A stretch of 64,000 bases of DNA from positions 1 through 64,000 of the IMG/VR virus record IMGVR_UViG_3300046461_000123. The stretch is one strand, 5' to 3'. Of this stretch, positions 1 through 64,000 are shown one piece after another. Within the stretch, counting starts at the first letter, position 1. The number at the start of each line of letters is the position of its first letter. The notes under the pieces are model-generated. The model worked only from the letters and a program-made list of their open reading frames with translations. It searched no databases and was not told the origin of the DNA. This DNA is from a virus. Made by a program: the position numbers and the translations under genes.

Positions 1-178
1 CAACCGCACGACGCACCAGCTCGCCTTCGCGCCACGCCACGAGCAGCTGCGCCACGTTGGGCGCACCTTGCACGACAGCGGTGTACGCAGCCTTGGCCAC
101 ATGCGCGGGTGCCGCGTCAGCGACGATGGCGGGAAGGGCGGCGTTGACGACGGCATTGAAGTTGAATGAGACGTTCAT
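1..178 (-). CDS. 5' part of a leftward hypothetical gene, cut by the window edge
   Basis: An ATG on the minus strand at 178 opens a frame that stays open to base 1, giving 59 residues that begin MNVSFNFNAVVNAALPAIVA. A GAAAGG ribosome-binding site lies 6 bases ahead of the ATG. The visible part is rich in Ala and Val and holds no motif I recognise. It points away from the structural genes, so it probably belongs to the leftward early genes if the genome is circular. Function unknown. Confidence 0.6.
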   Translation of the reverse strand, partial: MNVSFNFNAVVNAALPAIVADAAPAHVAKAAYTAVVQGAPNVAQLLVAWREGELVRRAV

Positions 179-370
179 GATGTACCTTTCAAGTACAGCG
201 GTGGAACCCGATGGATTCCCCTAACCGCTGACTCTATTGTACGGAACCTAGTATCTACACCCAGGAAGGAGAGTATCTGACGGGGGGTGCCGAGGGTACT
301 ATGCCCCCTCCCCCCGTGCTGTGTGGATGTTAACCCCCTTGTAAGAACACGAATTCTCCCAAACGCTCAG

Positions 371-546
371 AAAATTCCGCAAAATTTTGAAAAAAGCAGC
401 CGTTTTACCTCGAGAAATCGCTAAAAATTCCAGAAAAATCGGTCATTTTTGATCTCCGAAACCCGAGTATTCAGGCCGATTTACCCCAAATTCACCCCAT
501 ATTCACCAAATTCACGCCATATTCACCCCAAATTCGCGTCATATTC
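371..546. promoter_or_regulatory. Helically phased A/T-tract array (candidate bent DNA or pac region)
   Basis: A or T runs begin at about 371, 381, 390, 403, 413, 423, 434 and 446. They are followed by short AT elements (AAATTC or ATATTC and variants) starting at 467, 478, 488, 499, 508, 519, 530 and 541. Most intervals are 9-13 bases, close to one helical turn. From 488 on, the elements alternate AAATTC and ATATTC, separated by CAC-rich spacers. Phased A-tracts are a known cause of intrinsic DNA curvature; the role here is inferred. Confidence 0.6.
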
Positions 547-560
547 TAGTATTTCAGCGC

Positions 561-593
561 AAAAAAAGTCCGCCAGAATTACTGCTGGCGGAC
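561..593 (-). terminator. Intrinsic terminator for leftward transcription
   Basis: GTCCGCCAG (568-576) and CTGGCGGAC (585-593) form a perfect 9-bp stem with an 8-base loop. Seven A residues (561-567) precede it, which read as a T run after the hairpin on the minus strand. It would stop antisense transcription entering from the structural genes before the leftward gene at the window edge. Confidence 0.6.
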
Positions 594-671
594 ACCCTGA
601 ACACTCACCCGGAGGTGCGCACACACCCGTGCATGCACCCGTGCGCGTACTATAGCGCACCCGACACACCC

Positions 672-691
672 CACGCTCGTCATACTTCGCG
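672..691 (+). repeat. Copy 1 of a repeated 20-base element
   Basis: CACGCTCGTCATACTTCGCG lies just ahead of the small terminase gene. The same 20 bases recur at 3049-3068, and a one-base variant lies at 3082-3101, both ahead of the portal gene. All copies face the same way and sit in the short gaps before late genes, which suggests a regulatory site. Confidence 0.6.
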
Positions 692-711
692 CGCTCTTGA
701 CGTGCCCGCCC

Positions 712-1464
712 ATGACCCTTTTCAACCATCTTCTGCAGCCGGAGTTCAATGTCTTCGATGAAGACACACCACACTCTCGTGAAATCCCCGTTCCGGACGC
801 CGCGAGCGCAGCGGCATCACTCTCCATCGATGCCGCTTCTCCGCACGCGCTCATGAACGCGCAGGCCACCACCGTCTCGTGGCTCGATCAGGTCGGCGCA
901 CACACCGAGGACGCGGCCGACCCGAGCCTCGAGCAAGCGGCCAGGGACGCCGCGCGCAACGCCTTCTGCTCCGTCACCGACCCCTACCGCGATCCCATGC
1001 AGGCCAAGGCCGCGCTCATGGCCCTGTCCGCGCCGCCCGCGGTGCGCCATCTCGCCGGCATGCTCACCCAGTACGACTGGGAGTTCGTCAAGCAGGCCAA
1101 GGAGATCCGCGGCTTCATCGTCGCGCGTCTCATCGAGCACAGCCGCTCACCCGATCCCAAGACTTCCCTGCCCGCGCTGAAGGCCCTTGGCACCGTGACC
1201 GAGATCGGCGCCTTCACGGAGCGCGTGGAGATCACCCGGCCCCCTTCCGACAACACCGCCGACGCCATCGTCGAGCGCCTGCGCGAGCGCCTCACCAAGC
1301 TCCTGCCCAGGTCCGCTCCCCTGCCGGCAGACGACGAGGTGGAGGACGCCGTGATCACGGCAACTCAACCCCCTGCACCCCCCGCATCGGACGCACACTT
1401 CACACCGCCGCCCCCCGAGCCGGACACAACTCCTGCACCCCCTGCACCCCCTGCACGTCCATGA
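712..1464 (+). CDS. Probable terminase small subunit
   Basis: About 250 residues lie directly before the large terminase gene, with a 6-base gap. The N-terminal part is Ala-rich. The middle, around the stretch LTQYDWEFVKQAKEI, looks alpha-helical and resembles DNA-binding and oligomerising small terminases. The last 45 residues are Pro/Thr-rich (PPAPPAS, PAPPAPPARP), from CTGCACCCC-type repeats, and are probably disordered. Small subunits bind the packaging site and load DNA onto the large subunit. The call rests mainly on position. The ATG at 712 is preferred over a TTG at 697, but neither has a clear ribosome-binding site. Confidence 0.6.
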   Translation: MTLFNHLLQPEFNVFDEDTPHSREIPVPDAASAAASLSIDAASPHALMNAQATTVSWLDQVGAHTEDAADPSLEQAARDAARNAFCSVTDPYRDPMQAKAALMALSAPPAVRHLAGMLTQYDWEFVKQAKEIRGFIVARLIEHSRSPDPKTSLPALKALGTVTEIGAFTERVEITRPPSDNTADAIVERLRERLTKLLPRSAPLPADDEVEDAVITATQPPAPPASDAHFTPPPPEPDTTPAPPAPPARP

Positions 1465-1470
1465 ACGTCC

Positions 1471-3042
1471 ATGATTGACTTCCGTACTTTCGCAGACGCG
1501 GCCGCGCATCCCCTCATGCCCCCGGAGGAAGTCAAGCGCCTCATCGACTCCCTCGCATCGCTCAGCGAGTCTGACGCCCTCGCCGTGCTCGCCGACCTCG
1601 ACGCCCTCGACCAAGCACAACAGTCCGAGCTTGCGAGGACTTCCTTTTTGCACTTCTGCGCGCGCATGTACCCCGGCTTCAAGCAAGGTCCCCACCATAG
1701 ATTTCTGGAGCCGTTACTTCACAACGTCGCCTCCGGCGCCGAACTCCGTCTCACAGTATCGATGGCGCCGCGCTTCGGCAAGTCCATCACCATCGCCTTC
1801 CTGTTCGTGGCGTGGTATCTCGGGCATCACCCGGACCACCACGTCATGATGGTCACGCACACGTCCGACTTGTCCGCCAGCTTCGGCCGGCAGGTGCGCA
1901 ACCTGTTGGCCACGCCCGATTACCTCGAGGTATTTCCCAGCACGGTCGTGAGCCGCGACAAGAGCGCAGCGGACGACTGGACGACCACGGTCGGGGGCAA
2001 GTACCTCGCGTTGGGGGTTGGCGGCTCGGCCGCGGGCTACGGCGCCCACCTCTTGATTGCAGACGACCTCGTGTCCGAGCAAGCGGTCCTGTCCAACCCC
2101 GACGCCGCCTTCGAGAACGCCTGGACCTACATGCAGGTTGGACCCCTGCAGCGCCTGATGCCCAGCGGGGCGATCATCATGATCGGCACCCGGTGGGGCA
2201 AGAAGGACCCGATCGGGCGCGCGCTGACGTGGGCCAGGGAGAACGCCGACAGCCTGCCCTGGAACGAGGTGCGCTTCCCCGCCATCCTGCCCTCCGGCAA
2301 GAGCCTGTGGCCCGAGCAGTGGCCCATCGACCAGCTGCTGGCCAAGAAGGCAGGCATGCAGCCGCAGTACTGGGCCGCGCAGTACGTGCAGGAGCCCCAC
2401 CACGAGGAGGGCGCCATACTCAAGCGCGACTGGTGGCAGATATGGCCCAAGGACAAGCCGCCGGCCGTCACCTTCATCATCAGCTCCTGGGACACGGCGC
2501 ACGACACCAAGTCGAGCAACGACTACAGCGCGTGCACCACCTGGGGCGTGTGGTTCAACGAGACCACCGGCCGCGACGAGCTGATCCTGCTGGACGCGTT
2601 CAAGGGGCGCTGGGAGTTCCCCCAGCTCAAGGCCAAGGCATGGGAGACCTACCGTGCGTGGGAGCCCGACGCGCTGCTGATCGAGAAGAAGGCGGCAGGA
2701 GCCCCGCTCATTCAGGAGATGCGCCAGGGCGGCATACCCGTGACCGAGGTCAACCCGAGCCGGGGCAAGGCCGGCATGTCCAACGACAAGCGCGCCCGTG
2801 GCAACGCCGTGGCGCCTATCCTGTCCGACAAGATGGTCTGGGCTCCGGACCGGCGCTGGGCCTTCGAGGTGATCGAGGAGTGCGCGCAGTTCCCCTCGGG
2901 CGACAACGACGACTTGTACGACACCGTGACGCAGGCGCTGCAGCGCTTCCGGGCCGGCGGGTTCCTGCGCATGAGCGGCGACCCGAGGGATGACGACGAG
3001 GAGTACGCCACACGTCGCCGCCGGCACGCCGCGTACTATTGA
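1471..3042 (+). CDS. terL: Terminase large subunit (packaging ATPase and nuclease)
   Basis: This 523-residue protein powers genome packaging and cuts DNA into the capsid. Its ATPase domain has a Walker A-like loop, APRFGKS (99-105), and a Walker B, LLIADDL (194-200), followed by GTRWG (239-243), the coupling region. The C-terminal RNase-H-like nuclease begins at SSWDTAHD (338-345), with Asp341 as the first metal ligand, and ends with acidic residues in the GDNDDLYDT stretch. Length and motif order match the large terminase family with the C-terminal domain modelled as TIGR01630. It follows the small subunit directly and precedes the portal gene. Confidence 0.95.
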   Translation: MIDFRTFADAAAHPLMPPEEVKRLIDSLASLSESDALAVLADLDALDQAQQSELARTSFLHFCARMYPGFKQGPHHRFLEPLLHNVASGAELRLTVSMAPRFGKSITIAFLFVAWYLGHHPDHHVMMVTHTSDLSASFGRQVRNLLATPDYLEVFPSTVVSRDKSAADDWTTTVGGKYLALGVGGSAAGYGAHLLIADDLVSEQAVLSNPDAAFENAWTYMQVGPLQRLMPSGAIIMIGTRWGKKDPIGRALTWARENADSLPWNEVRFPAILPSGKSLWPEQWPIDQLLAKKAGMQPQYWAAQYVQEPHHEEGAILKRDWWQIWPKDKPPAVTFIISSWDTAHDTKSSNDYSACTTWGVWFNETTGRDELILLDAFKGRWEFPQLKAKAWETYRAWEPDALLIEKKAAGAPLIQEMRQGGIPVTEVNPSRGKAGMSNDKRARGNAVAPILSDKMVWAPDRRWAFEVIEECAQFPSGDNDDLYDTVTQALQRFRAGGFLRMSGDPRDDDEEYATRRRRHAAYY

Positions 3043-3048
3043 CAAACG

Positions 3049-3068
3049 CACGCTCGTCATACTTCGCG
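3049..3068 (+). repeat. Copy 2 of the repeated 20-base element
   Basis: Identical to 672-691. In this copy the flanking bases make an inverted repeat, GCACGC (3048-3053) with GCGTGC (3066-3071), around TCGTCATACTTC. It lies in the 81-base gap between the large terminase and portal genes. Confidence 0.6.
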
Positions 3069-3081
3069 TGCACCTGCTACG

Positions 3082-3101
3082 CATGCTCGTCATACTTCGC
3101 G
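3082..3101 (+). repeat. Copy 3 of the repeated 20-base element
   Basis: One base differs (CATGC instead of CACGC). It sits 33 bases after copy 2 and 22 bases before the portal start. The half-sites GCATGC and GCGTGC keep most of the inverted repeat. Confidence 0.6.
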
Positions 3102-3123
3102 TGCACTTCGGGAGTCCATCATC

Positions 3124-5814
3124 ATGAATGTCGTCAAGTCGCTCGTCCCCGCGCCGCTGGGCCTGACTTCGCTTGCCAGCCCCGACGATGCGGCCAACGA
3201 CATCGAGATCGAGCTCGTTGGCGACGGGGAGTCCGACGATCCTGAAGGCGACGCGCTGGCCGCGGCAGCCGCAGCGCTGCTGCCGCCGCCGGCCTTTGGC
3301 GACAACCTGCTCGACATGGCCGACGAGCAGGAGATCAGCCGCCTCAACGGCGACATCGACCAGTGGGTGGACGAGGACAAGCGCAGCCGGCGCGACTGGG
3401 AGGAGACCTACCGCGACGGGCTCGAGCTGCTGGGGCTCAAGTACGAGGAGCGCACCGAGCCGTGGCAGGGCGCCTGCGGCGTGACGCACCCCATGATCAC
3501 GGAGGCGGTGGTGCGCTTCCAGTCCGAGACCATCATGGAGGTCTTCCCGGCGAGCGGCCCGGTCAACACCAAGATCATCGGCGAGGAGACGCAGGACAAG
3601 AAGGCTGCGGCGATGCGCGTCAAGGCCGAGATGAACTACCAGCTCACCGAGCGCATGCTCGAGTTCCGCAGCGAGCACGAGAAGATGCTGTGGAACCTGA
3701 GCCCCGTGGGCTGTGCGTTCAAGAAGATCAACGACGATCCGCTCCTTGGCCGGCAGGTGAGCCTGTTCGTGCCGGCCGAGTGCATCGTGATGCCCTACAG
3801 CGCGGCGAATGTGTATTCGTCCGAGCGCGTCACGCACGTCATGCGCAAGAGCGAGATGGAGATCCAGAGCCTGCAGGCGAGCGGGGTCTACAGCGCCGAC
3901 GCCGTGCTGGGCACGCCCTACCGCGAACTCGACGATATACAGGACGCCAAGGACGAAGCCACCGGCTTCAGCGACATCAACGACGAGGGCTACACCCTCT
4001 ACGAGATGCAGGTCAGCATGGTCCTCAAGGGCTGCGAGTGCGACGGTGACTTGAAGCGGCCAAGGCCCTACGTCATCACCAAGATCAAGGGCGGCGCCAT
4101 GCTGTCGATCCGGCGCAACTGGATCGAGAACGATCCGCTGTACCTGCGCCGCCAGCACATCGTCCAGTACGACTACATCCCCGGCTTCGGCCCTTATGGC
4201 TATGGCTTGTTCCACCTCATCGGGGGATATGCCAAGGCTGCCACATCGATCCTGCGTCAACTCGTCGATGCCGGAACCCTCTCGAACCTCCCAGGAGGTT
4301 TGAAGACCAAGGGGTTGCGCATCAAGGGCGACGACACGCCGATCAGCCCTGGTGAATGGCGCGACGTGGACGTGATGTCCGGCGTGCTGCGAGACAACCT
4401 CCTGCCGCTCCCGTACAAGGAACCGAGTCTTGTTCTCGCAGGGCTGCTGGACAAGATCATTGAGGACGGCCGGCGGCTGCCGGGCACGGCCGACATGAAG
4501 ATCAGCGACATGAGCGCGCAGACGCCGGTAGGGACCACGCTGGCCCTTCTCGAACGGCAGCTCAAGGTGATGTCCGCGGTGCAGGCGCGCACGCACAACT
4601 CCTTCAAGCAGGAGCTGAAGCTGCTGAAGCAGGTGATCGCGGACAGCGGCGACGACAGCTACACCTACCAGACCACCGCACCGCAGCCGGGCTCCAAGCA
4701 GCAAGACTTCTCGATGGTCGATGTCATCCCGGTGAGCGACCCGAGCGCGGCCACGATGAGTCAGCGCGTCGTGCAGTACCAAGCCGTGATCCAGCTGTCG
4801 CAGCAGGCGCCCCAGGTCTACGACTTGGCGCAGTTGCACCGCAACATGCTGGAGGTGCTGGGCATCAAGGATCCGGTCAAGCTGGTGCCGATGCCCGACG
4901 AAGCGATGCCCGCCGATCCGGTGACGGAGAACATGAACGTGCTGATGGGCAAGCCGATCAAGGCGTTCGTGGCGCAGAACCATGCCGCGCACTTGCAGAC
5001 GCACCAAGCGATGCTGAACGACCCGGTTGTCATGCAGTCGATCGGCCAGAACCCGAAGGCGCCCATGATGACGGCCGCGATGCAGGCGCACATCGCCGAG
5101 CACACGGCGTACCAGTACCGCCAGAGTGTCGAGCAGGCGCTCGGACAGCCGCTGCCGGATCCGGGCAAGCCGATGGCGCCGGAACAGGAGCAGCAGCTTG
5201 CACAGGCGCTTGCGCAGGCAGCCGCTCAGGTGCAGCAGACCAACCAGCAGCAGGCGAAGGCCGCGCAGGCTGCGCAGCAGGCGCAGGATCCCATGATGCA
5301 GCTGCAAGTGCGCGCGCTCGATCAGCGCGATCGCGAACTCGGCATCAAGGAGCGCGAGCTGCAGGTCAAGGCGAGCGATCTGGCCGACAAGAACGATCTG
5401 TCCGAGAAGAAGTTCCTGACCGACGCTGCGGACAAGGCCGACAAGCTCGATCTGCAGGAGAAGAAGCTGATGCAGCAAGGCGAGCTGGGCGAGCAGCAGA
5501 TCGAGGTCAAGGCGCTGCAGGTCGGCATGATGGGCCGTGCACAGGATCAGGCGCTGCTGGCGCAGGACCGGGCCGATGCACAGGCCAACGTCGATCGGTT
5601 GTCGGCCGAGCACGCCACCAACGAGATCGGCGAGAGCGCTCCGCCAAAGCCGGCGCAGCCGCCGCAGGCGGCTCAGCAGGCAGCGTCCCAGCCACCACCA
5701 TCGGCAGCGATATTGGCAGCGGCACAGGCCCCGCAGGCGGCCCCGCAGGGGGCTGCGCAGGCAGGGTCGGCGCCGCAGCAGCTGCCCCCGATTGAACCGA
5801 AGGGACCGGCATGA
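3124..5814 (+). CDS. Portal protein
   Basis: This 896-residue protein is placed right after the large terminase, where the portal gene normally lies. The portal forms the dodecameric DNA gate at the capsid vertex. Residues from about 60 to 560 look like a folded portal body (for example WVDEDKRSRRDWEETYRDGL and the EVFPASGPVNTKI stretch). From about 660 the protein becomes very rich in Gln, Ala, Lys and Glu, with long helical stretches (QQAKAAQAAQQAQD), and ends in a Pro/Ala/Gln-rich tail. A long helical C-terminus is typical of barrel-bearing portals of podoviruses such as P22. GGGAG lies ahead of the ATG. Confidence 0.85.
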   Translation: MNVVKSLVPAPLGLTSLASPDDAANDIEIELVGDGESDDPEGDALAAAAAALLPPPAFGDNLLDMADEQEISRLNGDIDQWVDEDKRSRRDWEETYRDGLELLGLKYEERTEPWQGACGVTHPMITEAVVRFQSETIMEVFPASGPVNTKIIGEETQDKKAAAMRVKAEMNYQLTERMLEFRSEHEKMLWNLSPVGCAFKKINDDPLLGRQVSLFVPAECIVMPYSAANVYSSERVTHVMRKSEMEIQSLQASGVYSADAVLGTPYRELDDIQDAKDEATGFSDINDEGYTLYEMQVSMVLKGCECDGDLKRPRPYVITKIKGGAMLSIRRNWIENDPLYLRRQHIVQYDYIPGFGPYGYGLFHLIGGYAKAATSILRQLVDAGTLSNLPGGLKTKGLRIKGDDTPISPGEWRDVDVMSGVLRDNLLPLPYKEPSLVLAGLLDKIIEDGRRLPGTADMKISDMSAQTPVGTTLALLERQLKVMSAVQARTHNSFKQELKLLKQVIADSGDDSYTYQTTAPQPGSKQQDFSMVDVIPVSDPSAATMSQRVVQYQAVIQLSQQAPQVYDLAQLHRNMLEVLGIKDPVKLVPMPDEAMPADPVTENMNVLMGKPIKAFVAQNHAAHLQTHQAMLNDPVVMQSIGQNPKAPMMTAAMQAHIAEHTAYQYRQSVEQALGQPLPDPGKPMAPEQEQQLAQALAQAAAQVQQTNQQQAKAAQAAQQAQDPMMQLQVRALDQRDRELGIKERELQVKASDLADKNDLSEKKFLTDAADKADKLDLQEKKLMQQGELGEQQIEVKALQVGMMGRAQDQALLAQDRADAQANVDRLSAEHATNEIGESAPPKPAQPPQAAQQAASQPPPSAAILAAAQAPQAAPQGAAQAGSAPQQLPPIEPKGPA

Positions 5815-6023
5815 AGGCGGATAAGCTCCGTACGGCCGACGACCTTCTGGGGAGGTTGCGTGAAGAGATCCGGCTGCGCGTGACGGCGCTCGCGAGCGGC
5901 ACGCCGCGCAGCTATGAGGAGTACCAAAATCTCGTCGGTGTGATAACTGGTCTGCGCACTGCCGAGCAACTGCTGAGTGACCTGCTGGAAAGTAGCGCCC
6001 ATGACTTTGACGACCCGCCCTGA
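5811..6023 (+). CDS. Small conserved-type head-module protein, unknown function
   Basis: 70 residues, whose start overlaps the portal stop in an ATGA. It is charged at the N-terminus (MKADKLRTADDLLGRLREEI) and predicted largely helical, ending in an acidic tail. It has no recognisable domain. The tight coupling to the portal gene suggests a partner in portal or head assembly. Confidence 0.65.
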   Translation: MKADKLRTADDLLGRLREEIRLRVTALASGTPRSYEEYQNLVGVITGLRTAEQLLSDLLESSAHDFDDPP

Positions 6024-6444
6024 TGAGCTGATCCTGCCGCCTGGGATTCAACGTATCGACGAGCCGGACGAACCCGACGGACCCACTGCGGCGGATAGCG
6101 GTACGGGGGCCATGCTGCCTATGCCGACCGGCTTTCACCTGCTGTGCGCGGCGCCGGAGTCGAGCGAGTCCTTCGATGACTCGGTGCTGGTCAAGACGCG
6201 CAAGCTGCAGCAGGACGAAGAGGCAGGCACCAACGTGCTGTTCGTGCTTGCTGTCGGTCCCGATGCCTACAAGGACCCGGTGCGCTTCCCTAGCGGGGCG
6301 TGGTGCAAGGAAGGCGACTGGGTTGTTGTACGCACCTATGCGGGCACGAAGTTCAAGCTGTTCGGGAAGGAGTTCCGGCTGCTGAACGACGATCAGGTGG
6401 AAGCCACCGTGTCCGATCCCCGCGGCCTTAGTCGCGCGTATTGA
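6001..6444 (+). CDS. GroES-like (Cpn10-fold) head-assembly cochaperonin candidate
   Basis: 147 residues from the ATG at 6001, overlapping the previous gene. After a Pro/Asp-rich N-terminus, the stretch DSVLVKTRKLQQDEEAG and the later CKEGDWVVVRTYAG, KFKLFGKEFRLLNDDQVEA follow the beta-barrel pattern of Cpn10 proteins: an N-terminal beta strand with a mobile-loop region, then a GDWV turn, then a closing strand. Phage Cpn10-like proteins (T4 gp31 is the classic case) pair with host GroEL to fold the capsid protein. Its place between portal and scaffold fits this. The match is by pattern, so I am moderately sure. Confidence 0.6.
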   Translation: MTLTTRPDELILPPGIQRIDEPDEPDGPTAADSGTGAMLPMPTGFHLLCAAPESSESFDDSVLVKTRKLQQDEEAGTNVLFVLAVGPDAYKDPVRFPSGAWCKEGDWVVVRTYAGTKFKLFGKEFRLLNDDQVEATVSDPRGLSRAY

Positions 6445-6455
6445 AGGAGAGCAGC

Positions 6456-7424
6456 ATGGCAACGAAACCCAATGACGACGACGAAGAAGTCGTCAGTATC
6501 AACGGCGCCAATGGCGCGGTACGTGCGAGTGGCGCGGATGACGAGATCGAGATCGTTGACGACATGCCGGCGGCCGACCGGGGCCGCAAGCCGCTAGCGC
6601 ACGAGGTCAAGGATCCGGACGACGAGGAGCTGGCCACCTACTCGGCCGGCGTCAAGGCGCGCATGGCCGAGCTGACCCATGCCCGGCACGATGAGCGCCG
6701 GGCGCGTGAGGCGGCGGAGCGCGAGCGTGACGAGGCGGTACGCGCGTCGCAGTCGCTGCTGCAGCACAACCGCACGCTGGCGCAGCGCACGACCAACGGC
6801 GAGACGCACCTGCTGGCGGCGTCGAAGGCCAATGTCGAGGCGGTGCTGGATGCGGCACGCAAGGAGCTGAAGGCAGCCAAGGAAGCGTTCGATCCCGACG
6901 CCGAGATGGCGGCGCAGGAGAAGCTGCTCGAAGCCAAGATCCAGCTGCGCGAGATCGCGAATTTCAGGCCCGTCCCTGTTCAAGCCGCGGAGGAAGTGGT
7001 TACACTCCCCGCCGTAGGTGCCGAGAACGCTCCGGTTGACCAGAAAACACTGCGCTGGCAGGCTCGAAACCAGTGGTTCGGAGCGGACGGCAACGAGGAA
7101 ATGACCAGCTTTGCGCTGGGGCTTCACCAGAAGCTCGTGAAGCAGGGCGTTGATCCTCGCTCAGACGAGTATTTTCAGAAAGTCGATGGCCGGCTCCACG
7201 AGGTCTTCACCGATTTCTTCGGCGAAGCTCGAGCGGATGCCGATCCCGACGCTCGCTCACAGCAGCGCACGACCACGCGTACCAGCCCGGTAACTTCCGC
7301 GGCTCGCACCAGCAACGGTCCCACCAAAGTCCGGCTTACTCCGACGCAGCTCGCGCTGGCGAAGAAGTTCGGGCTGACCCCGCAGCAATATGCACAGGAA
7401 GTTGTGCGTCTGGAGCAGAAATGA
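6456..7424 (+). CDS. Probable capsid scaffolding protein
   Basis: 322 residues, with AAGGAGA ahead of the ATG. The N-terminus is very acidic (NDDDEEVV, DDEIEIVDD). Residues 70-175 form a long charged helical or coiled-coil stretch (ARHDERRAREAAERERDEAV), and the C-terminus is basic with TPTQLALAKKFGLTPQQYAQ. Acidic, mostly helical proteins with a basic helical end, placed between portal and capsid genes, are typical scaffolds that guide procapsid assembly and then leave. An upstream TTG at 6441 in the same frame is less likely as the start. Confidence 0.75.
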   Translation: MATKPNDDDEEVVSINGANGAVRASGADDEIEIVDDMPAADRGRKPLAHEVKDPDDEELATYSAGVKARMAELTHARHDERRAREAAERERDEAVRASQSLLQHNRTLAQRTTNGETHLLAASKANVEAVLDAARKELKAAKEAFDPDAEMAAQEKLLEAKIQLREIANFRPVPVQAAEEVVTLPAVGAENAPVDQKTLRWQARNQWFGADGNEEMTSFALGLHQKLVKQGVDPRSDEYFQKVDGRLHEVFTDFFGEARADADPDARSQQRTTTRTSPVTSAARTSNGPTKVRLTPTQLALAKKFGLTPQQYAQEVVRLEQK

Positions 7425-7873
7425 CTGAAGTCCGTCGCCCTCGCGAGAATGACTCGCGCGCAGAAACCGTTCGTGAGGAGTACGTCCCTCCGAGCACCTT
7501 GCCTGTCCCGAATGCCGTCGAAGGATTCAGCTTTCACTGGGTCTCTACGCAGGTGCTGGGGATTGCCGATCCCACCAACGTCAGCAAGAAGATGCGCGAA
7601 GGTTGGGTGCCGGTCAAGGCAGCGGACCATCCCGAGCTGATGCTGCCTGCCACTGCGGCCGGCAATGTGGAAGTCGGTGGCCTGATGCTGTGCAAGATGC
7701 CCACGGCGCGGCTGCGTGCGCGCAATGCGTACTACGCCGATCAGGCGCGCAAGCAGATGCAGTCTGTGGATACCGCTCTCATGCGCAACAACGACCCTCG
7801 CATGCCGCTGTTCGTGGAACGCAAGTCCAAGACGGTGCGCGGCGATTCTTATTCTTTTGGCAATGGAACCTGA
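7421..7873 (+). CDS. Head-module protein, unknown function
   Basis: 150 residues with an ATGA overlap with the scaffold gene. It contains SFHWVSTQVLGIADPTNVSK and ends DSYSFGNGT, with no domain I can name. Proteins of this length and position, between scaffold and capsid, recur in related short-tailed phages and are probably small virion or assembly proteins. Confidence 0.65.
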   Translation: MTEVRRPRENDSRAETVREEYVPPSTLPVPNAVEGFSFHWVSTQVLGIADPTNVSKKMREGWVPVKAADHPELMLPATAAGNVEVGGLMLCKMPTARLRARNAYYADQARKQMQSVDTALMRNNDPRMPLFVERKSKTVRGDSYSFGNGT

Positions 7874-7884
7874 AGGAACCAATC

Positions 7885-8490
7885 ATGTCCCTTACCGCAA
7901 CTCCCTACGGGCTGCGCCCCGTAAAGCGCATGGACGGGCTGCCGTATGCCGGCGCCGTCAGCGAGTTTGAAATCAATCCGGCGGGCATCGCCACCAACCT
8001 CTTCTTCGGCTCGATCGTCGCGCTCGACACCAACGGCTACATCGTGCTGGTGACGGCCACTGGTGCGGACGGCACGACCAATGCTCTCCCGGCAGGCACG
8101 ATGGGCATCTTCGTCGGCTGCGAGTTCATCAACGCGCTGGGGCAGCAGCAGTTCTCCCAGTACTATCCGGCGAACTACGTCGCGCCGGCCGGCACGAAGA
8201 TCAAGGCCAAGGTGGTCGCCGATCCCGATGTGCTGTTCCAGGGCCAGCTGAACGGACCGGCCCTGCAAGCCATGCTGGGGGCGAATACGTTCCTGGCGGC
8301 AGTGCAGAGCACCTCCACCGGCAGCACGCGCACCGGCAACTCCACGTCGGCACTCTCGACGACCGTGCAAACGGCTGCCGCAGCGTTCCGTGTCGTGGCG
8401 ATCGTCTCGCCTCTCACGGATAGCTTCGGCGACGTGTTGGTGAAGTTCAACCCTGGCCAGCACAGCTATCTCAACGCTGTCGGCATCTGA
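7885..8490 (+). CDS. Probable capsid decoration or minor head protein
   Basis: 201 residues from the ATG at 7885, preceded by AAGGAA. It begins MSLTATPYGLRPVKRMDGLP and is rich in Thr, Ala and Gly with beta-type sequence throughout, ending in NPGQHSYLNAVGI. It lies 12 bases before the capsid gene with its own ribosome-binding site, typical of decoration proteins. No specific fold was recognised, so the role is inferred from order. Confidence 0.6.
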   Translation: MSLTATPYGLRPVKRMDGLPYAGAVSEFEINPAGIATNLFFGSIVALDTNGYIVLVTATGADGTTNALPAGTMGIFVGCEFINALGQQQFSQYYPANYVAPAGTKIKAKVVADPDVLFQGQLNGPALQAMLGANTFLAAVQSTSTGSTRTGNSTSALSTTVQTAAAAFRVVAIVSPLTDSFGDVLVKFNPGQHSYLNAVGI

Positions 8491-8502
8491 GGAGTAATCA
8501 AC

Positions 8503-9435
8503 ATGGCCATCTCTCGTGCACAACTGATGAAGGAGCTTCTGCCGGGGCTCAATGCGCTGTTCGGACTGGAGTACAAGCAGTACGCCGAAGAGCACAAGGA
8601 CATCTTCGACACCGAGTCTTCGGAGCGCTCGTTCGAGGAAGAAACCAAGCTGGCGGGCTTTGGTGCCGCGCCGGTCAAGGCCGAAGGCGACGCGATCGCG
8701 TACGACAACGCACAGGAGGCGTTCACCTCGCGCTACGTCCACGAGACCATTGCGCTTGGGTTCAGCGTCACCGAGGAAGCGGTCGAGGACAATCTCTACG
8801 ACTCGCTCTCGGCGCGCTACACCAAGGCGCTGGCTCGTGCGATGGCGTACACCAAGCAGGTCAAGGGTGCGGCCGTGCTCAACAACGGCTTCAGCCAGAA
8901 CTTCCTGGGTGGTGACGGCGTGTCGTTGTTCGGTATCAACTCGGGCGGTACGCGCACCGGGCATCCGCTGGTCGGCGGTGGGTTCAACTTCAACAATCCC
9001 GCTGTCGGCGTGGATCTGAACGAGACCTCGCTCGAGGCGGCGATCATTCAGGTCGCAGCGTGGACCGATGAGCGCGGCCTGTTGATCGCAGCCAAGCCGA
9101 AGAAGCTGGTGGTGCCGCCGTCGCTGATGTTCGTCTGCGTGCGGCTGTTGCAGTCGGAGGGGCGTGTTTCGACCGCCGACAACGACATCAACGCGATTCG
9201 CAACATGTCGGCAGTTCCGGGCGGCTATACGGTCAACCACTTCCTGACCGACACGAACGCATGGTTCCTGAAGACGGACGTGCCGAACGGCTTGAAGTAC
9301 TTCGATCGCGTAGCGCTCAAGACGAGCATGGATGAGGACTTCGACACCGGCAACTGCCGGTACAAGGCCCGCGAACGCTACAGCTTCGGCTACAGCGATG
9401 CGCTGGGCATGTGGGGTAGCGCCGGCTCGACTTGA
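8503..9435 (+). CDS. Major capsid protein
   Basis: 310 residues with GGAG before the ATG. The N-terminus (MAISRAQLMKELLPGLNALF) is a helical arm. The centre holds an E-loop-like region rich in acidic residues (SSERSFEEETKLAGF) and a Gly-rich loop (GGTRTGHPLVGGG). The C-terminus (YKARERYSFGYSDALGMWGS) matches the close of many HK97-fold capsid proteins. It is followed by a strong terminator, consistent with the most highly expressed late gene. Confidence 0.88.
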   Translation: MAISRAQLMKELLPGLNALFGLEYKQYAEEHKDIFDTESSERSFEEETKLAGFGAAPVKAEGDAIAYDNAQEAFTSRYVHETIALGFSVTEEAVEDNLYDSLSARYTKALARAMAYTKQVKGAAVLNNGFSQNFLGGDGVSLFGINSGGTRTGHPLVGGGFNFNNPAVGVDLNETSLEAAIIQVAAWTDERGLLIAAKPKKLVVPPSLMFVCVRLLQSEGRVSTADNDINAIRNMSAVPGGYTVNHFLTDTNAWFLKTDVPNGLKYFDRVALKTSMDEDFDTGNCRYKARERYSFGYSDALGMWGSAGST

Positions 9436-9455
9436 ATCGGGGTTGCGGCACTGGC

Positions 9456-9487
9456 AAAGGCCCCTGCGGGGGCCTTTTCTTTTGTTT
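9456..9487 (+). terminator. Intrinsic terminator after the capsid gene
   Basis: AAAGGCCCC (9456-9464) pairs with GGGGCCTTT (9469-9477) across a 4-base loop. It is followed by TTCTTTTGTTTT. This is a classic rho-independent terminator about 20 bases after the capsid stop codon. Confidence 0.85.
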
Positions 9488-9594
9488 TGAGCAGCGTACA
9501 CTGCGCTCGTTCCGGGACTTCAATCCATCGCGCCACGACTGGCCCGGCAGACGACATGCAGACGTGGCACGCATCACTCGCATGTGAGGAACCT

Positions 9595-9846
9595 ATGGCA
9601 CGTACCACTTTCTCTGGTCCGGTCGCTTCTGACAATGGCTTCATCGGTACGCTCCTGCCACCTGCAGGTGTGGGCTACGGCATTCTCTTCACGCCGATCG
9701 CCAGCGCGTCGCTGCCGGCGCCTGCCGCGTCGATCATGGGTGCCGTGGGGCTGGTCAACGACAACGGCGTGGGCAACAACGAATGGTGCCTCGTGATCTG
9801 CACGGGTGCCGCGTGGGTCACTTGCACGGGGCAGGCGCTGACGTAA
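9595..9846 (+). CDS. Small virion-module protein, unknown function
   Basis: 83 residues from the ATG at 9595, with GAGGAA ahead; upstream in-frame starts are weaker. It begins MARTTFSGPVASDNGFIG and is Gly/Ala/Val-rich with beta-type sequence and two Cys near the C-terminus (CLVICTGAAWVTCTG). It is the first gene after the capsid terminator. It may be a small fibre-like or decoration protein, but nothing in the sequence proves it. Confidence 0.6.
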   Translation: MARTTFSGPVASDNGFIGTLLPPAGVGYGILFTPIASASLPAPAASIMGAVGLVNDNGVGNNEWCLVICTGAAWVTCTGQALT

Positions 9847-9856
9847 GGAGTCGGAC

Positions 9857-10114
9857 ATGGGACAGAAAACTAATCCCAGCCCGACGTACCCGACGTTCCC
9901 TGGTGGTGCCGTTGCTGTTGTTCCAAGCGACACGGTGCTGCTGGCAAACCCCTCCGTGATCTACGTGGGGGGTGCGGGCAACGTCAGCGTGCTGACGGAG
10001 CAGGGTGACACCGTGACGTTCACGGCGGTGCCTGTGGGCTCGGTGATTCCGGTGCGCGTGATGCGCGTGAATGCAGCGGTCACGTCAGCGACACTGATGA
10101 TCGCCATCTACTAG
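9857..10114 (+). CDS. Small beta-rich head-spike or fibre-type protein
   Basis: 85 residues, with AAGGAG before the ATG. The sequence is almost all beta-forming (AVAVVPSDTVLLANPSVIYV, then VIPVRVMRVNAAVTSATLMI). Small proteins of this build follow capsid genes in many phages, and some sit on the capsid surface. The function is inferred from this pattern only. Confidence 0.6.
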   Translation: MGQKTNPSPTYPTFPGGAVAVVPSDTVLLANPSVIYVGGAGNVSVLTEQGDTVTFTAVPVGSVIPVRVMRVNAAVTSATLMIAIY

Positions 10115-10120
10115 GCATGC

Positions 10121-10906
10121 ATGAGCACCGCGTTCGGTCTCGGCTTCGGGACGCCGGCATACGGTCATGCGAGTGCGGCTGCACCGCCGTTCAATCCTGT
10201 GGACCTGTTCGGGGCCACGGGTGGGGCGCTCTACGACTTCACTGATCCGACGACCCTGTTCACCGACACGACGCGCACTACCCTCGCGTCGTTGGACGGC
10301 AAGGTGCAGGGCGTTTCCGACATTTCGGGCAAGGCGCGGCATCTGAGCAGCGCAAGCACGACCGGTATCGTCCGTCGCACTTCGGGGTTGGAGTTCCAGC
10401 CTGCTGCGAATCTGACGCTTGTCACCGGTACGGCCCTGACCGGTAGCGGTGCCAACGGCTGGACGGCATGCATGGCGATCAAGCCCGATGCCGCGTTGGG
10501 CGCCTACTCGTGGATGGACGCGGAGCTTGCGAGCTTTTTGGTTGGCCGCATGCTCAGGACCGATACCGTCTACTCGGCGCGTGCGTATGTCTTGGCAGTC
10601 AACTATGACGCGAGCGGTGGCACGGTCGCAGCGGTGGCGCAGGTAGTGACTGTCAAGGCGGTCCAGTCGGTGATGATCATTCGCGTGAATGGCGTGCAGG
10701 TTGCCACGGTGGCTTTGGGTGCGGGTGCCCTGGCGGCGCAGGCATCGGGACGCATTTGCATTGGTGCCGCTTACAACAGCTCGTCGAATGCGAACGCTGC
10801 GAAGGCTGTCGGGTTCATGTATGCAGCCCTGCAGATCAATCGAGGGCTGACGACGACCGAGATGGTCAGTTTGGAAGCCTGGATGGCAGCCAAGGCGGGT
10901 TTGTAA
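10121..10906 (+). CDS. Lectin-like virion protein 1, tag MSTAFGLGFG
   Basis: 261 residues. The first ten residues, MSTAFGLGFG, are shared exactly with the next two proteins. After a short variable linker (TPAYGHASAAAPPF) comes a domain of about 230 residues. Its order of beta strands and its end (INRGLTTTEMVSLEAWMAAK) match concanavalin A or laminin-G-like sugar-binding folds in phage surface proteins. It probably decorates the virion or binds the host surface. The shared tag is likely the attachment point. The next gene overlaps its stop by one base. Confidence 0.65.
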   Translation: MSTAFGLGFGTPAYGHASAAAPPFNPVDLFGATGGALYDFTDPTTLFTDTTRTTLASLDGKVQGVSDISGKARHLSSASTTGIVRRTSGLEFQPAANLTLVTGTALTGSGANGWTACMAIKPDAALGAYSWMDAELASFLVGRMLRTDTVYSARAYVLAVNYDASGGTVAAVAQVVTVKAVQSVMIIRVNGVQVATVALGAGALAAQASGRICIGAAYNSSSNANAAKAVGFMYAALQINRGLTTTEMVSLEAWMAAKAGL

Positions 10907-11709
10907 TGAGCACCGCATTCGGTCTTGGCTTTGGGATGTCGGAGCATGTCATTGCGAGTGGGGGTCCTTCCCCTGGTGTTGCCATCAAGGCGTCGGTGAC
11001 GGGGTGGTGGACGCAGGACCAGTCGGCGGCCAATGCGACGGTGCCGGCTGCTGTTGGCCCCATCATGACCGGCACGGTGAACGGCAGCGTCAACTTCCAC
11101 GCCGGGCACCTCGGTCTCGGCTACAACGGGTATCCCAGCGGTGCGGGCTTCTGCACTGTGATCATAGGGAGCATGGCCCCGTTCAGAATGAACGGATCTA
11201 CCAGTTTCTCCTGGGGAGGCTGGGTCATGCCTGTAGCCTTTAACGAGGTCGGTGGTGGGAACTTGAGTCAGGCCATCGGCCGGATGACAAACGGGACATC
11301 ACAGTCGGGCTATGGCATCTTGGTGACGCGCGACAGTACCAACCGGCAGTGGCTTTGCCAGCTGAGCAGCACGGGTGCCAATGTCGCGGCTTCGGTGCAG
11401 CAGCCTTATGCTCTGACAGACCAGGGCGTCTGGCAGTTCGTGGTCGGCATCTTCGACAAAGTGGCTGGCGAGCTTCGTTTCTGGCTCAACGCGACCAAGG
11501 TTTCGACGCCTTATGCCGGGGCCATCTTCGACAGTACGACGGCCAATTTTGCTTCGTTCATCGGGGTGAACAGCAACAACGCACAAGATCCGTCGCGGTT
11601 CTTCCCGCAGTACCAAGACGAGGTGTTCTTCATGAACAAGGCGCTTACCGATGCAGAGGTGGCCTACCTCTACAACGGCGGTGTTGGCCGCGCTTATTCG
11701 GAGCTTTGA
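10906..11709 (+). CDS. Lectin-like virion protein 2, tag MSTAFGLGFG
   Basis: 267 residues; the ATG shares its A with the TAA of the previous gene. It begins with the same tag, then MSEHVIASGG. A LamG/ConA-like domain follows, with the familiar FSWGGWVMP strand, GVWQFVVGIFDKVAGELRFW, and the closing DEVFFMNKALTDAEVAYLYN, typical of the last strands and helix of LamG-type domains. The domain differs clearly from that of protein 1, so the tag is conserved while the sugar-binding part varies. Confidence 0.75.
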   Translation: MSTAFGLGFGMSEHVIASGGPSPGVAIKASVTGWWTQDQSAANATVPAAVGPIMTGTVNGSVNFHAGHLGLGYNGYPSGAGFCTVIIGSMAPFRMNGSTSFSWGGWVMPVAFNEVGGGNLSQAIGRMTNGTSQSGYGILVTRDSTNRQWLCQLSSTGANVAASVQQPYALTDQGVWQFVVGIFDKVAGELRFWLNATKVSTPYAGAIFDSTTANFASFIGVNSNNAQDPSRFFPQYQDEVFFMNKALTDAEVAYLYNGGVGRAYSEL

Positions 11710-11711
11710 TC

Positions 11712-11738
11712 ATGATTACTGCAGGCAGGCTCACATGA
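11712..11738 (+). pseudogene. Short remnant resembling the start of the 46-residue gene at 12479
   Basis: Between lectin genes 2 and 3 an ATG opens only 8 codons, MITAGRLT, before a TGA that overlaps the start of lectin gene 3. The peptide resembles MLTAGVLK, the start of the small gene after lectin gene 3. DNA matches run through the GCAGGC core and the following CTCA. The simplest reading is that lectin gene 3 was inserted near the start of this small gene, leaving a stub. Confidence 0.4.
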
Positions 11739-12472
11739 GCACCGCATTCGGTCTTGGCTTTGGGATGCCGCACGTTGCCAAAAACGCTGGGGCTGCAGTC
11801 GCGCCAACCGACCCCTACATCGCCAATGTTGTCTTTGGCTCTAGTTTTGAGGGGGCCAATGCAGGTACTACGTTCATTGATTGGTCTACTTATGGGCGCG
11901 CTATTTCAATAACTGGTTCTGGCGTAACAACTTCTACAACAAATCCCAAATTTGGGGCTTCTGCTGCTAATTTTACTAATGCTGGTGGTTTAGTTGTCAG
12001 TAATGCTGATAACGTACTTAACCTTGGTACTGGCGATTTCACGATAGAAGGATGGTTCTACAAAGCTACCGGCGGCGGCGGCACAGATTACGCTCTTTAC
12101 TGGGGGCCATCAAGCAATGTGTCCTGGCTTTACGTTCGCCCTTGGGGTGGTAATGCTGTCGCTCTTGCTGCAAAAACTGACACTGGTCTATCTGGGAGCA
12201 ACACGATAAACAGCATAGCTGATAATGCATGGCATAGCTTTGCAATTACTCGAACTGGAAACAGTGTTTACTTCTTCATCGATGGTGTTCTAGTTCTGAC
12301 CACCGGTGCAAGTACCGGCAACTTTAATCCAGGCCCGAATTTCACCCTCGGTTGCAACGTCACAGGTGGGTCGCTACTGACGGGGCAAATAGACGAAATC
12401 AGAGTCACTAAAGGTGTAGCGAGGTACACATCTAATTACACGCCGCCGGTTGCTGCATTCCCTCGGAGTTAA
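11735..12472 (+). CDS. Lectin-like virion protein 3, tag MSTAFGLGFG, AT-rich body
   Basis: 245 residues starting with the same tag. The body is a LamG/ConA-type domain: FTIEGWFYKATGGG, WHSFAITRTGNSVYFFIDGV, then GQIDEIRVTKGVARYTSNYT near the end, a pattern shared by many phage lectin-like proteins. From about 11800 the base composition turns visibly AT-richer than both neighbours, while the tag keeps the local composition. This points to recent import of the domain behind a resident tag. Confidence 0.75.
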   Translation: MSTAFGLGFGMPHVAKNAGAAVAPTDPYIANVVFGSSFEGANAGTTFIDWSTYGRAISITGSGVTTSTTNPKFGASAANFTNAGGLVVSNADNVLNLGTGDFTIEGWFYKATGGGGTDYALYWGPSSNVSWLYVRPWGGNAVALAAKTDTGLSGSNTINSIADNAWHSFAITRTGNSVYFFIDGVLVLTTGASTGNFNPGPNFTLGCNVTGGSLLTGQIDEIRVTKGVARYTSNYTPPVAAFPRS

Positions 12473-12478
12473 TTTGCG

Positions 12479-12619
12479 ATGCTCACCGCAGGCGTTCTCA
12501 AGTTCGATGCCCAGGGCCGGATCATCCTGTCGGCTGAAGCCCCGATTGCGTTCAACGGGGGCATGCGAACACCACTTATGTTGTTCCATCACCTGATCAT
12601 GCGGGTAGTACTTTTGTAA
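12479..12619 (+). CDS. 46-residue protein after the lectin genes
   Basis: Begins MLTAGVLKFDAQGRIILSAE, followed by APIAFNGGMRTPLM and a hydrophobic end (LIMRVVLL). It starts 6 bases after lectin gene 3. There is no strong ribosome-binding site, so translation may be coupled. A possible stub of the same gene lies before lectin gene 3. Function unknown. Confidence 0.5.
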   Translation: MLTAGVLKFDAQGRIILSAEAPIAFNGGMRTPLMLFHHLIMRVVLL

Positions 12620-12629
12620 AGGATTAATC

Positions 12630-13454
12630 ATGCGCAGGAACGATTACTACGCCAAGGGCGGCACGGTGTCAGATGCAGATGCCAAGAAGGAGCTGTCCTT
12701 CATGAAGGCCAAGGGTGCTCCCGCGAGCATGATCAAGGCCGAGAAGAAGGAGCACAACTTCGCCAAGGGCGGCATGGTGGCAGATGCAGATGCCAAGCAG
12801 GAGTTGTCCTTCATGAAGGCCAAGGGTGCGCCTGCGGGCATGATCAAGGCCGAGAAGAAGGAGCGCGGCTTTGCCGATGGCGGCATGGTGCAGGGCCGCG
12901 GTGCCTTCAGGCGTGGGCCGGTGCAGCCGGTGCCGGCGGGTCCGCAGGCACCGGTAGGTCCACAGGTGGCGCAGGCACCGGGGATGCAAGGTGCACGTCA
13001 GCCGCCGCCCCAGTGGCTCGCTGCCAGAGCTGCGCAGGAGCGGATGCTGGCGTCGCCGCAGGGTCAAGCCATGATGGCGCAGCGTGCGCAGCTGGCCCAG
13101 CAGCAGGTCGCGCGTGCGCAGGATCCCACGATGCAGGCCGCGCGTGCGCCGCGAGGTATGCTGCAGCAAGCTCCGGGCATGATGCAGCAGGGTCCGGGCA
13201 TGATGCCGCAGCAGGGTCCGGGCATGATGGCTGGAGCTCAAGTGGATCCGAACTCACAGCCCGGTCAAGTGGCTCCTGGCACGCAGTCGGGTGGCGGGGC
13301 GCTGCCACCGGCAGTGTTGGCGCAGATGCAGGCGCAGGATCAGGCGCGCAGTCAGGTGCGCGATCAGGCCAATGCACGGCCACCGGGCATGGCCAAGGGC
13401 GGCAGCGTCGATGGCTGTGCAGCGCGGGGTCGGACCAAAGGTACGATGCGGTGA
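12630..13454 (+). CDS. Repeat-bearing virion protein with KGG tags
   Basis: 274 residues. Residues 8-77 hold two tandem copies of a unit of about 34 residues, built as AKGG-V-DADAK-ELSFMKAKGAPA-MIKAEKKE; a third unit is cut short (FADGGMVQG). The middle is Gln/Pro/Met-rich and probably disordered (MMQQGPGMMPQQGPGMM). The end, AKGGSVDGCAARGRTKG, closely resembles the end of the 90-residue protein at 18188. No domain was recognised. The tags recur in other virion genes here, so a virion role is likely. Confidence 0.65.
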   Translation: MRRNDYYAKGGTVSDADAKKELSFMKAKGAPASMIKAEKKEHNFAKGGMVADADAKQELSFMKAKGAPAGMIKAEKKERGFADGGMVQGRGAFRRGPVQPVPAGPQAPVGPQVAQAPGMQGARQPPPQWLAARAAQERMLASPQGQAMMAQRAQLAQQQVARAQDPTMQAARAPRGMLQQAPGMMQQGPGMMPQQGPGMMAGAQVDPNSQPGQVAPGTQSGGGALPPAVLAQMQAQDQARSQVRDQANARPPGMAKGGSVDGCAARGRTKGTMR

Positions 13455-13457
13455 TTC

Positions 13458-14135
13458 ATGGCTACCTCCGGCACCACGATATACAACTTGGAGTTGATCG
13501 ACCTCATTGAAGAGGCGGGGGAGCGCTGCGGCATCGAAATTCGTGCGGGACATCAGGTCCGCACGGCACGGCGCAGTCTGAATCTGCTGTTGGCGGAGTG
13601 GGCCAATCGCGGTATCAACCTGTGGACGATCGATCAGCTCGAGATCCCCTTGGTCGATGGCCAGGAAATCTACTTGCTGCCGCCTGACACGGTGGACGTG
13701 TTCGAGGTGGCGGTGCGCACGGGCACGGGAAGCATGCAGACCGACTTGATGCTCAACCGCATCAGCACGTCTGTCTACACGACGATCCCGAACAAGCTGT
13801 CGTCTGGGCGGCCGTACCAGATGCTGGTCAACCGGCGTGCGGCCACGCCATCGCTGACCTTGTGGCCTGTGCCGAACAGCAGCACGCTCTACACGATGGT
13901 TGTGTGGCGCTTGCGTCGGCTGGAGGATGCTGGCAATGGCCTGAACACGCAGGACATTCCGTTCAGGTTTCTGAACGCGCTGACGGCGGGGCTGGCCTAC
14001 CAGCTCGCGATGAAGATTCCCGAGGCACTGCCCCGCTTGACGGCGTTGAAGGCGCAGTATGACGAGGCGTGGATGCTCGCGGCCGACGAGGATCGCGAGA
14101 AGGCACCCGTGCGTTTTGTTCCAAGGATGTTCTGA
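13458..14135 (+). CDS. Probable head-tail connector (P22 gp4-like or tubular type)
   Basis: 225 residues. It starts with a helical bundle-like region (LELIDLIEEAGERCGIEI, then QVRTARRSLNLLLAEWANRG), then a beta-rich middle (EIYLLPPDTVDVFEVAVRTG) and a helical end (FLNALTAGLAYQLAMKIPEA). This order matches small connector proteins that dock under the portal in short-tailed phages. The paralogous-looking protein at 14797 has the same build, as expected for successive connector rings. Confidence 0.65.
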   Translation: MATSGTTIYNLELIDLIEEAGERCGIEIRAGHQVRTARRSLNLLLAEWANRGINLWTIDQLEIPLVDGQEIYLLPPDTVDVFEVAVRTGTGSMQTDLMLNRISTSVYTTIPNKLSSGRPYQMLVNRRAATPSLTLWPVPNSSTLYTMVVWRLRRLEDAGNGLNTQDIPFRFLNALTAGLAYQLAMKIPEALPRLTALKAQYDEAWMLAADEDREKAPVRFVPRMF

Positions 14136-14431
14136 TGAGCACGCCCTACGCATCAGGCAAGCGGTCATGGGGGTTCTGCGACCGCTGCAACTTCCGCTAT
14201 CGGCTGCGCACGTTGCGCACGGAGACGGTTGCGGGGCGCGAGAACAACCTGCTCGTGTGCCGCGCTTGCTGGGATCCTGATCATCCGCAGAACTGGCAAG
14301 GGCGCTACCCGGTGTTCGATCCCCAGGCATTGCGCGACCCGCGGCCTGACCCGTCGATGGCTGCGTCGCGTGTACTCAATCCGGATCCGGTGCCAAACCC
14401 GATCCCGATACCAACCATTCCACCGTCCTAA
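14135..14431 (+). CDS. Zinc-ribbon-like small protein
   Basis: 98 residues with an ATGA overlap with the connector gene. The pattern WGFCDRCNFRYRLRTLR followed by LVCRACWDPDHPQNW gives two CxxC pairs about 25 residues apart, as in a zinc ribbon. The C-terminal third is Pro/Asp-rich (DPVPNPIPIPTIPPS) and probably flexible. Proteins of this type are common in the connector region of related phages; the role is unknown. Confidence 0.7.
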   Translation: MSTPYASGKRSWGFCDRCNFRYRLRTLRTETVAGRENNLLVCRACWDPDHPQNWQGRYPVFDPQALRDPRPDPSMAASRVLNPDPVPNPIPIPTIPPS

Positions 14432-14439
14432 AGGAGACC

Positions 14440-14793
14440 ATGATGGCTATGTCACGCAGTCGGCCCAAGGAAATGATGCCGTTCGGCAAGGGCAATACCA
14501 AGCCGTTCGGTGCCAAGGGCAAGGCAACGCCGTTCGGCGCCAAGGGCAGGTCAACGCCATTCGCTGAGGCCCCGACGCCTACGATCCCGCCCACGCCCAA
14601 GAAGGGCAAGAACCCGTTCGCCTTTGCTGGGGGCGGCAGTGTCGCGAACGCGAGCCCGACGCACAAAGCGGGGCCAGCGTCGAACCCGCCGTCGTCATTC
14701 AGTGCGCTCGATGACGGGCAGCCATCGGGTGGTGGCCAGATACGGGGTACGCGTCTGGCGACGCGCGGCAAGAAGTTCCAGGGTGTCTTCTGA
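14440..14793 (+). CDS. Short-repeat, low-complexity virion-module protein
   Basis: 117 residues, with AAAGGAGA before tandem ATG codons. Residues 13-42 carry repeats of the form PFGAKGK (MMPFGKGNTKPFGAKGKA, then TPFGAKGR). A Pro/Lys-rich stretch follows, then FAFAGGGSVANAS, one of the Gly-Gly tags seen in other virion proteins here. It is basic and likely disordered. No domain was recognised. Confidence 0.6.
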   Translation: MMAMSRSRPKEMMPFGKGNTKPFGAKGKATPFGAKGRSTPFAEAPTPTIPPTPKKGKNPFAFAGGGSVANASPTHKAGPASNPPSSFSALDDGQPSGGGQIRGTRLATRGKKFQGVF

Positions 14794-14796
14794 ATC

Positions 14797-15429
14797 ATGG
14801 ACTACACGGCTCTCAGTGCTGCGGTTGTCAGCTCGATCGGCAACACGTTCGATCCGGCGGACATAGCTCGTTTTGCTCAGCTCACTGAGCAGAAAATCTA
14901 TAACGCGGTACAGATCCCTGCGCTGCGCAAGAACCAGACGAGCAACATGTCGGTTGGCAATGCCTACCTGACGCTGCCGGCGGACTACCTGTACGCGTAC
15001 TCGCTGGCGGCGATGGAGCCGGTCACGGGCGCGTACGTGTACCTGCTCAACAAGGACGTGAACTACGTCCGTGAGATGTTTCCCGAGCCGGCGGTGCAAG
15101 CGATCCCGCGGTGCTACGCACAGTTCGATGAGAACACGCTGCTCCTGGCACCGGTGCCGGATCAGGCGTACGCGATCGAGCTTCACTACGGCTACTACCC
15201 GGAGTCGGTCGTCACGGCGGGCACGACGTGGCTCAGTGCCAATTTCGACTCGGCGTTGCTCAACGGGATGCTGGTCGAGGCAGCACGCTTCATCAAGGAA
15301 GAACAGGATGTCGTGGCGCTGTACGACAAGCTGTTCATGGACGCGATGTCACTGCTCAAGCAACTGGGCGATGGCAAGCTGCGGCAGGACACCTACCGCA
15401 CGCCACAAGTGAAGGACAGCGTGCGATGA
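14797..15429 (+). CDS. Adaptor protein (SU10-adaptor type)
   Basis: 210 residues. The N-terminal helices (FDPADIARFAQLTEQKIYNA), then a beta segment typical of adaptor proteins (GNAYLTLPADYLYAYSLAAM), and a C-terminal helix pair (AARFIKEEQDVVALYDKLFM) fit the adaptor family named after phage SU10. These proteins form a ring between portal and tail nozzle. The nozzle candidate lies further on at 18717. The next gene starts inside its stop. Confidence 0.7.
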   Translation: MDYTALSAAVVSSIGNTFDPADIARFAQLTEQKIYNAVQIPALRKNQTSNMSVGNAYLTLPADYLYAYSLAAMEPVTGAYVYLLNKDVNYVREMFPEPAVQAIPRCYAQFDENTLLLAPVPDQAYAIELHYGYYPESVVTAGTTWLSANFDSALLNGMLVEAARFIKEEQDVVALYDKLFMDAMSLLKQLGDGKLRQDTYRTPQVKDSVR

Positions 15430-15764
15430 GCGGTGCCGTCACATGGCGTGCTGCCGTGATCGAAGCTGCAGCAGGTCATGACGGCAACTTCGCGGTCCGC
15501 ATCATTGAAATGGTGCAGGCGCTGGAAGAATTGAAAAGGGGCGTGGCCTATTTCTTTCTGGTGCCCGAAGGCGCCAGTGCAGCGGAGCTAGTGGGGCCGC
15601 GTGCGGCTTATGTCGTACTGGTGCCGGAGAGCGTTAGCAACGAGGTCGTGAGCGGCCTCGTGAGCGGCACATGGGTGCCGGTTGACGATGCGCAGAGCGG
15701 CACATGGGTGCCGGTCGATGATGGGCAGAGCGGCACATGGACGCCAGTGCCGACAATACCTTGA
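15426..15764 (+). CDS. Small protein with SGTWVPVDD repeats
   Basis: 112 residues starting in an ATGA overlap with the adaptor gene. The first half has helical sequence (NFAVRIIEMVQALEELKRG). The C-terminal 35 residues hold three tandem copies of SGTW(V/T)PV(D/P)-type repeats: SGTWVPVDDAQ, SGTWVPVDDGQ, SGTWTPVPTIP. The DNA repeats are near identical, so copy number could vary by slippage. Unknown function; a small fibre or attachment protein is possible. Confidence 0.6.
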   Translation: MSGAVTWRAAVIEAAAGHDGNFAVRIIEMVQALEELKRGVAYFFLVPEGASAAELVGPRAAYVVLVPESVSNEVVSGLVSGTWVPVDDAQSGTWVPVDDGQSGTWTPVPTIP

Positions 15765-15780
15765 ACTTTGAGGAGTAGAC

Positions 15781-17607
15781 ATGCCCAGTAGCTACACCCC
15801 ACTCCTGCGCTTGACGCTGCCGGCTGACGGTGAGCTTGTTGGCACCTGGGGGCAGACGGTCAACACCGGCATCACGACGCTGGAAGAGGCGGCTGTCGCC
15901 GGTACGGTTGCTGTCGCGATGGCGGATGCCAACCAGACGCTGACCGTGGCCAACGGTGCGACGGATCAAGCGCGGTACAACACGATCCGGCTCACTGGCG
16001 TGCTCACGGCGCAGCGCAATGTCATCTGTCCTTCGAGCAGCAAGAACTACTTCGTGCGCAACGCCACCACGGGTGGTTTCGGCATCAACTTCAAGACCGC
16101 TGCAGGCACCGGCATTGTCGTGCCGGCGGGGACAGCAGCGGTGCTGTACTGCGATGGCACGAACGTCCTCTCAGCGGTCAATAGCTTCGCTGATGTGACG
16201 GAGTTCAATGCGGCTGAAGCCATCCGCTTGTCCGCGTCTGGTGCGGCCATCGTGTGGCGACTGAATGATGCTGAAGAACCTCCTGGCTTGGTCATCTCAC
16301 GCAACGCTGCATCGCAGATCATGATCTTGCGCGGCCGGGGCGGCGTGTCGATCGAGGACAGCACAACGGCGGTTCAGTTTTTTTCCGCCATGTTGGTGCC
16401 GCAAACTGACAAGGGTGTGGATCTTGGAGCCGTAGCGCAGCGTTGGGCTAATGCGTACATCGGTGGTGTTGCCGTGTTCAGTGGCGGTGACAGCGCGCCG
16501 ATCATATTGAGCGGCACCAATGCAGCCATTGTTTGGAACAAGGGCGGGCCGAACCTTGCAGTCATCAACTACGTGGACACCATGTCGCAGTTCGGGCTCA
16601 CCACGACTGGGGCTAATGGCATCTACTTTGAGACCGATCGTGGCTTGCGGTTCGTGACCACGCGCTTCGGTCCCGACGTTGACAGGGCCATCGACCTGGG
16701 CACGACGGCGCTGCGGTGGAATAACGCGTACATCGGCAGCATCATCGACTACAGCACGCTGACCATGCAGTCCGACACTTCTGGCGCCGTCGTTTGGAAG
16801 AATGCCGATGGCTTGCAGCGGGGCTACATCAGCAACGATCAAGCCACTGGCATTGGCTACTGGGTTGGCGGTACTGCACTGGTCTTGGCGAACAGCGCGG
16901 CTACGCTGCAGTTTTATGGCACGGCTTTGCGAGGAGCGGTCACTGACACCATCTCGATTGGCGAGCCCGGCAATCAGTTCGCTGCTTGCTACGCGGGGAG
17001 GTTTCAGGCTTACGTCACGCCTAGCGGTGGAAGCTTCGGATTGCAGGTCAACTGCGAGGTTCCGAATGTTGGCGGCAACGCGCCCGTATGGCGTGCTTCG
17101 CCGGCCGCTTCGGAGCCGTCAACCTACAACAGTGGGTTTGTCGCCACCATGAAGTCCCAGCCGGGTTTCCCGATTTTCAGGTACGACTTCTCGCTGGCGC
17201 AGTACTCGGGCTACAACGGCTATTCATGCTCGGTCCATGCGGATACGGGCCAGTGGGCCTTTTCGGTGGCCATCAGCAACCCGTCGAGCAGCCGCTTGAA
17301 GTCGAACTGGATGTATGAGATGGGTGCGGTGGTGGACGGGCTGGCAGACATCACCGAGGTAGGCAGTTTCGACTTCACCATCGGCACTTATCCGAAGGAC
17401 TTCCCGGTCGCAGCGAAGCGGGGTTTGCCGATCACGATACGGCAGGTTGGTGTCAGCGCCGAGCAGCTGCGGCGGGTCATGCCTGATGCGGTGTCGGAAC
17501 CTAACGGTGATGGCGTGCTGAACGTGACTTACGGTAATGCGGCGCTGGTTGCCGCTGTCGCGCTGGCCAAACGCATCAAAGCCATTGAGACATTAATGGG
17601 CATCTAG
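15781..17607 (+). CDS. Tail fibre or spike with S74-like C-terminal chaperone region
   Basis: 608 residues, with GAGGAG before the ATG. The N-terminus (YTPLLRLTLPADGELVGTWG) is of the type that joins fibres to phage particles. The middle has three repeats around VDLGAVAQRWANAYIGG and IDLGTTALRWNNAYIGS, typical of beta-helical fibre shafts. The end, SSSRLKSNW (502-510), then YGNAALVAAVALAKRIKAIE, resembles the intramolecular chaperone (peptidase S74) of self-cleaving fibres: Ser502 and Lys507 are five apart, like the Ser-Lys pair in the K1F endosialidase chaperone. It would recognise the host surface. Confidence 0.75.
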   Translation: MPSSYTPLLRLTLPADGELVGTWGQTVNTGITTLEEAAVAGTVAVAMADANQTLTVANGATDQARYNTIRLTGVLTAQRNVICPSSSKNYFVRNATTGGFGINFKTAAGTGIVVPAGTAAVLYCDGTNVLSAVNSFADVTEFNAAEAIRLSASGAAIVWRLNDAEEPPGLVISRNAASQIMILRGRGGVSIEDSTTAVQFFSAMLVPQTDKGVDLGAVAQRWANAYIGGVAVFSGGDSAPIILSGTNAAIVWNKGGPNLAVINYVDTMSQFGLTTTGANGIYFETDRGLRFVTTRFGPDVDRAIDLGTTALRWNNAYIGSIIDYSTLTMQSDTSGAVVWKNADGLQRGYISNDQATGIGYWVGGTALVLANSAATLQFYGTALRGAVTDTISIGEPGNQFAACYAGRFQAYVTPSGGSFGLQVNCEVPNVGGNAPVWRASPAASEPSTYNSGFVATMKSQPGFPIFRYDFSLAQYSGYNGYSCSVHADTGQWAFSVAISNPSSSRLKSNWMYEMGAVVDGLADITEVGSFDFTIGTYPKDFPVAAKRGLPITIRQVGVSAEQLRRVMPDAVSEPNGDGVLNVTYGNAALVAAVALAKRIKAIETLMGI

Positions 17608-17823
17608 ATGTGGTGCCTGCTTGTGATCATGACTGCGCTTGTTGCATTGCTCGGCTGCGCGATGGCCATAGGCGAGGGATCTGCGGCGTGTGTTGATCTC
17701 GACACGAGGTCGGCCCTGGTAGTTGATTCGTCGGCATCGAGTCCGAGCAAGACGGTCAGGCGCGCGGATGAACCGGCAGGGGTTTCCTGTCAAGGCGGCG
17801 GTAGTACAGGAGTCAAACCATGA
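17608..17823 (+). CDS. Small protein with lipobox-like N-terminus
   Basis: 71 residues. The N-terminus MWCLLVIMTALVALLGCAMA is hydrophobic and ends in LLGC, a lipobox-like pattern, followed by a polar tail. Lipoprotein outer spanins look like this, but the hydrophobic part lacks the usual basic start, and no inner spanin partner with an overlapping frame is evident. The stop overlaps the next start in an ATGA, which supports its being translated. There is no ribosome-binding site ahead of the ATG. Confidence 0.45.
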   Translation: MWCLLVIMTALVALLGCAMAIGEGSAACVDLDTRSALVVDSSASSPSKTVRRADEPAGVSCQGGGSTGVKP

Positions 17824-18017
17824 ACCTCGTCAGCTTGCTCATCACGGTCCTCATCCTCGGGCTCATCTTTGGCATCGTCTGGTGGGGCATACAGCAGATC
17901 TCGATGCCGCCGCCGTTCAAGAATGTGGCGATCGGCATCTTCGTGCTCATCGTGGTGCTCGTGCTAGTCGGCCTGTTGATGGGCGACGGCAACGTGCCCA
18001 TGATTCGTTTGAGGTGA
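17820..18017 (+). CDS. Two-span small membrane protein, holin-like candidate
   Basis: 65 residues with GGAG before the ATG. Two hydrophobic segments, about residues 4-24 (SLLITVLILGLIFGIVWWGI) and 37-54 (AIGIFVLIVVLVLVGLL), are separated by a short loop (QQISMPPPFKN). Similar short two-span proteins occur in many phages and are often listed only as membrane proteins. A holin role is possible because no other holin is visible, but no endolysin gene is recognised next to it. Confidence 0.65.
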   Translation: MNLVSLLITVLILGLIFGIVWWGIQQISMPPPFKNVAIGIFVLIVVLVLVGLLMGDGNVPMIRLR

Positions 18018-18021
18018 TGAC

Positions 18022-18186
18022 ATGCCAGCCAAATCGCAAGCCCAGGCCAAGCTGATGCGTGCGGTAGCGCACAACCCGGCTTTCGCCAAGAAGGTCGGCA
18101 TCCCGCCGAAAGTCGGCAAGGAGTTCTCCAAGACGGTGGTTAACGCACCGAAACGCGTGCAGAAACGTACACAGAAGCGAGGGTGA
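18022..18186 (+). CDS. DUF3008-like small basic protein
   Basis: 54 residues, with GAGGTGAT before the ATG. The sequence MPAKSQAQAKLMRAVAHNPA, then FAKKVGIPPKVGKEF, is lysine-rich, and the start MPAKS-AQ--LM matches small phage proteins of the DUF3008 type. These are common near virion genes, and their role is unknown. Confidence 0.65.
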   Translation: MPAKSQAQAKLMRAVAHNPAFAKKVGIPPKVGKEFSKTVVNAPKRVQKRTQKRG

Positions 18187-18187
18187 C

Positions 18188-18460
18188 ATGGCAACTATTT
18201 TTGACCGGTACAACGACAAGGTAGAGACTGCGATCGACGATGCGGTCAGCGGAAAGCAGGCCGCGGCGGCGCCGCCGCCACCAGCGGCACCGGCACCGGG
18301 TTCGGCGACGCTGAGCAAAGGCGTTCCGCTGACCGATGCGGAGAAGCGCAAGTGGATCGAAGGTCGCGACAAGATCTTGAAAGCGCGCGGCTTCAGCAAG
18401 GGCGGCGGCATCGACGGCGCGGCACAGCGGGGCAAGACGCGGGCGCAGCGCAGTCGTTGA
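18188..18460 (+). CDS. Small protein with C-terminal KGGGIDG tag
   Basis: 90 residues, with GAGGGTGAC before the ATG. The middle is Ala/Pro-rich (QAAAAPPPPAAPAPGS), then a helix (LTDAEKRKWIEGRDKILKAR). The last 19 residues, FSKGGGIDGAAQRGKTRAQ, match the end of the protein at 12630 (AKGGSVDGCAARGRTKG). The shared end suggests a common virion-targeting or packing signal. Confidence 0.6.
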   Translation: MATIFDRYNDKVETAIDDAVSGKQAAAAPPPPAAPAPGSATLSKGVPLTDAEKRKWIEGRDKILKARGFSKGGGIDGAAQRGKTRAQRSR

Positions 18461-18494
18461 AAATAGCTGCTCTCAAATCCAACTGGAGTATCAG

Positions 18495-18695
18495 ATGCAG
18501 CAGCTCAACATCACGCTCAATGGCCAGCAGTTCGAGCAGGTCATGAACGCGCTTGGTCAGCAGCCGTTCATGCAGGTCGCGGGCCTGATCAACGAACTGC
18601 TGCGGCAGGCGCAGGCCCAGAGTCCTGAGCCGCCGGCCGTGTCCAATGGCGCGCACAGCAGTTCGCTGGCTGTTGGCGCTGCCGGTACGCAGTAA
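18495..18695 (+). CDS. Small hypothetical protein
   Basis: 66 residues, with TGGAG before the ATG. The N-terminus is MQQLNITLNGQQFEQVMNAL, followed by FMQVAGLINELLRQAQAQ, with an Ala/Ser-rich end. It looks like a short strand and helix that could form coiled coils. The first 50 residues resemble small phage proteins that pair with virion components. Function unknown. Confidence 0.6.
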   Translation: MQQLNITLNGQQFEQVMNALGQQPFMQVAGLINELLRQAQAQSPEPPAVSNGAHSSSLAVGAAGTQ

Positions 18696-18716
18696 GAGCA
18701 CACGCCTTGCCTGATC

Positions 18717-20645
18717 ATGCCGCTACAAGACATCAAGCTGCGTCCTGGGATCAACCGTGAAGGCACAGCCACGGCTGCGGAAGGGACGTGGTATGCGGGG
18801 AACAACGTCAGGTTTCGTAGTGGACTGCCGGAGAAGATCGGTGGATGGAAGTCCGATGCATCGCACGTCGATCCGAACACGCCGCCCCCTTTCGGCAGCT
18901 TCTGGGGCATCTGCAGGCATCTCTTCAACTGGCTGACGCTGGCTCGCTCCAACATGCTGGGCATCGGCACCAGCATGAAGTACTACGTCCAGAACGGCAT
19001 CGGCGGGATCATTTATGACGTGACGCCGATCAGTTCGACAACGCTGGCGGGGGACGTGACGTTCGCAGCGGTGAACGGGTCTGCGGTGCTGACCGTGACG
19101 GACATGTCGAACGGCGCCTTTGCCGGCGACTTTGTGGTCTTCAGTGGCGCGGTGAGTCTGGGCGGCGCCATCACGGCTGCGGTGCTCAACCGCGAGTACC
19201 AGATTGTGACCATCATTAACCCGGACACCTACACGGTGGTGGCGTCGGTGCCGGCGAATGCGCTCGATGTGGGCAACGGGGGCGCTGCAGTCGTGGCTAC
19301 GTATCTGCTGCCCATTGGCGATGACATCTTCACGCCAGGGCTGGGATGGGGCGCAGGCGGTTGGGGCGGCAGCACATACGGCACGCTGACTGGCTGGGGT
19401 GCATCAGCAGTGATGCCTTCATCCGTCGGGTTGCAGCCACGACTGTGGTCGGCATCGAATTTCGGTGAGCAGTTGCTGGTCAATCCGCGTGGCGAAGGCA
19501 TCTATCTGTGGGTGCCGAATGTCGATCCGAGCATCGTCGATCGGCTTGTGTTGCTGACTGGTGGCGACACGCCGATCGTGTGCAACCTGCTGCTTGTGTC
19601 GGACGCGTCGCGTTTCGTGCTCACCTTCGGCGTCAATGACTATGGCGAGACGGAGAAGGATCCGTTGCTTGTGCGCTGGTCCGATCAAGAGTCATACACG
19701 GAGTGGACGCCGAGTGCGACGAACCAAGCAGGCAGCTATCGGCTGAGCCAGGGCTCGGTCATTCTCGCTGCGGTGCAGACACGACAGGAAGTCCTCGTGT
19801 GGACCGATGCCGCGCTCTACTCGATGCAGTACCAGGGGCCGCCTTATGTGTGGAGCACGAACATTCTGGCGGACAACATCTCGCTGCTCGGTCCCAACGC
19901 GGTCTACTCGTTCAACAACATCACCTACTGGATGGGAACGGACAAGTTCTATGTTTACAACGGTCGCGTGGAGCCGTTGCCATGCACGCTGCTGCGCTTC
20001 GTCTTCAGTGACATCAATGTCGAACAGGGGTTCCAGGCCCACGCCGGCCACAACGAGGCGTTCAACGAGGTGTGGTGGTTCTACTGCTCGGCTGACAGCA
20101 CGGCGATCGATCGCTATGTCATCTACAACTATCTCGAGAACGTCTGGAGTTATGGGGCGATGGTGCGCACGGCATGGCTTGACAGCCGGTTGCGTCCGCA
20201 GCCCATCGGGGCTACGGGCGGGAACAAGCTCGTGTATCACGAGCTGGGTGCGGACAATGGGGAAATCGATCCAGCGGTTCCGGTGACGGCGTTCATCTCT
20301 TCGGCGCCAGTGGACATCGATTCAGGCCAGCGGTTCTCGTTCATTCGCCGCCTGCAGCCGGATGTGTCCTTCACGGGATCGACCGTGAATCAACCGGCCG
20401 TGACGCTGGGTCTTGCTGCGCGTCCGTTTGCTGGTGCGCCATACGGGGTTCGCCAGGACAATCAAGCGGCGAGTGCACAGGACTACAGCGCCGGGCAACG
20501 GTATCGGGTGCAGGAGTTCACGCAGGAGATCTATCCGCGGCTGCGTGGACAACAGGTCCAGTTCACCATCGAGTCGGCTGCGATCGGCGTGGCATGGCAG
20601 CTGGGCGTGATTCGTGTTGACGTGCGCCAGGATGGGCGGAAGTAG
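18717..20645 (+). CDS. Tail nozzle / packaged-DNA stabilisation type protein
   Basis: 642 residues. It starts MPLQDIKLRPGINREGTATA and VRFRSGLPEKIGGW, a beginning shared by many phage tail-tube or nozzle proteins that resemble P22 gp10 or the SU10 nozzle. The middle holds recurring beta blades (SRFVLTFGVNDYGETEKDPL, EVLVWTDAALYSMQYQGP, TYWMGTDKFYVYNGRVEPLP) consistent with a beta-propeller. It would extend the DNA channel below the adaptor. The long beta-rich insertion from about 95 to 200 may be a domain added to the core. Confidence 0.75.
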   Translation: MPLQDIKLRPGINREGTATAAEGTWYAGNNVRFRSGLPEKIGGWKSDASHVDPNTPPPFGSFWGICRHLFNWLTLARSNMLGIGTSMKYYVQNGIGGIIYDVTPISSTTLAGDVTFAAVNGSAVLTVTDMSNGAFAGDFVVFSGAVSLGGAITAAVLNREYQIVTIINPDTYTVVASVPANALDVGNGGAAVVATYLLPIGDDIFTPGLGWGAGGWGGSTYGTLTGWGASAVMPSSVGLQPRLWSASNFGEQLLVNPRGEGIYLWVPNVDPSIVDRLVLLTGGDTPIVCNLLLVSDASRFVLTFGVNDYGETEKDPLLVRWSDQESYTEWTPSATNQAGSYRLSQGSVILAAVQTRQEVLVWTDAALYSMQYQGPPYVWSTNILADNISLLGPNAVYSFNNITYWMGTDKFYVYNGRVEPLPCTLLRFVFSDINVEQGFQAHAGHNEAFNEVWWFYCSADSTAIDRYVIYNYLENVWSYGAMVRTAWLDSRLRPQPIGATGGNKLVYHELGADNGEIDPAVPVTAFISSAPVDIDSGQRFSFIRRLQPDVSFTGSTVNQPAVTLGLAARPFAGAPYGVRQDNQAASAQDYSAGQRYRVQEFTQEIYPRLRGQQVQFTIESAAIGVAWQLGVIRVDVRQDGRK

Positions 20646-20651
20646 GCAGCG

Positions 20652-21329
20652 GTGAGCTTCCTGCGCATCCCCACGCCGCCGCGCCTGCCGGATCCGGAGA
20701 CCGACAGCCCGCGATCCTTCACGGCACTGCTGTATGTGCTGCGGCTGTACTTCGCGCAGCTTGATGGCGTCATGCAGGCGTTGCTCGGGCGCAATGGCGG
20801 ACAGTTCCTTGAGGTGCCATCGGCGAGCTACAACAACCCCAGCGATCAAGCCACGCTTGCTGGCACTGCGTTGGCCGTGCGCATACCGGACTTCACGCAT
20901 GAGCAAGGTTTCACCAAGCCGACAGTTTCAAAGATTCAGCCGGACCATGCGGGCACGTACTACATGCAGTGCACGCTCAACTTCATCAACTCGGGTGGTT
21001 CGGATCGACTCGTGAGCGCATGGCTGCGCAAGAGCGGCGTTGACGTGCCAACGTCGCGGGTGGATTCGACGATCCCCAGCAACGACATAAACAGCCTATC
21101 GATCGCCTACCTGGGTGACTTGCTGCCGACTGACACGCTTGAAGTGATGATGCTCTCACCCAACGTGGCTGCATTTCTGTACGCGGCGCCTGCGATTGGC
21201 GCCTTGCCGACGGGTGCGTCAGTGCGACTTAACATCCACTATGTCTCGAACGACAGCACAGTGCAAACCACGTCGTTATTGCACCGGGTAAAGAAGCGCA
21301 CTGACGGACATTCCGAGGAGTTCCCATGA
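20652..21329 (+). CDS. Virion protein with jelly-roll-like C-terminal half
   Basis: 225 residues with a GTG start. The N-terminus MSFLRIPTPPRLPDPETDSP and the helix SFTALLYVLRLYFAQLDGVM precede a beta-sandwich-type half (FTHEQGFTKPTVSKIQPDHA, YYMQCTLNFINSGGSDRLVS, SVRLNIHYVSND). Such short proteins after nozzle genes can be fibres or adhesin-like. The stop overlaps the next start in ATGA. Confidence 0.65.
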   Translation: MSFLRIPTPPRLPDPETDSPRSFTALLYVLRLYFAQLDGVMQALLGRNGGQFLEVPSASYNNPSDQATLAGTALAVRIPDFTHEQGFTKPTVSKIQPDHAGTYYMQCTLNFINSGGSDRLVSAWLRKSGVDVPTSRVDSTIPSNDINSLSIAYLGDLLPTDTLEVMMLSPNVAAFLYAAPAIGALPTGASVRLNIHYVSNDSTVQTTSLLHRVKKRTDGHSEEFP

Positions 21330-23563
21330 GTCTGCATCAACTAGCCCAGCAGGTTCGCGACAAGGGTCGTGGCGACGACACGGAGCTTGTGCACTTCACC
21401 AAGGGCGAGCTTGGCGGGTTGAACGCGCTGGCGCGTGCGATGTACGGCAGTGACTTGCCGCGCAACCCGTACACCGGGCTGCCGGAAGCGAGCTGGTTGA
21501 AGAATCTCCTGCCGACCCTCGTGGGTGCGGCAACCACGTACTTCACCGGCAGTGATGTGGCCGGCGCTGCGGCGGGTGCAGCCGTTGGCGGGTATCAAGC
21601 CAACCGTGCCGGCGGCGACACGCTGGCAGGAGCGCTTGCAGGCGGTCTCGGCGGTTATGGCGGGGGTCAGCTGGCCTCGGGCCTCAACGCAGCGGGTGCG
21701 TCGGTGGATACGCCTGCTGCAGCTCCTGTCGCGGGACCTGCAGAGGGCGTCGATGCGACAGGCGGTCCGGAGACCGCTACGAACTACAAGGGCGCACCTG
21801 TACTGAAGCCACCGGGTACTCCGGAGTTTTCCTGGGAGCACATGAAGGCCGGTATCGGTGCGCTGGGTACGGCGGACGGCAGGACGGCTTTCGTCGGTAC
21901 GGCTGCTGAGAAGGGGAAGCCGGCGACGGGCGCAGGCGGAGCACCGTATGCGGCACTGCTCAAGGCTGCGACGCCTTTGCTGGCGCCGCCAGCGGCCAGC
22001 TCCAGTTCGGGCGCTCCGCCGAAACGCGAGGCGCAGAAGTACGAGGGTCAGTGGGTGATGCGCGACGGGCAACCGTTTTTCGAGACGAAGAATGTCACGC
22101 ACGGGCATGCCGAAGGCGGTGCAGTCAATACCTCGAAGGGTGTCACAAGCCAGAACGTGTTCGACTACCTCATGGGGGACGCCTCGTTGTTCAAGCCCCA
22201 GGTCACGCCGCAAGCAATACCGGCAGCGCGAACGACGGTTGGTGGCGTTGGCGTGCCGCTCAACAGTGCTGGTGACGCCAGCACGGGCACGGGCAGCACG
22301 GGTGGTGGCGACACAGGTCCAGGCGGCGCTGGTGGTTCCGGCGGCACGAGCACTTCAGCAGGTGACACGGGTGCGCCGTCAGGAGTGTCTTCAGCCGTAG
22401 GTCAAGGTATCGGCGCGGCTGTTGGCACGGTCGCTGGTATAGGCCCGACCGCTGGTGCAGCAATCGGAGGTGGGCTGGCTGGTTTGTCACAGGATGCTGC
22501 GGCAAATGCACCTAACTCGGCTGTCAATTCCCCGACAGCGGGTATCGCAGTTGCGCCTGCCGATGCCGCAGCGGCAGCTAACGCTCCATCCGGTGTTGCG
22601 CCTGTAAGCCCCGAAGCGCAGGCGTCGATAGAAGGCATGATCAGCGCGGATGCTGCTGCGTCTGCGGCTGATTCAGGCGATGCCGCAGCTGCAGGAGATG
22701 CTGCAGCGGGTGCCGGTGGCGGTTCAGGCGCAGATGCGGGTGGTACGGGCGCACCAGGGACCGGTAGCAGCTCTGGAGACTCGGCTACATCCGGTGATAC
22801 CGGTAGTGGCGGTGGTGGCGGCGGGGGTGGCGGTTGCTATGTGACGGAAGCCATGTCCCGTGCAGGCAAGAGCGACAACGCGGTTGAGCTCGGTGTCATG
22901 CGTGATTTCCGCGACAACGTGATGCTGAAGGACCCGAAGCTGGCCAAGCTCGTGCAGAAGTACTACGAGACGGCACCGAGCGTTGTGGCGACGATCAATC
23001 AGCGTGAAGACGCACCGGAAATCTATGACCTGATGCGCGAGCGCTACCTCAAGCCCGGTGTGCAGCAGGTGATGGATGGCGACACCAAGGGTGCGCTCAA
23101 GACCTATGCGGACATGCTGTCGTTCATGGCGCCGCTCGCACGCACGCCGGTTGGCGACAAGCTCGCGACAGGAGCTGAAAAGGTCAGCGATACGTTGGGG
23201 CAGAAGGGCTCCGTGGCGTTGCAGAGTGGCGGCTTCGTCTTCCCGGCTGACGTGGTGTCGGCTGTTGGCGCCGGCAGCAGCAATGCGGGGCTCGAGGCGC
23301 TGGCCAAGCACTATGGCGCGCAGCCGATTGCTGGCCAGGGTCACGGCCAGAGCGACGACATTCCTGCGACGATCGATGGCCAGCAACCAGCGCGTGTGGC
23401 CCGCGACGAAGCGGTGCTCGATGCGGATCAGGTGGCGCGCATCGGCGGTGGTGACAGCAAGCGGGGCGCCAAGAAGCTGTACGACGTGATGGCGCGTGTG
23501 CGCAAGCAATCGATGGGTACGACTAGGCAGATGCGGCCGGTCAACCTGAAGGAACTGGCATGA
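21326..23563 (+). CDS. Internal virion protein with CFI-box-like domain
   Basis: 745 residues, with GAGGAG before the ATG. Residues 57-120 are Gly/Ala-rich with glycine-zipper character (SDVAGAAAGAAVGGYQ). Residues 290-503 are low-complexity Gly/Ala/Ser. A run of Gly leads into CYVTEAM at Cys504, then VELGVMRDFRDNVM and VQKYYETAPSVVATI. This order (a C-[FY]-x-T start, LR-FRD, YY--sP-va--I) matches the CFI-box-type domain found at the ends of some bacterial proteins. A Gly-Gly tag (HAEGGAVNT) also occurs. It is probably ejected with the DNA. Confidence 0.7.
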   Translation: MSLHQLAQQVRDKGRGDDTELVHFTKGELGGLNALARAMYGSDLPRNPYTGLPEASWLKNLLPTLVGAATTYFTGSDVAGAAAGAAVGGYQANRAGGDTLAGALAGGLGGYGGGQLASGLNAAGASVDTPAAAPVAGPAEGVDATGGPETATNYKGAPVLKPPGTPEFSWEHMKAGIGALGTADGRTAFVGTAAEKGKPATGAGGAPYAALLKAATPLLAPPAASSSSGAPPKREAQKYEGQWVMRDGQPFFETKNVTHGHAEGGAVNTSKGVTSQNVFDYLMGDASLFKPQVTPQAIPAARTTVGGVGVPLNSAGDASTGTGSTGGGDTGPGGAGGSGGTSTSAGDTGAPSGVSSAVGQGIGAAVGTVAGIGPTAGAAIGGGLAGLSQDAAANAPNSAVNSPTAGIAVAPADAAAAANAPSGVAPVSPEAQASIEGMISADAAASAADSGDAAAAGDAAAGAGGGSGADAGGTGAPGTGSSSGDSATSGDTGSGGGGGGGGGCYVTEAMSRAGKSDNAVELGVMRDFRDNVMLKDPKLAKLVQKYYETAPSVVATINQREDAPEIYDLMRERYLKPGVQQVMDGDTKGALKTYADMLSFMAPLARTPVGDKLATGAEKVSDTLGQKGSVALQSGGFVFPADVVSAVGAGSSNAGLEALAKHYGAQPIAGQGHGQSDDIPATIDGQQPARVARDEAVLDADQVARIGGGDSKRGAKKLYDVMARVRKQSMGTTRQMRPVNLKELA

Positions 23564-26343
23564 AGGCAACTCACACGACGAAGACGGTCAAGCCGTTGCG
23601 CTATGCCGGTGGCGGGATCACGGCGCTGATGCCGAAGATACAGAAGAGCACGAAGAAGCCGCGGTTGCGCTACGCCGATGGCGGGACTACCTCGACGCAG
23701 TACATCAGCAATGTTCCGGCTGGCGGCGAGGAAGCCTACGGACGGCTTGTCGGGCGTGTGGAAGACCTGACGAGTGCGAACCAGCAGCCACCGCAGTATC
23801 AAGGCGAGCGGCTCGCGCAGTTCACGCCTCTGCAGAAGCAGGGCTTCAGCACGCTTGCCGGGGTCACTCCGAGCGCGGACACGCAGGCCGCTGGCGATCT
23901 CGCTCAACAGGCGACGCAGCAGGCGCTTGGCACGAGCTATGACCCACGCACGTTCAGTGCGGGTCCGGGACCGCAGCAAGTCACCTCACAGAACTTCACG
24001 CAGCCGGGCACTGCGCAGGAGTACATGAACCCGTACATGCAGAACGTGGTGGACATCCAGAAGCGCGAAGCGACGCGTGCGGATGACATCGCGCGGACGA
24101 AGCGCAATGCTGCAGCGGTGAACGCGGGTGCGTATGGCGGCAGCCGCCAAGCCATTGTCGAGTCAGAAGCGGGACGCAACCTCGCACAGCAGCAGAACGA
24201 CATCCAGGCACAGGGTGCGAACGCTGCGTTCCAGCAGGCCCAGCAGCAGTTCAATGCCGATCAGGGACGCAGCGTCACGGCACAGACGGCCAACCAGAAC
24301 GCGGGATTGATGTACGGCAATCAAGACCTCGAGGCGCAACGCTTGGGCGAGGCGTCGAATCAGTTCGGCGCGACGCTCGGACTGCAGGGTACGCAAGCGG
24401 GCATCCAAGGCGCTGCCACGCTGGCCGGTGTTGGCAACACGGAGTTCACGCAAGGGCTGCAGGGCGCGCAGTCGCAGATCACGGGCGGCACGCAGCAGCA
24501 ACAGAACGTCCAGCAGGGGCTGGATCAAGCGTACGGGACGTTTCAAGACGAGAAGAATCTGCCCTATCAGCAGATTGGTTTCCTGTCGGACATCTTGCGC
24601 GGTACGCAAGGCTCGACGCGCTCCATGTACACGACGCCAGCAGCGCCGTCCACCTTGCAAACGCTGGCGGGACTGGCGCCGCTTCTTGGCGGTCTGTCGC
24701 AGAAGAACAGCATCTTCGGCGCGCGGGGCGGAGCCATCAAGTCCGATGCCATCGGTCGCGGGCTTGCGCGCATTGCGCCGGACAGTGTGGGTGATTTCGC
24801 TCAAGGCGGGATCATCGGTTTTGCCGAAGGCGGCACGGCGGACTGGGCGGACTTCGACCGTCCACCGCCTTCACGCAGCGTAGGTCCGCAGCAGCCGCGC
24901 CGGTTGCCGTTCTCATCGGCGACAAAGGCTGCGGCTGCAGAAGATGCGGCAGCAAGGGCCGCTGCTGTAGAAGGCGCGGCTGCAAGGGCCGCTGCTGCAG
25001 AAGGGGCGACTGCAGAGCTGGCACCTGGGGTGGCGCGAGCGGTCATCGGCAGGGCGGGCTTGCCACTGGCGCTGGGTACTACAGCCTTGCAGCTGTACAA
25101 CGCCAACCAAGACGCCTACGACGAAACGGGTGCGGCCAAGATCACGGACACGGATGCTGGTGCACGGTTCGCGATGAACGGGGGCTTCACCGGAGAGGTG
25201 GAACCTCCGCCGCCGCCAAAGCCCGAAAAGCCTGCAGCAGCGCCAGCGGCGCCGACTGGGATCGATACGGGCGAAGTCGAGCCCAAGTCACCGGCAACCG
25301 CTGCCGGAGCGGGGATCGGCGCTACGGGTGTCGCGCAGATCAAGGCACCGCAGATCGACATGCCTACTGGCGTGGGCAGTGGCCCGCCTCCACAGACGAT
25401 TGCCCAGATGCTTGCATCGCAGAAGGCTGCCGGCGTCGATTACGACAAGCTGGGAACGGAAGGGCAGGCCGGCATCGATCGTGTTGGTGCGCTCGACGTG
25501 AAGTCTGCTAAGGAGGAAGCGGCGGGGATCGCGGCGCTGCACGAGAAGATGGGGCAGGCGTCGTTGAAGCGCGAGGAGCGGCTCAAGGAGCAAGGCACGA
25601 CGATGGGTGGTGATGCGTTGATTCGTACGGGTCTGGCGATCCTCACGGCAGATCCGCAACATGGCTGGGTCAACGCAGTGGCGTCTGGCGCCAAGATCGG
25701 GTTCGAGGACTACACGGACCGCAAGGCGAAGCTGGATGCGTCGCTGGATACGTTGCTCGAAGCGCGTGAACAGCGTGATTTCGCCAAGGGCAAGGACATA
25801 CTCGCGGCCAACAAGGCAGTGCGTACAGCCGAGCGCGACTGGCAGAGTGCGAAGGTCACTTTCGGCAACGCCCTTGGCCTGAAGAAGACCGAGAACGCCG
25901 AAGCGGTGTTCAAGTCCTACGAGGATCACGTCGAGAAGGCGGCGGATCGTGCGAACACATCGGGCAACGCATTGTTGGCTGCGCGGACGCAGGTGCAGAT
26001 TCACAACGCTGCCAACGCGCTCGCGGCCGACACGCACAACGCCGAGATCGAGGGCCGGCTTCAGTACGGTCGCGAGATCTATGGCGCAGGCGGACGCGGC
26101 GGTGGCGCTGCCAACAAGCAGCTGGTGCCGGGGACCGCTGCATTCGAGACAGCGGTGCGCGGCGCCGTCGCGCAGTTGCTGAAGGCAGGCCCGGTGCGTG
26201 ATGCGCACGGCAACCCGATACTGGATCCGAAGCTGCAGGTGCAGGAAGCGCGCCGGCAGGCGATCGCGAACATACAGGCTGGTGGTGCACCAGCGGTCGA
26301 TGCGACTGGTTGGGGCACGCCTGTCAAGCAGCCCGATCAATAG
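23560..26343 (+). CDS. Large internal virion protein (ejection protein candidate)
   Basis: 927 residues; the start overlaps the previous stop in ATGA. The N-terminus has two Gly-Gly tags (LRYAGGGITALM, LRYADGGTTS), with more near residue 420 (DFAQGGIIGFAEGGTADW). Residues 130-330 are Gln/Ala/Asn-rich and helical (ARTKRNAAAVNAGAYGGSRQ). The Ala/Glu repeats near 455-490 (AAARAAAVEGAAARAAAAEG) form a tandem repeat in the DNA. The C-terminal part is charged and coiled-coil-like. Size and place between nozzle and giant-protein genes fit a podovirus ejection protein. Confidence 0.7.
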   Translation: MKATHTTKTVKPLRYAGGGITALMPKIQKSTKKPRLRYADGGTTSTQYISNVPAGGEEAYGRLVGRVEDLTSANQQPPQYQGERLAQFTPLQKQGFSTLAGVTPSADTQAAGDLAQQATQQALGTSYDPRTFSAGPGPQQVTSQNFTQPGTAQEYMNPYMQNVVDIQKREATRADDIARTKRNAAAVNAGAYGGSRQAIVESEAGRNLAQQQNDIQAQGANAAFQQAQQQFNADQGRSVTAQTANQNAGLMYGNQDLEAQRLGEASNQFGATLGLQGTQAGIQGAATLAGVGNTEFTQGLQGAQSQITGGTQQQQNVQQGLDQAYGTFQDEKNLPYQQIGFLSDILRGTQGSTRSMYTTPAAPSTLQTLAGLAPLLGGLSQKNSIFGARGGAIKSDAIGRGLARIAPDSVGDFAQGGIIGFAEGGTADWADFDRPPPSRSVGPQQPRRLPFSSATKAAAAEDAAARAAAVEGAAARAAAAEGATAELAPGVARAVIGRAGLPLALGTTALQLYNANQDAYDETGAAKITDTDAGARFAMNGGFTGEVEPPPPPKPEKPAAAPAAPTGIDTGEVEPKSPATAAGAGIGATGVAQIKAPQIDMPTGVGSGPPPQTIAQMLASQKAAGVDYDKLGTEGQAGIDRVGALDVKSAKEEAAGIAALHEKMGQASLKREERLKEQGTTMGGDALIRTGLAILTADPQHGWVNAVASGAKIGFEDYTDRKAKLDASLDTLLEAREQRDFAKGKDILAANKAVRTAERDWQSAKVTFGNALGLKKTENAEAVFKSYEDHVEKAADRANTSGNALLAARTQVQIHNAANALAADTHNAEIEGRLQYGREIYGAGGRGGGAANKQLVPGTAAFETAVRGAVAQLLKAGPVRDAHGNPILDPKLQVQEARRQAIANIQAGGAPAVDATGWGTPVKQPDQ

Positions 26344-26352
26344 GACACGTAC

Positions 26353-29300
26353 ATGCCTACCTACAGCATCACTGCGCCCAACGGGCGCACGTACCGGATG
26401 ACGGGGCCGGACGGGCTGGAGCAGGCCGACTTGATCGCGCACGTCATGGAGTTCGATCCAGACGCGGGCATACCACCTCCGCCGCCAAAGACGGGTGTTG
26501 GCGCTGCGTTCGCGTCGGGGCTCGAGAACATGTACACGTCGGGTCGGACTGCCCTAAAGGGCGCTTTCGGCGATCCGGTGGCAGCGGCGCAGGAAGGGCT
26601 GGCAGCACAGCAGGCCCAGGAGCAGGAGTACGACCCGCAGGTTGGGACGCAGCGGGTCCGCGAAGCATGGAACAAGGATGGCCTGCTGGGGGCTGCCGGT
26701 GAAGTCGTTAAGCAGGCGCCGCGTGCGATCGCACAGTCGCTTCCCGAGATGGGCGCGATGTTCACTGGTGCCCGGCTTGGTGCGATGGCCGGCAGTGCGA
26801 TCGCACCCGGTCTCGGCACGATCGTCGGTGGCGTTGGCGGCGGCATCCTGGGTGGGCTGTTGCCGCAGGCTGGCCGGAACATGGTCACGCAGCAGGAGAC
26901 GCATCCGGGTGATGTCAGTGTCGGCAAAGCGTACGGCGCTGGTGCGGCACAGGCCGCACTCGAGGAGGTGACGCCGCTGGCGCTCATGGGCACACGCGTT
27001 GCCAGCAAGGTGTTCGGCAGGGATATGCCGGGGCTCATTGCACGCCTCGGTCCCGAGGCTGCCGAAGAAGTCGCGCAGGCGAGCCTGAAGTCAACGCTCG
27101 CAAAGGGCGCGCTGCACGGGGCTGTCGGTGAAGGCACTACCGAGGTGATGCAGGAAGCGCTGGGTCGGTTGCAGGCCGGGCAGTCGCTGACCGATGCCGA
27201 CGCGATGCAGGCGTACGGTGAAGCTGCCTACGGTGGAGTGATTGCCGGCACGCCAATGGGCGCTGCTGGTCACGCTTACGAACGTAGCGGGGCCAAGCAG
27301 GAGGTAGCGGCCGGGCAAGCGGCGGCAGCGCAGCAAGAGGCGCAGCGCGCGGCTGAAGCGCGGGCAGCTGCGGAGCAAGCCGCAACGGCAGCCGATGCGC
27401 AGCGCAAGGCGGATCCGCAATATGCCGCGCAGGTGGAAGAGCAGTACCTCGCGCATGAGGCGAAGACGAAAGAGCTGCTGGCGCGCAAGGCGGCATACAG
27501 GGCCGAGAAGACGCAGGCCGGCTTCGCCGCGATGAAGGACATCGACGAGGAACTCAAGGCCCACATCGCTGGCGGCAAGGATCTCGTTGACGCGTACAAC
27601 GCCACCCGACCGATACGGGAAGCGGCAGCTGCCGCCAATGCAGCCACTGCCGCTGCCCAGGCCGCTCCGCCGGAACCGGGCACACCCGTGGCGCCTGAAG
27701 GGGCGCTGTTCGGCGGCTACGAGGATGCCAAGGCGCAGGAGCGCATAGACGCGCTGCAAATGCAGATCACCGAACGTGGGCAAGACCTGACCACGGCAAA
27801 CGAGCAGGTGATGGGCATCATGCGCTCGGGCACCAGTGCCCAGATCGCGCAAGCGCGGATCGGCCTGAAGCAGCGTGAGACGGAGCTGCAGGCGGCGCGG
27901 GACGAGCTTGACAAGCTGGCGCCAGGGCTGCGCGCGAAGCAGGAAGCCGACGCGGCTGCCGCGGATGCGGCGGCGATCGAGCGGATGAACTTCAATCCCG
28001 AGGTGGCGCAGCAGAAGATCGTCGCGCTGACGGACAAGCTCCAGCAGGTCAACGACCCGAGCGAAGCCAGGAAGGCCGAAGGCTGGGCACGCGAACGTGA
28101 GCACTTGCAGACATTGCTGGCGGAACATGCCGCCGACACCGGGCCGGGCGCGACCGAGACGGAGCCGACCTACGGCGAGGACTTGTTCCAGCTCGGACAC
28201 CGGGTCCGGGCCGAAGAAAAGCTGTCGGGCATGCGCCAGCTTGCCCAGCAGCGGGGTCTAGAGGCGCTAGGACGCGGCGAAGCGACCCAGGCGTGGCCAG
28301 ACCTTGATCCGCGCTCCCACGAGCCGCCAGGGACGCCCTACGGCGACACGGCGGAGAACTTGGCGCGGGAAACGGACGACGCGTTCAACCGGGCTTTCGC
28401 TTCCAAGCAGCGCATGGCCGCGCTCGATGCGCTGGCAACGTCCGGTGACGAGGACGCGCGCTTCGTGCAGATCGCCATGCGCAGCCCGATCACGGGTGAA
28501 GGCGGCGCGATCGTCGAGCATCTGGCCAGCCTGCCGGCGGACGAGCGCATGAACGCGGCCCGCTCGCTGCAGGACTTCGGCAAGACGATCAAGCAGCGCC
28601 TGCATGAAGGGCTGAAGACGGCGCGTGCCGGCGGCGATCGCATTCGCGCCGAGAGCTTCATCGATGCGATCCGGTCCATAACGGCGACGGAGCAGCAGAC
28701 GAAGGGGCGTGCGCACTACACGGCCGACTTCTACAACACGGCTGCCCGGTTGGTTCCAGGCGTGTACCAGGGTGCGCGCGAAGCGGTGGGGATGAGTGCT
28801 GCCGCGACGACGCCCGAGCAGCAGGCGCGTGCCAGCGCCGGGCGGCACTTTCAGGTGCTGGACGATCTGCAGAAGCGCATGCAGGGCGTGGCCGATCCGC
28901 GGGCCACGGCGGCGATGCAGGCGGTGGCCGACGAAGGCGAAGCCGATGTCGCGCCCCCGCAGCGGCGCGCTCGCGAGGATGTCACTGGCCAAGCCATGCT
29001 GTTCGAGCCAGCGGCCGGGCCGGCGCCAACCGCGGACACGCCCCGTCAGCTGGTGCGCCAGCGCATCGACAAGCTGCTCGCCACGCCCGGTCTGTCCGGT
29101 CAGGCGCGGGCGACGTTGCGCCGTGCGGCGGACGTGGTGGGTGGTGCGGCCGAAGGTGCCGGCCATGTTCCCGTACGTGTTCTGGAGAACATCACCGAGA
29201 TGGTCACGCGGGCCGAGCGGGGCGTCGGTGCCAAGACGGCCGAAGTGCGCCGTCCGCTGGAACCGTCAGCGCCGCGCGAGGTGCAGGGCACGGGCGTGCT

Positions 29301-32300
29301 TGTCGGCAACGAGGGCGAGCTGTTCCCGAGCCAGCCGACCGCCGCCGTCCGCCAGGGCCATGTCGTCGCGAAGGAGTCGAAGCCGAAACTGCAGCGTCTC
29401 GAGACCGAGCAGATCGGCAGTGCCGGCCGGGACGAAAGCCAGCAGGGCGACATGTTCGATGCGCTGCACGTCGGCCGCGCCACGGCTGCCAATTTCCAAC
29501 GAGCACTAGACACCGGAGCGTTGCCGTCCAAGCGGGGCGAGCAGGAAGTCGGCAAGCACGTCCAGGGGCTGCGCTTGGCTGACGCACTGCTGCAGCTGAA
29601 GGTCCGGGGGCTGAAGGCGCGTCTCACCGATTCGACCAGGGCGCGCACGCGGCTGGAGGGCATCAGCGAGCAACTGGCCAGCATGCCGGCGAAAGCCCGC
29701 AAGGCAGCGGCCGACGAGTTGCACGCGAGCATGATGAAGGCCACGGACGCGGCGCTCAAGGCCAACGACACCCTGCAGGAGCTGCGGGTGGCACGCGGCG
29801 AGGGCGAGACGGTCGAGGAGCTGGACGACCGGATGCAGCGCGCTGAACGTGCGCAGCAGGCGGTCGAGTTCCAGACGGCACGGGTGGACTTCCTGAAGAC
29901 GCTGCACAAGGCGCTGACGGAAGCGGACGCTGTACCGGCGCTGGAGCGCTCGGCTGCGCGGCACAAGGAGCTGGTCAAGCAGCTGGCGGCAGCCGAAGCG
30001 GACGTTGCCGCGAACGCGGCCGACCTGAAGGTGCGGCAGGCCGAGATGCAGGGCAAGCAGCGCAAGGCAGCCAAGGCCGGCGCCGTCACCGGGCCGAGCA
30101 TCGAGCGCACGCAGCCGCGTCTGCTGCCGCAGCAGCCCAAGCCCGTGAAGGCCCATGTACCGACCGAGGCGCAGCGGCAGGCGACGGCGATCGCCGCCAG
30201 TGCCGCCGACTACGCAGCGCGCACTGGCGAGCGCGTCACGCGCGTTGAAGCCCGTCAAGCCGAAGGCGGCATCGATGTCACGTCCGATGCGGTGAACGAA
30301 GCCGTCTCGACGGCTATGGCTGTTCCGGGTGTCACCCAGGCGGCGCTGCAGAAGGCGTTCGATCGCGTGCGCACCAAGGTGCTGCCCAAGGCGTTCACGA
30401 CACGCCAGGGTGAGATCGCCACCGAGCTGGGCCGGGTCGATGCGGAGATGAAGCGGCTGCGGGCGGCGAACGACGGCGGCGTGCTGCCCCCGGCGCTGGC
30501 CAAGCGTCACACCAGCGCGGTGCTGTCGGTCCCGCTGCTGGAGCAGCAGATCAAGGCTGCCAAGAGCGCGGATGCACGAGCGCAGCTGATCGATCAGCTC
30601 GATCGCGTCGAATCGCGCATCAAGGACTTCGACGCACAGCGCACGCCGCTTGTGGACAACCCGCAGTACCGCGAGCTGCAGCGGCAGGCCGCACTACTGG
30701 ATTTCGAGAGCACGGTGCTCGATATGCAGGAGTCGGCCGTGCATGCGGCGGCTGGGTACAAGTCTGTGGGCAAGGATGTGGTGACGCCGCGCGCGGCGCG
30801 TGCGGAGCAGCGTGCGTCGAGGGGCGTGGTCGAGCCCGCGGTGCAGCTGGCGGGCAAAGCCGTCACGCGCATGGACGCGGCGCAGATCGCCAGGGAGAAG
30901 TCGAAGTACGGGTACAAGGGCCGTGCCTTCGCACCGACCGAAGCGCAGACGGAGGAAGCCGTTGCGCACAGGGCTGGGGCCATCGCCACGGATGCGGCAA
31001 TCATCGCCGCGCGCGACGCGAAGGAAGCCAAGGGCAAGCCGCGCGCCTTGACGCCGCTGCAGGCCCTGAAAGTCATGCAGGCAGTTGCTGCGAAGCGCGC
31101 TGCCGAGCAGACGCCGCAGACGGCCAAGGAGCGCAAGGCAGCGGCGAAATCGGAAGGGGTGCCCAAGATCATCTCGGATTCCTACGAGGCGCTCGATCAG
31201 ACGGCGCTGTCGCAGCAGAACATGGAGCATGCGCATGACGGGCAGCTCGACAAGATCCTTGAGTCGCTGACGAAGACGGGCTCGACGCCGCAGACGCGCG
31301 AGCTGGCCGGCAAGCTGGGAGCGCTGCTGAAGGACACCAAGCTGCGCGTCGATGCCGACGTGAAGGCCCACGGTGCGTCCGTGTCGGCGCTGTACGACGC
31401 CCCGACGAACACGCTCACGCTGCACCCGATGGCGCTCACCGAGGAAAACCTGCTGCACGAGGGCGTGCACGGCGCCACGTTGCGCGCGCTGGTCGCACCG
31501 GCTAGCCAGATGACGCGTGCGCAGCTCAATGCACGCAGCGAGCTGACGCGCTTGCTGACACGCATCCAGAAGGATCCGGCGTTCGCGCGCGAGTACGGCC
31601 GCGAGAACCTTGCCGAGCTGGCGGCGGAGGTGATGTCGAACAAGGATCTGCGCGCCAAGATCGATGCGCAGTACCCGCCAGGGTTCTGGCGCCAGTTGTG
31701 GAATGCGGCGCTGCAGATGCTCGGCATCACGCCACGCACGGCCAGCGAGCGGGCGATGGGCAGTGTCGAGAAGTTGTTCCAGCCGGCGCGCACGTTCACG
31801 GCCGCTGAGACATCAGTGATGTATGACATGCTGGGCGCCACATCCGCGCCGGCTGCTGCACGCGCTGCACGCGCTGCGCCAGCGAGTGCGCTCGATGCGT
31901 TCAGCAGCATGATCACGGCCGAGCCGGCGCCGCAGGGCGTGCGCGCCTTCATGAAGGACTCCAATGCAGGACTTGCTGCGGAGATGGCGCTGGTAGACCA
32001 GCGCGCGCCGATCCTGAAGGCGCTGTCCAAGGGCGATAAGGCCGCGTTCGAGCAGGCCCAGTACAACCTGCGCAAGTCCGACGCGCGCATGGCCCAGGTC
32101 TACGCGGTGCTGCAGCGCGGCCCGGCGCAGCTCAAGCGCGATGCCAGGGGCAACCACATCGTCGAGGCAGGCAACGGGCCATCGGCCAAGCAGATCTTCG
32201 AGGCGATCGGCAAGCTGCCCGGCACCACGCCGGAGAAGCAGTTCTCCACTGCGCAGGCGTACATGGTTGCGCAGCGCGCGGCCAACAAGGGCTGGGACAA

Positions 32301-34488
32301 ACTGGGCTTCGAGACGAGCGAGGAGTTCCGTGCTGCCGGCGAGGCGGCACTGGCGCAGGCCAAGGCCGACCCGGCGCTGCAGGCCAAGCTCGATGTCGTG
32401 CGTGGCATGTACAACGACTACAACAAGGGCATGGTGCAGTTCCTTGCCGACACGGGCGCGATCCCGAAGGCCACGGCGCACAAGCTCATCAAGGACGGGG
32501 ACTACGTGCCGTTCTACCGTGTCGATAGCGCAGGTGGTGCGGCTGAACTCGTGATGGGTGAAGGCACGAACATCCGCGTGGGCGATGTGCGCAAGCAGCC
32601 GTACCTGCATCAGCTCAAGGGCGACAGCGGCAAGCTGCTGCCGCTCAACGAAGCGATCATGCGCAACACCATGTTGCTGACGGACATGGGCCTGTCGAAC
32701 ATGGCGACGAAGAGCGTCGCCTACGCGCTGCAGGACATGAGCCAGGAGACGCGCGGCGTCAACCGGATCCGGGACACGCCCGCACCGACCGGCGCCGACA
32801 TCATCAAGTTCAACCAAGAGCCCGACCCCAACAAGGCGGGCGACACGGGCGAGCGCTGGATGCGCGTGCAGTCCGAAGGCACGCCGTTCGAGGGCATCCC
32901 TGCCGAGATGCTGGTGCAGTCGCTGGAAGGCTCGCACCATGTGATGACGGGCATGGCCAAGCTCGCCGGCCGCTTCGGCGACATCCTGCGCGCGGGCGTC
33001 ACGCGCTCGCCGATGTACATGATCCGGCAGTTGGTCCGCGATCCGATGTCGGCTGCGTTCACGGCAGGCACGACGCGCGGGCCGGTGCGCGCCATGTTCG
33101 AGACCATGCGCGAGTTCACGGCGCAGTCGATGGGCAGTACCGAGGGTGGCGAGATGCTGCTGCGCAAGGGCGTGGCCCAAAGCGGCATCTTCACTGGCGA
33201 CGCCGACGATCTGAGCAAGTTCGCGCTGCAGTTGGCGCACGGCAACCAGAGCGCGATCACGCGCCTGATCAGCATGGCCGATCGCGCGGCGATGCGTGCC
33301 GATGCGGCGACGCGCACGCAGGTCTACAACGACACGCTGAAGAAGACCGGCTCCGAGATGCAGGCCGAGCTGGCGGCGATGGAGATGATGAACTTCAGCA
33401 AGCGCGGCAGCAGCCCGACGGTGCAGCATGCATCTCGCATGATCCCGTTCCTGAACGCGCAGATTCAGTCGCTCAACGTGCTGGCCAAGGCGTTTCGCGG
33501 CAACATGCCGCTGGAAGATCAGCTGCAGATCCGCAGCAAGTTCCTGAAGAACGCGGGCGCGCTGACTGCCTTCTCGCTCATCTACGCGATGGGCATGGAA
33601 GACAACGACGACTACAAGAACGCGACGGCGCAGGAGCGCTTCAACAACTTCTTCGTACCGACACCGATGGGCACGCTCAAGGTGCCGATCCCCTACGAGG
33701 TGGGCCTGCTGTTCAAGGCGCTGCCCGAGGCGGCGGCGCGGGCCATGAGCCAGGGGCTCGACGCGACAGACTGGAAGGCGCTGCGCGACGCGGCGCTGAA
33801 CACGATCCCTGGTGGCGGCAACTACGCCGTGATCCCGCAAGCCGTCAAGCCACTCGTCGAGCTGGGCCTGAACCGCAACATGTACACCGGACGTGCCATC
33901 GAATCCGAGACGCAGCAGAAGCTCGATCCCGAGGAGCGTTACGGCGAGAACACGACCGAGCTGGCCAAGACGATCTCGAGCCTGCTCCCGGCAGCGCTGG
34001 GCGTCAGTCCGTTGAAGATCGAGCATGTGGTGCGCGGCTATCTGGGCGGGCTGCCGATCGCTGCAGCATCGCTGGCCAATGAGATGCTGTCGGATGCGTC
34101 CATGCCGGAGCGCAAGGGCTCGCAGACGCCGCTGCTGGGCGGAATGGTCGCCGACTCGATCGGCCAGGGTCCGCTCGATCGCGCCTACGCGAAGTCAAGT
34201 GCCATCGAGCAGGCCGGCAACACGTACGACAAGCTCATCAAGGATGGCAAGCTGGCAGCCGCGATGAAGTACCGCGAGGACAACCTTAGCGTGCTGCAGT
34301 CCGATCAGCTGAACCAGCGCTTCAAGGCCGACATGCAGAAGGCCAAGGAGGCGCGTACGCGGGTGATGCAGGCGGAGAAGATGCCGTCCGACGAGAAGCG
34401 CAAGTGGCTCGATCAGATCGAGACGATGCGCAACAAGCAGGCCGACATCTTCACGCAAGCAGTCAAGTCGGTGGCCACTGCACATTGA
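26353..34488 (+). CDS. Giant polyvalent internal virion protein with metallopeptidase motif
   Basis: 2711 residues. Residues 136-178 hold a glycine-zipper hydrophobic stretch (GLGTIVGGVGGGILGGLL) that could enter membranes. Long charged Ala/Glu/Arg coiled-coil regions fill most of 300-1650. HEGVH at 1702-1706 is a zincin-type motif, with Glu1755 or Glu1759 downstream as a possible third ligand. The C-terminal region from about 2200 (GDILRAGVTRSPMYMIRQLV, then QIQSLNVLAKAFRGNM) resembles the large polyvalent protein-associated domain LPD38. Such proteins are packed in the head and ejected to open a path for DNA. No lytic transglycosylase motif was recognised. Confidence 0.8.
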   Translation: MPTYSITAPNGRTYRMTGPDGLEQADLIAHVMEFDPDAGIPPPPPKTGVGAAFASGLENMYTSGRTALKGAFGDPVAAAQEGLAAQQAQEQEYDPQVGTQRVREAWNKDGLLGAAGEVVKQAPRAIAQSLPEMGAMFTGARLGAMAGSAIAPGLGTIVGGVGGGILGGLLPQAGRNMVTQQETHPGDVSVGKAYGAGAAQAALEEVTPLALMGTRVASKVFGRDMPGLIARLGPEAAEEVAQASLKSTLAKGALHGAVGEGTTEVMQEALGRLQAGQSLTDADAMQAYGEAAYGGVIAGTPMGAAGHAYERSGAKQEVAAGQAAAAQQEAQRAAEARAAAEQAATAADAQRKADPQYAAQVEEQYLAHEAKTKELLARKAAYRAEKTQAGFAAMKDIDEELKAHIAGGKDLVDAYNATRPIREAAAAANAATAAAQAAPPEPGTPVAPEGALFGGYEDAKAQERIDALQMQITERGQDLTTANEQVMGIMRSGTSAQIAQARIGLKQRETELQAARDELDKLAPGLRAKQEADAAAADAAAIERMNFNPEVAQQKIVALTDKLQQVNDPSEARKAEGWAREREHLQTLLAEHAADTGPGATETEPTYGEDLFQLGHRVRAEEKLSGMRQLAQQRGLEALGRGEATQAWPDLDPRSHEPPGTPYGDTAENLARETDDAFNRAFASKQRMAALDALATSGDEDARFVQIAMRSPITGEGGAIVEHLASLPADERMNAARSLQDFGKTIKQRLHEGLKTARAGGDRIRAESFIDAIRSITATEQQTKGRAHYTADFYNTAARLVPGVYQGAREAVGMSAAATTPEQQARASAGRHFQVLDDLQKRMQGVADPRATAAMQAVADEGEADVAPPQRRAREDVTGQAMLFEPAAGPAPTADTPRQLVRQRIDKLLATPGLSGQARATLRRAADVVGGAAEGAGHVPVRVLENITEMVTRAERGVGAKTAEVRRPLEPSAPREVQGTGVLVGNEGELFPSQPTAAVRQGHVVAKESKPKLQRLETEQIGSAGRDESQQGDMFDALHVGRATAANFQRALDTGALPSKRGEQEVGKHVQGLRLADALLQLKVRGLKARLTDSTRARTRLEGISEQLASMPAKARKAAADELHASMMKATDAALKANDTLQELRVARGEGETVEELDDRMQRAERAQQAVEFQTARVDFLKTLHKALTEADAVPALERSAARHKELVKQLAAAEADVAANAADLKVRQAEMQGKQRKAAKAGAVTGPSIERTQPRLLPQQPKPVKAHVPTEAQRQATAIAASAADYAARTGERVTRVEARQAEGGIDVTSDAVNEAVSTAMAVPGVTQAALQKAFDRVRTKVLPKAFTTRQGEIATELGRVDAEMKRLRAANDGGVLPPALAKRHTSAVLSVPLLEQQIKAAKSADARAQLIDQLDRVESRIKDFDAQRTPLVDNPQYRELQRQAALLDFESTVLDMQESAVHAAAGYKSVGKDVVTPRAARAEQRASRGVVEPAVQLAGKAVTRMDAAQIAREKSKYGYKGRAFAPTEAQTEEAVAHRAGAIATDAAIIAARDAKEAKGKPRALTPLQALKVMQAVAAKRAAEQTPQTAKERKAAAKSEGVPKIISDSYEALDQTALSQQNMEHAHDGQLDKILESLTKTGSTPQTRELAGKLGALLKDTKLRVDADVKAHGASVSALYDAPTNTLTLHPMALTEENLLHEGVHGATLRALVAPASQMTRAQLNARSELTRLLTRIQKDPAFAREYGRENLAELAAEVMSNKDLRAKIDAQYPPGFWRQLWNAALQMLGITPRTASERAMGSVEKLFQPARTFTAAETSVMYDMLGATSAPAAARAARAAPASALDAFSSMITAEPAPQGVRAFMKDSNAGLAAEMALVDQRAPILKALSKGDKAAFEQAQYNLRKSDARMAQVYAVLQRGPAQLKRDARGNHIVEAGNGPSAKQIFEAIGKLPGTTPEKQFSTAQAYMVAQRAANKGWDKLGFETSEEFRAAGEAALAQAKADPALQAKLDVVRGMYNDYNKGMVQFLADTGAIPKATAHKLIKDGDYVPFYRVDSAGGAAELVMGEGTNIRVGDVRKQPYLHQLKGDSGKLLPLNEAIMRNTMLLTDMGLSNMATKSVAYALQDMSQETRGVNRIRDTPAPTGADIIKFNQEPDPNKAGDTGERWMRVQSEGTPFEGIPAEMLVQSLEGSHHVMTGMAKLAGRFGDILRAGVTRSPMYMIRQLVRDPMSAAFTAGTTRGPVRAMFETMREFTAQSMGSTEGGEMLLRKGVAQSGIFTGDADDLSKFALQLAHGNQSAITRLISMADRAAMRADAATRTQVYNDTLKKTGSEMQAELAAMEMMNFSKRGSSPTVQHASRMIPFLNAQIQSLNVLAKAFRGNMPLEDQLQIRSKFLKNAGALTAFSLIYAMGMEDNDDYKNATAQERFNNFFVPTPMGTLKVPIPYEVGLLFKALPEAAARAMSQGLDATDWKALRDAALNTIPGGGNYAVIPQAVKPLVELGLNRNMYTGRAIESETQQKLDPEERYGENTTELAKTISSLLPAALGVSPLKIEHVVRGYLGGLPIAAASLANEMLSDASMPERKGSQTPLLGGMVADSIGQGPLDRAYAKSSAIEQAGNTYDKLIKDGKLAAAMKYREDNLSVLQSDQLNQRFKADMQKAKEARTRVMQAEKMPSDEKRKWLDQIETMRNKQADIFTQAVKSVATAH

Positions 34489-34660
34489 AGATCACGCCGA
34501 GCATGCCCTTGTAGATGCATGCTCGCGCCTTCACGGAGATGCGCGTGCCGCACGCCTCGCGGGCCGTGCGCATCCCCTCCGTCATGAGCACGTAGGGCGC
34601 CAGGGTCGGGACGAAGAACGCGCCGGCCGGGCGCGTGGCCCAATGCCAGTCGTGTGTCAT
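34463..34660 (-). CDS. Small leftward protein after the primase gene
   Basis: 65 residues from the ATG at 34660, 4 bases after the primase-helicase stop. The sequence MTHDWHWATRPAGAFFVPTL, then CGTRISVKARACIYKGMLGV, gives no known domain; two Cys are about 12 apart. The 3' end overlaps the end of the giant virion gene by 26 bases on the opposite strand. Function unknown. Confidence 0.55.
   Translation of the reverse strand: MTHDWHWATRPAGAFFVPTLAPYVLMTEGMRTAREACGTRISVKARACIYKGMLGVIFNVQWPPT
34499..34524. terminator. Hairpin at the convergent end of late and early transcription
   Basis: GAGCATGC (34499-34506) and GCATGCTC (34517-34524) pair perfectly with a 10-base loop, 11 bases after the giant virion gene stop. 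No T run follows, so it would be a weak or factor-assisted terminator. It also lies inside the small leftward gene. Confidence 0.35.
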
Positions 34661-34664
34661 GGTG

Positions 34665-37553
34665 TCAGGCGGTATTGCCCGGAGCGTTGGAGATGGCATA
34701 GGACAGGTACAGGCAGCGCGTCGAGCTGCTGCTCATCGTTGTTCCTTTGAACAGGTCCATCACCTTCTCGCTCACGATCGCGTAGCGCGACAGGTCTTCC
34801 TTGAGCGCGACATAGCTCCAGTTGCGCAGACTGCAGAATTTCTTCAGCGTCGTCATGTCGATGTACGTGTTGACCAGTCCCGGACTCACTTCGTACTCGA
34901 TGCGGCCGACGACTCTGCCGCGCGCCGAGTCGGGCAGCGTGACGGTCAAGGTGCTGGTGCTGTTGCCGAGCGCATTGACGATCTGGCCAGCACGGCTGAG
35001 CTTGACGAACATGCCGTTGTGCTCGCGCAGGAAGGCAGCGATCAGATCGTTGGCATCGGTGACGTTGGCGGTGATCAGGCGGCGAGTGTTTAGAACGAGC
35101 CCTTGCAGGAAGTCCATCACGCGCTTGGCGTTGATGGTGCAGATGTTGGCGTGCTGCGGGCCGAGCAGGACCGCGGCCGTGATGATCGCTGCGCCGCCTG
35201 CCACCCAGTAGCGCTCGGTGTCGGTTGCGTCCAGCTGCTTGCGCCAGCCTTCCATCACGGTGGCGAACACCTGCTTGGCAACGGCGAGGTTGTTCACCAG
35301 CCATGTGGCGAACTGCGGGCCGGCATGACCGTAGTTCTCGTTGAGCAGCTGCAGCGTGTCGCGTTCGGTGTTCGAGAAGTTGATGGGCACCTCGCAGCGC
35401 CACTCGAGGAAGCGCTGCACTTCACCGTTGCTCGACGTGTCGCGGGCACCGAGCATGTGCTCCAGCACGGGGCTGTTGCTCGTGATGAGGGCGAGCCCGT
35501 TCCACATCATGTTGTCGCTGAGTTCGGCGTTGGCGCTGTGGGATCCCTTGAGCTTGTGCTGACCCTGCGAGTAGTCGAAGATGAACTTCGGCACCCACTC
35601 CATCTCGGACATGCGGTTCTTGGCCGTCACCTCGTCAACGAGCAGCGGCAGTCCGCCCAACAGGCCGGCGCGCTGCAGCATCGTGTTCTCGCTTGTGGTC
35701 GGCACGACGATGAAGCGCTTGCCGCCCCACACGCTGCGTGCCAGCCCGAGCGCAAGGGACTTGCCTACACCGGACTCGCGCCCGCATGCATGGATCACCA
35801 TCGCGTCGGCGCCGTTGTTGCTCCACTTCATCAGCGGCGAGGCGAAGCCGATCAGCATCAGCGACACGATGTCATAGCAGCCCTTGGCACACAGCATTGC
35901 CACGATGCGCTGCCACGTAGACATGCTGCCGTGCGGCACCATGCCTTCGATCAGGTTGCCCAGGCGATCGGAGATGAAGCTGTATTCGCCTGTCGCTGCA
36001 ACGACGCGATCGCCAAACGCGAAGCTGTCGTCAGGCTGCCAGCCGTACTTCGGCGGAACGCGCAGCGATTTGTTGCCGACGCTGGCCGCTTGCACGCATG
36101 CACGCAGGTAGGCGAACAGGTTCAGATCTTGGCCTTTCACGGGGAAGATGTTCTGGCCTGCCAGCGTCTTGAGCGCGTCGTCCTTGCGGGCCAGGGTGTG
36201 CATGGGCACAGCCGTGAAGATCAGCGTGTCGGCATCCACGACGCGACAAAAGCGTGCGCAGTAGCTGTCCCCCTCCTGCATCACGCTGTGCAGGAAGAAG
36301 ACGTATGGCAGGATCACCGTTGCTTCGCCGTGGGTGACGCGGCTCGTGTGGTTGTTGGCGAAAGTGAACTCATCGGGCGGTGCGGGCAGTGCCGGTGCTG
36401 CCGATGTCGCCGGCACCACTTGCGGCGCATAGGCATACCCGAGCGGCAGCGGGTTGGTGATCTTGCCGGCGTGTGGGCAACCGGCACAGCCGCCAGGGTT
36501 CAGCTCTTCGATCTTGTTGCAGCTGTACGGTCCCTGCAGCGCATTCCACTTCGCCTGCAGACGCTCTTCGGAGTACGGGTGCATGGCAGCCAGTTTCCGG
36601 CCTGCATCGAGCCCTTCTGTCGTGCACTTTGCCAGCGAGAGCATGCTGCGCCACATCGGCTCCATGCCGTCTTCATCGGCGTGCTCCACATAGAACCGGA
36701 CCTGAGCGCAGCCATTACCGGCCATCGAGCGATCCAGAATCTGCGTGAAGCTGCTGTCGATGTGCGGCACCAGCGCCGCGCCCACCGTTGTCGTGCGGAC
36801 CGGGCGTTGACCGGGGATACCGTTCACGATGGTGATCCCCGGCAACGTGGGACGTGTGCCGGGAATGTTGATGGCAGGCTCGGTCAGCGCGAGCGTTCGA
36901 CCGTTGACTGGCGCCAGCGCTCCCAGCATCTCGAGTGTGGGCAGCAGACTGTCGATGTCCGCAAGCGTGAACGCATAGCCCGTCTGCTTGATCGCAGATG
37001 GACGCGGCGGGTCGTACTTGAAGTTCAGCGTGCCCGGCATGCGCAGCACGCGTGCTGCGTCGGCGGTGACAGCCTTGTCGATGTGCAGCTGATGCGCGAC
37101 CGCCGTGCGCTTCAGTCGCTCGGCGACGGGCTGCCAGTCGGCGATCAGAACGTCGGCGGACAGCGGCCAGTAGACATGCACGCCGCCACCGGAATCAACG
37201 AGCCACGGATCTCCCAGAGTGGCGAGGCCGGTGGCTTCCATGAACGCGTGCAGCGCGATCACGGCTTCTTTCTTGCTGCGGTATTTGCCCCCTTTACCTG
37301 CAGGATCGATGTCGATGTCAAAGAAGAAGCTGCGCATGTGATGCGCATTGATGGCTTCGCGGCTGCCACGCTGATTGAAGCTGGCAAGCGCGAAGTACGT
37401 GTTCAGGCCCCCGGCTGCAAAACGCTCAGCATCGGCCACTGCAGCAGCAACGCTATCGACGTAGCGGTGCTGGCGAAACTTGGTGGTCAGTTCGCATATG
37501 CAGTAGATGCCGGTGCGGGGTAGTACAGCCGTGAGGAAGTCAGTTGCGTCCAT
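34665..37553 (-). CDS. Primase-helicase (RepB-like primase plus helicase domain)
   Basis: 962 residues. The N-terminal half is an archaeo-eukaryotic-type primase: catalytic acidic residues in FFFDIDIDP (Asp79, Asp81), SGGGVHVYWP (121-130), and DAARVLRMPGTLNFKY. A Cys cluster (Cys345, Cys356, Cys359) may bind zinc. The C-terminal half is a helicase-type ATPase of the DUF927 kind, with Walker A GRESGVGKS (591-599) and Walker B LLVDE (ending at 641). It would prime and unwind phage DNA alongside the polymerase at 47520. The start overlaps the previous gene by 14 bases. Confidence 0.85.
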   Translation of the reverse strand: MDATDFLTAVLPRTGIYCICELTTKFRQHRYVDSVAAAVADAERFAAGGLNTYFALASFNQRGSREAINAHHMRSFFFDIDIDPAGKGGKYRSKKEAVIALHAFMEATGLATLGDPWLVDSGGGVHVYWPLSADVLIADWQPVAERLKRTAVAHQLHIDKAVTADAARVLRMPGTLNFKYDPPRPSAIKQTGYAFTLADIDSLLPTLEMLGALAPVNGRTLALTEPAINIPGTRPTLPGITIVNGIPGQRPVRTTTVGAALVPHIDSSFTQILDRSMAGNGCAQVRFYVEHADEDGMEPMWRSMLSLAKCTTEGLDAGRKLAAMHPYSEERLQAKWNALQGPYSCNKIEELNPGGCAGCPHAGKITNPLPLGYAYAPQVVPATSAAPALPAPPDEFTFANNHTSRVTHGEATVILPYVFFLHSVMQEGDSYCARFCRVVDADTLIFTAVPMHTLARKDDALKTLAGQNIFPVKGQDLNLFAYLRACVQAASVGNKSLRVPPKYGWQPDDSFAFGDRVVAATGEYSFISDRLGNLIEGMVPHGSMSTWQRIVAMLCAKGCYDIVSLMLIGFASPLMKWSNNGADAMVIHACGRESGVGKSLALGLARSVWGGKRFIVVPTTSENTMLQRAGLLGGLPLLVDEVTAKNRMSEMEWVPKFIFDYSQGQHKLKGSHSANAELSDNMMWNGLALITSNSPVLEHMLGARDTSSNGEVQRFLEWRCEVPINFSNTERDTLQLLNENYGHAGPQFATWLVNNLAVAKQVFATVMEGWRKQLDATDTERYWVAGGAAIITAAVLLGPQHANICTINAKRVMDFLQGLVLNTRRLITANVTDANDLIAAFLREHNGMFVKLSRAGQIVNALGNSTSTLTVTLPDSARGRVVGRIEYEVSPGLVNTYIDMTTLKKFCSLRNWSYVALKEDLSRYAIVSEKVMDLFKGTTMSSSSTRCLYLSYAISNAPGNTA

Positions 37554-37743
37554 TGTCGGTAGGCCCGCGAGCGGCTACCGGCCGGGAAGGTGAATGGAAG
37601 CGCTGGCGATCCGTGTACGCGCGCAGCCGCGCGACGGCGCTTTCCTGCCATGCAACAGGCAGCGCGTCAGTCAGGAGATGCATGTCCGCTAACCGGACGA
37701 ACTCTGCGTCGGTGAGTGTTCTTGGATATGGAAGGCTCGGCAT
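37540..37743 (-). CDS. Small hypothetical protein before the primase gene
   Basis: 67 residues. It begins MPSLPYPRTLTDAEFVRLAD and ends in a basic, probably disordered tail. It overlaps the primase gene at one end and the HTH gene by 55 bases at the other, in different frames. There is no recognised domain. The long overlap lowers confidence in the exact start. Confidence 0.5.
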   Translation of the reverse strand: MPSLPYPRTLTDAEFVRLADMHLLTDALPVAWQESAVARLRAYTDRQRFHSPSRPVAARGPTDNGRN

Positions 37744-37994
37744 GCTTTGCTCCAGGCGACGGCGGCGGTGGGCGCGTCACTCAATATGGATGTCAGGGTG
37801 CTCACAGCGCTGCGATAAGCGTTGGATACTTGATTGCCGTAGAACCAGCTGTAGACCGTGGCCCGCGTGGCGCCCGTCGCGGTTGCGATGCGCGTCACTG
37901 GAAAGCCCAGGCGCACCGCAGCGCGCCCGAGTTGCGGGCCGAGTGAATCTCCGCCAGTCTGCACGGCGTCGTGGACGTGTTTGCGATAGCTCAT
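37689..37994 (-). CDS. Helix-turn-helix protein
   Basis: 101 residues. The stretch VTRIATATGATRATVYSWFY is a clear helix-turn-helix pattern (helix, ATGAT turn, recognition helix with Arg/Thr/Tyr), followed by GNQVSNAYRSAVSTLTSIL. It is the only plain HTH regulator I see in the window. It lies between the ssDNA-binding candidate and the primase gene, after a strong hairpin, and could regulate early transcription or the GTTGAC palindromes. Confidence 0.65.
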   Translation of the reverse strand: MSYRKHVHDAVQTGGDSLGPQLGRAAVRLGFPVTRIATATGATRATVYSWFYGNQVSNAYRSAVSTLTSILSDAPTAAVAWSKACRAFHIQEHSPTQSSSG

Positions 37995-38008
37995 AGGAAT
38001 GGCTCCGT

Positions 38009-38041
38009 GGAAGCACCCGCACGCAAGGTGCGGGTGCTTCC
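38009..38041. terminator. Perfect 14-bp hairpin between two leftward genes
   Basis: GGAAGCACCCGCAC (38009-38022) pairs exactly with 38028-38041 across a 5-base loop. It lies 7 bases after the stop codon of the ssDNA-binding candidate gene on the minus strand and just before the HTH gene. No T run follows, so it may act as an attenuator, a processing site or an mRNA-end stabiliser. Confidence 0.55.
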
Positions 38042-38048
38042 GTCGGGC

Positions 38049-39113
38049 CTAGTCGTCCCAGGCGTCGAGGATGTCGGCCAGCGCCCCCGTAGCGACCGCA
38101 GGGGGCGCTGCCGGGGTGCCGCTGATCACCACGGGCTCCACTTCGACTGCGGGCGCTGCAGGCGCTTGTACAGGCGCCGCAGCGGCACCGTTGGCTGCAG
38201 CAGCCGGCGTCCGGGGCTTGCGCTGCCGGGGCGGCGGTGCCGGCGGCTCGACTTCTTCGGCAGGTGCAGGCGCTGCCGCACGAGTACGCGGCGGCGGTGC
38301 CGGCGGCTCGGGGGGCTCGACAGCCGGTGCAGGCGCTGCCGGCTTTGTGGTCACGGGCGGCGTGCCGGGCACGCTCACGGGTGCCGCTCCCACGCCGTCC
38401 ATCTGCGCCGGGTTCATCATGAGCGCCTTCTGCGCGTCGGGAGTGGTGCCGGCTGCGCGGCACAGATCGAACTCGTCCTGCTCGAGCCAGCGCATCGCCT
38501 TGAAAAACAGCTTCGGCGACTCCGACTTCGTGTCGAACTTCAGGCGCGTCACCAGCATCGTCGGGTCGATGCCTTGCGCGGTCAGCCAGCGTGCGTACTC
38601 CTGCAGCGGACGGTTCTCGCCCTCGGCCTTGCCGAACAGGCTCAGCGCGGGCAGGCTCAGCTGCATCACGTCACCCTCGATGTCGTTGGCCAGCACCACG
38701 GCAATGCGTTGCGAGTAGCGGCAGGCGCGGCTGTCGCCCTGACCCGAGCCCTTGACGTTCTGCGGGCAGGCAGCGCAGCTGGCGGCTTGTCTGTTCTTCG
38801 ACGTGATGTCGGGCACGTCGCCGTTCTGGCTCCAGCAGTCGGGCATCGCGGGCTTGTCCGCGTCGTACGGCAACAGGTAGAACGTGCGGCTGACTTTCGG
38901 TGCAGCGGCCACGATCACGATGTCGAGGTAGCGCTCATCGACGGCAGCGATTTCCTTGCCGTCCACGATGAGACGGAACACGCCGCCCTTGATCGACAGG
39001 CGATTGCCCGTCTGCCCGCCGCCAGCCAGTGCTCGCGCGGTGTCCGAGATGCCGACCGAACGCAGGTGCGCAGGAAGTTGGCCAGGATTGAAAACTGCTA
39101 CTTGAGTGTTCAC
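38049..39113 (-). CDS. Candidate phage ssDNA-binding protein with acidic tail
   Basis: 354 residues, GTG start with GGAG ahead. The first 215 residues form the likely folded core (GGVFRLIVDGKEIAAVDERY, VSRTFYLLPYDADKPAMPDC). A four-Cys pattern follows: Cys in PDCW, then SCAACPQN and RACRYS. Residues 225-340 are Pro/Ala-rich linker. The end, ADILDAWDD, is a short acidic tip like those SSB proteins use to bind partners. The DNA-binding role is inferred from this layout and the replication neighbours. Confidence 0.55.
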   Translation of the reverse strand: MNTQVAVFNPGQLPAHLRSVGISDTARALAGGGQTGNRLSIKGGVFRLIVDGKEIAAVDERYLDIVIVAAAPKVSRTFYLLPYDADKPAMPDCWSQNGDVPDITSKNRQAASCAACPQNVKGSGQGDSRACRYSQRIAVVLANDIEGDVMQLSLPALSLFGKAEGENRPLQEYARWLTAQGIDPTMLVTRLKFDTKSESPKLFFKAMRWLEQDEFDLCRAAGTTPDAQKALMMNPAQMDGVGAAPVSVPGTPPVTTKPAAPAPAVEPPEPPAPPPRTRAAAPAPAEEVEPPAPPPRQRKPRTPAAAANGAAAAPVQAPAAPAVEVEPVVISGTPAAPPAVATGALADILDAWDD

Positions 39114-39148
39114 TTACTAGTTCTCCAGGGTTGGTTGCTGCGTCAGTT

Positions 39149-39574
39149 CTAGTTTGCAGCGGGTTTGCGAACGGTCACGGCGATCTCCGACACGGAGCTG
39201 AGTCCGGGCGGCGCCGCATTGGGATGCGCTTCAAGGTAGATCGCCATGTTGCTCTGCGCAACACGTCTCTCCAACAGGCTCACGTCGCCTGTCGAGATCA
39301 CGAACGCGCCGAAGGCATCCCAATCCTGCGCGTAGTATCGTGTCTTGGTGGTCAGCATGATCGTCCCCTCGGTGGTTTTCACCGAGTTGATACCGTCACC
39401 CAGCGCACGTACGCGATCCTTCATCGCATGGGCTACGGTGTCTTGCTGCAGCTTGATGTCCTCGACAGCGCTTTCGTAAGCGCGCGTCAGTTCCTGCACC
39501 TTGTCGCGCATGCGGATGTACATCTTCGCAAGGCGGTCCAAGGGAATCGTTTCGGCGGCTTGTGCTTCAGGCAT
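39149..39574 (-). CDS. Conserved-type early protein, first gene of a leftward operon
   Basis: 141 residues directly after the best promoter in the window. The N-terminal 60 residues are a charged helix (LAKMYIRMRDKVQELTRAYE), then VKTTEGTIMLTTKTRYYAQD and DWDAFGAFVISTGDVSLLER. Proteins of this build occur beside ssDNA-binding candidates in other phages. A role in recombination or replication is likely, but no catalytic motif is visible. Confidence 0.65.
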   Translation of the reverse strand: MPEAQAAETIPLDRLAKMYIRMRDKVQELTRAYESAVEDIKLQQDTVAHAMKDRVRALGDGINSVKTTEGTIMLTTKTRYYAQDWDAFGAFVISTGDVSLLERRVAQSNMAIYLEAHPNAAPPGLSSVSEIAVTVRKPAAN

Positions 39575-39598
39575 TTCAGGGTGTCCTTTCTACGTTGT

Positions 39599-39634
39599 GT
39601 ATAACATTATACATTGCTAGGCGGAGTGAGTCAA
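39599..39634 (-). promoter_or_regulatory. Strong sigma70-type leftward promoter with palindromic -10 region
   Basis: On the minus strand the -35 box TTGACT (39634-39629) and the -10 box TATAAT (39611-39606) are 17 bases apart. The -10 lies inside a perfect inverted repeat, GTATAA-N2-TTATAC (39599-39612). The start codon follows about 25 bases later. The same inverted repeat recurs at 51690, and variants at 56353 and 59965. Confidence 0.8.
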
Positions 39635-39649
39635 CAACGAGTGTGCTCT

Positions 39650-41209
39650 TCAGGCAGCCAGCACCTCATCGAACATGCCCGAGAGTAGTTCACTCTCCGA
39701 TACACGTCCGGCAAGGCGTTGAAAAGCCAACCGTTCAGCCGGGCTGTTCTGGATGTGCGTCACCGTCACCTTGTCCGCCGTCTGTCCCTTGCGATCAGCG
39801 CGAGCGATGCCCTGAATGTACTGCTCCACGCTGTTCACCGGGCCGTAGAAGATCACCGCATCGGCGCGCGTCAGCGTCAGCCCGTGTGCCGTGGCCTTCG
39901 GCTGCATCACCAGTCCGTCCAGCTCGTCGGTGTGCTGGAAGCGATTGATGATGTCGCCGCGCTTGGACATGGGCACATGGCCGTCGATGGTTTCAACGCG
40001 GAAGCCGTGCTTGTTCAGGAACTCGTGCAGGCGCACGATCGACGCCGTGAAAGTGGTGAAGATGATGAACTTGTTGCTCGTCTCCTGCACAACTTCCAGC
40101 AGCACGTTCAGGCGCGGCGCAGCGTCGAACTCGATGACATCGCCATCGTCAGTGCGGCAGGAACCGGCGCTGATCTGCAGCAGCTTGCCGACCATGACGC
40201 CCTTGTTGACGGCACTGATGCGCTCGCCCGCAGCCATTGCCAGCATCTGCTCCTTGATGAGCTTGTAGTACTTGTGCTGCTGCGCTGTCATGGGCACGTC
40301 GCGCGTCTGCACGACAACAGGCGGCAGGTCCAGGCACTGCGCTTTCGAGAAACGGATCGCAGGCTGCAGCGCAGCGAACACGATGGTTTTCGCATCGGGT
40401 CGCGGCACCCACTTGAACGTGCTGACCTTGAGCATCACCTTGTCGCGCCACGCGCTCTTGTAGAGCGGCACGCTGGCAGGGTTCACCAGCTTGGCCAGCC
40501 CGTAGGCGTGCTCGGGAGATTGCGCGGCCGGCGTGCCCGTCATCAACCACAGCAGCGTGTTGGGCGTGAGCAGCGAGTTCAACGCCTTCCACCGCCGTGT
40601 CGATGAGTTGCCGTAGTTCGTCGCTTCGTCAACGATGATCAGGTCGAAGCGCTTGTCGCTGCGCACGGCGTGGCCGATGATCTCCAAGCCGTCGTAGTTC
40701 ACGATGACGAACTCGTAATCCTGCTTCACCGCTTCGACACGGCGCTTGGGATCGGAGTGATGCGCCACCACTGCGCTACGGTGGATGACGCTCTGGTTGA
40801 TGTCCGCTATCCACGCGGCTTCCATGATCGACTTGGGGCACACGACGAGCACGCGCCGCACGCGCCCGATCGACATCAGGTAGTCGGCAGCCCACAGTGC
40901 GCTGAGCGTCTTGCCCGTACCGGCATCGTTGAGGATGAAGCAGCGTCGGTTGATCGTGCTGAAGTCCGCCGTCTCGCGCTGGTGCGCCATTGGCTTGTAG
41001 CGCCCTGGCCAGCTGTACTTCTTGCGGATCGGCGAGGGCGCGTTGGTGATGCCGAGATTGCGCAGGACGCGCACCTCGTCCAGACCCCACTTGACGTACA
41101 CGTTGAAGCCGCCGCCAGGGATGGGCGTGATGTGCTTGTGAGGCAGGACGGCGAACTTGTCGGCGTTGCGCACCCGCAGGTGCAGCGCCTTGTTGTCTAC
41201 GATTTCCAT
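39650..41209 (-). CDS. SNF2-like superfamily II helicase
   Basis: 519 residues. Walker A NDAGTGKT (94-101), DEAT box (194-197), the motif III region WLMTGTPAAQSPEHAYGLAK, and the C-terminal motif VI QGIARADRKGQTADKV identify a SNF2/Swi2-type ATPase. Short phage versions like this work in replication, repair or recombination by moving on duplex DNA. The N-terminal 70 residues are a small accessory region. It lies between the polymerase and ssDNA-binding genes on the same strand. Confidence 0.88.
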   Translation of the reverse strand: MEIVDNKALHLRVRNADKFAVLPHKHITPIPGGGFNVYVKWGLDEVRVLRNLGITNAPSPIRKKYSWPGRYKPMAHQRETADFSTINRRCFILNDAGTGKTLSALWAADYLMSIGRVRRVLVVCPKSIMEAAWIADINQSVIHRSAVVAHHSDPKRRVEAVKQDYEFVIVNYDGLEIIGHAVRSDKRFDLIIVDEATNYGNSSTRRWKALNSLLTPNTLLWLMTGTPAAQSPEHAYGLAKLVNPASVPLYKSAWRDKVMLKVSTFKWVPRPDAKTIVFAALQPAIRFSKAQCLDLPPVVVQTRDVPMTAQQHKYYKLIKEQMLAMAAGERISAVNKGVMVGKLLQISAGSCRTDDGDVIEFDAAPRLNVLLEVVQETSNKFIIFTTFTASIVRLHEFLNKHGFRVETIDGHVPMSKRGDIINRFQHTDELDGLVMQPKATAHGLTLTRADAVIFYGPVNSVEQYIQGIARADRKGQTADKVTVTHIQNSPAERLAFQRLAGRVSESELLSGMFDEVLAA

Positions 41210-41210
41210 G

Positions 41211-41654
41211 TCAGGAATCCCGTGTTGTTATGTCGAATGCGTTGATGCGCTCACCCAGGACGCGGCTGTAGTCCATCATGATCGCTGCCTGTTCGCGCAA
41301 GCGGTCTTGCTCGGCTGCATAGACGCCGTTGAAACCGGGGGATGCGATGAACGTGAGCAGCTTCAGTCGTCGCGTGTCCACCTCAACCAGCTCAGCTACA
41401 ACGCGTTGCTGGTACGGTTGCAGGTGGACCACATCGCCGATGTCGATGTAGGCTGCCTCGAACACATCCTTGGGCGACCACGAGATGTAGCCGCTGTGGC
41501 GCGCGTCGTTCGGCGCACCACCATCGGTGTACTCCACAAGGTAGCCGGCGTCGTTGGTTTCCGCGGCGATCGTAGGCCAGCCCCGGTATTCGTTGTACGC
41601 AGCACGGCTCAATGGCTTCGCTTTGACGAGCTTGGTTCCGGTGTAGGTTTTCAT
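41211..41654 (-). CDS. Two-part phage protein with crAss001_48-like C-terminus
   Basis: 147 residues. The first 70 (MKTYTGTKLVKAKPLSRAAY, then GYISWSPKDVFEAAY) match a small module found in many tailed phages. The last 75, starting LQPYQQRVVAELVEVDTRRL and ending YSRVLGERINAF, resemble the helical hairpin called crAss001_48-related. Both halves often lie next to Acb2-like genes, as here. Function unknown; a counter-defence role is guessed from the neighbour. Confidence 0.65.
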   Translation of the reverse strand: MKTYTGTKLVKAKPLSRAAYNEYRGWPTIAAETNDAGYLVEYTDGGAPNDARHSGYISWSPKDVFEAAYIDIGDVVHLQPYQQRVVAELVEVDTRRLKLLTFIASPGFNGVYAAEQDRLREQAAIMMDYSRVLGERINAFDITTRDS

Positions 41655-41974
41655 TGCTGTTTCTCAAGTGGTGGGGTTGCCGCATCACCAAACGCGACTA
41701 CCATCAGGTTATGACCCTGCTGCTGCTGCTGCAGCTGCTGCTGCTGCTGCTGCTGGGCCACCTTGTAGGCGACGAAAGTCCACTTCAGCTCCAGCATGAT
41801 GTGCTCGTACGGAGCGTACGCGTAGGTCTTGCAGCAGTACGGGTAGTTGGTGAGCTTCACGCTGAGCTCGTCTCGCAGCGCAACCATATCGACACCGCCG
41901 AGTGTCTTTTGCCACGCACGATAGTCTGCCAACATCTGCGGGAAGAACGCATCGGTTTCTGAGTAGTGGTTCAT
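41651..41974 (-). CDS. Small protein with polyglutamine run
   Basis: 107 residues with an ATGA overlap with the next gene. The N-terminal part (FFPQMLADYRAWQKTLGGVD) and CCKTYAYAPYEHIMLELKWT look folded. Residues 74-86 are seven Gln, Leu, then five Gln, from a CAG-type repeat. The run lies between the core and a short tail, so length change would be tolerated. There is no recognised domain. Confidence 0.6.
   Translation of the reverse strand: MNHYSETDAFFPQMLADYRAWQKTLGGVDMVALRDELSVKLTNYPYCCKTYAYAPYEHIMLELKWTFVAYKVAQQQQQQQLQQQQQGHNLMVVAFGDAATPPLEKQQ
41717..41755. repeat. CTG/CAG trinucleotide repeat in a coding region
   Basis: Thirteen triplets: five CTG, one CAG, seven CTG on the plus strand. 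They encode the polyglutamine run of the leftward gene at 41651-41974. Such a repeat can change length by slippage while keeping the frame. Confidence 0.85.
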
Positions 41975-41983
41975 CGCTGCTCC

Positions 41984-42274
41984 TCAGAACGTCGTGGGTT
42001 GCGCGATGCCGCGGATCACGGCCATGAATCCTTGCTGCAGTTGCGTGGCGCCGATGCTGACCCAGCGCTGGTCGAGCGGATGCGGGAAGTTACCGGTGTC
42101 TGGCCTGTTGGCGTCGGGGTGCATCCGCAGCTTCTCGATGTACGCGCCGCAGGCTTCGGCCAGCGCCTTGCCCTCGTTCATCAGTGCAACTTCTGCCTCA
42201 CTGAGCTGGCGATAGCCGGTGATCTTGGGCTGCAGGAAGTGTGTCTCCTGCGTGTCGTTCTGACTGTTAGTCAT
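41984..42274 (-). CDS. Acb2/Tad1-type cyclic-nucleotide sponge (anti-CBASS) candidate
   Basis: 96 residues with AAGGAA before the ATG. ITGYRQLSEAEVALMNEGKA, then QRWVSIGATQLQQG, and the end RGIAQPTTF, follow the pattern of the Acb2 family as I know it: a two-helix hairpin with a conserved RW--IG---LQ-G and a terminal A-P-TF. Acb2 proteins form hexamers that bind cyclic di- and trinucleotides and block CBASS immunity. The match is by memory of family features, so the activity is inferred. Confidence 0.75.
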   Translation of the reverse strand: MTNSQNDTQETHFLQPKITGYRQLSEAEVALMNEGKALAEACGAYIEKLRMHPDANRPDTGNFPHPLDQRWVSIGATQLQQGFMAVIRGIAQPTTF

Positions 42275-42383
42275 TGCTGTTCCTTTGTGTAGGTCACGGT
42301 GTTACGATTTCCGATGGGGCTTCTGGGCCTCACTCGGGCGCTGCGTACCGTTCTAACGCAGTATCAAATCAGGAGTCTCTTTC

Positions 42384-42950
42384 ATGACACCTTTCAAGGC
42401 TTGGATCATTCCCGTGGAGGATGGGGCAACCCCACCGCCACCACTCGGCATCTGGGGTCCTGGCGATCCGCGCCCTACGAACCCAATCGCTGGCTGGAAT
42501 CCCGGTACGGGCACATTCCCGCAACCGCAGCCGCCACTCGGCTTCTGGGGTCCGAATGACCCCCGTCCGTCGAACCCCATCGCTGAACCCCCGTGGGGCT
42601 GGGGTCGCCCCGAGCCCCGTCCTCCGCATATCTGGGGTCCGAATGACCCGCGTCCATCGAACCCCATCGCGGAACCCCCGTGGGGCTGGGGCCGTCCGAA
42701 TCCGCCTCCGGGTTGGGTTCCGCCCGGAGTGCCGGTAGAGCCTGCGCATCCAATTGTGCTGCCGCCAATGCCGCCGGGTGCTCCTGCGGGTACTGGGGTA
42801 GTTATTCCGCTGCCGCCCTCAACGCCGCCGGTAGAACCGCCGGCTGGTGTGCCCGCCGGCTCGAGCCGCGCAGTTGTGTGGTTCGGTCCGGGCACGCTGC
42901 CGACCGTTGCGTGGATTCCGCCCTACGCGGCGACAAACCCGACGCCATAA
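42384..42950 (+). CDS. Proline/tryptophan-rich repeat protein on the opposite strand
   Basis: 188 residues with AGGAG before the ATG. Residues 20-110 hold three copies of a repeat built on GxWGPxDPRPxNPIA, two of them followed by EPPWGWGRP. The rest is Pro/Val/Gly-rich. It is probably extended or disordered. This gene alone reads rightward inside the leftward early region. It has its own 110-base upstream gap and a strong terminator after it, so it looks like an independent cassette. Function unknown. Confidence 0.65.
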   Translation: MTPFKAWIIPVEDGATPPPPLGIWGPGDPRPTNPIAGWNPGTGTFPQPQPPLGFWGPNDPRPSNPIAEPPWGWGRPEPRPPHIWGPNDPRPSNPIAEPPWGWGRPNPPPGWVPPGVPVEPAHPIVLPPMPPGAPAGTGVVIPLPPSTPPVEPPAGVPAGSSRAVVWFGPGTLPTVAWIPPYAATNPTP

Positions 42951-42961
42951 GCAAAATGGCA

Positions 42962-42995
42962 AGGCCGGCAGCGCCAGTGATGACGCTGCCGGCCT
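42962..42995. terminator. Bidirectional terminator between convergent genes
   Basis: AGGCCGGCAGCG (42962-42973) pairs with CGCTGCCGGCCT (42984-42995) across a 10-base loop. It lies 12 bases after the proline-rich gene and 9 bases after the first PEP-CTERM gene, which read toward each other. Confidence 0.75.
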
Positions 42996-43004
42996 AATGA
43001 CACC

Positions 43005-43820
43005 TCAAACGCGCTTGTAGCGCAGCGCGCCCAGCGCAACCAGCGCAAGACCTACCAGTGCCAGCGATCCGGGCTCGGGCACATTGGTCGTGCCGGGGCC
43101 GTTGCCGGCCAGATACGCCCACTCCTCGTAACCGTCAGCGGTGGTCGCCGACCCGCCGGCCCCGCCATAGGTCACGCCGAAGATGATCCGGCTGTCGAGC
43201 GCCACGTTGGCGAAGTCCATGACCGGGATCAGCATGGACAAGTCATAGCCCAGGCCGCTGCCATTGAACAGCGTACCGTCCATCACGATGTCGTTGCCCG
43301 GACCCATCGCATAGATCAGCGATGAGAACAGGTTGTCGATGTCGCTGAACTGCGTGACGTTGGCGTTGGTGAGCAGCTGCAGCGCGGCCGACTTGGCATC
43401 CCAGATGCGGATGGTGTCGATCGAGATCTGCTTGTCCTGCGCGCTGCTCGGCTCGTTGGTGTCGAGGAAGAACTGGTAGTACTGCACGCCACCAATGGTC
43501 CGGACGCCTAGCTGGTTCTGGGTGAACGTCGTGGTGAACGTGTTGACGTTATCGCGCTTGTCCTGCAGCGGCAACGTGTTCACGATCGGCGAGTCGGTCG
43601 TCACTCCGCCCTCGGTCCCGTTCTGCTGCGAAGTCAGGAAGGGGTTGATCGTCCCCGATCCGATGTTCGACAGGTTCGTCGGGTTCGAGTAGATCACCGT
43701 GCCCCCGCTGGTGTCGGTCGCGAACGAGCAGGTGCCATCCTTCGCGAACAGCGTGCAGACACCTGCCTGTGCAACGCCCATGACAGCCAACAAGGCTGCC
43801 GCCAATAGCGATTTCTTCAT
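43005..43820 (-). CDS. PEP-CTERM protein 1 (exported, exosortase substrate type)
   Basis: 271 residues with AGGAG before the ATG. The signal peptide MKKSLLAAALLAVMGVAQA is followed by a beta-rich body with Cys22 and Cys31. The end is a textbook PEP-CTERM signal: VPEPGSLALVGLALVALGAL, then RYKRV. Proteins with this tail are sorted by host exosortases and are linked to exopolysaccharide or surface layers. The signal peptide is nearly identical to that of the neighbour. Such cargo is unexpected in a phage; it may alter the host envelope during or before infection. Confidence 0.85.
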   Translation of the reverse strand: MKKSLLAAALLAVMGVAQAGVCTLFAKDGTCSFATDTSGGTVIYSNPTNLSNIGSGTINPFLTSQQNGTEGGVTTDSPIVNTLPLQDKRDNVNTFTTTFTQNQLGVRTIGGVQYYQFFLDTNEPSSAQDKQISIDTIRIWDAKSAALQLLTNANVTQFSDIDNLFSSLIYAMGPGNDIVMDGTLFNGSGLGYDLSMLIPVMDFANVALDSRIIFGVTYGGAGGSATTADGYEEWAYLAGNGPGTTNVPEPGSLALVGLALVALGALRYKRV

Positions 43821-43847
43821 TTGTTTCTCCTGAGAAGTTGAGAAGTA

Positions 43848-44462
43848 CTACGCCGATGCGTTCTGCTTCAGCTTGTACGCCCCGAGTACCAGCAGACCGA
43901 TGCTCATGAACGCCAATGAGCTTGGTTCGGGAATCGGCGACACGGGGGATACCTGCAGGTTGCCCACATACGATGCCGGCTGACCTGCTACCAAGTCAGA
44001 GATCGTGCCAGTCACATCGAAGGCGTATGTACCAGCGCCCAATGCGATGCCCTCGCTCACCACAGCAAAGCCCGGCGCCGTGGTTCCATCAGTAATCAAG
44101 GAACCAAGCGTCACTCCTGCACAAGCTCCCCCCGCAGAGCCTGAATTCGGATTGCACGTCGAACTCACGACGTTGTATACCTTCACGTCGAAGTTGCTGA
44201 TGTTCTCCGTTGGCAGGAAGATCATATCGAGAGACGCCAACCCGAGCGTGTTGGTGCTGAACACCCACAGGTTGTTGAAGTTACCGTTCTGCCCCGCCGA
44301 GGCGCTGCTGAACGTGCTGTTGTCGAAAGTCGCCGGGGCGTGTACCCCGAGGTTGGTTGCAACCGCTGCGCTAATGTAATTGCAGCTATCGCAAACAACC
44401 ACCGCTTGTGCCTGGGCCATGACACCAAGCAAGGCAGCTACCGCTAGCAGAGATTTCTTCAT
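43848..44462 (-). CDS. PEP-CTERM protein 2 (exported, exosortase substrate type)
   Basis: 204 residues with GGAG before the ATG. The signal peptide is MKKSLLAVAALLGVMAQAQA. The body is Gly/Ser/Asn/Val-rich with Cys pairs (VVCDSC and CNPNSGSAGGAC). The motif TYAFDVTGTISDLVAG and the beta pattern recall the small PEP-CTERM proteins of betaproteobacteria. The tail is IPEPSSLAFMSIGLLVLGAY, then KLKQ. It shares its first residues and its layout with PEP-CTERM protein 1, 27 bases downstream, so the two form a small operon. A 123-base gap upstream may hold their promoter, but I see no clear one. Confidence 0.85.
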   Translation of the reverse strand: MKKSLLAVAALLGVMAQAQAVVVCDSCNYISAAVATNLGVHAPATFDNSTFSSASAGQNGNFNNLWVFSTNTLGLASLDMIFLPTENISNFDVKVYNVVSSTCNPNSGSAGGACAGVTLGSLITDGTTAPGFAVVSEGIALGAGTYAFDVTGTISDLVAGQPASYVGNLQVSPVSPIPEPSSLAFMSIGLLVLGAYKLKQNASA

Positions 44463-44585
44463 TCATACACTCCAGGGAAAATACGGGGAAAGCCCCCGCT
44501 GGCTTGATAAAGCAATGTGCACGCCACTTATAGAAATCAATGAGTTAGCGCAACGCGGACTGCGCTGCGTAAAGAAAGCCGACAG

Positions 44586-44855
44586 CTACTTATCGGGAAC
44601 CGTGTAGCCCTTCATGCCCTTGCGCCACGCGCGGTTCCTGCCGGGCGCTTGCACCGACGTGTTGCCGGGAGTGTTGCCACCGCCATTGTCCAGCGCGGTC
44701 TTGTGTGCAACGTCTTTGCCGTCGCCGATGGGCGAGGCGCCGGACTTGATCGCAGCGCGCTGCGCAGCCTTGCGCTTCGTCTGCACGGCCACCTGCTTGG
44801 GTGTGTTGTTGTATACCTTCTGGTAAGCGAGCTTGGCAGGCGTTGACTTGGGCAT
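44586..44855 (-). CDS. Small basic protein with HNH-like signature remnants
   Basis: 89 residues, with AAGGAGA before the ATG. The N-terminal half is Lys/Gln-rich (KQVAVQTKRKAAQRAAIKSG). The C-terminal half, GKDVAHKTALDNGGGNTPGN, then NRAW, recalls the DVxHx...GG...N layout of HNH-type folds, with His in the usual place but other catalytic residues unclear. Similar small proteins are frequent in phages. It could bind DNA; the enzymatic role is unproven. Confidence 0.6.
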   Translation of the reverse strand: MPKSTPAKLAYQKVYNNTPKQVAVQTKRKAAQRAAIKSGASPIGDGKDVAHKTALDNGGGNTPGNTSVQAPGRNRAWRKGMKGYTVPDK

Positions 44856-44866
44856 GGGTGTCTCCT

Positions 44867-45130
44867 TCAGTCTATCTTCGCAGGTGCTGTGATGCTCGAC
44901 GCAGTTTCTTTGCGCAACGCGCCGCGCGACGTGGGGGGCAGCGGATCGATGCTGTAGCCACCCTCGGTGCCGACGAACTCTCGCGCGGCCACAAGCTCCT
45001 GGGTGCACGCAATGCAGCGGTAGCGATTCGAGATGGATAGGTAGTCCCACCCGCTCGCCTCGATGTCGTCAGCCAGCCACTTGCGCCCGCAGCCCACAGC
45101 GCAACCGATGGTGGGTTGGGCATCAGCCAT
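44867..45130 (-). CDS. Small zinc-ribbon-like protein
   Basis: 87 residues from the ATG at 45130, overlapping the next gene's stop. Cys residues in CAVGCGRKW and YRCIACTQE give two CxxxC/CxxC pairs about 25 residues apart, suggesting zinc binding. The tail is Ser/Thr/Ala-rich. It lies directly after the Cas4-like nuclease gene, as if part of the same unit. Function unknown. Confidence 0.6.
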   Translation of the reverse strand: MADAQPTIGCAVGCGRKWLADDIEASGWDYLSISNRYRCIACTQELVAAREFVGTEGGYSIDPLPPTSRGALRKETASSITAPAKID

Positions 45131-45789
45131 CACCGCACTCCATGAAATTCGCAGGTGCTCACTGGGCAGTACTTCTTGCACAGGCCCGACTGTTTCGGTG
45201 GCCACTGGCCGCTTGCGTAGGCTGCGTCGATGCCAGCCACGCGCTCGCGCCAGCGCCACCACAAGGGCTCGATCTGCGCCCGCGTGACGCGGTGCTTCGC
45301 CACCGTCCCTTTGAGGACGAAGAGTAGTCCGCCAGTGACGCTCTGGATAGTGGGGAAGTGCTGGAAGAGCATCAGCGCCATGAGCATCAACTGGTCCGTG
45401 TCCGGGTAGCGATCGTTGCCCGACTTGTAGTCGAAGCAGCGCGCCGTGGTCATGTCCGGCGCGACCACCACCAAGTCGGCGATGCCGCGCACCCAGTACT
45501 TCGGATCCTTGAAGTCGCAGGGCTCTAAGTTCTCGCGCAAGCCCATCTCCAGCTCGCAGTATTTGGTGCCCTCCATGTTCTTGATTGCTTCCATCACAGG
45601 TGTCAGGAACGCGAAGTCCGGGTCGAGCGGCTTGCCCTCCTTGATGAACTGCTCGGCTTGCTTGTGCAGGTTCGTTCCGTACAACGTCTGCACAGTGTCT
45701 TGCCGTGTGTAATTCTTCAGTACCTTGATCTCGTGGAAGCGGCGCTTGCACGTCTCGAAGTCCTTGACACCTGAGTACGACCACTTCAT
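45130..45789 (-). CDS. PD-(D/E)XK nuclease of Cas4/RecB type
   Basis: 219 residues, with GGAGAGAA before the ATG. It begins WSYSGVKDFETCKRRFHEIK, the usual start of RecB-family nucleases. The catalytic set is Asp105 (VRGIADLV), Asp120 and Lys122 (CFDYKSG). A conserved-type Cys set (Cys14 plus CKKYCPVSTC near the end) could hold a 4Fe-4S cluster as in Cas4 and AddB. It probably acts as a single-strand or 5'-3' exonuclease in phage recombination or DNA processing. Confidence 0.85.
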   Translation of the reverse strand: MKWSYSGVKDFETCKRRFHEIKVLKNYTRQDTVQTLYGTNLHKQAEQFIKEGKPLDPDFAFLTPVMEAIKNMEGTKYCELEMGLRENLEPCDFKDPKYWVRGIADLVVVAPDMTTARCFDYKSGNDRYPDTDQLMLMALMLFQHFPTIQSVTGGLLFVLKGTVAKHRVTRAQIEPLWWRWRERVAGIDAAYASGQWPPKQSGLCKKYCPVSTCEFHGVR

Positions 45790-46001
45790 TGCTTCTCTCC
45801 CAGTGCCGCAAAGCACGTAGCAGCCCTCAGTCGATTGGCTCGCGCCTGGGCATCGCCATCGGGCGTGCCCTTGGCGGCGTGCAGCTCGGCGTAATACTCG
45901 AAGGTCGCGATGGCCATGCGCAGTGCTGCTTGCGCTATGCCGAGCTGTACGTGTGCCTCGCATTGGCCGCAACCAGGGCAGCGGCAGTGTGCCTCGATCA
46001 T
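45786..46001 (-). CDS. Small Cys-rich N-terminal protein
   Basis: 71 residues; both ends overlap neighbours in 4-base stop/start overlaps. MIEAHCRCPGCGQCEAHVQL packs four Cys and two His into 18 residues, a likely zinc site, followed by a long helix (AQAALRMAIATFEYYAELHA). No known family; a small adaptor for the nuclease encoded next to it is possible. Confidence 0.6.
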   Translation of the reverse strand: MIEAHCRCPGCGQCEAHVQLGIAQAALRMAIATFEYYAELHAAKGTPDGDAQARANRLRAATCFAALGEKQ

Positions 46002-46435
46002 GGCATCCTCCGTAGCTGCAGCGTGTCTATCCCGTTACCGCAGTCGGACTGGAAGTGGCACGCCACTTCGATTGCCTTGTACGCGTCCCGGCCCAAGTAC
46101 ATCGCTGCTTCGGCGAAGTCGCGGCCCGCGCCCCACGCGCAACATCTGGCTTCGATCCACATCGGGTACGGACCGCGGCAGTAGTGACGGATGCCATCGG
46201 CGCCGATCACGATGAACGTGGCCTTGTCCTCCAGCGCAATCTTCGGGAACTTCTCTGGCTCGGCGCCGGCCTTGAACCACTCACGCACCTCAGCGCCGAT
46301 GTCCCAATCACCGCTGATGCCGAGGAGCATGTCCTTGTAAGGCCAGATTTTTGTGCAGGTGCGGGAGATGCCCCCGCCACTCACTGCGCGTTTGTCAGCG
46401 GCCAGCGTGGTGCCGTCCCAGGCGATGACAGTCAT
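45998..46435 (-). CDS. Ntn-hydrolase, proteasome/HslV-like phage protein
   Basis: 145 residues. The start MTVIAWDGTTLAADKRAVSG is the typical start of proteasome-beta and HslV folds: Thr2 would be the N-terminal nucleophile after Met removal, with Asp14 and Lys15 nearby. MLLGISGDWDIGAEVREWFK matches the next strand and helix. Phages carry such single-domain Ntn-hydrolases, whose substrates are unknown. It overlaps the MazG-like gene before it and the Cys-rich gene after it, so all are co-translated. Confidence 0.75.
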   Translation of the reverse strand: MTVIAWDGTTLAADKRAVSGGGISRTCTKIWPYKDMLLGISGDWDIGAEVREWFKAGAEPEKFPKIALEDKATFIVIGADGIRHYCRGPYPMWIEARCCAWGAGRDFAEAAMYLGRDAYKAIEVACHFQSDCGNGIDTLQLRRMP

Positions 46436-46797
46436 GATTGCACCTCCAGTCGATCAGGGAATCCGACGCGCTCTGATACCTCGTTGAACTTCGTCACCGC
46501 CGCTCGCCCAAGGTCCACCCCAAGCACTTCAGCGAGAAGATCTAGGTACGTGAGCACGTCAGCTAGTTCGTCGGCAATCTGTTTCTGCGTCGGCGAAAAC
46601 TTGTTCCCCGGCAGACCGTCGCGCTCTCGGTTGCGCATCTTGAGCAGCGATGCGAGTTCGCCGAGTTCTCCCGTCACGGCCACAAGCCAATCAGACGGAG
46701 ACCATGAATCGATCCCTGCCGGGTGCCACTTCACGCAGCGCGCCACATTGGCCGCTCTGAACGCATCGAACGTAAGCGCCGTTTTGGTGATCCTCAT
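46432..46797 (-). CDS. MazG-like nucleotide pyrophosphohydrolase
   Basis: 121 residues. Metal-binding residues lie in TGELGELASLLKM (Glu44, Glu47) and ADELADVLTYLDLLAE (Glu77, Asp80), the all-alpha MazG pattern. These enzymes break down (d)NTPs or alarmones, and phages use them to tune the nucleotide pool or host stress response. It overlaps the zincin gene upstream and the Ntn-hydrolase downstream. Confidence 0.82.
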   Translation of the reverse strand: MRITKTALTFDAFRAANVARCVKWHPAGIDSWSPSDWLVAVTGELGELASLLKMRNRERDGLPGNKFSPTQKQIADELADVLTYLDLLAEVLGVDLGRAAVTKFNEVSERVGFPDRLEVQS

Positions 46798-47120
46798 CCT
46801 TCGTTCCCCTCGAAACGCGCCGTGCGAACCAGCTCCTCCAGCAGCAGGCCGAACTGGGTGACGAAGCGTTCGTCGCGCGCCAGCTTGTGCTGCATCGTCA
46901 TCAGTACGGCATGGGTGGACTCATGCCAGAACGTCTTCTGCTGCTCGTGCGGCGTGCGCAGCCGGTTGCGCGCCGCGTCGTAGATGACGATGCGCTTGCT
47001 CGTCGGGTACGCGTGCCCGCCAAAGATCGGCGGCTTGCCTTTCGGTTCCCGCAGCACGTCCCACTTGCGGCGTCGCAAGCGGAACGATGAGGGGATCGGG
47101 TGGGTTTTCAGCTCTTTCAT
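46794..47120 (-). CDS. Small zincin-type protein (HExxH)
   Basis: 108 residues with AAAGGAG before the ATG. HESTH at 66-70, in the helix TFWHESTHAVLMTMQHKLAR, is a zinc metallopeptidase motif, and Glu residues in LLLEELV may be the third ligand. Small proteins like this occur in phages and resemble SprT or ImmA-type folds in size. The target is unknown. Confidence 0.7.
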   Translation of the reverse strand: MKELKTHPIPSSFRLRRRKWDVLREPKGKPPIFGGHAYPTSKRIVIYDAARNRLRTPHEQQKTFWHESTHAVLMTMQHKLARDERFVTQFGLLLEELVRTARFEGNEG

Positions 47121-47130
47121 TTCTACTCCT

Positions 47131-47265
47131 TTAGTGCTGCGTGTCGTCGAGGGTCACTTCCTCATCGTCCTGCTTGTGCAAGACATACCACGCACCGACG
47201 ACGATGCCGCAGTTGAAGACGCCCACGCACAGGGCGATGATGAGGAAGATGTCGCCGATGGTCAT
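47131..47265 (-). CDS. 44-residue single-span membrane protein
   Basis: ATG at 47265, TAA at 47131-47133. It begins MTIGDIFLIIALCVGVFNCG, then IVVGAWYVLHKQDDEEVTLD. One membrane span is followed by an acidic cytoplasmic tail. It lies between the zincin gene and a hypothetical gene in the leftward operon. No function can be assigned. Confidence 0.6.
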   Translation of the reverse strand: MTIGDIFLIIALCVGVFNCGIVVGAWYVLHKQDDEEVTLDDTQH

Positions 47266-47286
47266 TTGTTTAACTCCGCGTCAGGG

Positions 47287-47523
47287 TCAGTTGTCATCGG
47301 ATTTGTCCCGGTAGCCCAGGGCGAGGAGCAGGTTATCGCCCTCGAAGCCTTCGATGAGGTACGTGCCCACCATGCCATCCAGATCGGCCTGGGTGATCAC
47401 GGCATGCTCGACGCCCAGGCGGCGCAGCAGGATGCTGATGATGCAGCGACACATCAGGGCCTCGCCGGGCCTGAACACCCTAAAGCCGGGGTGAGCCCGG
47501 TCAACCGGCAGCTTGATCTTCAT
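47287..47523 (-). CDS. Hypothetical protein after the polymerase gene
   Basis: 78 residues; its ATG at 47523 overlaps the polymerase stop. It begins MKIKLPVDRAHPGFRVFRPG, with two Cys-adjacent residues (MCRCIISILLRRLG) and an acidic end. No family was recognised. Coupling to the polymerase gene suggests it is expressed with it. Confidence 0.6.
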   Translation of the reverse strand: MKIKLPVDRAHPGFRVFRPGEALMCRCIISILLRRLGVEHAVITQADLDGMVGTYLIEGFEGDNLLLALGYRDKSDDN

Positions 47524-49511
47524 TGCTTCGCCTCCCCGTATCGCTCATGCACACCACCCTCTGCTGCCAGCGGGATACCGGGCATGTAGGGCGGTTCCTT
47601 CGTCATCTGCCGCAGCACCCACGGCAGCGCCTTCGCACCATCTTCCTTGCGTGCCATCGCGGCCAGCTCGTCGTGCACGGTCAACACGACGGGCAGCCGG
47701 GTCTGCACGCGCAGCATGCCGTCAGACATCACGACACGCGCCAGCCCTTGCGTGACGTTGTTGGCCAGCACGCCAGGGTGCAGCGTCGTGCGCTTCTTGC
47801 CCTTCAGGTAGGTGTACTGGATACGGCCGCGCTCGTCCCTGCCCTGCTCCAGCGCGGGATACAGGATGCGCATGCCGTTGGGCAGGGTGATCGCTTCCTT
47901 GCTGAAGGTCAGGCACTTGTAGCTCACGGTCTCGCCACCGTACAGGCAGCGCGTGAGCATGTCGCCCAGGAACTTCCAGAACCTGACGACGGGCTCGGCC
48001 GTCTCGCGGTAGCGCTCGATGATCTCCTTGGCCACGATGCAATGGATCAGCAGCTCGTCGCGCGTGCAGGTGTGTGCGATGGTCGCTGCCCGCAGCATGT
48101 GCCACTCGTTGCCGAGAAACTTCTGCGCCTTGGCCGCGCTGATGCCGAGCTGCTTGGCATCGACCATCGTGTAGCGCTTCGGTGGCGCCCCCAGGAAGCC
48201 CACCAGCAGCTGCGCAGCGAACGAAAGCCAGCCCAGCATGTACCCAGCCCCCAGCAGCGCACTCTTGGCGCTCTGGCGCAGCACCGGGTGCGTCTCCTTC
48301 GTCATGCCCGGCACACCGAACATCTCCGCACCGAACACAGCGTAGACATCCGCGCCGGAGCGGAAGATGTCGAGCAGCGCTTTGTAATCGGCGAGGTAGG
48401 CCAGTACGCGCGGCTCGATCTGCGACAGGTCGCCGACCACCACGACATACCCGTCAGGCGCCATGATTGCCTTGCGCAGCCGGCTGCCGCGCTTCATGTT
48501 CTGCATGTTGATGTTCGAGCCCTTCGCTGCCTGCCAGCGTCCCGGCCCGGCGCCCCAGTAGTTCAACGGGATCGGCAGCAGCCCGCGCGAAGCGATGTCG
48601 ATAAAGCGTTGCGCCCGCGTCCTGCCCTGCGTGGACTTGACGCGCAGCCGCGCCTCGCACAGCAGCGCCACGTTCTCGTTGTCGCCATTGAGCATCTGCT
48701 GGAACAGCGCATCGTTCTTGGCGAAGGCATAGATCATGTTCGCCTTGTTGGCCGGCGAAGGCTTTGTCGGCGGATCCACGGCAAGCAGGCGCAGCACATC
48801 GGCGAACGTGTCGTTGCTGGCCAGCTCCGACTCGGTGCGGCCGACCAGTGCCAGCGCCGCTGCAAGCGCATCGGTGTCGTCTTTCAGCGCCTCTTGCAGC
48901 AGCGTCACATCCAGCGTCAGCCAGGGCTTCGTGTACATGCGCACCGTCATGTCGATGAGCTTGAGCTCCGATGCAGGGAACGCCGGCAGCATGCGCAGGA
49001 GCAGCTCGATGCACAGCCACGTATCGTGCCGGCAGTAATCCGCCAGTGTTTGCTCCACAGCAAAGGGCAGCTCGTCGATGATGTTCTCGGACGGCGACAA
49101 GCCCTCCAGCTTCGGCGGCAGTTCATAGCGCTCGGCCAGTGTCTTCAGGCTGTTGCCTGCTTCCACGCCGTGCAGCGCGCGGCCCATGCTCAGTGTGTCG
49201 AACACGAAGCATGGGTGCACACCGTGGTGCCAGAAGATCGCCGCCACGTCGAACGCCGCGTTCTGTGCAACGACTGCCGTCTTGCTCCAGTCGAAACGGG
49301 CGAAGAAGGCAGCCAGCTCCTTCGCGCGTACCCACACCTCGTGGTGCTCGCCCGTCTGCAGATCAACGACTGCCCACGACAGTCCCCACAGCTTGAAGCG
49401 TGGGTCGCGGATGTACTCCTCCATCGTCTGACTTGAAAAGCCCAAGCCGATAGCCCGGCCCCAGCTCGACTCAATATCCAAGCCAATGAGGGTTTCAAAA
49501 GGGCGGGCCAC
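47520..49511 (-). CDS. polA: DNA polymerase I family (family A) with proofreading domain
   Basis: 663 residues. The N-terminal 3'-5' exonuclease has Asp12 and Glu14 (GLDIESS), Asp88 (NAAFD) and Asp163 (YCRHD). The polymerase has motif A with Asp361 (VVGDLSQIEPR), motif B from Arg412 to Tyr424 (RQSAKSALLGAGY), and motif C His613-Asp614-Glu615 (LTVHDELA). It is shorter than bacterial Pol I because it lacks the 5' nuclease domain, as in many phages. It is the replicative polymerase of this genome. Confidence 0.95.
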   Translation of the reverse strand: MARPFETLIGLDIESSWGRAIGLGFSSQTMEEYIRDPRFKLWGLSWAVVDLQTGEHHEVWVRAKELAAFFARFDWSKTAVVAQNAAFDVAAIFWHHGVHPCFVFDTLSMGRALHGVEAGNSLKTLAERYELPPKLEGLSPSENIIDELPFAVEQTLADYCRHDTWLCIELLLRMLPAFPASELKLIDMTVRMYTKPWLTLDVTLLQEALKDDTDALAAALALVGRTESELASNDTFADVLRLLAVDPPTKPSPANKANMIYAFAKNDALFQQMLNGDNENVALLCEARLRVKSTQGRTRAQRFIDIASRGLLPIPLNYWGAGPGRWQAAKGSNINMQNMKRGSRLRKAIMAPDGYVVVVGDLSQIEPRVLAYLADYKALLDIFRSGADVYAVFGAEMFGVPGMTKETHPVLRQSAKSALLGAGYMLGWLSFAAQLLVGFLGAPPKRYTMVDAKQLGISAAKAQKFLGNEWHMLRAATIAHTCTRDELLIHCIVAKEIIERYRETAEPVVRFWKFLGDMLTRCLYGGETVSYKCLTFSKEAITLPNGMRILYPALEQGRDERGRIQYTYLKGKKRTTLHPGVLANNVTQGLARVVMSDGMLRVQTRLPVVLTVHDELAAMARKEDGAKALPWVLRQMTKEPPYMPGIPLAAEGGVHERYGEAKQ

Positions 49512-49513
49512 GG

Positions 49514-49801
49514 TCAGTGCCTCACTTCATCGGGTTGCGGCATGGCCGCGCTTATGACTGCCGCATGTGCCGCCAGGAAGCCCATCAGCATGTGGTGCGC
49601 ATCGTGGGGGTTGGCGCACAGGCAGTGCGCCGTGACCACGGCGAACGCATCCGTGGCGCTGCTCGGCAAGACGCGCACCAGCACCGCGGGCAGCTGCGGC
49701 TGCTCGATGATCGTGATCACTTCCTCGATCACGCTGCGCATCAGCAGCTGCTGCTCGGGTGACAGCGCAGCGATGCGTGTGTTGAACTCATCAGCGTTCA
49801 T
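49514..49801 (-). CDS. Hypothetical protein before the polymerase gene
   Basis: 95 residues, with AAGGAGT before the ATG, ending 2 bases before the polymerase start. It begins MNADEFNTRIAALSPEQQLL and is mainly helical, with CLCANPHDAHHMLMGFLAAH in the second half. No known family was recognised; co-expression with the polymerase is likely. Confidence 0.6.
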   Translation of the reverse strand: MNADEFNTRIAALSPEQQLLMRSVIEEVITIIEQPQLPAVLVRVLPSSATDAFAVVTAHCLCANPHDAHHMLMGFLAAHAAVISAAMPQPDEVRH

Positions 49802-49847
49802 GGTGATTTACTCCTTTGCTCATCGCTCGGTAGGGTGACGCGAGTAT

Positions 49848-50246
49848 TCATGCGGGGATTCCTTTCTTTCGCAATGTAGGTGGCGCTATGTTGTCGGGGC
49901 TTTCTGCGCGTTGTGCCGGCCAGCAGTTCAACACTTTCCTGCCATTGCGCAGATTGATGATCGCGCGGGCAACGAGGTGCGTGTTGTCCTTGTGGATGAG
50001 CAGCACCGCGCCGCCCGCGCGCATCACCGCTTCCGCGTGGTCGGTCTGCAGCGCGGTCGGTGGTTCCTTGTCGTCGCGCTTCGCCTCGATGCCCAGGTAG
50101 GCACCTGCAACGCAGCAGACGAAATCGAAGTTGCCCGACTTGCCATAGCCGTGGGTGGCGGGCATGTCGTACTGCACGTTGTGTGCAAGCAATACCTCCT
50201 TGATCCGATCTTTCACGGGTGCTTCAGTTGTGCGTATTGCTCTCAT
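49848..50246 (-). CDS. VRR-NUC-type nuclease
   Basis: 132 residues from the ATG at 50246. The single-domain VRR-NUC fold is indicated by HGYGKSGNFDFVCCV (Asp41) and LGIEAKRDDKEP (Glu54, Lys56), the PD-(D/E)XK core, followed by a helix with LQTDHAEAVMRAGG. Such small phage nucleases act as structure-specific nucleases, possibly for junction resolution. An upstream GTG at 50249 is possible but less likely. Confidence 0.82.
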   Translation of the reverse strand: MRAIRTTEAPVKDRIKEVLLAHNVQYDMPATHGYGKSGNFDFVCCVAGAYLGIEAKRDDKEPPTALQTDHAEAVMRAGGAVLLIHKDNTHLVARAIINLRNGRKVLNCWPAQRAESPDNIAPPTLRKKGIPA

Positions 50247-50452
50247 CACTGTTCCCTGAGTGCGCGCTTGATGTCGTGGAAAGCATTGTCTAGTGCTCGA
50301 TGGTCGGACGGTGAGATGCCCATGAAATAGCGCACCGTCGTCCGTCCATGCTTGCAGTCCAACGCCAAGCTGTTGCTCCGCTGCTCCGTCTTCGTGACGG
50401 TGATTCCGGCGGCGCGAAGCCGCCGGATGAACTCCTTGTGCCAGCGGTTCAC
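50246..50452 (-). CDS. Small hypothetical protein
   Basis: About 68 residues if it starts at the GTG at 50452, which overlaps the previous stop as GTGA, the pattern used throughout this operon. The frame is open upstream to 50530 but would then overlap its neighbour by 82 bases. The sequence NRWHKEFIRRLRAAGITVTK, then TVRYFMGISPSDHRALDNAF, is basic and probably binds nucleic acid or protein. Confidence 0.5.
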   Translation of the reverse strand: MNRWHKEFIRRLRAAGITVTKTEQRSNSLALDCKHGRTTVRYFMGISPSDHRALDNAFHDIKRALREQ

Positions 50453-50754
50453 GAGTGGCTCAAGCGCGGCCAGTAGAACACGCTGCGCATGCCCAGCGCG
50501 TCCTCGCGGACGCTTTGAAGAGCGCGACAAACATCGTCGGCCAGCGTGAGGTCGGCAGCCGTAGCGCTATCCAGCCACTCGCGGAACTGCATACCCAGGT
50601 CGAACATCAGCGTAGTCAACGACGAGTCGCTGTTCTTGATGCTGACGCACTGCTCACCGCACATGCCACGTCCGCTGTACGCGTCGATGGTGTCGCCGTT
50701 GTTCTCGCAGTTCGCGATGAGAAGCTCGCGGGCAATCTGTTGTGCCTTGTCCAT
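50449..50754 (-). CDS. Hypothetical acidic protein
   Basis: 101 residues. It begins MDKAQQIARELLIANCENNG and holds three Cys (NCEN, MCGEQC) and LMFDLGMQFREWLDSATAAD. It is first after the DUF3150-like gene, 9 bases on. There is no known domain. The high acidic content may point to a partner of the AAA+/vWA cluster, but this is a guess. Confidence 0.55.
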   Translation of the reverse strand: MDKAQQIARELLIANCENNGDTIDAYSGRGMCGEQCVSIKNSDSSLTTLMFDLGMQFREWLDSATAADLTLADDVCRALQSVREDALGMRSVFYWPRLSHS

Positions 50755-50763
50755 GACACCTCC

Positions 50764-51633
50764 TCAGAACGAGAACTGGTCACGCAGATCGGAGACTTGC
50801 TTGCGCACCGCCTCGCGCTTGATCGGGTCGTCCCGCAGCGCCTGTGCCGTGGTGCCGTTCAGCGCCTTTTCCAGCGCGCTCGCCGCCTTGTCGATCTCGT
50901 GCCCGGCCAGCGCCGGCAGCGACTTGACCAGCGCGCACAGGTCGAACGCATTCGTCACCAGCGTGTCGTGGAAGCGGCGCTGCTTCAGCTCGCCGGTCTT
51001 CGCGTCCGTGTCGGACACGAGTCGATCCGCCATGCGCTCGAGATGCTCGCCGATGCGCTTGCTGATGTCGGCCAGCATCGCCTTCTCACGCGAGTTGTTG
51101 GTCGTCATCAAGCTCTTCTGCAGCTCGGCCATTGCCTCGTTGCCAACGTCTACCCGGAAGTCACCCGCGGCCGGCACCGGCTCGATGTCCAGCGTGACGC
51201 TGAACTTCTCGGCGATCTGCGCAGCGCTCGGGTATTCCTCGCGCTTGAACATGTCGCCCAGAGCCATCGCCTGCGCGGTGATCAGGTGCGGGTAGGTGTC
51301 GATGAACGAGGCGACAGCCGCGGTGAACTCGGCCATGTGGCCGCGCACTGCCTTGTCGAAGTCCACCAGCTTGAGCGTCGGCAACAGTCGCTGGCCGGAG
51401 TCGGTCCAGGGGAACGTGTTGTCGTACACGTAGTTGCGCATGCGCGTGGCGATCTGCGCGATGCCTTCCAGCTCGGGTCTGCCAGCCAGCAGGTTCTTGT
51501 TGACGCGCGCTGCGCCCTTGGACTTGGCGCCCTTGGACGCCTCGACTTCATCGGACACGCCGCGGTCGAGCTTGCGGGCCGTCCACTGCGAGACGGAGAG
51601 GGTGACGATAACGGAGCATGAGTTCAGGTTCAT
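50764..51633 (-). CDS. DUF3150-like protein of the AAA+/vWA cluster
   Basis: 289 residues with GAAAGAGA before the ATG. It starts MNLNSCSVIVTLSVSQWTAR, with the SVSQW-ARKLD stretch I associate with phage proteins encoded next to MoxR-like ATPases. The rest is helical (KAVRGHMAEFTAAVASFIDT, EKAMLADISKRIGEHLERMA). It opens right after a promoter and is the last gene of the cluster that includes the AAA+ and vWA genes. Likely a structural partner of these; the biochemical role is unknown. Confidence 0.6.
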   Translation of the reverse strand: MNLNSCSVIVTLSVSQWTARKLDRGVSDEVEASKGAKSKGAARVNKNLLAGRPELEGIAQIATRMRNYVYDNTFPWTDSGQRLLPTLKLVDFDKAVRGHMAEFTAAVASFIDTYPHLITAQAMALGDMFKREEYPSAAQIAEKFSVTLDIEPVPAAGDFRVDVGNEAMAELQKSLMTTNNSREKAMLADISKRIGEHLERMADRLVSDTDAKTGELKQRRFHDTLVTNAFDLCALVKSLPALAGHEIDKAASALEKALNGTTAQALRDDPIKREAVRKQVSDLRDQFSF

Positions 51634-51689
51634 GGTTCTCTTTCAAAGAATGCCGGCTTTGCCGGCGGGTGGGGAAACGGGTGTTGTTA

Positions 51690-51703
51690 GTATAACATTA
51701 TAC
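51690..51703 (-). promoter_or_regulatory. Leftward promoter/operator with palindrome GTATAA-N2-TTATAC
   Basis: A perfect inverted repeat, identical to the one at 39599-39612, contains the minus-strand -10 box TATAAT (51702-51697). No good -35 is visible 16-18 bases upstream, so activity may need an activator. The leader toward the DUF3150-like gene contains a GCCGGC-TTT-GCCGGC hairpin (51652-51666). Confidence 0.6.
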
Positions 51704-51704
51704 A

Positions 51705-52223
51705 TCATCGCACAAGCGGTTTTCCGGGAATTACGCTGGTTGGTGGATCTCCTCCAGGGGTTACTAGAATGGGTTCATCCGTGCGATGCATGTTGATCAT
51801 GTGCATGAACGCCTGTGCAGTGTGTTCTGCATCGGCGATGAGCGCCGGATCCGCGAGATCGCCCGTCACCGCCATGTGCGCCACGAACACGACACGGAAC
51901 GTATCCGCCTCGCCGACGCGCAGCATGTGGCCCAGTTGCAGGATGAAGTGCTTGCTGCCGAACATGCTGCCAAGGACACGTACGGCAGTCAGCGCCTGTC
52001 CGCGCCACGGTCCGTCAAGCACACGGTTCGTGGCCACGCGTATCGGCACGAGTTCCTGCAGCTTGGTCACGCTGTTCATCTCCGTCGCCCGCGCCGGGTC
52101 GGGGATGAGCGCCGTCATGGGGCGTGCCATGCGCGGGAGCTGCACCGTCTGTCGCCCTTGACGTGCAGCCATCGCCTCCTGCATTACCTGCATCGCGGTC
52201 TTGCCGCCGGTTGGTACGGTCAT
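51705..52223 (-). CDS. Hypothetical protein, paralogue of its neighbour
   Basis: 172 residues with AAGGAGG before the ATG. The first 60 residues are basic and probably flexible (MQEAMAARQGRQTVQLPRMA). The core VATNRVLDGPWRGQALT and the end HTAQAFMHMINMHR align with the protein at 52220. Its last bases touch the 51690 promoter. It lies between the DUF3150-like and vWA genes, so it should work with them. No known domain. Confidence 0.6.
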   Translation of the reverse strand: MTVPTGGKTAMQVMQEAMAARQGRQTVQLPRMARPMTALIPDPARATEMNSVTKLQELVPIRVATNRVLDGPWRGQALTAVRVLGSMFGSKHFILQLGHMLRVGEADTFRVVFVAHMAVTGDLADPALIADAEHTAQAFMHMINMHRTDEPILVTPGGDPPTSVIPGKPLVR

Positions 52224-52528
52224 GCTGCCTCCTTCAAACGACACGCGTTGAGCATGTGCAGGTAGTTCGTGGCCACGGCATGCACCTCGTTCACCACGCG
52301 CGGATTGCGCCCGTCCTCCGTCAGCGGGATGGAGTAGTACACGACGAACCACAGCTTCTCCATGCTACGGAACGAGATGTAGAAACCATTGCCCGTGTCC
52401 GGATCGAGCGCAAGATCGTAGTGAGTCAGCTGGGAGCCTTTCCAGCCCCCGGCAAGCACACGGTTCGAGACCGCGTGCACGGGCTGGAGTGGATAGGCCC
52501 GCGCCACGGCTCTTAGCGGGATGCTCAC
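52220..52528 (-). CDS. Hypothetical protein, paralogue of its neighbour, GTG start
   Basis: 102 residues; its GTG at 52528 overlaps the vWA gene's stop, and its stop overlaps the next gene's start. It shares SNRVLAGGWKGSQLT and an end like NYLHMLNACR with the protein at 51705. It is nearly the bare core of that larger protein: a beta-rich fold (GNGFYISFRSMEKLWFVVYY) closed by a helix. Together the pair may form a heterodimer in the AAA+/vWA system. Confidence 0.6.
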   Translation of the reverse strand: MSIPLRAVARAYPLQPVHAVSNRVLAGGWKGSQLTHYDLALDPDTGNGFYISFRSMEKLWFVVYYSIPLTEDGRNPRVVNEVHAVATNYLHMLNACRLKEAA

Positions 52529-53715
52529 AACAGCGACTCCTTGCCGATGCGCAGCAACTGCCCGCGCAGCGGCCGGAACCGCGCGTTGCCGACCACGCCC
52601 CATAGCAGCGGCCCTGCCGGGCACTCGTACTCCGACTCGATCTCGCCATCCGTGAGGATGATCGTGGCCTGCGGTGTGATGCCGTGCTTGCGCATGTACT
52701 GCGCAACACAGCTCACCGTGGTGCCACCACCGCCCTTGGCGTCCAGCTTGTCCTTCAGCTGCGGGTAGTCCACCGGGAAGAAAGTCTGCACGCCGGCCAC
52801 CCTGGTATCCCACCAGATGACCTTCACCTCGCGCGGCTGCACCTGCTCGCATACACGCCCGATCTCGCCGAAGATGCGTGCGTAGTAGCTGCGCATCGAT
52901 CCCGACGTGTCGCACGCCACCACCAGCTCGCCCGCGGTCTCGGTGTAGTGCGACGGCAGCAGGATGCCCAGCGGACGGAACAACTTGTTCGGCGGGCACC
53001 AGCGCGACTGCTCGTCGCCCTCCATCACGTCCTGCATGAACTGGCGCAAGGGCTCGCGCCAGTCCGTCTCGGTGCGCTCGAACCCCTTGAGCGATGCCGC
53101 GCCCGCCCCCTCGCCGCGCAGGCGCGAACTGGTGATCTCGCCCTGCACGCGCGCGTCGTCGATCATCTGCTCTTCGGCTGCCGCTGCCGCCGCATCGCCA
53201 TCGCCCGGCTGGCGCTGCGTGTGCTCGTCCATAGGCTTGCCGTTGCCGCCACCTCCCGGTGGCTTGTTGCGGATCAGATCCGCGAGCACTTCAAGGCAGG
53301 ACATGTCCCGGTATTTCTCATCGAGCAGCGGCGGGTAATCGGTCGGTCGCTGCACGAAGCCCCGTCCCTTGTCCATGTCCTCAACCATGAGGTTGACAAC
53401 GTAGTCAACCGCTTGCCCCGACTCGTCAGGGTGCTGCTTGAACGCTGCGTTGTACAACGTGCAGTGCATGAGCATCTTGTGCATCTGCTCGTGCGTCACG
53501 ACATAGCGCAGCTGCTCGCGCGTCATGCTCATGATCCAGCGCTCGTTGTACCAGCAGTCCAGCCCGTCTGTCCTGGCTGTCGGGCATTCGGGACCGGCAA
53601 TGCGCGCGATGCCGAGCTGCGTCGTGGGGCCTACCCGGCTGTACTCCGGGTCGCGCATCAGGTCCAGATGAACGGCACTGATGCGCTCGCTTGGTGTCAG
53701 GTCTTTGTATGCCAT
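52525..53715 (-). CDS. vWA protein with N-terminal metallopeptidase-like region (DUF2201 type)
   Basis: 396 residues, with AGGAGG before the ATG. The N-terminal half has HEQMH at 75-79 (YVVTHEQMHKMLMH), a zincin-like motif followed by NLMVEDMDK. A Gly/Pro/Asp-rich linker (150-185) leads to a von Willebrand A domain with the metal site DTSGS (269-273) and a later TDGE stretch. Phage and bacterial vWA proteins of this kind pair with MoxR-type AAA+ ATPases encoded next to them, as here, and act as remodelling machines. Confidence 0.8.
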   Translation of the reverse strand: MAYKDLTPSERISAVHLDLMRDPEYSRVGPTTQLGIARIAGPECPTARTDGLDCWYNERWIMSMTREQLRYVVTHEQMHKMLMHCTLYNAAFKQHPDESGQAVDYVVNLMVEDMDKGRGFVQRPTDYPPLLDEKYRDMSCLEVLADLIRNKPPGGGGNGKPMDEHTQRQPGDGDAAAAAAEEQMIDDARVQGEITSSRLRGEGAGAASLKGFERTETDWREPLRQFMQDVMEGDEQSRWCPPNKLFRPLGILLPSHYTETAGELVVACDTSGSMRSYYARIFGEIGRVCEQVQPREVKVIWWDTRVAGVQTFFPVDYPQLKDKLDAKGGGGTTVSCVAQYMRKHGITPQATIILTDGEIESEYECPAGPLLWGVVGNARFRPLRGQLLRIGKESLL

Positions 53716-53723
53716 GTTCCCTC

Positions 53724-54845
53724 CTACGCGTTGAGGATGTTGAGGTTCTTGGTCAGCATCGCCGTGAACGTACCGCTGCGCGAGAACAAGCCCATCTTCT
53801 TGGCGTTGTGCGACACGTTGCTCGTGAACAGCAGCCCCGCCTCGCCCGGCATGCGCTTGATGTACTTCGACACCGCATCCGCCTCGCTCGTGCTCGTCGT
53901 CTGCGTGATGAGCTTGAAGCACAGCATCACCAGCGCGCCAGGGTTCTGCGGCACCACCGTGCCCTGCGGGTCGTTGCAGATGGCGCCGAACGCCGGCAAC
54001 GACTTGCCGAAGCGCACGTAGGTCATCATCAACGCCGCGAAGGCGCGGCCGATCGTGCCGGCCAGCGTGGTCTCGAGCGTGTACTCGTCCAAGTTGCCGC
54101 CCTTGTTGAGCACGTCGCTGGTCGCATGCAGGCTGCGCCCTGTCACCCACTTGTCCTGCGTTGCCCGCGGGTTGAAGATGTACGGGTTGTTGCGCGACAG
54201 GTCCGAGCCGTGCTTCGGCCCGCCCTGCTCGTAGTCCATGAAGGACTCGAACACCTGCGGGTACTCCTGCACGCACGCAATGACGGCAGCATGCAGCCCC
54301 TTCGGGAGCGCGAAGTTCTCCGTCCACTCCTTCGCGGTCGGCTTGCGCAGCGTCACGTCAATCACCCGGTCGCGCAGGTGCGCCTGCATCGTGTCGCCGA
54401 GCCCCTCCGCGCTCAGGTTCGTGCACGCGAAGACGATGCTACCCGCCGGCATGTGGTAGTCACCGATGCGTCGCTCGTAGATGATCGGCGCCAGCGTGTC
54501 CTTGATGGATTGCCGCGCCTTCGCGATCTCATCCAGGCAGATCAACACCGGACGGCTGCCGTCGATGCCCTTGCGATTCAGGTTGCTGACACCGAAGCGC
54601 TCGTTCGGCAGCTCGCGCGACACGCCCGCCTCGCGGTCGATGTCCGGCACCCACACCGAGCCATCGCTCAACTGCGTGCAGTCGATCGGGTTGACGACGT
54701 GGTAGTTCGCGAAGGCCGGGTCCGCCGCCATCGCATAGAGGATGGACGTTTTGCCCAGGCCCGCCTCGCCGCGCACGAGAACGGTACGGTCGGCGCCGAC
54801 GGCGCTGATCAGATCAAAGACTTGCTTGTGGTTCAGGGTGTTCAT
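53724..54845 (-). CDS. MoxR/CbbQ-type AAA+ ATPase
   Basis: 373 residues. Walker A GEAGLGKT (26-33), Walker B LICLDE (ending Glu106), sensor residues in IVFACTNLS, and an arginine finger candidate in LRDRVIDVTLR identify an AAA+ protein of the MoxR branch. It starts the unit that runs through the vWA gene and its partners. The C-terminal 130 residues are longer than the minimal core, perhaps a docking region. Likely hexameric; the substrate is unknown. Confidence 0.85.
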   Translation of the reverse strand: MNTLNHKQVFDLISAVGADRTVLVRGEAGLGKTSILYAMAADPAFANYHVVNPIDCTQLSDGSVWVPDIDREAGVSRELPNERFGVSNLNRKGIDGSRPVLICLDEIAKARQSIKDTLAPIIYERRIGDYHMPAGSIVFACTNLSAEGLGDTMQAHLRDRVIDVTLRKPTAKEWTENFALPKGLHAAVIACVQEYPQVFESFMDYEQGGPKHGSDLSRNNPYIFNPRATQDKWVTGRSLHATSDVLNKGGNLDEYTLETTLAGTIGRAFAALMMTYVRFGKSLPAFGAICNDPQGTVVPQNPGALVMLCFKLITQTTSTSEADAVSKYIKRMPGEAGLLFTSNVSHNAKKMGLFSRSGTFTAMLTKNLNILNA

Positions 54846-54848
54846 GGT

Positions 54849-54935
54849 TCAGCTTTCTTTCGTTGTGTTGGCCGACAGTTGCAGGCCGAGGTAGTCAGCG
54901 CTGATGCGCAGGAAACGAGCGATGGTTTCGCTCAC
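54849..54935 (-). CDS. 28-residue putative small protein
   Basis: A GTG at 54935 with GGAGG eight bases ahead, overlapping the previous stop as GTGA, opens a frame of 28 residues: it begins MSETIARFLRISADYLGLQL. It ends just before the AAA+ gene. The good ribosome-binding site argues for translation, possibly only to couple translation to the AAA+ gene. Confidence 0.45.
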   Translation of the reverse strand: MSETIARFLRISADYLGLQLSANTTKES

Positions 54936-55096
54936 GAGTAGATCCTCCAGAAGATGATGCACAGCACGATGAGTGCCAGCAACAGGACGAAAAACCCGCC
55001 GAGGCGGCGGGGGCGAGAGTAGTGCGTGGCAAGCCCTTGCCAGATACGCACTTTGGACTTGCGCGAGAAGCGCTTGGCTGCAGGAGTTTGCTTCAC
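54932..55096 (-). CDS. 54-residue membrane protein, GTG start
   Basis: A GTG at 55096 overlaps the previous gene's stop. The N-terminal half is very basic (KRFSRKSKVRIWQGLATHYS). The C-terminal half is one membrane span (GGFFVLLLALIVLCIIFW). By the positive-inside rule the basic part faces the cytoplasm. Function unknown. Confidence 0.6.
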   Translation of the reverse strand: MKQTPAAKRFSRKSKVRIWQGLATHYSRPRRLGGFFVLLLALIVLCIIFWRIYS

Positions 55097-55596
55097 TTGG
55101 ACTTCTTCTCTTGCAGGGTCAGCGCATCCATTCGTGTACGAACGGCTACGCCGAAGTCATGGTAGTAGCGGTCGGTCATGTACTCGGGGCTCGTCGTCAG
55201 CAGTTGCAGCAACTGCAGCGCACTCATGCGCGAGATCGACACTTGTAACGCAGCATCAGTCGTGGCGACTCGCTTCTTCCGGTGCGCATACCAGCCTTCG
55301 TGCGGGCCGGTGTCGTACCATTCGCCGTGCTCCAGCAGGTAGTCGTTCATCGCTTCGCTGAGCACAGCGATGTCCGCGTTCTTGGCGCCTTCGTCGGCCA
55401 CTATCTTGAACGGCTCGACGGGCGAGCGTGACACCTTGCCGGTGTCACGCCACTCCACATCGCAGTCGAACCACCAGCCATCGAGCGAGCGCCCGGCGCG
55501 TGCACGGCACTGCTGGTGCGTGATGCCGTGCACCAGCTTGATGACGCCGCCCCACTTGTGGAACAGGTTGGTCGTCGGGGTGTACGGGAACTTCAT
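55093..55596 (-). CDS. Hypothetical protein
   Basis: 167 residues from the ATG at 55596. It begins MKFPYTPTTNLFHKWGGVIK, then LDGWWFDCDVEWRDTGKVSR; the second half is helical (ISRMSALQLLQLLTTSPEYM). Stop and start overlaps join it to both neighbours. No recognised domain. Confidence 0.6.
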   Translation of the reverse strand: MKFPYTPTTNLFHKWGGVIKLVHGITHQQCRARAGRSLDGWWFDCDVEWRDTGKVSRSPVEPFKIVADEGAKNADIAVLSEAMNDYLLEHGEWYDTGPHEGWYAHRKKRVATTDAALQVSISRMSALQLLQLLTTSPEYMTDRYYHDFGVAVRTRMDALTLQEKKSK

Positions 55597-56114
55597 GGAC
55601 GCCTCACTTTCAGCGCCTTGATCCCGGCCTCGTTGATGGTGTACTTGTGATCCCCCTTGTCCACGAGGCAGCGCTGCACCAGCGAATCGAGAATGCGCTG
55701 CGTGCCGCTGACGTTGTTCCACACCCAGCCGCAGCCGTTGTCGTGCCAGCCCTTGTGCTCAACCAGTCCACGCAGCACGCTGCGCTGCGTCAGGCCGAGT
55801 ACTCGCTTGCTCGGCTTGGGCTTTGGTTTCGGCTTGGGCACTGCCGGCGCGATGCCCATGCGCTTTTGCGCGTCTGCATTGGGGATGCTGCGGGAGCTGA
55901 CGTATTGCACCACGCCCATCTCGCGCCCTTCGTCAACGTGCTTGAACTCCACGTCGCTCTCGATGAGACGTTCCAGCAAGCGCGCGCGTGCGTGCCCCGC
56001 GGACTCGCCGACAACGAGATACTGGTTCACCCAGTGACGTGCGCGATACCCCTTGAGCACCACGTCGAATTGGTATAGCTGCGCGTTGAATTGCCGTATC
56101 TGTACGCTGTTCAT
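55593..56114 (-). CDS. Hypothetical protein with KPKPKPKP linker and winged-helix-like end
   Basis: 173 residues with AAGGAG before the ATG. The N-terminal 85 residues look like a small alpha/beta domain (QLYQFDVVLKGYRARHWVNQ). A PKPKPKPKPSKR linker joins it to a C-terminal part (LTQRSVLRGLVEHKGWHDNG, then LVDKGDHKYTINEAGIKALK), laid out like a winged helix. It may be a DNA-binding regulator. No family was recognised. Confidence 0.6.
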   Translation of the reverse strand: MNSVQIRQFNAQLYQFDVVLKGYRARHWVNQYLVVGESAGHARARLLERLIESDVEFKHVDEGREMGVVQYVSSRSIPNADAQKRMGIAPAVPKPKPKPKPSKRVLGLTQRSVLRGLVEHKGWHDNGCGWVWNNVSGTQRILDSLVQRCLVDKGDHKYTINEAGIKALKVRRP

Positions 56115-56130
56115 GCCTGCACTCCTTTGG

Positions 56131-56325
56131 TCAGGCTTGGCTGTTGCGCACGTTGTTGATGGCATGCATCAACCGGGGCGTGTCGAACTGCGTGCCGTCG
56201 TAACGGGCCAGCTCGCGCAGCAGGAATGCTGCGCTGCGCAGGTTGTCCCGCACGCCGGTGCTCAGCAGGTGCAGGTCTGCCAATGTCTCGGCGTTGTTGG
56301 CAATCTCTTGTAGTCGATCAGGCAT
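56131..56325 (-). CDS. Small helical protein, first gene after a promoter
   Basis: 64 residues with AAAAGGAAAG before the ATG, starting about 30 bases after the promoter at 56353. It begins MPDRLQEIANNAETLADLHL and is all-helical (LRSAAFLLRELARYDGTQF). Unknown; likely a small early regulatory or accessory protein. Confidence 0.6.
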   Translation of the reverse strand: MPDRLQEIANNAETLADLHLLSTGVRDNLRSAAFLLRELARYDGTQFDTPRLMHAINNVRNSQA

Positions 56326-56352
56326 GGTTCTTTCCTTTTTGCTTCGGTGAAT

Positions 56353-56387
56353 GTGTAGCATTATACATCACTATTATGAGGCAGCAA
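56353..56387 (-). promoter_or_regulatory. Leftward promoter with the shared -10 region
   Basis: On the minus strand TTGCTG (56387-56382) and TATAAT (56365-56360) are 16 bases apart. The -10 lies in a variant of the shared near-palindrome (GTGTAG-CA-TTATAC, 56353-56366). The upstream gene's TAA stop at 56361-56363 lies inside the -10 region, showing how tightly these signals are packed. Confidence 0.65.
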
Positions 56388-56729
56388 CTCCACAGGTATG
56401 TCTACCACGTCGCCTCTCTGGCTGGCGGCATAGCAGCGCATCGCCGCGATGAGCGGGGTGCGTCCGCGATACGCATGGTGGCGCTGTGTGAAGTTGGACT
56501 CGTCTGCCCTGGCAGCACGCCACACCGGATCGAACGGCTCGATGCAGATGCGCTCCCGCGCAATGATCGGACCGCCGTCAGCCCAGTTGCTCGAGAAGGC
56601 GGGGATGGCGCGCGTCGCAGGGTTCGGGTTCGTCAGCTGACGCCGCAGCCAGTCGATCTCGTAGCCCTCGCATTGCGCCACCGCCCAGTCAAGGGCGGCG
56701 CCGCTCAGTGTACCGATCGAGACCTTCAT
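56361..56729 (-). CDS. NinX/DUF2591-like protein
   Basis: 122 residues, beginning MKVSIGTLSGAALDWAVAQC. The stretch LSGAALDWAVAQCEGYEIDW is the typical start of DUF2591 (NinX-type) phage proteins. The rest (FSSNWADGGPIIARERICIE, then FTQRHHAYRGRTPLIAAMRC) also fits. Their function is not known. The stop codon lies inside the promoter for the next unit. Confidence 0.75.
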   Translation of the reverse strand: MKVSIGTLSGAALDWAVAQCEGYEIDWLRRQLTNPNPATRAIPAFSSNWADGGPIIARERICIEPFDPVWRAARADESNFTQRHHAYRGRTPLIAAMRCYAASQRGDVVDIPVELLPHNSDV

Positions 56730-56983
56730 GAGTGGAACTCGAAGTCAGCGCCACGCTCGCGCTGGATCATGCCGATGGTGATGCGGTGCTCGCCCAGCGC
56801 GTTGCGGATGACGATCAGCCACTCGATCCAGCCCGTCTGCGGGTTGCGTTCGGACGGGATCACCTCCGCAGTGGTCGTGGTGAATTCCTCGGACTCGCTC
56901 AGCATGCGCAGGACGCGCAGGTTCGCTGCGGCATAGGCCGCGATTTCGCCCTTGGGCGGTTCGGACAGGTAGTGGATTTTCAT
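56726..56983 (-). CDS. Hypothetical protein
   Basis: 85 residues. It begins MKIHYLSEPPKGEIAAYAAA, with TGWIEWLIVIRNALGEHRIT in the second half. Both ends overlap neighbours in ATGA. Alpha/beta in character, with no known family. Confidence 0.6.
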   Translation of the reverse strand: MKIHYLSEPPKGEIAAYAAANLRVLRMLSESEEFTTTTAEVIPSERNPQTGWIEWLIVIRNALGEHRITIGMIQRERGADFEFHS

Positions 56984-57183
56984 GATGCTGATGATGCGTT
57001 GAGCTTCTTGCAGAGGGTGTTGATCTCGTGCGTGTCCAGGGGCGCCTCGCCCGTGTCGGCGGCGATGGCGAGGATGTCGTCGGGGATCGACGTGCCCGTG
57101 ACGAGCATGGACTCGTACAGGCGCAGCGCAGCGAGCACGGTGTCCCGGCTGCGCATGTCAAGGGTGATGGTTCTGAACTTCAT
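56980..57183 (-). CDS. Small hypothetical protein
   Basis: 67 residues with AAGGAG before the ATG. It begins MKFRTITLDMRSRDTVLAAL and is helical, with an acidic centre (TGEAPLDTHEINTLCKKLNA). It follows a 45-base gap that contains a GTTGAC palindrome, so it may be the first gene controlled by that site. Confidence 0.6.
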   Translation of the reverse strand: MKFRTITLDMRSRDTVLAALRLYESMLVTGTSIPDDILAIAADTGEAPLDTHEINTLCKKLNASSAS

Positions 57184-57204
57184 CTCGGTTCTCCTTCGGT
57201 TGTG

Positions 57205-57221
57205 GTTGACGGGATGTCAAC
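57205..57221. promoter_or_regulatory. Palindrome GTTGAC-N5-GTCAAC, copy 1
   Basis: The inner spacer is GGGAT, and the match extends one base on each side (GGTTGAC/GTCAACC). It lies between the metallopeptidase gene and the small gene at 56980. No T run follows, so it is unlikely to be a terminator. Confidence 0.7.
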
Positions 57222-57228
57222 CGGGTTG

Positions 57229-58227
57229 CTAGTTCAGCGTGGTGTCGAACGACATGTCGGCGAGCATGTAGAGCACGTCCTCCCACGAACTCGTGCCCAT
57301 CGCTACCGTGTAGACCTCCGCGGGCAGGAACGCTTCTTCATCGAGCCGGGCAGGCGCCACACCGATCAGCTTGGCGACCTCACGCATCAGGGCACGCGGA
57401 TCCTTGTCTAGTGCTGCTTGCCAAGCATCGGCCGTGATCTGGTCGTCGGTGCTGCGGATGGGCGGCAGCTCGTCCACGTTGTCCGGATCGCGCTCGGTGG
57501 GCAGCGCGTCCCAGTCGATGCGCACGATCGCGTCGCCCAGCTCGCACAGGTACACGCTGTCCTGCGTCTCGTGCTTGCCATGCTGGCACTCGTAGCCCAC
57601 GCTGATGTTCGTGCACTCGGGAATGATGTCGATGAAGTTCGCCGTGTCGGTGAACACACCCCCATCGCTCGGCATGTACAGCAGGCCCTGGTCGTTCAGC
57701 TCGTCCACCAGCGCTGCAGCGAACTCGTCCGATGCGCATCGACCGCCCATCTGGTGCGTGATCACGTCGCTGAAACCTGCGCGGTCGAACGCAATGGCGC
57801 GGTCGAACTCGCTCAGCAGGCTCGAATGCTCCTTGGCCAAGTACATCGAGCCGATGCCGCCGCACTCCTCCCCTCTACAGAAGATGTAGTAGCCGGGCAC
57901 GTTGTTGTCCATCAGGTGCCCGAGCAGCGCGATGCCGGCGCCATCGTCCGCACCGAGCGTGTCCTCCTTCACGCTGTACACGCCCTCCTTGTCCACGATC
58001 CACGGGTTGACGATCCCCTTGCCGTGGGAGATCGTATCGGTATGGGCCACGAAGAGGGTGCGCGATCGACTGTTGCCGCGTCGATCGAAGTGGAGATTGC
58101 CCACGCCGTCGATCATGGTGACGCCGAACACATGCGCCAGATGCGCGACGAACTGCGCCTCGCCGATGGAGTCGGCCGCACGCTTGGTGCTGATGGCACG
58201 GATGAAGAGTTTCAAGGTCATGTTCAC
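57229..58227 (-). CDS. Zinc aminopeptidase-like protein (M20/M28/M42 clan)
   Basis: 332 residues, GTG start with AAGGA seven bases ahead. The metal-site pattern is complete: FVAHTDT (His62, Asp64), LGADDGAG (91-98), RGEECGGIGS (catalytic Glu120 with metal ligand Glu121), then a later Asp in FDRAGF and His in QHGKHETQ. This is the co-catalytic zinc aminopeptidase or carboxypeptidase fold. A full-length peptidase is unusual cargo for a phage; it might process peptides during infection. Confidence 0.8.
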   Translation of the reverse strand: MNMTLKLFIRAISTKRAADSIGEAQFVAHLAHVFGVTMIDGVGNLHFDRRGNSRSRTLFVAHTDTISHGKGIVNPWIVDKEGVYSVKEDTLGADDGAGIALLGHLMDNNVPGYYIFCRGEECGGIGSMYLAKEHSSLLSEFDRAIAFDRAGFSDVITHQMGGRCASDEFAAALVDELNDQGLLYMPSDGGVFTDTANFIDIIPECTNISVGYECQHGKHETQDSVYLCELGDAIVRIDWDALPTERDPDNVDELPPIRSTDDQITADAWQAALDKDPRALMREVAKLIGVAPARLDEEAFLPAEVYTVAMGTSSWEDVLYMLADMSFDTTLN

Positions 58228-58230
58228 GGT

Positions 58231-58454
58231 TCATTCCTTTTCAATTACGGTCCAGCCGAGCGCCCTGAGCACCTTGGTGATGGCCGGGTCGGGCATGAGC
58301 CCGGTGCGGGTGACGGTCTTGTTGGCGTGGTCTATGCAGTAGGTGGATGCCACCCGCGGCACGAACCAGATGCCACCCTGGCGGATGCGCTCGAGATGCG
58401 CGTGTGTCCACGCCATCGCGAGCACCATGCCTTGCGGCGTGTCGATGTCCCAGT

Positions 58455-58458
<4 letters not shown>
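58231..58458 (-). CDS. Small hypothetical protein
   Basis: 75 residues from the ATG at 58458 (GGAGGAAG ahead), which overlaps the previous stop. It begins MNWDIDTPQGMVLAMAWTHA and includes GGIWFVPRVASTYCIDHANK. Small alpha/beta protein, no known family. Confidence 0.6.
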
Positions 58459-59921
<1,463 letters not shown>

Positions 59922-59942
59922 TTTCCATTTTCCTTTTGATGG

Positions 59943-59959
59943 GTTGACTGTATGTCAAC
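59943..59959. promoter_or_regulatory. Palindrome GTTGAC-N5-GTCAAC, copy 2
   Basis: Spacer TGTAT. It lies between the start of the large early gene (59921) and the shared -10-type near-palindrome at 59965, so a bound protein could control this promoter. Confidence 0.75.
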
Positions 59960-59964
59960 TGAAT

Positions 59965-59978
59965 GTGTACTTCTATAC
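59965..59978 (-). promoter_or_regulatory. Leftward promoter candidate with the shared -10 region
   Basis: GTGTAC-TT-CTATAC is a variant of the near-palindrome seen at 39599, 51690 and 56353. All four share TATACAT on the plus strand, and this copy shares GAATGTGTA with the one at 56353. On the minus strand it gives the -10 box TATAGA. No clear -35 is present; the nearby GTTGAC palindrome may take part. Confidence 0.5.
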
Positions 59979-60016
59979 ATTAACAGGGCGCCGTTGGCCC
60001 CGGCGAACTGCTCCTT

Positions 60017-60319
60017 TCAGTGCTTGCGGTTGAAGAGCTTGCGGACAAGCCGCCAGATGTAGCGCACGAACGTGATGTGCGGGATCTCGAACAAGTCGGT
60101 CTCCTCGTCCTGCACCAGCGAGTAGCGGTTGCCCGCCGTGAACACGTCGCCGCCCCTGCGCAGGTGATACAGCGAGGCGCGATCCAGCGTGTGCCGCGCG
60201 CACCTGCGCCCCGGCAGGCTCGGGTGATCGACGTAGAAGATCAGCAAGTCCAGATCCGTCGCGCGGTGCGGCGTCCCGTTGATGTAGATGGTGGTCTTGA
60301 ACTCGTCCGTCGTGTTCAC
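60017..60319 (-). CDS. Hypothetical protein, GTG start
   Basis: 100 residues; the GTG at 60319 overlaps the previous stop. It begins MNTTDEFKTTIYINGTPHRA, with HHx-like Arg-rich regions and a basic end (VRYIWRLVRKLFNRKH). Alpha/beta type. No known domain. Confidence 0.6.
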   Translation of the reverse strand: MNTTDEFKTTIYINGTPHRATDLDLLIFYVDHPSLPGRRCARHTLDRASLYHLRRGGDVFTAGNRYSLVQDEETDLFEIPHITFVRYIWRLVRKLFNRKH

Positions 60320-60750
60320 AGGATTGCCTTGTGTTGAAGTTGGATCGACTCGATCAGGGCGGCATGCCCGTAGGACCCGTTCTGCTCGTTGTATGCAGTG
60401 AACTGGAGCGTGCCTCTGTCGGTCTCGAGGTTCACGAACATCGTGGCCACTATCTCGTCGTCATCGTGGACTTGCGGCTCCTTCATGCGCATCTGCAGCG
60501 TGCGCACGTTCAGGCTCGTGTCCACCAGCCTGACCGCGAGCAGCCGCGCACCGATGAACGCTCGCGTGTCGTCGTTGGTCATGAAGTAGCCCCAGTTCTC
60601 GCAGCAGTCCTGCTGCGAGGCGATGCCCATGCGCAGCGTCTGCGCCGTCGTGCTGATGGCAAACCCCTCGATGTCGATGCGCACACCGCGCTCGCTCGTG
60701 TCGGTCCAGCTGATGTGCTGGATGGCAGTGATGGTCTCGTGCAGGTTCAC
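60316..60750 (-). CDS. Hypothetical protein, GTG start
   Basis: 144 residues, with GTGA overlaps at both ends. It starts MNLHETITAIQHISWTDTSE, and the centre has a strand-rich fold (GVRIDIEGFAISTTAQTLRM, then GARLLAVRLVDTSLNVRTLQ). Two adjacent Cys (QDCCENWGYF) stand out. No family was recognised. Confidence 0.6.
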   Translation of the reverse strand: MNLHETITAIQHISWTDTSERGVRIDIEGFAISTTAQTLRMGIASQQDCCENWGYFMTNDDTRAFIGARLLAVRLVDTSLNVRTLQMRMKEPQVHDDDEIVATMFVNLETDRGTLQFTAYNEQNGSYGHAALIESIQLQHKAIL

Positions 60751-60959
60751 AGGGGTTGCTCCGGGTAGTAGCGGACATAGGCGACGCGCGCATAGCGTGC
60801 GTCGGGGGACTCGTTGGGGAAGCGCACGCGCGCTGCCATCTCGGCGGCGAGCTTGCTGGGGTAGCGCACGCCCGGCATGCCGAGCACGCGCCACAGCGTG
60901 ACACAGCCGGCCTCGACAGGAATCGTTGCATCAGCGAGTTGCATGGTGGTTGCTTTCAC
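60747..60959 (-). CDS. Small hypothetical protein
   Basis: 70 residues if it starts at the GTG at 60959 that overlaps the upstream stop, or 65 from the ATG at 60944. It contains WRVLGMPGVRYPSKLAAEMA and ends YARVAYVRYYPEQPL. Small proteins of this form occur in early operons of several phages. Function unknown. Confidence 0.55.
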   Translation of the reverse strand: MKATTMQLADATIPVEAGCVTLWRVLGMPGVRYPSKLAAEMAARVRFPNESPDARYARVAYVRYYPEQPL

Positions 60960-61648
60960 AGGTTGTGGAGGTGGACCGAGTTCTCCCGCGCCAACTGGCG
61001 GCAGGCGTCGATCCACTCTGCTATGGACGGGTGCGTGTGCAGGCCAGCGCTCTCGTCCGAAGCGCCCGCCGTGGTCGTGACCCACCATGCGGTCACGCGC
61101 TCGAGCCGCTGCGCGATGGCGTCCATGTCGTCCAGCGCCTCGGTCAGCGCTGTAGGCGCGTCGTCCGGCACGGCCGCGCGCAGCGCAGCATGGGCAGCGC
61201 GCACGCGCTCGATGGCTGGCGCCGCTATCGGAGCCCGGTGCTCCTCGCCGGTCTGCGCGTTCCAGTAACGCTTCATGCGCGTGCCGTACGCGCGCAGCGC
61301 ATCCGTCAGGCTGGCGATGCGGGTCTTGAACTGGTATGCGGCGTTGGCACGCTCGCGCTTGCGCTCGCGCTCGTCCCTGTGCTCGGCTGCCATGCTCGGG
61401 CGCCCCTGTCGTCTGCGGGGCAGCCGGGCCTGGATCAACTGGGCCAGCGCGTCGGTCAGCTCGACCGCGAAGGCGGCGCAGGTATCTGGTGGGAACAGAT
61501 ACGGGGTTGACGTTGTGTCAACTGGCACCCGCAGCGCGTGGATGAGCGCCTTGGCAGCGCGCAGCACGGCAGTGTCGGTGGGGGTGAGACAGCCGGGCGG
61601 CAGCTGCGCGAGCAGCTCAGGGATGGAGGAACGGGGCTTCAGCTTCAC
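60956..61648 (-). CDS. Hypothetical helical protein
   Basis: 230 residues. It begins MKLKPRSSIPELLAQLPPGC. The middle is very basic and coiled-coil-like (RDERERKRERANAAYQFKTR), and the C-terminal half is Ala-rich and helical (RVRAAHAALRAAVPDDAPTA). A GTTGAC palindrome lies inside the coding sequence. No known domain. Confidence 0.6.
   Translation of the reverse strand: MKLKPRSSIPELLAQLPPGCLTPTDTAVLRAAKALIHALRVPVDTTSTPYLFPPDTCAAFAVELTDALAQLIQARLPRRRQGRPSMAAEHRDERERKRERANAAYQFKTRIASLTDALRAYGTRMKRYWNAQTGEEHRAPIAAPAIERVRAAHAALRAAVPDDAPTALTEALDDMDAIAQRLERVTAWWVTTTAGASDESAGLHTHPSIAEWIDACRQLARENSVHLHNL
61506..61522. promoter_or_regulatory. Palindrome GTTGAC-N5-GTCAAC, copy 3 (inside a gene)
   Basis: Spacer GTTGT. 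It lies within the coding sequence of the gene at 60956, about 125 bases from its start. An intragenic operator could act as a roadblock or auxiliary site. Confidence 0.65.
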
Positions 61649-61724
61649 GGAAGGGACCTTTCAAGGGGTAGGGCAGGGGTGGGCACGCAAAGGGCGTGTA
61701 GCGCGTTCTAGGGCGGGCGCGTGT

Positions 61725-62732
61725 CTAGTGCTGGGCGTGGTGGGGCGGGCTGACCCCGAGGCTGTCGAGTTCCGCCGCGGTCAGCGCCCACGGGTTGAAC
61801 ATGATGCGGGGGTTGTATTGCGCAGCGAGCGCGCGCTGGTTGCACCCGCACAGGTAATCGAAGCGAGCGACCAGGGCGTCGTGGTACTTCTGAGCCAGGT
61901 AGGTGCGCACGTTCACGTTGAGCGCGTGCCAGATGGAATCCTTGAAGGCCGGGTTGCGCGGGCCACGGCGTGCAGCGCACTGCTCACGGATCGCTTCCTC
62001 GATGGCCTGCTGCGCGAGACTGGACTTGAGCTCCTCCTGAAAGGCGAGGAGCGGGCGCACGGCGTCGGGGTAAGGGGCAGCGTCGGCTTGGATACTGTGC
62101 ATGGCGTCGTGGAAGGCGCCGCGCCACTCGCGCATCATCTTCAGCTCGGCAGCGGCGCCGCGCTTGCGCCCGTTGGTGGCGTAGGGCTGCCACATCGGAC
62201 CGGTCTTGGAGTTGTGCTCGGCATAGGCGGCGAAGATGGCACCGATGCGGCGCACGATGTCCGGGTCTTCCCACTGCACCCAGCTGAGCGTGCCCGCGCA
62301 GCGGCCCGCCGCGCGCTCGTTGGCCACGACGACGCGCAAGGGCTGCGCATCGGCGAGCTTGTCCGGCAGGCACCAGTGCCCCTCGCGCTGCAGCGCGCTG
62401 TCCAGGCGCAGGAGGATCTCGTTGATGCGGCTTGCGTAGTGGCTGTGCAGTTGACTGATGTCAACCACGGGTTTGCCGGGCAGGGCCAGGGTGCGATCGT
62501 TGAACTGGCGGCGCCGGAGTTGTTCGCGCACGGTGTGCTGCTCGCGCAGCAGGGGCACGCGCAGCAGGGTGGCTGCAGGGGTCCAGCGGTAGCGGCCGGC
62601 TGCGTGTTGTGCGACGGCAGGCACGAGCGCGCACCAGAGGGCATGGCACTGGCTGGGGGTCAGGGCGTCGGGCGTGCCGGTGAGGGCGGCGCAGGCGGCG
62701 TCGAAGGTGGGGCGGGTAAACATTGTCGTCAT
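61725..62732 (-). CDS. Hypothetical protein of the early region
   Basis: 335 residues from the ATG at 62732. Starts at 62768 (GTG-type) or 62723 (ATG) are possible; none has a clear ribosome-binding site. It begins MTTMFTRPTFDAACAALTGT. It holds helical segments and Cys/His residues (LVARFDYLCGCNQRALAAQ, MHSIQADAAPYPDAVRPLLA). A variant GTTGAC palindrome lies in its middle. No family was recognised. A terminator hairpin stands just upstream. Confidence 0.55.
   Translation of the reverse strand: MTTMFTRPTFDAACAALTGTPDALTPSQCHALWCALVPAVAQHAAGRYRWTPAATLLRVPLLREQHTVREQLRRRQFNDRTLALPGKPVVDISQLHSHYASRINEILLRLDSALQREGHWCLPDKLADAQPLRVVVANERAAGRCAGTLSWVQWEDPDIVRRIGAIFAAYAEHNSKTGPMWQPYATNGRKRGAAAELKMMREWRGAFHDAMHSIQADAAPYPDAVRPLLAFQEELKSSLAQQAIEEAIREQCAARRGPRNPAFKDSIWHALNVNVRTYLAQKYHDALVARFDYLCGCNQRALAAQYNPRIMFNPWALTAAELDSLGVSPPHHAQH
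62450..62465. promoter_or_regulatory. GTTGAC palindrome variant with 4-base spacer (inside a gene)
   Basis: GTTGAC-TGAT-GTCAAC. One base shorter than the other copies, inside the coding sequence of the gene at 61725. Confidence 0.45.
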
Positions 62733-62757
62733 GAGGGCAGGATTTAGCTGTTTCCGG

Positions 62758-62787
62758 AAAAACACCACCCCCCAAATGGGAGGGTGT
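62758..62787 (-). terminator. Leftward intrinsic terminator or attenuator
   Basis: On the minus strand a 10-bp stem with one mismatch (62787-62778 with 62773-62762) is followed by a run of five T (62762-62758). It would end transcription coming from the right before the gene at 61725, or attenuate it. Confidence 0.65.
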
Positions 62788-63016
62788 GATGGCTGTTGTT
62801 CTTGTATTTTGTGTGTGTGTTTTATTTCTATGTCTACATCTATTCCTAATGGGGTGTAGATATATATAAGTACATTGGGTGGACTGCGCGGCGGTGGCTG
62901 CGCCGCGAATCAATGACTTACGTTAGGGGTTGGCGCAGTGTAAGGCCGCATAGTGCATCTCGTTACACTCCGGTGACGACCATGTGCGCCGTCACAATTA
63001 CCGACCGACGAAGACG

Positions 63017-63076
63017 ACTTCTCCGCTGAGTGGTTGTACGTAGATCACTTCTCAGTGGAGTGGTTGTACGTAGATC
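63017..63076. repeat. Two tandem 30-base repeats
   Basis: Units 63017-63046 and 63047-63076 share the first 7 bases (ACTTCTC) and the last 18 or so, including GAGTGGTTGTACGTAGATC in full; only a 5-base block differs (CCGCT and AGTGG). Two exact-length iterons like this are typical of protein-binding sites near origins or promoters. Confidence 0.8.
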
Positions 63077-63093
63077 GAGCGTGCTCGGCAGGC

Positions 63094-63135
63094 GCTAAGC
63101 ACTTGTGCTGAGCCAATCACAATTGCGGATTGGCT
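63094..63135. repeat. Pair of overlapping inverted repeats
   Basis: GCTAAGCAC-TT-GTGCTGAGC (63094-63113, one mismatch) runs into AGCCAATC (63111-63118) with GATTGGCT (63128-63135), a perfect 8-bp stem. The two hairpins share three bases, so only one could form at a time in RNA. Confidence 0.55.
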
Positions 63136-63194
63136 GCGCGCGGTGCCGTTTGCGTAGCCGGCGAGATTGGGAACCCCTCTCCGGTGCGTACCCA

Positions 63195-63211
63195 GTTGAC
63201 AGGCTGTCAAC
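63195..63211. promoter_or_regulatory. Palindrome GTTGAC-N5-GTCAAC, copy 4
   Basis: Spacer AGGCT. The match extends to an 11-bp arm (from ACCCAGTTGAC to GTCAACTGGGT). It overlaps the stop codon of the exported protein gene at 63207. Confidence 0.75.
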
Positions 63212-63569
63212 TGGGTTGCGGCGGGTTGAAATAGCTGCCGCAAAGGTACTGGCCGATGCTGTCGCCGAGCGTGACCGACTGGTTGCGCAGCGTGAAGCTG
63301 CTCCATCGGCGCGGGTCGGTGCCGTCGAGGCGTGTCGTCTGCATGACACCGTAGCCACGGTCGCAGTCGTGGGCACGTACACGCAGGAGCCTGCGCTCCC
63401 AGGCACCGCTCTTGGTCTTGAGCTGCATGATGGTCGTGGTGCCTTGCTGCGAGATCATCAGGGCGGAGTCGATCTGTAGCGAGGGACTGGCCTCGAGCCA
63501 GTCTGCGCGCGCGTTGAACGCTGCTGATGCGAGGGCGATGGCCAGCGTGATGAGGATGCGTGTGTACAA
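63207..63569 (-). CDS. Exported (periplasmic) small protein, TTG start
   Basis: 120 residues. A TTG at 63569 has AGGAG seven bases ahead; other upstream starts lack this. The start MYTRILITLAIALASAAFNA, then RADW, is a Sec signal peptide with a likely cut before Asp. The mature part is beta-type (IDSALMISQQGTTTIMQLKT, then VTLGDSIGQYLCGSYF), with two Cys that could form a disulfide. Possible roles include superinfection exclusion, but nothing here proves it. Confidence 0.7.
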   Translation of the reverse strand: MYTRILITLAIALASAAFNARADWLEASPSLQIDSALMISQQGTTTIMQLKTKSGAWERRLLRVRAHDCDRGYGVMQTTRLDGTDPRRWSSFTLRNQSVTLGDSIGQYLCGSYFNPPQPS

Positions 63570-63586
63570 GGTAGTTCTCCTAAGAG

Positions 63587-63931
63587 TTAGTGGCGGGTTA
63601 CGCCGAGGACAACGAGAAGCAGACAGAACAGAGCGCCGACAGGCATCGAGGCCACGGGCATGGCAGCGAGGCTCCAAAGGCCACAGATGAGCGAGATGAC
63701 GCCAAAGAGCATGGCGGCACACAGGAGCAGGTATAGCGGGGCCATTACCGCAACCTTCAGGCCATCGAGGAAAGCCTGGGGGTTGGCGGCGATGGCCACC
63801 AGGGCGAACCAGAGACCGACGACAAACCATAGCCAGCCGACGACCAGCAGGCCGGGCAGGCCGAAGGTGAAGGCCGCCACGGTCAGCGAGAAGCAGCAGG
63901 CAAAGTAGAGTATTTCGCGGCGAGTGATCAT
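63587..63931 (-). CDS. Multi-span membrane protein
   Basis: 114 residues. It has about four hydrophobic segments (YFACCFSLTVAAFTFGLPGL, VVGWLWFVVGLWFALVAIAA, VMAPLYLLLCAAMLFGVISL and a last one to the end). A short basic N-terminus (MITRREI) would stay inside. It lies 17 bases before the exported-protein gene on the same strand. The two may form an envelope-modifying pair under the palindrome at 63963. Confidence 0.7.
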   Translation of the reverse strand: MITRREILYFACCFSLTVAAFTFGLPGLLVVGWLWFVVGLWFALVAIAANPQAFLDGLKVAVMAPLYLLLCAAMLFGVISLICGLWSLAAMPVASMPVGALFCLLLVVLGVTRH

Positions 63932-63962
63932 GGTGAATCCAGTAGTGAGTGGATGGGTTGCA

Positions 63963-63979
63963 GTTGACAGCGTGTCAAC
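63963..63979. promoter_or_regulatory. Palindrome GTTGAC-N5-GTCAAC, copy 5
   Basis: Spacer AGCGT. It lies about 32 bases upstream of the membrane-protein start at 63931, where a promoter or operator would be expected. The TTGACA read on the plus strand also looks like a -35 box. Confidence 0.7.
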
Positions 63980-64000
63980 GCGGAGCGCGGAAGTCTTCCA

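Follow-up and report, generated by a model that had tools for sequence, protein, structure and literature searches.

Two adjacent genes of an uncultured phage, referred to as P1 and P2, encode predicted exported proteins with PEP-CTERM tails, and P1 belongs to a family with homologues at 22 viral contig loci (44-85% identity; search with P1 as the query, then with the P1 alignment). The proteins may be sorted to the surface of the infected cell by an exosortase of the host, where their ectodomains would shield the cell from competitors or alter its exopolysaccharide, a reading that is plausible although short of probable. More generally, and with some reserve, phages may own families of exosortase-dependent surface proteins. 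These would be encoded by exchangeable cassettes in which the ectodomain is conserved and the sorting signals are tuned to the host, would perhaps be activated by the host's PEP-CTERM regulon, and would recode the surface or exopolysaccharide of infected cells.

The genes were found in a 64,705-bp IMG/VR virus record (~64.7 kb), nearly all of which is covered by the window, the stretch of 64,000 nucleotides that was analysed. The right half of the window contains replication genes on the minus strand, including those for a DNA polymerase, a helicase and a primase-like protein, and the replication proteins are distantly similar to their counterparts in some Rhizobium phages and in phages of the KPP25 type. 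There was no sign that this phage is temperate. P1 and P2 are adjacent inside the replication module, each preceded by a ribosome-binding site, and the positions given for their open reading frames in an earlier note on this DNA are exact (Table 1). In both proteins, an ectodomain lies between a signal peptide and a PEP-CTERM tail. Elsewhere in the window, a giant open reading frame of 2711 aa (26353-34488, plus strand) is located in the structural half, and one of 3056 aa lies near P1 in L005/L008; such giant frames possibly encode large virion proteins. A 145-aa protein starting with MTVIAWDGTTLAADKRAVSG is encoded at 45998-46435 (minus strand) and is without a match in Pfam; its start recalls that of proteasome-like Ntn hydrolases.

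Table 1. The P1 and P2 genes, their parts and associated features; positions are those of the window unless a contig (L number) is named.
Feature	Position	Strand	Evidence or remark
P1, 271-aa PEP-CTERM protein, widespread phage family	43005..43820	-	PF07589 and TIGR02595 over cut-off; 22 viral homologue loci
P1 Sec signal peptide, residues 1-19, cleavage AQA/G	43764..43820	-	sequence inspection
P1 PEP-CTERM tail: VPEPGSLAL..., membrane span, RYKRV	43020..43082	-	TIGR02595 22.9 bits, E 1.6e-5
P2, 204-aa PEP-CTERM protein	43848..44462	-	four Cys conserved with L009 homologue (49%); NF038126 (FxDxF) below cut-off
P2 Sec signal peptide, residues 1-20, cleavage AQA/V	44403..44462	-	sequence inspection
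P2 PEP-CTERM tail: IPEPSSLAF...	43866..43934	-	TIGR02595 17.7 bits, E 7e-4 (six-frame); 13.7 bits as whole protein
P2-P1 intergenic stretch, 27 nt, AGGAG ribosome-binding site for P1	43821..43847	-	
P2 upstream block (~120 nt), conserved with block before L009 P2 homologue	44463..44582	-	flanking genes differ
Sigma-54-like -24/-12 site TGGCGTGCACATTGCT, 64 nt before P2 start, within upstream block	44511..44526	-	suggestive only
Terminator-like hairpin, closes upstream gene, would insulate cassette	44579..44596	-	scan: three such sites, 2.4 expected by chance
Strong hairpin, 15-bp stem, downstream of P1	42962..42995	-	-36 kcal/mol for 60-nt stretch, z -5.7
Acb2/Tad1-like anti-CBASS protein, nearest minus-strand gene downstream of P1	41984..42274	-	PF24729 58.8 bits, cut-off 27
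Second phage PEP-CTERM family (VILTFGQ...GTFSA ectodomain)	L034:9253-9903; L035:9346-9990; L037:~9341-9979		immediately upstream of P1 in each
L009 third PEP-CTERM protein, unrelated	L009:13888-14484		beside Acb2-like gene

By eye, the leaders of P1 (MKKSLLAAALLAVMGVAQA, followed by G) and P2 (MKKSLLAVAALLGVMAQAQA, followed by V) are of the Sec type, both combining an MKK start and a hydrophobic core with an AxA cleavage site, AQA in either case. A six-frame scan of the whole record with the TIGR02595 model (cut-off 16) yields exactly two matches, the tails of P1 and P2, and the same model finds no match in 14 control genomes. When scored as a whole protein, P1 exceeds the cut-offs of both tail models (PF07589, 25.4 bits versus 20.7; TIGR02595, 18.4 bits versus 16), whereas P2 stays slightly under them (18.4 and 13.7 bits, respectively). 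The P2 homologue in L009 retains a VPEP tail. The claim of the earlier note that both proteins carry a Sec leader and a PEP-CTERM tail therefore holds for the leaders and for the tail of P1; its proviso that the tails should not fail profile models is likewise settled for P1, which passes both curated cut-offs, and the tail of P2 is marginal.

All full-length homologues of P1 retain the leader, the ectodomain and the tail, with a conserved PEP motif, and the tail model scores over its cut-off in every P1 record tested except L003 (12.1 bits). In most phages the P1 gene sits in the replication module or alone, while in the L028 lineage it is found between genes for major head/virion proteins and tail/amidase genes. 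Terminase and portal-like genes are present on the same contig in L037, and a baseplate-like protein is encoded in L036. Among 50,697 records of deposited phage genomes, no match to P1 or P2 was found. The viral homologue loci, the syntenic relatives of the window phage and the phage structural flanks in L028 rule out a host insert or an assembly chimaera, the objection foreseen in the earlier note, and P1 and P2 are genuine phage genes. That they were acquired by chance from a host and have no function in the phage is scarcely credible. PEP-CTERM genes are indeed typical of exosortase-bearing bacteria (PMC1569441), and P1 has distant cellular relatives, but the spread over several phage types, the origin of four near-identical P1 contigs from four metagenomes, the structural genes on both sides of P1 in L028 and the presence of PEP-CTERM genes elsewhere in the syntenic relative L009 all speak against this explanation, of which the artefact version is already refuted. 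Moreover, P1 is under purifying selection, with dN/dS values between P1 pairs of 0.09-0.29.

The distribution of P1 among related phages is patchy. A simple script written for the purpose predicted the genes of the related loci, and as the viral contigs are mostly fragments, each absence refers to the stretch available per contig. In the stretches available, P1 was not found in the two closest relatives of the window phage, L009 and L010, whose DNA polymerases are 76% and 77% identical to that of the window phage; the 17-kb contig of L010 has no PEP-CTERM match at all, and L009 contains the single relative of P2, at a different position, together with a different, third PEP-CTERM gene. Conversely, the P1 proteins of the window phage and L003 are 82-85% identical, whereas their helicases share 26% identity and their polymerases lack BLASTP similarity. 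L038 and L039 have nine to ten gene clusters in common with the window phage, yet their P1 is just 45% identical. Where P1 lies in replication modules, the phages concerned have unrelated polymerases and helicases, and within the stretches compared several P1 phage lineages have few or zero common gene clusters besides P1. The patchy occurrence in close relatives and the discordance with the helicases and polymerases indicate that P1 is an accessory gene that is exchanged between unrelated phages.

Together, P1 and P2 look like a self-contained accessory cassette, as suggested by the hairpins at both ends, the upstream block shared with L009 and the sigma-54-like site. The two genes probably form one transcription unit. 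The upstream block aligns with its counterpart in L009 with a local alignment score of 82, versus at most 37 for shuffled sequences and 44 for the highest-scoring match at any other place in the loci compared, and looks as if it has moved along with P2. No sigma-70 promoter was found before P2. The degenerate consensus behind the sigma-54-like site was fixed after a first scan, and nothing else in the window matches it. With this same consensus, sites with at most two mismatches precede 8 of 21 phage PEP-CTERM genes and 12 of 166 control genes; after removal of close copies the counts are 5/17 and 12/166 (p 0.012, for a consensus chosen after the first scan). This apparent enrichment before phage PEP-CTERM genes is a lead. 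In proteobacteria, sites of this kind were reported upstream of most PEP-CTERM genes (99/167), at a mean distance of 71 nt from the start (Haft 2006, PMC1569441). At the other end of the cassette, the strong hairpin is likely a bidirectional terminator between convergent genes.

The gene convergent to P1 (42384-42950, plus strand) encodes a proline-rich protein with IWGPNDPRPSNPIAEPPWGWGRP repeats. As judged by eye, L034 and L035 encode a similar protein, ending in FGPGT.P.VAWV.PYA, immediately upstream of their PEP-CTERM pair, and in L037 a related protein is encoded after the pair. In L005/L008, L009 and L037, too, PEP-CTERM genes have an Acb2-like gene next to them or not far away, which may point to a common accessory region. 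P1, P2 and the other phage PEP-CTERM proteins gave no PADLOC match as defence-system proteins.

Two PEP-CTERM genes are present in five phages (the window phage, L009, L034, L035 and L037) and are adjacent in four of them. The earlier note attributed the pair to local duplication because of near-identical leaders. This similarity stands at the protein level, with 17 of 22 amino acids identical; at the DNA level it amounts to 21 of 27 bases, with differences at synonymous sites, compared with up to 19 of 27 for unrelated PEP-CTERM leaders elsewhere. The ectodomains of P1 and P2 are unrelated. In L034, L035 and L037, which share no more than two further gene clusters across the regions compared, the partner of P1 belongs to another PEP-CTERM family, unrelated to P2 (78% identity between the L034 and L035 partners). 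The third PEP-CTERM protein of L009 has no relatives in viral contigs beyond its own contig. Local duplication is rejected past the first 27 nt of the leader, and the unrelated ectodomains and the third-family partner in three phages suggest that the recurrent pair, in which P1 stays and the partner changes, was assembled rather than duplicated.

For P1 pairs with ectodomains that are 70-94% identical, identity in the leaders and in the tails is mostly 20-65%, apart from a few exceptions. This marked difference in conservation is most simply explained if the function resides in the ectodomain, and if the sorting signals either become adapted to the host or drift more quickly. The same difference makes it very improbable that the proteins serve as decoys, that is, as abundant substrates that occupy the host exosortase and block the maturation of host surface proteins, such as phage receptors or defence-related cargo. 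Two substrates per genome in five phages, and a tail that is the sole feature common to all cargo, would suit a decoy, but for this purpose the tail alone would suffice, and it is the ectodomain that is conserved while the tails drift.

Among 84,980 species genomes, a pattern scan reveals one close cellular relative of P1, a protein of Dechloromonas hankyongensis with 39% identity, the gene of which adjoins peptidase and pilin-like genes and is not in an obvious prophage. Since such a scan requires exact short peptides, a profile search with the ectodomain was added, which gave matches in 8 of 399 genomes of the Dechloromonas order and 7 of 398 genomes of the same phylum. D. hankyongensis is present in both sets, and the other matches score well below it. 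The cellular relatives inspected are PEP-CTERM or similar surface proteins, some of them very large or multidomain. In a tree with long branches, 16 phage sequences and the D. hankyongensis protein are set apart from the other cellular ones. These distant relatives and the grouping in the tree indicate that the P1 ectodomain is of a cellular surface-protein type, of which one branch became a phage family. For P2, a search of 300 genomes gave just weak, tail-weighted matches. An exosortase is encoded in the D. hankyongensis genome (248.8 bits), whereas none was found in the 16 phage records tested, so that processing of the phage proteins would rely on the host. A host assignment by DNA matches (19.9 kb against the 399 genomes of the Dechloromonas order) was uninformative, the top matches falling mostly in the CTG repeat of the gene at 41651-41974 (minus strand). 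This gene encodes a 107-aa protein, and the repeat (41717-41755) accounts for a stretch of glutamines, QQQQQQQLQQQQQ, close to the end of the protein.

The most likely course of events would comprise exosortase processing, surface display and a benefit through superinfection exclusion or surface remodelling. P1 and P2 would be expressed during infection and exported by Sec, after which the PEP-CTERM tails would anchor them in the membrane. The host exosortase would recognise the tails and release the proteins to the surface or the exopolysaccharide, where the ectodomains may mask receptors or change the exopolysaccharide coat such that other phages fail to adsorb. The roles suggested in the earlier note, a coat on the infected cell, a block to rival phages or the hijacking of surface-polymer sorting, are thus all plausible. 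A precedent is provided by phage surface lipoproteins that confer superinfection exclusion, such as Llp of phage T5 (PMC9586334) and the Ltp protein of Streptococcus phages (PMC3952083). Like a superinfection-exclusion protein, P1 and P2 are phage-encoded, carry an export signal (by eye) and are accessory in their lineage. Superinfection exclusion or receptor shielding fits best with proteins that are accessory, exported and exchangeable and have an anti-CBASS Acb2 gene nearby. The position of P1 between capsid and tail genes in the L028 lineage counts against exclusion, as P1 is probably expressed late there, when exclusion matters less. This late position is in line with the main rival reading, in which P1 and P2 are exopolysaccharide-binding cargo that follows the same sorting route and keeps infected cells or virions in the floc or biofilm, where progeny meet new hosts. 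Such a matrix or aggregation factor is rather unlikely, although cellular PEP-CTERM proteins of Zoogloea are needed for exopolysaccharide retention and floc formation (PMC9012009). The distant cellular relatives of the ectodomain, in PEP-CTERM and large multidomain surface proteins, look like ordinary matrix or adhesin cargo, with which adhesion or aggregation would fit as well as exclusion. On the other hand, no carbohydrate-binding or adhesin fold was found: the AlphaFold2 model of the P1 ectodomain (17 sequences) has a pLDDT of 56, and a search of the PDB gave a best E-value of 0.075, with no hit at or below 0.001. Without a recognisable fold, receptor binding cannot be argued either. The location among virion genes in L028 could also reflect virion components or membrane-bound periplasmic effectors for which the tail is an inner-membrane anchor only, as it would be in a host without exosortase. 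This is improbable, given that the Sec leader and the PEP motif are conserved in all full-length members and that the gene lies outside such a context in most phages.

If exclusion or surface remodelling by host-sorted proteins is correct, phage-owned exosortase-dependent families would represent a general strategy against hosts with exosortase-sorted coats. The occurrence of the P1 family in unrelated phages suggests repeated phage use of host exosortase sorting, and a phage route to act on floc- and biofilm-forming bacteria. Being small, conserved and transferable, P1 and P2 offer a handle on a long-standing gap, the function of exosortase cargo at the cell surface. A search of 5.39 million open-licence PubMed Central articles found no study of phage PEP-CTERM proteins and one passing mention of exosortase-type viral cargo, a single sentence that lists TIGR03118 proteins, with a putative exosortase-interaction domain and of unknown function, among the horizontally acquired proteins of Yellowstone viruses (PMC11003980). 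Those proteins are likewise exosortase-type cargo in viruses, but belong to a different family.

P1 shares the leader, ectodomain, PEP motif, membrane span and basic end with the bacterial cargo of the PEP-CTERM/EpsH system (PMC1569441; PF07589, TIGR02595), and P2, with its marginal tail, probably does so too; the candidate sigma-54-like site before P2 would be a further common feature. Such bacterial cargo is usually encoded in single-gene units, whereas P1 and P2 come from two genes in one apparent transcription unit, carried by phages whose records yielded no exosortase. P2 shows weak similarity over most of its length to the FxDxF family NF038126, but with 36.8 bits against a cut-off of 50 it is not a member. 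The sorting signal is also that of PepA and its floc-forming PEP-CTERM relatives from Zoogloea and Aquincola, surface cargo that can retain exopolysaccharide and form flocs (PMC9012009, PMC9850573); P1 itself scores 15.6 bits against the floc_PepA model NF033554, far from its cut-off of 80. With Llp (PMC9586334) and Ltp (PMC3952083), P1 and P2 have in common that they are small exported phage proteins at the surface of the infected cell, which for P1 and P2 is predicted; Llp and Ltp are lipoproteins, whereas the anchoring of P1 and P2 would need the host exosortase.

The morons of lambdoid phages are extra genes with their own transcription signals that occur patchily among close relatives and change the host cell. 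The P1/P2 cassette resembles them in being accessory and patchy; it may also have transcription signals of its own, which would be sigma-54-like rather than sigma-70-like.
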